This document shows positions 1 through 12,090 of a stretch of 12,090 bases of DNA, in pieces; within the stretch, counting starts at the first letter, position 1, and the number at the start of each line of letters is the position of its first letter. Source of the DNA: Anaerolinea sp. (GTDB lineage Bacteria > Chloroflexota > Anaerolineae > Anaerolineales > Anaerolineaceae). The stretch covers positions 1 through 12,090 of the forward strand of contig PNNU01000056.1 of assembly GCA_013824385.1 (NCBI GenBank), read 5' to 3'. Below the pieces are notes generated by a model, which worked only from the letters and a program-made list of their open reading frames with translations, was not told where the DNA came from and did not search any database. The position numbers were made by a program, and so were the translations under genes.

Positions 1-1
1 T

Positions 2-664
2 TCACGCCACATGACTGAGTTCACTGGTGTGGATATGGAAATGTCGTGGATCGACAGCCACGAAGACGTGATGGCTTCTGAAGAACAGTGGTTAAACTAT
101 GTTTACACTCGAGTTAAAGACCAATTTGGAGACGCCATCAAGGAACATTTCGGAGTTGATTTGGTCGTTCCCACCCTTCCTTTCCCGCGTATCCCCATGA
201 AGGAAGCCGTTGAGATTTTGAAGAGCCGCGGATGGGTGCAGACCGATAAAAAAGGTGACATTGATCCCGCCGGCGAGCGCGAAATAGCTGCCTATGTCAA
301 GGAAAAGTATAATCACGACTTTGTCTTTTTGACTGATTGGCCCATTGGAGTGCGTCCGTTCTATCACATGCGGAAACCAGAAGACCAAACCCTCACCCGC
401 AGTTTTGACTTGATCGCCTGCGGACTTGAGATCACCACCGGCGCCCAACGTGAACACCGCGTCGAAGTGCTGCAGAAACAAGCCACTGAAAAGGGTCTGC
501 ATTTTGAGCCGATTCAGTTCTATCTTGATTTCTTCCGCTACGGCTGTCCGCCGCATGGCGGTTTCGGTCTCGGCCTGGCTCGTTTGATGATGGTCATGTT
601 GAATGTGGGCAACATCCGCGAATCGGTGTATCTCTTCCGCGGACCTACCCGTTTAATCCCCTAA
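2..664 (+). CDS. aspS: Aspartyl-tRNA synthetase, archaeal/eukaryal type (3' part only)
   Basis: This is the C-terminal catalytic part of a class II aminoacyl-tRNA synthetase that charges tRNA with aspartate. The frame is open to the window edge and the residues before the first internal Met (Ser-Arg-His) continue the motif, so the true start lies upstream and the ATG at 11 is not the start. Visible signatures are SRHMTEFTGVDMEMSW (motif 2 region), GVRPFYHMRKPED, SFDLIACGLEITTGAQREH and the motif 3 block HGGFGLGLARLMM, ending in FRGPTRLIP. The order and spacing match the archaeal-type enzyme (about 430 aa). The GAD insertion of the standard bacterial AspRS is absent between motifs 2 and 3. Such enzymes in bacteria are often non-discriminating and also make Asp-tRNA(Asn) for GatCAB, but the N-terminal anticodon-binding domain that decides this is outside the window. 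Motif 3 has Ala where Glu usually precedes the conserved Arg. It is the first gene of a four-gene operon, 18 bases before the acetyltransferase. Confidence 0.93.
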   Translation, partial: SRHMTEFTGVDMEMSWIDSHEDVMASEEQWLNYVYTRVKDQFGDAIKEHFGVDLVVPTLPFPRIPMKEAVEILKSRGWVQTDKKGDIDPAGEREIAAYVKEKYNHDFVFLTDWPIGVRPFYHMRKPEDQTLTRSFDLIACGLEITTGAQREHRVEVLQKQATEKGLHFEPIQFYLDFFRYGCPPHGGFGLGLARLMMVMLNVGNIRESVYLFRGPTRLIP

Positions 665-682
665 TTCGTTTTAGGAGGCACC

Positions 683-1222
683 ATGCTGATTGGAAAGAAA
701 GTTCGCTTACGCGCTCTCGAAAGAGAAGACCTGCCTAATTGTGTGCGCTGGCTGAATGACCGAGATGTCACAGAATTTTTGCTTCAAAACTCGCCCATGT
801 CACAAGCCATGGAAGAGAAGTGGTTTGATTCGCAACTTTCCATTCCCCCCACCAGCGGTCAGGTTCTGGCTATTGAAGCTCAAGTGGGTGCAGACTGGGT
901 GCATATCGGCAATACCGGACTGCACAATATTGAACCTGTCACGCGTGAAGCAGAATTTGGCATTTTCATTGGTGAGAAAAGCTACTGGAACCAGGGCTTG
1001 GGTCGGGAAGCAACCTTCTTGACACTACAGCATGGTTTTGAAGATTTGAACCTGAACCGTATCTTTTTGTTTGTTTTTGAGAATAATCTGCGCGGTATTG
1101 CTTCATATAAAGCAGCAGGTTTTGTGCATGAAGGAACCTTAAGAGAAGCTATATATAAGAACGGCCGATATTATAATGTTCTGGTAATGAGCGTGCTCCA
1201 CTCTGAGTGGAAGGGCTGCTGA
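683..1222 (+). CDS. GNAT-family N-acetyltransferase (RimJ/RimL-like)
   Basis: The 179-aa product is a single GNAT domain, the usual length for RimJ/RimL-like enzymes that move an acetyl group from acetyl-CoA to a protein N-terminus or a small amine. It starts GKKVRLRALEREDLP (4-18), typical of the subgroup. The acetyl-CoA pyrophosphate-binding motif is at 93-110 (GIFIGEKSYWNQGLGREA, with a QxxGxxA loop). The later NLNRIFLFVFENNLRGIASYKAAGF block (123-147) carries the conserved Asn and Tyr of strand 5 and helix 4. The start is set by AGGAGG at 673-678, four bases before the ATG. It lies 18 bases after aspS and 21 before prs, so it is probably co-transcribed. The substrate cannot be read from the sequence; its place among translation and nucleotide genes does not fix it. 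Confidence 0.9.
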   Translation: MLIGKKVRLRALEREDLPNCVRWLNDRDVTEFLLQNSPMSQAMEEKWFDSQLSIPPTSGQVLAIEAQVGADWVHIGNTGLHNIEPVTREAEFGIFIGEKSYWNQGLGREATFLTLQHGFEDLNLNRIFLFVFENNLRGIASYKAAGFVHEGTLREAIYKNGRYYNVLVMSVLHSEWKGC

Positions 1223-1243
1223 GCCACAAAGGAGAATAAAGAA

Positions 1244-2239
1244 ATGCCAATTACACATTCGACGCGGTATGATCGCATGAAATATGGGGATATCAAGTTG
1301 TACGCCGGCACATCGTGCCCGGAGTTGGCGACTCGTGTAGCTACCCATATGGATCTGCCGTTGTGCGAACGGGATATTATCCAGTTCCCCAATGACAACC
1401 TTTTTGTTCAGTTGCATTCCAGTGTGCGTGGACAGGATTGCTATGTGATACAAACCACCTCAGTGCCGGTGCATCGCAACCTGATGGAACTGTTGATCAT
1501 GCTGCAGACCCTGCGCCTGGATTCTGCCGCACGTGTCACCGCGGTGGTGCCTTACCTGTGTTATGCCCGTTCTGACAAGAAAGATCAGCCCCGCATCCCC
1601 ATCACCGCCCGTTTGGTCGCCGATATGATCGAGGTCGCAGGTGCAGACCGCTACATGTTCATGGATCTGCATGCCGGTCAAATCCAGGGCTTTTTCTCCA
1701 TCCCCGGGGATGTATTGACCGCTTTTTACACACTGATTGACTATCTCAAAGCCAAACGCGATCACATGACAAAACCTGTAGTGGTGACCGCCGACCTTGG
1801 TTTCGCAAAAAAAGCACGCAACTTTGCCGTTTCTCTTGATGTTCCCCTGGCTTTCATTGAAAAACGTCGCAGTGGCAATGATTCCAAAGCCCAGGCGCTG
1901 ACCCTCATCGGCGACGTCAAAGGTCGTGATGTGATCATCGTGGATGATGAAGTCGATACCGGTGGTTCCATCTCTCAAGCAGTCAATCTATCGCGGGATA
2001 ATGGCGCGGCAAATATTTATGTGGTCTTTGTTCACCCGGTGTTGTCAAGCGATTGTGCCAATCGTTTGGCCGCCCTGCCCGTCACTGAATTTATCACTAC
2101 CGATACCATTCCGGTACCTCCCGCCAAGTTGGCTCTGTTCAACGGACGCCTGACCATCCTCTCCATCGCACCCCTGCTCGGAGAAGTGATCCAACGCGCC
2201 AATGAAGGCCGCAGCGTGGGTGAACTTTTCAACGAATAA
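1244..2239 (+). CDS. prs: Ribose-phosphate pyrophosphokinase (PRPP synthase)
   Basis: This cytoplasmic enzyme makes PRPP from ribose 5-phosphate and ATP for purine, pyrimidine, His, Trp and NAD synthesis. At 331 aa it is slightly longer than usual (about 315): around 18 residues precede the KLYAGTSCPELA block that normally begins the protein. The start is supported by AAAGGAG at 1228-1234. Visible motifs are PYLCYARSDKKDQPRIPITA (103-122), the DLHAGQIQGFF block (141-151) with the catalytic His, the flexible-loop EKRR (206-209) with the catalytic Lys and Arg, and the PRPP loop VIIVDDEVDTGGS (230-242). Some positions are atypical: YARSDKK instead of YARQDRK, and VTADLGFAKKAR instead of the usual SPDxGGxxRAR, so it may be a divergent branch. 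The operon position between the acetyltransferase and mutM (15-base gap) suggests co-transcription. Confidence 0.93.
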   Translation: MPITHSTRYDRMKYGDIKLYAGTSCPELATRVATHMDLPLCERDIIQFPNDNLFVQLHSSVRGQDCYVIQTTSVPVHRNLMELLIMLQTLRLDSAARVTAVVPYLCYARSDKKDQPRIPITARLVADMIEVAGADRYMFMDLHAGQIQGFFSIPGDVLTAFYTLIDYLKAKRDHMTKPVVVTADLGFAKKARNFAVSLDVPLAFIEKRRSGNDSKAQALTLIGDVKGRDVIIVDDEVDTGGSISQAVNLSRDNGAANIYVVFVHPVLSSDCANRLAALPVTEFITTDTIPVPPAKLALFNGRLTILSIAPLLGEVIQRANEGRSVGELFNE

Positions 2240-2254
2240 TCGATCTGGAGTGTT

Positions 2255-3070
2255 GTGCCCGAACTCCCTGAAGTAGAAACCATTGTTCGCGGCTTAAGGG
2301 CTGCCAACAATATTGTAGGAAAAACTATTATCAACAGCCAGGTGTTGTGGCAGCGCAGCCTGGCTGTTCCTTTACCTGTTGAGTTTCATGAAAAAATAAA
2401 TGGGCAGCAAGTCCTCGCGGTGGATCGAAGGGGCAAATTCATCATCATCCGACTCACTAGCCAGTCGCTTTTGATTCACCTGCGAATGAGCGGTGATATT
2501 TTTGTTGAGACAGGTGAAATCAACCGCAATAATAAGCATGACCGTGTTTTGCTGGATTTTGATGACGGCAGCCGGTTGGCGTTTAACGATACACGCAAAT
2601 TTGGCCGGGTCTGGTTAGTGGATGATCCGCAGACTGTATTTGGAAAATTGGGTCTGGAACCTCTCGAAGAGTCACTGACAATAGAAATATTCATTGAGAA
2701 ACTCAGCCACAGCAAACGCCAGATCAAGCCGTTGTTGTTAGATCAGACTTTCCTTGCCGGGTTGGGCAATATTTACACCGATGAAGCTTTGTTTATCGCC
2801 GGCATTCATCCATGTACACCAGCCTGTTTGATCAACACTGGAAAAGCCGCTGCTCTCTTAAATGCCATCAGAGAGGTGCTGCTGGAAGGTATCAAACGCA
2901 ATGGCGCCAGCATCGATTGGGTTTATCGTGGAGGTGATTTTCAGAACCACTTTAATGTTTATCAGCGTGACGGAGAGGCTTGCCACCGCTGCGGAACACT
3001 CATTGAACGGATTACCCTGGGGCAGCGGGGTACACATTTTTGTCCACGTTGCCAGCCTCTGAAAGCTTAA
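2255..3070 (+). CDS. mutM: Formamidopyrimidine-DNA glycosylase (Fpg/MutM)
   Basis: This DNA repair enzyme excises 8-oxoguanine and formamidopyrimidines and cuts the abasic strand by beta/delta elimination. The 271-aa length is normal. After Met removal the N-terminus is PELPEVET, with the catalytic Pro and Glu. Also visible are the Lys at 61 (VDRRGKF), HLRMSG (75-80), DTRKFGR (112-118), the FLAGLGNIYTDEAL helix-two-turn-helix segment (166-179) and the C-terminal zinc finger with Cys 243, 246, 263 and 266, with the conserved Arg in GQRGTHFC. The start is GTG, chosen because PELPEVE must follow it directly; CTGGAG at 2245-2250 is the ribosome site. It sits 15 bases after the prs stop and ends the operon. 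All key residues are present, so I expect an active enzyme. Confidence 0.96.
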   Translation: MPELPEVETIVRGLRAANNIVGKTIINSQVLWQRSLAVPLPVEFHEKINGQQVLAVDRRGKFIIIRLTSQSLLIHLRMSGDIFVETGEINRNNKHDRVLLDFDDGSRLAFNDTRKFGRVWLVDDPQTVFGKLGLEPLEESLTIEIFIEKLSHSKRQIKPLLLDQTFLAGLGNIYTDEALFIAGIHPCTPACLINTGKAAALLNAIREVLLEGIKRNGASIDWVYRGGDFQNHFNVYQRDGEACHRCGTLIERITLGQRGTHFCPRCQPLKA

Positions 3071-3163
3071 CAGATTTATTGGGTAACAAATTGTGGGGAA
3101 TCATGTATTATTTAGAAGTATTCATTTGTATTCTTATTTAATTGAACCACACTAGAGGTAACC

Positions 3164-3862
3164 ATGCCGGTTGAAATTACACCTATCTTTCTGGTATTAG
3201 CCATGGTAATTGGTTTGTTGGTAGGGCTGCTGGTTTCAAGCCTGTTTTCATCACGAGAATCCAAATCGGCTGAGGCCGATCAGCCGCCTCAAGAGTTGGT
3301 GAAAGATGGCTTTGCCGAGGTAGTACGCCTGTGGTACAGCCCAAGTGGCAAAAAGATCGTTACTCAATTGGACGGCGGGTATTACAAAGACTTTTTGACC
3401 CTTTCTCCCGATCAGAAGACGAGGGTTAACAAACTGCTGGTGCTTTGGTCCACATGGGCAGGCAAGGGGATTGAAGTGAAAACCGATCCAAACTTTTCAC
3501 CAGTTATGGGCGAACAATCCAGCGATGCTTCCGATCGGCCTCCAATCAAGCCATTACTGGATTGGTCGGTGCAGGAAGCTTTGAAATCCAAAGAGACCGC
3601 GAACTCTCCCATTCTGCCGGTTGAAGATCGGCCTAAAACCATCGCCGGCCAGATCAGCCTGATAATTGAAAAAAGGTTGGTGGATAGCCCGATTAAAGAA
3701 AAGGGCATAAAGCTAATCGAGAACGACCACCACGGTGTGGATGTGTGGATCGGTCTGGAGAAATTTGACGGCATTGACGCCATCCCCTATCCAGACGTGC
3801 AGCAGCTCATCCGCGAGGCAGTCGCTCAGTGGGAGCGTGAAATGGAAGCGGGTAAAAACTAA
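3164..3862 (+). CDS. Membrane-anchored protein of unknown function
   Basis: I do not recognise this 232-aa protein. Residues 8-29 are a single hydrophobic segment (ending GLLVGLLVSSLF) followed by a charged stretch, which suggests an N-terminal anchor with the rest cytoplasmic rather than a cleaved signal peptide. Residues about 45-105 (VKDGFAEVVRLWYSP ... LWSTWAGKG) form a compact region rich in Trp and Tyr. Residues 110-155 are Pro/Ser/Asp-rich and probably flexible. Residues about 160-230 (AGQISLIIEKRLVDSP ... VDVWIGLEKFDGIDAIP ... QQLIREAVAQWERE) look like a second folded domain ending in an amphipathic helix. AGAGG at 3154-3158, five bases before the ATG, supports the start. A 93-base AT-rich gap separates it from mutM and a hairpin follows it, so it is probably a separate unit. 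No catalytic motif is apparent. Confidence 0.8.
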   Translation: MPVEITPIFLVLAMVIGLLVGLLVSSLFSSRESKSAEADQPPQELVKDGFAEVVRLWYSPSGKKIVTQLDGGYYKDFLTLSPDQKTRVNKLLVLWSTWAGKGIEVKTDPNFSPVMGEQSSDASDRPPIKPLLDWSVQEALKSKETANSPILPVEDRPKTIAGQISLIIEKRLVDSPIKEKGIKLIENDHHGVDVWIGLEKFDGIDAIPYPDVQQLIREAVAQWEREMEAGKN

Positions 3863-3873
3863 TCTACTTAAAT

Positions 3874-3905
3874 AACCGGGATTTTTCACTTGAAATTCCC
3901 GGTTT
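3874..3905 (+). terminator. Hairpin terminator after the membrane-anchored protein gene
   Basis: The arms AACCGGGA (3874-3881) and TCCCGGTT (3897-3904) pair perfectly over 8 bp. After one T-T mismatch the stem continues with three A-T pairs. The hairpin starts 12 bases after the stop codon. Only three T residues follow directly, so it is a modest intrinsic terminator. Confidence 0.55.
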
Positions 3906-4033
3906 CTGAAGGTTGATTTATTAAAAATTATTGTTGATTGATCTGCATCACGATAACCCTAGACATCGGGTATCTAAAAAACCAGATTCCGGGTTTTTAC
4001 AAAAAAATCTTCCAGCAGGATTATGGTGAAATT

Positions 4034-4081
4034 TTTTAAAAAATAAAGAGGCGTAGAATTATTGACCTACTGCGCCTCTTT
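4034..4081 (-). terminator. Intrinsic terminator of rpoD
   Basis: On the - strand the arms at 4081-4070 and 4056-4045 (AAAGAGGCGCAG / CTACGCCTCTTT) form a 12-bp stem with one G-T pair and a 13-base loop. It is followed by TATTTTTT. The stem overlaps the last two bases of the rpoD stop codon. This is a textbook rho-independent terminator for the - strand; read from the + strand the T tract is shorter, so any termination of incoming + transcripts would be weaker. Confidence 0.8.
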
Positions 4082-5261
4082 ATAAATACTCTCTCAACTG
4101 TCTCGACCGGCGCGGATGACGCAGCCGTCTTAATGCTTTGCTTTCGATCTGCCTTATGCGTTCGCGGGTCAGACCGAATTTCTCGCCCACTTCTTCCAAT
4201 GTGTAGTTATGCCCGTTTTCAAGGCCAAAACGCAGGCGCAAAATGCGCGCTTCACGCGGGGGCAGGGTATCGAGCACTTCTTCAATCTTTTCGCGCAGCA
4301 GTTTGGCGTAGGTGCTGTCCATGGGTGATGGGGTGAACTGATCCTCGACGAATTGGCCCAACTCTGAATCTTCTTCATCGTCATTGATCGGGCTTTCCAA
4401 CGAAAGTGGCAGCCACGATACCTGCAGCATCCATTCGATCTTGTCTATCGGCAAATCCAGTTTGTCGGCCAGTTCCGCTGAATTTGGAATTCTGCCAAGT
4501 ATTTGTTCCATTTCGTGTGTAACTTTGTAAAGCTGGCGGATGCGATCCACCATGTGTACCGGCACGCGGATGGTGCGTCCCTGGTCTGCGATGGAGCGGG
4601 TGATGGTTTGTCTGATCCACCAGGTGGCATACGTTGAGAAGCGGAATCCACGGTGGTAATCGAATTTCTCAACCGCTTTCATTAATCCCAGGTTACCTTC
4701 CTGGATCAGGTCAAGGAAGGGCACACCGCGGCCGACATAGCGTTTGGCCACGCTGACCACCAGCCTGGTGTTGGCTTTGATCAGGTGTTCGCGGGCAAGA
4801 ATGCCATCTTCAATCAGGCTTTGTAATAGTAATTTGCGGTCCGGCGGGCAGCTTCCGTTGGAACGATCCAGCTCTTTTTTACTGGCGCGTCCGTCTTCGA
4901 CGCGGCGGGCGATCTCGGTTTCTTCGTTGAGGTTCAACAAAGGAACCCGAGACATCTCTTTGAGGTAAAGGCCGATCGTGTCGTCTGAAGAAATGTTATC
5001 CAGGTTGTTATAGGTGTCCATGTCAGAGGTTGGCATGGATGGGTCAATCTCGGACATATCCAATTCGAGGTCTGTATCGAGAATTTCCACCCCGTGCCGG
5101 CGCAGAGCCACCATCACTGATTCAATTCTTTCCGCATCTTTGGTGACGTCCGGATAAAATTCCATCAGATCCTCGGTGGTCAGGTAACCCTGAATGTCTG
5201 CTTTTTCTAACAGCATATTCAGGATTTCGGTGCTGCGCACACGCCTTCCAGGATTAGCCAA
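4080..5261 (-). CDS. rpoD: Primary (housekeeping) RNA polymerase sigma factor, sigma-70 family
   Basis: This is the promoter-recognition subunit of RNA polymerase, 393 aa. Residues about 12-62 resemble a short region 1.1 (LLEKADIQGYLTTEDLMEFYP), followed by an acidic linker. Region 1.2 starts at DTIGLYLKEMSRVPLL (94-109). Regions 2.1-2.4 span about 155-240, with the core-binding block PFLDLIQEGNLGLMKAVEKF and the -10-recognising FSTYATWWIRQTITRSIADQ. Region 3 lies at 240-310. Region 4.2 is the helix-turn-helix YTLEEVGEKFGLTRERIRQI (353-372) that reads the -35, and the protein ends RHPRRSRQLREYL. The order and completeness indicate the primary sigma rather than an alternative one. The start codon is TTG, chosen because AGAGGAG lies five bases upstream and the next Met (residue 16) has no such site. 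It is co-oriented with the DUF177 gene 71 bases upstream and probably shares its strong promoter. Confidence 0.95.
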   Translation of the reverse strand: MANPGRRVRSTEILNMLLEKADIQGYLTTEDLMEFYPDVTKDAERIESVMVALRRHGVEILDTDLELDMSEIDPSMPTSDMDTYNNLDNISSDDTIGLYLKEMSRVPLLNLNEETEIARRVEDGRASKKELDRSNGSCPPDRKLLLQSLIEDGILAREHLIKANTRLVVSVAKRYVGRGVPFLDLIQEGNLGLMKAVEKFDYHRGFRFSTYATWWIRQTITRSIADQGRTIRVPVHMVDRIRQLYKVTHEMEQILGRIPNSAELADKLDLPIDKIEWMLQVSWLPLSLESPINDDEEDSELGQFVEDQFTPSPMDSTYAKLLREKIEEVLDTLPPREARILRLRFGLENGHNYTLEEVGEKFGLTRERIRQIESKALRRLRHPRRSRQLREYL

Positions 5262-5266
5262 TACAA

Positions 5267-5273
5267 CTCCTCT
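5267..5273 (-). promoter_or_regulatory. Ribosome binding site fixing the TTG start of rpoD
   Basis: AGAGGAG on the - strand is separated by five bases from the TTG at 5261-5259. This strong site decides the unusual start codon over downstream ATGs. Confidence 0.75.
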
Positions 5274-5332
5274 GTTTTATTCTTTTTGGTATCAGTGGCG
5301 GTTACCCCGCTGCTGTTTGGACGTAATTTTTA

Positions 5333-5818
5333 TTACTCGGTATCCATTACAATTCGTGCCTGGTGTTCGCAGGTGGAAAAATTAAGGTTTTCGCCGCATT
5401 CGATACATAACCCCTGGCATTCCGGTTTGCAAATTGGTTTGATCGGACTTTCGACCAACAAGTACTCGCGAATGACCGGACTCAAATCTATATTGCCATC
5501 TTCAGGTACATATAATCCAGATTCAGTAAACGACCCTGATTTATATGCGTATACCTCATCAAACTCGGTAAAAAGTTGAAGATCAAATGGTTCAAGACAA
5601 CGTACGCATTCAGTTGGGGCAATGGCTTCAAATTTGCCCTCAAATAACAACCCTTGTGGCGTCCGTGAAATGTGAACGAGACCTGAAAACTGTTTTAGAT
5701 CAAGATCGGGTGGTAAATGGACTTCGGCGAACTCAAAATGGATGTCTCGATAACTTCCAACCGGTAAGTTGTGAAAGTAACCTACATTAATGCGTAATGG
5801 GTAACGTTGAATAGTCAA
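5333..5818 (-). CDS. DUF177 (YceD-like) cysteine-rich protein
   Basis: This 161-aa protein belongs to the DUF177/YceD family, small metal-binding proteins usually encoded next to rpmF (ribosomal protein L32) and linked in E. coli and plants to large-subunit rRNA accumulation. The family marks are the ECVRCLEPFDL block (Cys 71 and 74) and the C-terminal cluster CKPECQGLCIECGENLNFSTCEH with Cys 130, 134, 138, 141 and 150, which could bind zinc. The start is TTG: an in-frame TAA lies five codons upstream and no ATG or GTG occurs in the first residues, so TTG is the only reasonable choice, although no Shine-Dalgarno sequence precedes it. It is the first gene after a very strong promoter. The next gene is rpoD, not rpmF, and the 71-base gap leaves no room for L32. 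Family assignment is firm; the role here is inferred. Confidence 0.87.
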   Translation of the reverse strand: MTIQRYPLRINVGYFHNLPVGSYRDIHFEFAEVHLPPDLDLKQFSGLVHISRTPQGLLFEGKFEAIAPTECVRCLEPFDLQLFTEFDEVYAYKSGSFTESGLYVPEDGNIDLSPVIREYLLVESPIKPICKPECQGLCIECGENLNFSTCEHQARIVMDTE

Positions 5819-5857
5819 GGTGTCGGCCGTTTACAGGGATATAATTTCAACGTTCAG

Positions 5858-5886
5858 ATTATAGCATACCGAATTCTCGAAGTCAA
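5858..5886 (-). promoter_or_regulatory. Consensus sigma-70 promoter for DUF177-rpoD
   Basis: On the - strand, TTGACT (5886-5881) and TATAAT (5863-5858) are separated by exactly 17 bases. The -10 is preceded by TGC, an extended -10. The expected transcript start near 5851 gives a leader of about 32 bases before the TTG of the DUF177 gene. It is the best promoter in the window, in keeping with driving the primary sigma factor. Confidence 0.88.
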
Positions 5887-5927
5887 TTTTTTATGATATT
5901 ATTCATAAAAATTAAGGTTAAAAAACA

Positions 5928-6530
5928 ATGAAACTACTCATAGCAACGAATAACGACGGCAAGAAAAAAGAGATATCCGCTTTGTTTGAAGGTCTTCCAA
6001 TCGAACTGTGTTTTCCGGCGGACCTTGGCATTGACCAGGATGTTGACGAAACCGGTTCCACCTATGCCGAAAACGCGATACTTAAAGCGGAAACTCTCTG
6101 CCGTCTTTCAGGTCTTCTGACCCTGGCGGATGATACCGGCCTGGAGGTAATGGCGCTTGATAGCCGCCCCGGGCTGCATTCTGCGCGCTATGTACCCACC
6201 CCCGGCGCCACCGACGCGGATAGGCGCGCCAAACTGCTGACTGAGTTGGCCGATAAACAGGCACCATGGCTGGCGCGGTTCGTGTGTGTGGTGGCCGTCG
6301 CTGCCCCTGGCATGCCCACCCAATCTTTCGACGGTGAAGTGCAGGGCGAGATCATCACACGCGAAAGCGGAGAGTATGGCTTCGGTTATGACCGCCTCTT
6401 CTGGATTCCCCAGGTCAGCAAAACCCTGGCGGATTTACCCATGCCTGAAAAGAACCAGATCAGCCACCGTGCCATGGCAGTTAATAAAGCAATTAAATAT
6501 CTGATGAAGTACTCAGGTTATGCGGGTTGA
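5928..6530 (+). CDS. rdgB: XTP/dITP pyrophosphatase (RdgB/HAM1 family)
   Basis: This enzyme hydrolyses the non-canonical nucleotides dITP, ITP and XTP to monophosphates, keeping deaminated purines out of DNA and RNA. The 200-aa length is typical. Visible marks are ATNNDGKKKEI (6-16, the TxNxxK nucleotide loop), DVDETGSTYAENA (38-50), the metal-site LADDTGLEVMAL (66-77), PGLHSARY (81-88), FGYDRLF (152-158) and the purine-specificity motif SHRAMA (179-184). The ATG at 5928 has only a weak AAGG about ten bases upstream. It is divergent from DUF177-rpoD. Its last codons overlap a remnant of another gene on the - strand, so the extreme C-terminus (KYSGYAG) was once constrained in two frames. Confidence 0.94.
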   Translation: MKLLIATNNDGKKKEISALFEGLPIELCFPADLGIDQDVDETGSTYAENAILKAETLCRLSGLLTLADDTGLEVMALDSRPGLHSARYVPTPGATDADRRAKLLTELADKQAPWLARFVCVVAVAAPGMPTQSFDGEVQGEIITRESGEYGFGYDRLFWIPQVSKTLADLPMPEKNQISHRAMAVNKAIKYLMKYSGYAG

Positions 6531-6571
6531 AAATTCAATAATCGCAGCTTTTTACGTTCAGTTAGCAACTC
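6518..6571 (-). pseudogene. Remnant of the 3' end of a histidine-phosphatase gene
   Basis: Read on the - strand, 6559-6518 encodes ERKKLRLLNFQPA and a TAA stop. The intact phosphatase gene at 7866-7270 ends ERKKLRLLNFQPTH. The 12 shared residues are identical. Over those 36 bases (6524-6559 against 7279-7314) there are five differences, all synonymous third-codon positions. Homology fades upstream, although a Glu codon immediately before the GTAG of the left REP may still match, giving the outer limit of 6571. The stop lies inside the rdgB coding end, so the ancestral genes were convergent and overlapped by about 13 bases. Nothing else of the gene remains on this side. It is a broken copy, not expressed as a protein. 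Confidence 0.75.
6527..6559. repeat. Imperfect direct repeat, left copy (partner at 7282-7314)
   Basis: A 33-base stretch containing AAAATTCAATAA then CGCAG then CGTTC matches 7282-7314 at 29 of 33 positions by hand alignment. Its identity comes from the duplicated phosphatase 3' end rather than from a transposon target duplication. Confidence 0.8.
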
Positions 6572-6602
6572 GTAGGGTGCATCCCGCTTTATGGGATGCA
6601 CC
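6572..6602 (+). repeat. REP hairpin, left, with 5' GTAG
   Basis: GTAG (6572-6575) is followed directly by the perfect 10-bp inverted repeat GGTGCATCCC (6576-6585) / GGGATGCACC (6593-6602) with a 7-base loop. A GTAG-like tetranucleotide on the 5' side of a hairpin is the recognition layout known for RAYT transposases of the E. coli TnpA-REP type. It lies 29 bases before the RAYT start codon. Confidence 0.88.
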
Positions 6603-6614
6603 ATTAACTTAAAT

Positions 6615-6623
6615 TGATATAAA
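6615..6623 (+). promoter_or_regulatory. Possible extended -10 promoter of the transposase gene
   Basis: TGA followed by TATAAA fits TGnTATAAT with one mismatch. The expected transcript start near 6630 is two bases before the ATG, so the mRNA would be almost leaderless, which fits the absence of a ribosome site. The -35 position falls inside the left REP hairpin, with no good hexamer. Confidence 0.35.
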
Positions 6624-6631
6624 ATTTATTT

Positions 6632-7180
6632 ATGCCGAATTTCCATCGTTTCAGAGTGGAAGGTGGAATCTATTTCTTCACGGTTGTAACATATCATCGG
6701 CGCCCTTTTTTGGTGACACCATCCGCACGAAAAATATTGCATGACGCCTTCGAAATCGCTCAGGCGCGTTTTCCATTTGAGACCCTGGCTGTGTGCTTGC
6801 TGCCTGACCATCTGCATTGCATATGGAAATTACCCGCGGATGATTCCAATTATTCCATTCGTTGGAGGGTTATTAAAAACCTGTTTACCGTGCGTTATCT
6901 GAAAGAAGTTGGAATTGAAGAGCCACGAAATAGGTCGAGGATAAAAAGGCACGAAGCTGCTATTTGGCAGCGGCGTTTTTGGGAACATACTATCCTTGAC
7001 GAGGACGATTTTGAAGCTCATTTGGATTACATTCATTACAATCCAATCAAACATGGCTTGGTCGAACGGGCCGCAGATTGGAAATGGTCAAGTTTTCATA
7101 AATACGTACACGAAGGGCTCTATGATATTAACTGGGTTGGCGGGGATGAAGGGCGGATCCAGGGTTTTCCGATTGATTGA
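6632..7180 (+). CDS. REP-associated tyrosine transposase (RAYT, Y1/HUH family)
   Basis: This 182-aa protein belongs to the Y1 HUH single-strand transposases related to IS200/IS605 TnpA, in the subgroup that lives beside REP sequences. Visible are the N-terminal GGIYFFTVVTYHRRP (11-25), the HUH metal site CLLPDHLHCIW (55-65, His 60 and His 62), the RAYT hallmark WQRRFWEHTILDEDDFEAHL (112-131) and YIHYNPIKHGLV (133-144) with the probable nucleophile Tyr 133, ending ADWKWSSFHKY. It is full length with no frameshift or stop, so it could be active. The gene is flanked at 6572-6602 and 7202-7232 by two GTAG-hairpins in inverted orientation, the classic single-copy RAYT arrangement. There is no Shine-Dalgarno sequence. 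RAYTs usually stay single-copy and mobilise REPs in trans, so this may be a domesticated gene rather than an insertion sequence. Confidence 0.93.
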   Translation: MPNFHRFRVEGGIYFFTVVTYHRRPFLVTPSARKILHDAFEIAQARFPFETLAVCLLPDHLHCIWKLPADDSNYSIRWRVIKNLFTVRYLKEVGIEEPRNRSRIKRHEAAIWQRRFWEHTILDEDDFEAHLDYIHYNPIKHGLVERAADWKWSSFHKYVHEGLYDINWVGGDEGRIQGFPID

Positions 7181-7201
7181 TATGAAGGTTTTTATAATAT
7201 A

Positions 7202-7232
7202 GGTGCATCCCACCAAACGGGATGCACCCTAC
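7202..7232 (-). repeat. REP hairpin, right, inverted relative to the left copy
   Basis: Read on the - strand, GTAG (7232-7229) is followed by GGTGCATCCC (7228-7219), a 7-base loop and GGGATGCACC (7211-7202). The stem is identical to the left copy and only the loop differs. The outward-placed GTAG on both sides makes the pair an inverted repeat around the transposase gene, in a unit of 661 bases. Confidence 0.88.
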
Positions 7233-7269
7233 GAACTTACCTTTTTTCTATTTGATAACTGTTGATAGA

Positions 7270-7866
7270 TTAGTGTGTTGGCTGAAAATTCAATAAACGC
7301 AGTTTTTTGCGTTCTGGTGACCATTCCAGTATTGAAATGCTGGCAGGGTCAACGGTTATTCGATGAAAGAACTCTCGCGGAAGATTGATTCCTGCTGCAA
7401 TACCCAGGCGTAATATTTCGCAGTGTGCAAAACACACAATGTGGTCATCTGTTTGATATTTTTGACTTAATACATCCAAACCTGCAGATACCCGGGATTG
7501 TGCTTGTGCCGTGTTGTCTCCATTTGGAAATTGCACATCTGCTGGATGTTCATTAAACTGCTGCCAGATGGGGTTGGAAAACAATTCATCACCCATCCCT
7601 TGGAAATCTCCAAAATTGATTTCTCGTAAAAAGTCCTGCGGAATGACTTCGAGGTTAAGCGCTTTTGCCAGCGGTGCCGCGGTTTCACAGGCTCTCTCCA
7701 TCGGGCTGGAATAGATTGCTTTAATCGGGAAGCTACTCAAATAATCCGCAGCTTTTTGAGCCTGACCGCGCCCCTCTTCATTCAAATGAATTCCGGGCAG
7801 GTTGCCGCATAATTTCTTGCCGATGAAATCAGTTTTGCCATGTCTTACGAGATAGATAATTGCCAT
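7270..7866 (-). CDS. Histidine phosphatase family protein (phosphoglycerate-mutase-like)
   Basis: This 198-aa member of the branch 1 histidine phosphatases dephosphorylates its substrate through a phospho-histidine. The catalytic core is visible: YLVRHGKTD (5-13) with nucleophile His 9, the phosphate-binding Arg in YSSPMERACETA (52-63), the acid Glu in LREINFGDFQG (80-90), and the second His in FAHCEILRL (146-154), where SHG is more usual. Relatives include GpmB-like, CobC and broad-specificity phosphatases; the substrate cannot be told. TAAGGAGG at the end of rarA provides the ribosome site, four bases upstream of the ATG, with only 9 bases between the rarA stop and this start, so they are co-transcribed. 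Its 3' end is duplicated as a remnant beside rdgB, and the REP-RAYT unit lies immediately downstream. Confidence 0.9.
   Translation of the reverse strand: MAIIYLVRHGKTDFIGKKLCGNLPGIHLNEEGRGQAQKAADYLSSFPIKAIYSSPMERACETAAPLAKALNLEVIPQDFLREINFGDFQGMGDELFSNPIWQQFNEHPADVQFPNGDNTAQAQSRVSAGLDVLSQKYQTDDHIVCFAHCEILRLGIAAGINLPREFFHRITVDPASISILEWSPERKKLRLLNFQPTH
7282..7314. repeat. Imperfect direct repeat, right copy (partner at 6527-6559)
   Basis: This is the coding end of the intact histidine-phosphatase gene. The spacing to the left copy is 755 bases, enclosing the whole REP-RAYT-REP unit. Confidence 0.8.
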
Positions 7867-7875
7867 TACCCCTCC

Positions 7876-9240
7876 TTATTTTGGCGGCCCAGCTTTATCG
7901 GGTGCTTTCCCCAATGCTTGTTCCTGTGCAGTGCGCCAACGCGCCAGCCATTCGGACATCTGACCCTCATACCCCTGGTCGGAGGGTTCGTAGAAATGGG
8001 TGCCCAGCAACTTGGTTGGTAAATACTGCTGAGGAATGAAGTGGCCCTCAAACATGTGCGGATACTGGTAGCCCTTGCCGTGGCCAAACCCTTTGGCGTC
8101 GCGGTTTTTATCCATCAAATGAATGGGCACATCCCCGCTGCCTTGGGTTTCGATACTTTCTCGGGCCTTAAAGAAGGCGCCCGCCGAGTTGGATTTTGGC
8201 GCAGTGGCCAGAAATAACGTCGCTTCCACAATCGGATAAATGCCCTCGGGCATACCGATATATTCGTATGCATACGCCGCCGCAGAGGCAACCTGAATGC
8301 CGCGCGGGTCCGCCAGACCAATGTCTTCTCCGGCCAGCACGATCAAGCGTCTCAAAATAAAACGCGGATCCTCACCGGCCAGGATCATCTTGGCCAGCCA
8401 GTAGAGCGCCGCGTCAGGGTCCGAGCCGCGGACAGACTTAATGAAAGCCGAAATGGTATCGTAGTGTGCGTCGCCCATGCGGTCGTAGAGCAGTGCCCGC
8501 CGTTGAATGGATTCCTGCGCCACATCAAGGGTGATGTGGGTGCTGCCGTCCGCTTCTGGGGGCGTGCTTTCCACGGCCAGTTCTATTGCGTTGAGCAGGT
8601 TGCGCGCATCCCCGCCTGCCATGTGGATCAGGTGTTCGCGGGCGTCATCGTCAAATTGGATCATGCGCTTGCCGTAGCCGACTTCCTGGTCTGTCAGCGC
8701 ACGAGTGAGGATGATGTTCATGTGCTCTGGAGTGAGCGCTTCAAGTAGAAAAATGCGTGATCGTGAGACCAGCGCGGGGATGACGTCAAAGTAAGGGTTT
8801 TCGGTGGTGGCGCTGATCAGGGTGATCATGCCGGTTTCGACATGCGGCAGCAGCGCGTCTTGCTGGGCTTTATTCCAGCGGTGCACCTCATCCACAAACA
8901 GAATCGTGCGTCTGCGGTAGAGTTTGCGCCGGTCGGTGGCTTCGGTGATCACGCGGCGCAGTTCAGCCACACCGGCCAGCACTGCCGAGAGACTCTCAAA
9001 ATGTGCCTGGGTGTGGGCTGCGATTAAACGAGCCAGGGTGGTCTTGCCCGTGCCTGGAGGACCTGTGAAAATGATCGAAGAAAACAGCCGGTCCGCGGTA
9101 ATGGCGCGGCGCAGCAGCTTGCCTTCGCCGATGATGTGCTCCTGGCCGACGAATTCATCCAGCGTGCGCGGACGCAGCCGCGCAGCCAGCGGACCTTCAC
9201 TGGCAAGGTTTTCATTCATCGCATGTTCAAATAAATCCAT
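7876..9240 (-). CDS. rarA: Replication-associated recombination protein RarA (MgsA), AAA+ ATPase
   Basis: This is a clamp-loader-like AAA+ ATPase that acts at stalled replication forks (MgsA/RarA in bacteria, WRNIP1 in eukaryotes). The 454-aa length is normal. Visible are [15 protein letters not shown] (21-35), Walker A GPPGTGKT (60-67), Walker [21 protein letters not shown] (113-132), sensor 1 SATTENP (143-149), the arginine finger in ALVSRSRIF (156-164) and sensor 2 GGDARNLLN. The C-terminal oligomerisation domain has [41 protein letters not shown] and GYQYPH, all family hallmarks. Trp replaces the more usual Phe in [10 protein letters not shown]. The ATG at 9240 has no clear Shine-Dalgarno sequence, but an extended -10 ends six bases before it, so the mRNA may be leaderless. 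Met 8 is an alternative start, also without a ribosome site. It is followed 9 bases later by the histidine phosphatase. Confidence 0.95.
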
Positions 9241-9246
9241 CCCATA

Positions 9247-9255
9247 ATTGTAGCA
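9247..9255 (-). promoter_or_regulatory. Extended -10 promoter of rarA, possibly giving a leaderless mRNA
   Basis: On the - strand TGC (9255-9253) precedes TACAAT (9252-9247), a five-of-six -10 with the extended TGn. Transcription would start about seven bases on, at the A of the rarA ATG (9240). No good -35 hexamer is visible. Confidence 0.45.
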
Positions 9256-9258
9256 TAA

Positions 9259-9288
9259 ATGATATAATTAGGACATATTTCCTATAAT
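9259..9288 (+). promoter_or_regulatory. Probable promoter of the DUF5680-phzF-pfkB-esterase operon
   Basis: A perfect -10 TATAAT (9283-9288) lies 18 bases after ATGATA (9259-9264), a four-of-six match to TTGACA. The imperfect palindrome TAGGA-N6-TCCTA (9269-9284) runs through the spacer into the -10 and could be an operator. The leader to the ATG at 9334 would be about 39 bases. Confidence 0.45.
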
Positions 9289-9333
9289 GTTTATTGTGTT
9301 TTCGATCACTCATTTTCTTTCTAAGAGGGCCGT

Positions 9334-9789
9334 ATGTTATCAAAAGATTTCGTTTCATTCCTGATCCGCGCCAAGCAGAACACTTATGCTTCAGGCAAGC
9401 CGGCTGACCAGACCTCGCGCCCGGCATCGCACGACATGCAATATGAAGAAAAGCCTTACCTCTACATTGATTCCTGGTTGGGTGGTTTCCATTTTATTGG
9501 AGAAGAGGCCGTTTGGCACAAAGGTGCTGCGGTTTGGGGGATGAATTATTACGGCAAAATGTTGACTGAGCATGTGCCAGATGGTTTCAGTCATTTTTTG
9601 AAAGCATCACTCCTCAATGCTCCGGCAGATGCTCCATATCGCGGACCATCAGTTTATATTGAAGACGATTTCGAGTATCATTGTTCCTGGAGGGGCACAC
9701 TCACCTCGTTTGAAGGCGAAGAAGCCATCTCCTACAAAAAACAGGTCATCTACCGCCTAAGCTTCCACGGTGGTGAAATTCGCGAATAG
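9334..9789 (+). CDS. DUF5680 domain-containing protein
   Basis: This 151-aa protein resembles the DUF5680 family, a domain of unknown function sometimes found attached to XRE-type regulators but here on its own. The recognisable core is FLIRAKQNTYASG (9-21), the YLYIDSWLGGFHFIGEEAVW segment (42-61) and PVWGMNYYG-like AAVWGMNYYGKML (65-77), followed by a C-terminal part rich in aromatic residues and charge (YIEDDFEYHCSWRGTLTSFEGEE). No signal peptide, membrane segment or helix-turn-helix is seen, so it is probably a small cytoplasmic protein. AGAGG five bases before the ATG supports the start. It leads an operon, 18 bases upstream of the PhzF gene. The function is unknown; the family call is from memory of the motif. 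Confidence 0.78.
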   Translation: MLSKDFVSFLIRAKQNTYASGKPADQTSRPASHDMQYEEKPYLYIDSWLGGFHFIGEEAVWHKGAAVWGMNYYGKMLTEHVPDGFSHFLKASLLNAPADAPYRGPSVYIEDDFEYHCSWRGTLTSFEGEEAISYKKQVIYRLSFHGGEIRE

Positions 9790-9807
9790 ACTTAAAAGGA
9801 GCGGATT

Positions 9808-10596
9808 ATGTCAACTCCCTTATTTCAAGTAGACGCTTTTACTGACAAACTTTTTGCAGGCAACCCGGCGGCTGTTGTAGTATTGGAAGAGCAGCAAGAA
9901 GCCGCCTGGATGCAGGCTGTGGCGCGTGAGATGAACCTGTCTGAAACCGCCTTCGTCCACCCACAGCAGGGTGGCTTTCACCTGCAGTGGTTCACACCGC
10001 AGGTTGAAATTGACTTATGCGGGCACGCCACCCTGGCTACCGCGCATATCCTCTGGCAAACCGGGCTGATGCAAGACGAAGAAACAATCCGCTTCTTCAC
10101 GCGCTCGGGCTGGCTGGCGGCCTCGCGCAAAGACGGCCTCATTGAAATGGATTTCCCCTCCTCGCCTTTGGTGCCTTCAGATATTTCGGACGAGATTATC
10201 AATGCTGTGGGAGCTCGTCCCGATTTTACGGGCATCAGCGGCGAAAAATGGCTCTTCGAATATTCTGATGAGCGCACTATCCACAGTCTAAAACCCGATT
10301 TCTCTGCATTGAAACTGCGCAAGGGCAGGGCTTTGGCAGTCACCGCTCGATCAGACACCCCGGGCATTGATTTCGTTTCACGCTATTTCGCACCCTGGAT
10401 CGGAATTGACGAAGACCCTGTCACTGGATCTGCACATTGCATCCTCGGCCCTTATTGGTCGCGCAAACTGGGCAAGAATTACATGACCGCCTATCAAGCC
10501 TCAGCCCGCGGTGGAATCGTGCATGTTCGTATGAGCGGAGACCGCACTTACGTGGGCGGCAAGGCTGTCACTGTTTTTTCCGGGGAATTAAAATGA
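9808..10596 (+). CDS. PhzF family isomerase-like protein
   Basis: This 262-aa protein has the two-domain diaminopimelate-epimerase-like fold of the PhzF family, named for the phenazine isomerase but mostly of unknown substrate. Family marks are VDAFTDKLFAGNPAAVV (8-24), NLSETAFV (43-50) with the catalytic Glu 46, GHATLATAH (72-80), DEDPVTGSAH (201-210) with the conserved Asp, and RGGIVHVRM (234-242). AAAGGAG six bases before the ATG sets the start. No other phenazine genes are present, so phenazine synthesis is unlikely. Its TGA overlaps the ATG of the next gene (ATGA), so the two are translationally coupled, which may mean linked metabolic steps. Confidence 0.93.
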   Translation: MSTPLFQVDAFTDKLFAGNPAAVVVLEEQQEAAWMQAVAREMNLSETAFVHPQQGGFHLQWFTPQVEIDLCGHATLATAHILWQTGLMQDEETIRFFTRSGWLAASRKDGLIEMDFPSSPLVPSDISDEIINAVGARPDFTGISGEKWLFEYSDERTIHSLKPDFSALKLRKGRALAVTARSDTPGIDFVSRYFAPWIGIDEDPVTGSAHCILGPYWSRKLGKNYMTAYQASARGGIVHVRMSGDRTYVGGKAVTVFSGELK

Positions 10597-11519
10597 TGGA
10601 ACGAGATAGGTCTTTAACTAAATTCGATGTGGTAGTGGTTGGAAACGTTGGTATAGACACAAATGTTTTCTTTCAATCCAACGATATTGATTTTTCAGTG
10701 GAAGCGAATTTTACAGAAAATATTGATGTACTTGGCCAGGCTGGCGGTTATGCCAGCCGCGGATACGCCAGATTGGGAGCATCCACATCCTTCATCGGCT
10801 GTGTGGGTGCAGATTATTCCGGTAAATATATAAAGAGCGTGTTCGAAAATGAAGGCATCAACACAGACGGATTTTTCATTGATCCCCAAGGCACCAGTCG
10901 AAGCATAAATTTCATGTACCGCAATGGGCAGCGAAAAAACTTCTATGATGGCAAAAGTCATATGAAAATGCATGCCCCGTTGGAAGCGGCTGCCACTATT
11001 CTAAATGGCGTACGGTTGGCGCATTTCAATATCCCCAATTGGGCGCGAGAAGTGTTGCCCATTGCGAAAAGTGTTGGAGCGATGATTGCCTGTGATATTC
11101 AAGACGTGATCTCTGTTGATGACCCATATCGCCTGGATTTTGTAAAATACGCTGATTTTCTCTTCTTTTCTTCGGCAAATCATGCTGATCCAACCCCATT
11201 GATTCAATCCTACCTGAACATGAATCCGGCTTTAGTGATTGTCTCAGGCATGGGTGATCGAGGCTGTGCGTTGGGGACAAACTCGGGGGTCCAGTTCTTT
11301 CATCCGGTCAATATGGATTTGCCTGTCGTGGATACCAATGGAGCTGGCGACGCACTGGCCGTTGGATTTTTAACCAGCCGTGTATTGGAAGGGCGTTCGC
11401 TTGAGGAATCGATCCAACGGGGACAAATTTCTGCCAGATACAAGTGTGCTCAGAGAGCAACTTCCAATTGCATGATCACCAAAAACTTGCTTGATCATTA
11501 CCAACAAGAGTCTCGATGA
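10593..11519 (+). CDS. PfkB-family carbohydrate/nucleoside kinase
   Basis: This 308-aa protein has the ribokinase-like fold of the PfkB family, which transfers phosphate from ATP to a sugar or nucleoside hydroxyl. FDVVVVGNVGIDTN (11-24) is the first strand. The substrate block GQAGGYASRGYARLGASTSF (48-67) and GCVGAD (69-74) correspond to PfkB signature 1, with Ser where Asn is common. Signature 2 is DTNGAGDALAVGFL (247-260) with the anion hole and the catalytic base Asp 253. The open frame extends back to 10437 inside phzF, but those residues are out-of-frame phzF sequence. The ATG at 10593 (or the adjacent one at 10596) is chosen because it overlaps the phzF stop as ATGA, follows GGGGA, and places the first strand correctly. 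It ends in an ATGA overlap with the esterase gene. The substrate is unknown. Confidence 0.92.
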   Translation: MMERDRSLTKFDVVVVGNVGIDTNVFFQSNDIDFSVEANFTENIDVLGQAGGYASRGYARLGASTSFIGCVGADYSGKYIKSVFENEGINTDGFFIDPQGTSRSINFMYRNGQRKNFYDGKSHMKMHAPLEAAATILNGVRLAHFNIPNWAREVLPIAKSVGAMIACDIQDVISVDDPYRLDFVKYADFLFFSSANHADPTPLIQSYLNMNPALVIVSGMGDRGCALGTNSGVQFFHPVNMDLPVVDTNGAGDALAVGFLTSRVLEGRSLEESIQRGQISARYKCAQRATSNCMITKNLLDHYQQESR

Positions 11520-12090
11520 CACCCTTTTCGTTTCCTGGACTTGTTGGCAAAATTGACCGATTGGATTCATTCAGTTCAAAATATGTCATCCCACGTATTG
11601 TGGATATTTGGACTCCTCCACTATACGATGAAAATATTGATCAAAGATTTGCAGTCCTTTACATGCACGACGGACAGAACCTCTTTGATCCTTCCACATC
11701 AAAAATAAGTTATACCGATTGGGGGATGGATGAAACCATAACTCGCTTGATGTCAGAAGCGAAAATCCGGCCAATGATCGTGGTGGGGATGTGGTCAACG
11801 GATAAGCGCACCCTTGAGTACATGCCTCAAAAACTCCCTCATACTCTGACTTATCACGCATTGGTCCATTCCATGAAGCGCGAAGAAAAGGGCGATCTCT
11901 GCTCAGATGATTACCTGCGTTTCATTGTTGAGGAAGTTAAGCCTTATATCGACGCACACTATCTGACAATGCCTGACCAGCAAAATACTTTTATCATGGG
12001 ATCGAGCATGGGCGGTTTGATCTCAATGTATGCAATGTGTGAATACCCCCAGGTTTTCAGCGGAGCAGGGTGTGTGTCTACAGCCTTTCC
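11516..12090 (+). CDS. Esterase-family alpha/beta hydrolase (3' end beyond the window)
   Basis: The reading frame opens with the ATG at 11516, which overlaps the kinase stop (ATGA), and stays open to the window edge, giving 191 residues so far. It resembles the D-type/Fes-like esterase family (feruloyl esterase, enterochelin esterase and S-formylglutathione-hydrolase relatives). Marks are DIWTPPLYDE (30-39), the oxyanion-region block VLYMHDGQNLFDPS (47-60), VVGMWSTDKRTLEYMP (89-104), EVKPYIDAHYLT (140-151) and the nucleophile elbow FIMGSSMGGLISMYA (159-173) with Ser 164 in GxSxG. The catalytic Asp and His lie beyond the window. There is no signal peptide, so it is probably cytoplasmic. As the fourth gene of the operon it is translationally coupled to the kinase. 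The substrate is unknown. Confidence 0.88.
   Translation, partial: MTPFSFPGLVGKIDRLDSFSSKYVIPRIVDIWTPPLYDENIDQRFAVLYMHDGQNLFDPSTSKISYTDWGMDETITRLMSEAKIRPMIVVGMWSTDKRTLEYMPQKLPHTLTYHALVHSMKREEKGDLCSDDYLRFIVEEVKPYIDAHYLTMPDQQNTFIMGSSMGGLISMYAMCEYPQVFSGAGCVSTAF

Follow-up and report, generated by a model that had tools for sequence, protein, structure and literature searches.

Two diverged copies of a histidine phosphatase gene end on either side of a REP-RAYT unit in Anaerolinea sp.: a possible scar of recombination

INTRODUCTION

Displacement of the C-terminal part of a gene has been described at rhs loci, where the exchanged tips are non-homologous and circular intermediates have been proposed (PMC2935791). 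Homology-facilitated illegitimate recombination is a further described process (PMC3240628). REP palindromes tagged with GTAG have been reported in the Chloroflexi, and in the two species examined in the same source most of those lying between convergent genes are at most 20 bp from both 3' ends (PMC3733652).

The locus described here lies in a single metagenome contig of Anaerolinea sp., analysed as one stretch of 12,090 nucleotides (the window). As in the described REP-RAYT units with GTAG-tagged REPs (PMC3733652; PMC2817692), a RAYT gene is situated between inverted palindromes near convergent 3' ends. The unit sits between two copies of the end of a histidine phosphatase gene, and how this arrangement arose is considered below.

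RESULTS AND DISCUSSION

Organization of the locus

The gene order of the window includes mutM, an rpoD-type sigma factor gene, yceD, rdgB, the RAYT gene, the histidine phosphatase gene and rarA; the names mutM and rpoD are presumptive, having been assigned by reading the translations rather than by family search. The closest rarA relatives (best 80 of 583) belong to the Anaerolineaceae (Chloroflexota). The intact rdgB, which encodes a Ham1 family pyrophosphatase (5928..6530, plus strand; PF01725, E 1.5e-53), is convergent with an intact phosphatase gene of 198 codons (7270..7866, minus strand; PF00300, E 5.4e-47), itself flanked by rarA (7876..9240, minus strand), which is 96–97% identical to that of four relatives in the genus. 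The rdgB product ends in SGYAG (6513–6530) and is longer than the usual 194–195 residues; similar extensions, ending in QAGM, occur in P0136 and P0146, two proteins among the relatives listed.

Next to rdgB is an orphan phosphatase end (6518..6559, minus strand), consisting of 12 codons (6524–6559), one further codon and a stop (6518–6520). It is separated by 12 bases (6560..6571), without clear match to the phosphatase ends of relatives, from the left GTAG-tagged REP palindrome (6572..6602). The RAYT gene follows as an open frame of 182 codons (6632..7180, plus strand; Pfam Y1_Tnp) and fits the family model NF047646 with 182.1 bits against a cut-off of 80. The right REP palindrome (7202..7232) is inverted relative to the left, with 44-nt arms that are 82% complementary, and both fold as hairpins (z -5.5 for region 6570–6613 and -6.0 for 7191–7234). 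An Rfam search of 6400–7400 gave no match. A strict REP pattern was found as one copy each in two of 16 genomes of the genus, a pattern too strict to indicate copy number. A 37-base flank (7233..7269) joins the right REP to the phosphatase stop codon. That this flank is the remnant of a donor rdgB end is not claimed, the likeness being weak: amongst six targets the only notable match, of 10 bases, was to L001 (p 0.047 for the best score, 0.065 for the sum).

The two phosphatase ends

The two ends form a direct repeat (6525–6559 and 7280–7314) with a spacing of 755 and 89% identity over 35 nt, and the minus strand of both reads ERKKLRLLNFQP, the right copy forming part of the intact gene (7279–7314, minus strand). 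The first-pass annotation had noted that these same 12 C-terminal residues are encoded twice, 755 bases apart, with five differences in 36 bases that are all synonymous, and this is confirmed; the codons concerned (right/left) are CGC/CGT, AAA/AAG, CGT/CGA, CAG/CAA and CCA/CCC. As 23 of the 108 possible single changes in the stretch are synonymous, the chance that five random changes are all silent is ~4e-4. This naive value overstates the case, since one of the copies still functions as a gene and its changes are filtered anyway. It had been argued from this pattern that both copies were functional for a long time. The all-silent differences are suggestive of this but, because one copy remains under selection, do not prove it; the truncated copy is the only one free to change without selection. 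Beyond the 12 residues the copies diverge, the left continuing with A and a stop and the right with T, H and a stop.

The stop codon of the left copy and that of rdgB (6528–6530) give a convergent overlap of 13 nt. In relatives, the 3' ends of phosphatase and rdgB overlap by 4 nt (L001), 6 nt (L002) or 43 nt (L004), or are separated by 2 nt (L027). Its overlap with the rdgB stop marks the left copy, by position, as native. Unlike position, the sequence of empty sites does not identify the native copy: the end in L001 (genome G001) differs from the right copy at five positions and from the left at seven, and that in L027 (genome G002) at eight and seven. Within the same 35 nt, the two ends of the window differ from each other at four positions, while the left differs from those of G001, G010, G002 and G015 at 7, 4, 7 and 11 and the right at 5, 5, 8 and 12. 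The distance between the window ends is therefore about that found between ends from different species within the genus.

Empty and occupied sites in relatives

The rarA loci of the best 80 of 583 relatives were scanned, with RAYT matches accepted at E up to 1e-5. In five of the 80 (L001, L002, L004, L005 and L027) the phosphatase gene directly adjoins rdgB, without an intervening RAYT match, so that RAYT-free relatives with one phosphatase end beside rdgB, as had been predicted, do exist. The phosphatase reads through intact in four of these five. In L005, the gene adjoining rarA (5482–6069) has an internal stop.

In G010, the phosphatase stop is followed directly by a unit 87.7% identical to that of the window, with a damaged RAYT, then by a REP and the end of rdgB; the bases that separate the unit from rdgB showed nothing similar to a second phosphatase end. 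This unit accompanies a single phosphatase end, and insertion alone therefore does not double the end, in agreement with the earlier suggestion that the arrangement in the window is more than a simple transposition. At the same junction in G015 the unit is a shortened remnant, and a test for a decayed phosphatase end beside it was negative (p 0.45 to 0.74).

In addition to the damaged RAYT copies at the phosphatase–rdgB junction of G010 and G015, intact copies occur elsewhere in these genomes (L124 6690–7237; L154; L155; L156), with 92, 88 and 86% identity to that of the window. Shared ancestry of the units found at this locus was considered and dropped, as the two copies in G010 have 92.9% identity to one another and less to that of the window (87.7 and 87.9%); where testable, RAYT copies did not group by locus. 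Amongst the matches listed, RAYTs 90 and 89% identical to that of the window appear, from matching contig size, to lie together with phosphatases of this kind on contigs of 4030 and 8521 bases, and in the first case with an rdgB as well. Repeated landing of the unit at this junction is plausible, given how near to both 3' ends most REPs between convergent genes are in the two species described (PMC3733652). A distant RAYT (29% identity; L020 9510–10004) lies between rarA (8001–9329) and phosphatase (10148–10744) in another Anaerolineae bacterium.

Types and mosaicism of the phosphatases

Phosphatase proteins were taken as the best 120 of 1317 relatives, of which the first 62 were sorted. Amongst the relatives listed, five contigs each seem to hold a pair of phosphatases, one of a type X and one of a type Y, the pairing being read from equal size and source of the contig records. 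The types were set by eye from these five contigs and the chimera set was chosen after the diagnostic sites had been seen; counts on the X, Y and chimera groups are descriptive. The single genes of L001 and L027, together with 12 listed proteins (some of which may be the same genes), have an X-like start and a Y-like continuation. The right end of the window gene was at first read as Y-like, but conversion of a Y-type tail onto an X gene was dropped because P0028 and P0046 end similarly (LEWSKERKKLRLLNFQP and LEWSNERKKLRLLNLQPE, respectively), and such an end may be ancestral.

Comparison of the 62 phosphatases (1891 pairs, including the window's own protein, which is present in seven of the 14 pairs listed) gave 67 pairs with at least 90% identity over the first 60 residues; from residue 101 onwards, 21 of these are at or below 65% identity and 32 at or below 75%. 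By the same measure, 62 rdgB proteins gave 107 pairs, with none at or below 65% and four at or below 75%. Part of this contrast is expected, because the rdgB proteins vary less (median identity of pairs 0.72 versus 0.55) and the pairs are non-independent. In a tree of rdgB (60 rows, many forks open), genomes with two phosphatase genes and with one are interleaved. Together with the mosaic pairs, this pattern is consistent with the locus having changed or been exchanged repeatedly.

P0020 is a further mosaic phosphatase, with 97% identity to the Y-type P0036 over residues 1–60 and 94% to chimeric genes near the end. In the more distant relative L013, tandem phosphatases (9377–9961 and 10050–10628; 43 and 40% identity) follow rarA; doubling of the phosphatase here may therefore have happened more than once.

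A break in divergence within the phosphatase gene

The window phosphatase is 63% identical to those of L001 and L027, while the other genes compared with these two loci reach 97% (rarA), 91% (yceD), 95% (sigma factor) and 87% and 81% (rdgB). The divergence is unevenly distributed. At sites invariant in the five closest X-type relatives, the window gene agrees at 74 of 76 in codons 1–100, which are X-type (7567–7866, minus strand), and at 37 of 58 afterwards. When the X members were left out in turn, the corresponding values for the later part were 58/60, 58/62, 58/58, 58/59 and 58/68, and nine proteins of other types agreed at 0.66 to 0.76 of the later X-invariant sites. The best break falls after residue 116 and was reached by none of 20000 permutations; mismatches begin in the bin of residues 81–100, and the zone is placed at about residues 93–116 (7519..7590, minus strand), with an approximate lower bound. 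The best identity amongst the 119 relatives listed falls from 97% (residues 1–60) to 88% (61–100) and 57% (101–165), and GC3 is 50 in the first part and 32 in the second, compared with 37–56 and 38–51 in relatives.

In a tree of codons 62–165, the nearest rows to the window by path are X. In a tree of codons 101–198, a clade of the window with X is not rejected (p-AU 0.518), and with respect to the chimeric genes the window falls on the side of X (support 92), although its end branch lengthens from 0.047 to 0.65 and the sequence it matches best is a chimeric gene, at 59% identity. The argument that the trees show a foreign 3' half was dropped, as neither tree forces foreign origin. Fast local evolution, or descent from an unsampled X relative, would fit both trees as well.

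Origin of the doubled end

The explanation we prefer, tentatively and at somewhat less than an even chance, is that the locus carries a scar of recombination, in which a diverged 3' half, together with the REP-RAYT unit, displaced that of the host and left the last codons of the latter as an orphan. The phosphatase would have kept its first ~100 codons, and the 3' half of a diverged homologue would have come in with the REP-RAYT unit just past its stop, the incoming piece extending from about 6572 to 7519–7590. Such a piece could have been joined on one side by a homologous crossover inside the phosphatase gene. The other junction, at the unit's outer edge, might have formed with no homology, in the manner of homology-facilitated illegitimate recombination, or by a crossover with a copy of the unit already lodged in the end of the resident phosphatase. 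In either case the last codons and stop of the resident gene would be stranded beside rdgB. The foreign origin of the 3' half, its arrival with the unit, the single event and the type of the left junction are proposed steps of this scheme, whereas the two ends, the native place of the left one, the unit with a single end in G010 and the break in divergence are observed. Against the scheme are the trees, the 12 bases of the left junction, the lack of a firm donor rdgB signal in the right flank and the failure of RAYT copies to group by locus where testable; no donor sequence for the 3' half was found amongst the relatives listed.

Recombination between diverged homologues had been put forward in the first-pass annotation. 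The species-level distance between the ends, the RAYT-free relatives with one end, the undoubled end in G010 and the sharp break in divergence speak for it, while the trees, in which X kinship is not rejected, do not. What connects the proposed gene replacement with the REP-RAYT unit is their position.

Collapse of a tandem pair of paralogues, also raised earlier, is the next candidate, and we regard it as unlikely though clearly the strongest of the rivals. An ancestor with the order rarA–X–Y–rdgB would have lost Y except for its last 12 codons and stop, the REP-RAYT unit now standing in its place, and the intact gene would be X, its later part fast-evolving or separately changed. This would account both for where the left end lies and for the X-type beginning of the window gene, whose later part is likewise not rejected as X kin. 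All five X proteins on the contigs with apparent pairs are accompanied by Y, the single genes of L001 and L027, X-like and then Y-like, suggest an X-then-Y order with Y beside rdgB, and the Y protein P0039 ends in NFQPA, like the left copy. However, the later half of the window gene is unlike X, and a tandem collapse therefore needs a further event. Judged by length, none of the five two-phosphatase contigs is amongst the 120 RAYT matches listed of 6566, and the pairing of X and Y is known from protein records, in which gene order within the contigs is not visible.

Misassembly is improbable. The contig would join two species at the repeated unit, which would lie within the phosphatase end of one and close to the phosphatase of the other. 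The window proteins are known from this one metagenome contig (12,090 bases), and misjoins are likely at repeated elements; RAYTs 86–92% identical occur elsewhere in G010 and G015, so that the element is repeated across the genus. On the other hand, the same genes are found on both sides in relatives with similar identity, GC3 on both sides follows that of relatives, and the break inside the phosphatase would require a second misjoin.

A long target duplication at insertion of the unit, followed by random decay, would produce a direct repeat around a mobile unit but is very improbable, given that the IS200/IS605 family is described as making no larger target duplications (PMC2817692), that the G010 unit lies here without a doubled end, and that all five differences are silent while the residues past the 12 codons differ.

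Comparison with known systems

A recombination scar of the preferred kind is uncommon but explicable. If it is one, gene-end displacement, described for toxin and effector loci, reaches an ordinary metabolic gene, tied here to a REP-RAYT unit, and short orphan gene ends beside REPs would be searchable marks of past gene exchange. A wider hint is that the phosphatase is often mosaic, whereas by the simple measure used the adjacent rdgB is not. A bolder and rather improbable reading is that REP-RAYT units, where they sit between convergent genes, serve as portable handles for recombination, driving gene mosaicism instead of riding along, with short orphan ends left as scars; units lodged at somewhat different sites might then cross over with one another, or their hairpins might break, and 3' parts of neighbouring genes would repeatedly be swapped between species.

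As in the rhs displacement described (PMC2935791), the first part of the gene is constant, the last part may have been exchanged and an older end lies silent downstream, here on the same strand (6518–6559, minus) and beside rdgB. In the rhs loci of that account the tips are non-homologous, whereas here the old and new ends are homologous, both reading ERKKLRLLNFQP; in addition, the orphan amounts to 12 codons of an ordinary phosphatase gene, and the two ends are separated by a REP-RAYT unit. The displacement reported for Vibrio effectors, akin to homology-facilitated illegitimate recombination (PMC5361080), has one homologous anchor, one non-homologous junction and older sequence pushed downstream; here, the break zone is inside the gene and neither junction is demonstrably of that kind. 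Unlike the REP-RAYT units described in the sources cited (PMC3733652; PMC2817692), the unit of the window is flanked by two diverged copies of one gene end.
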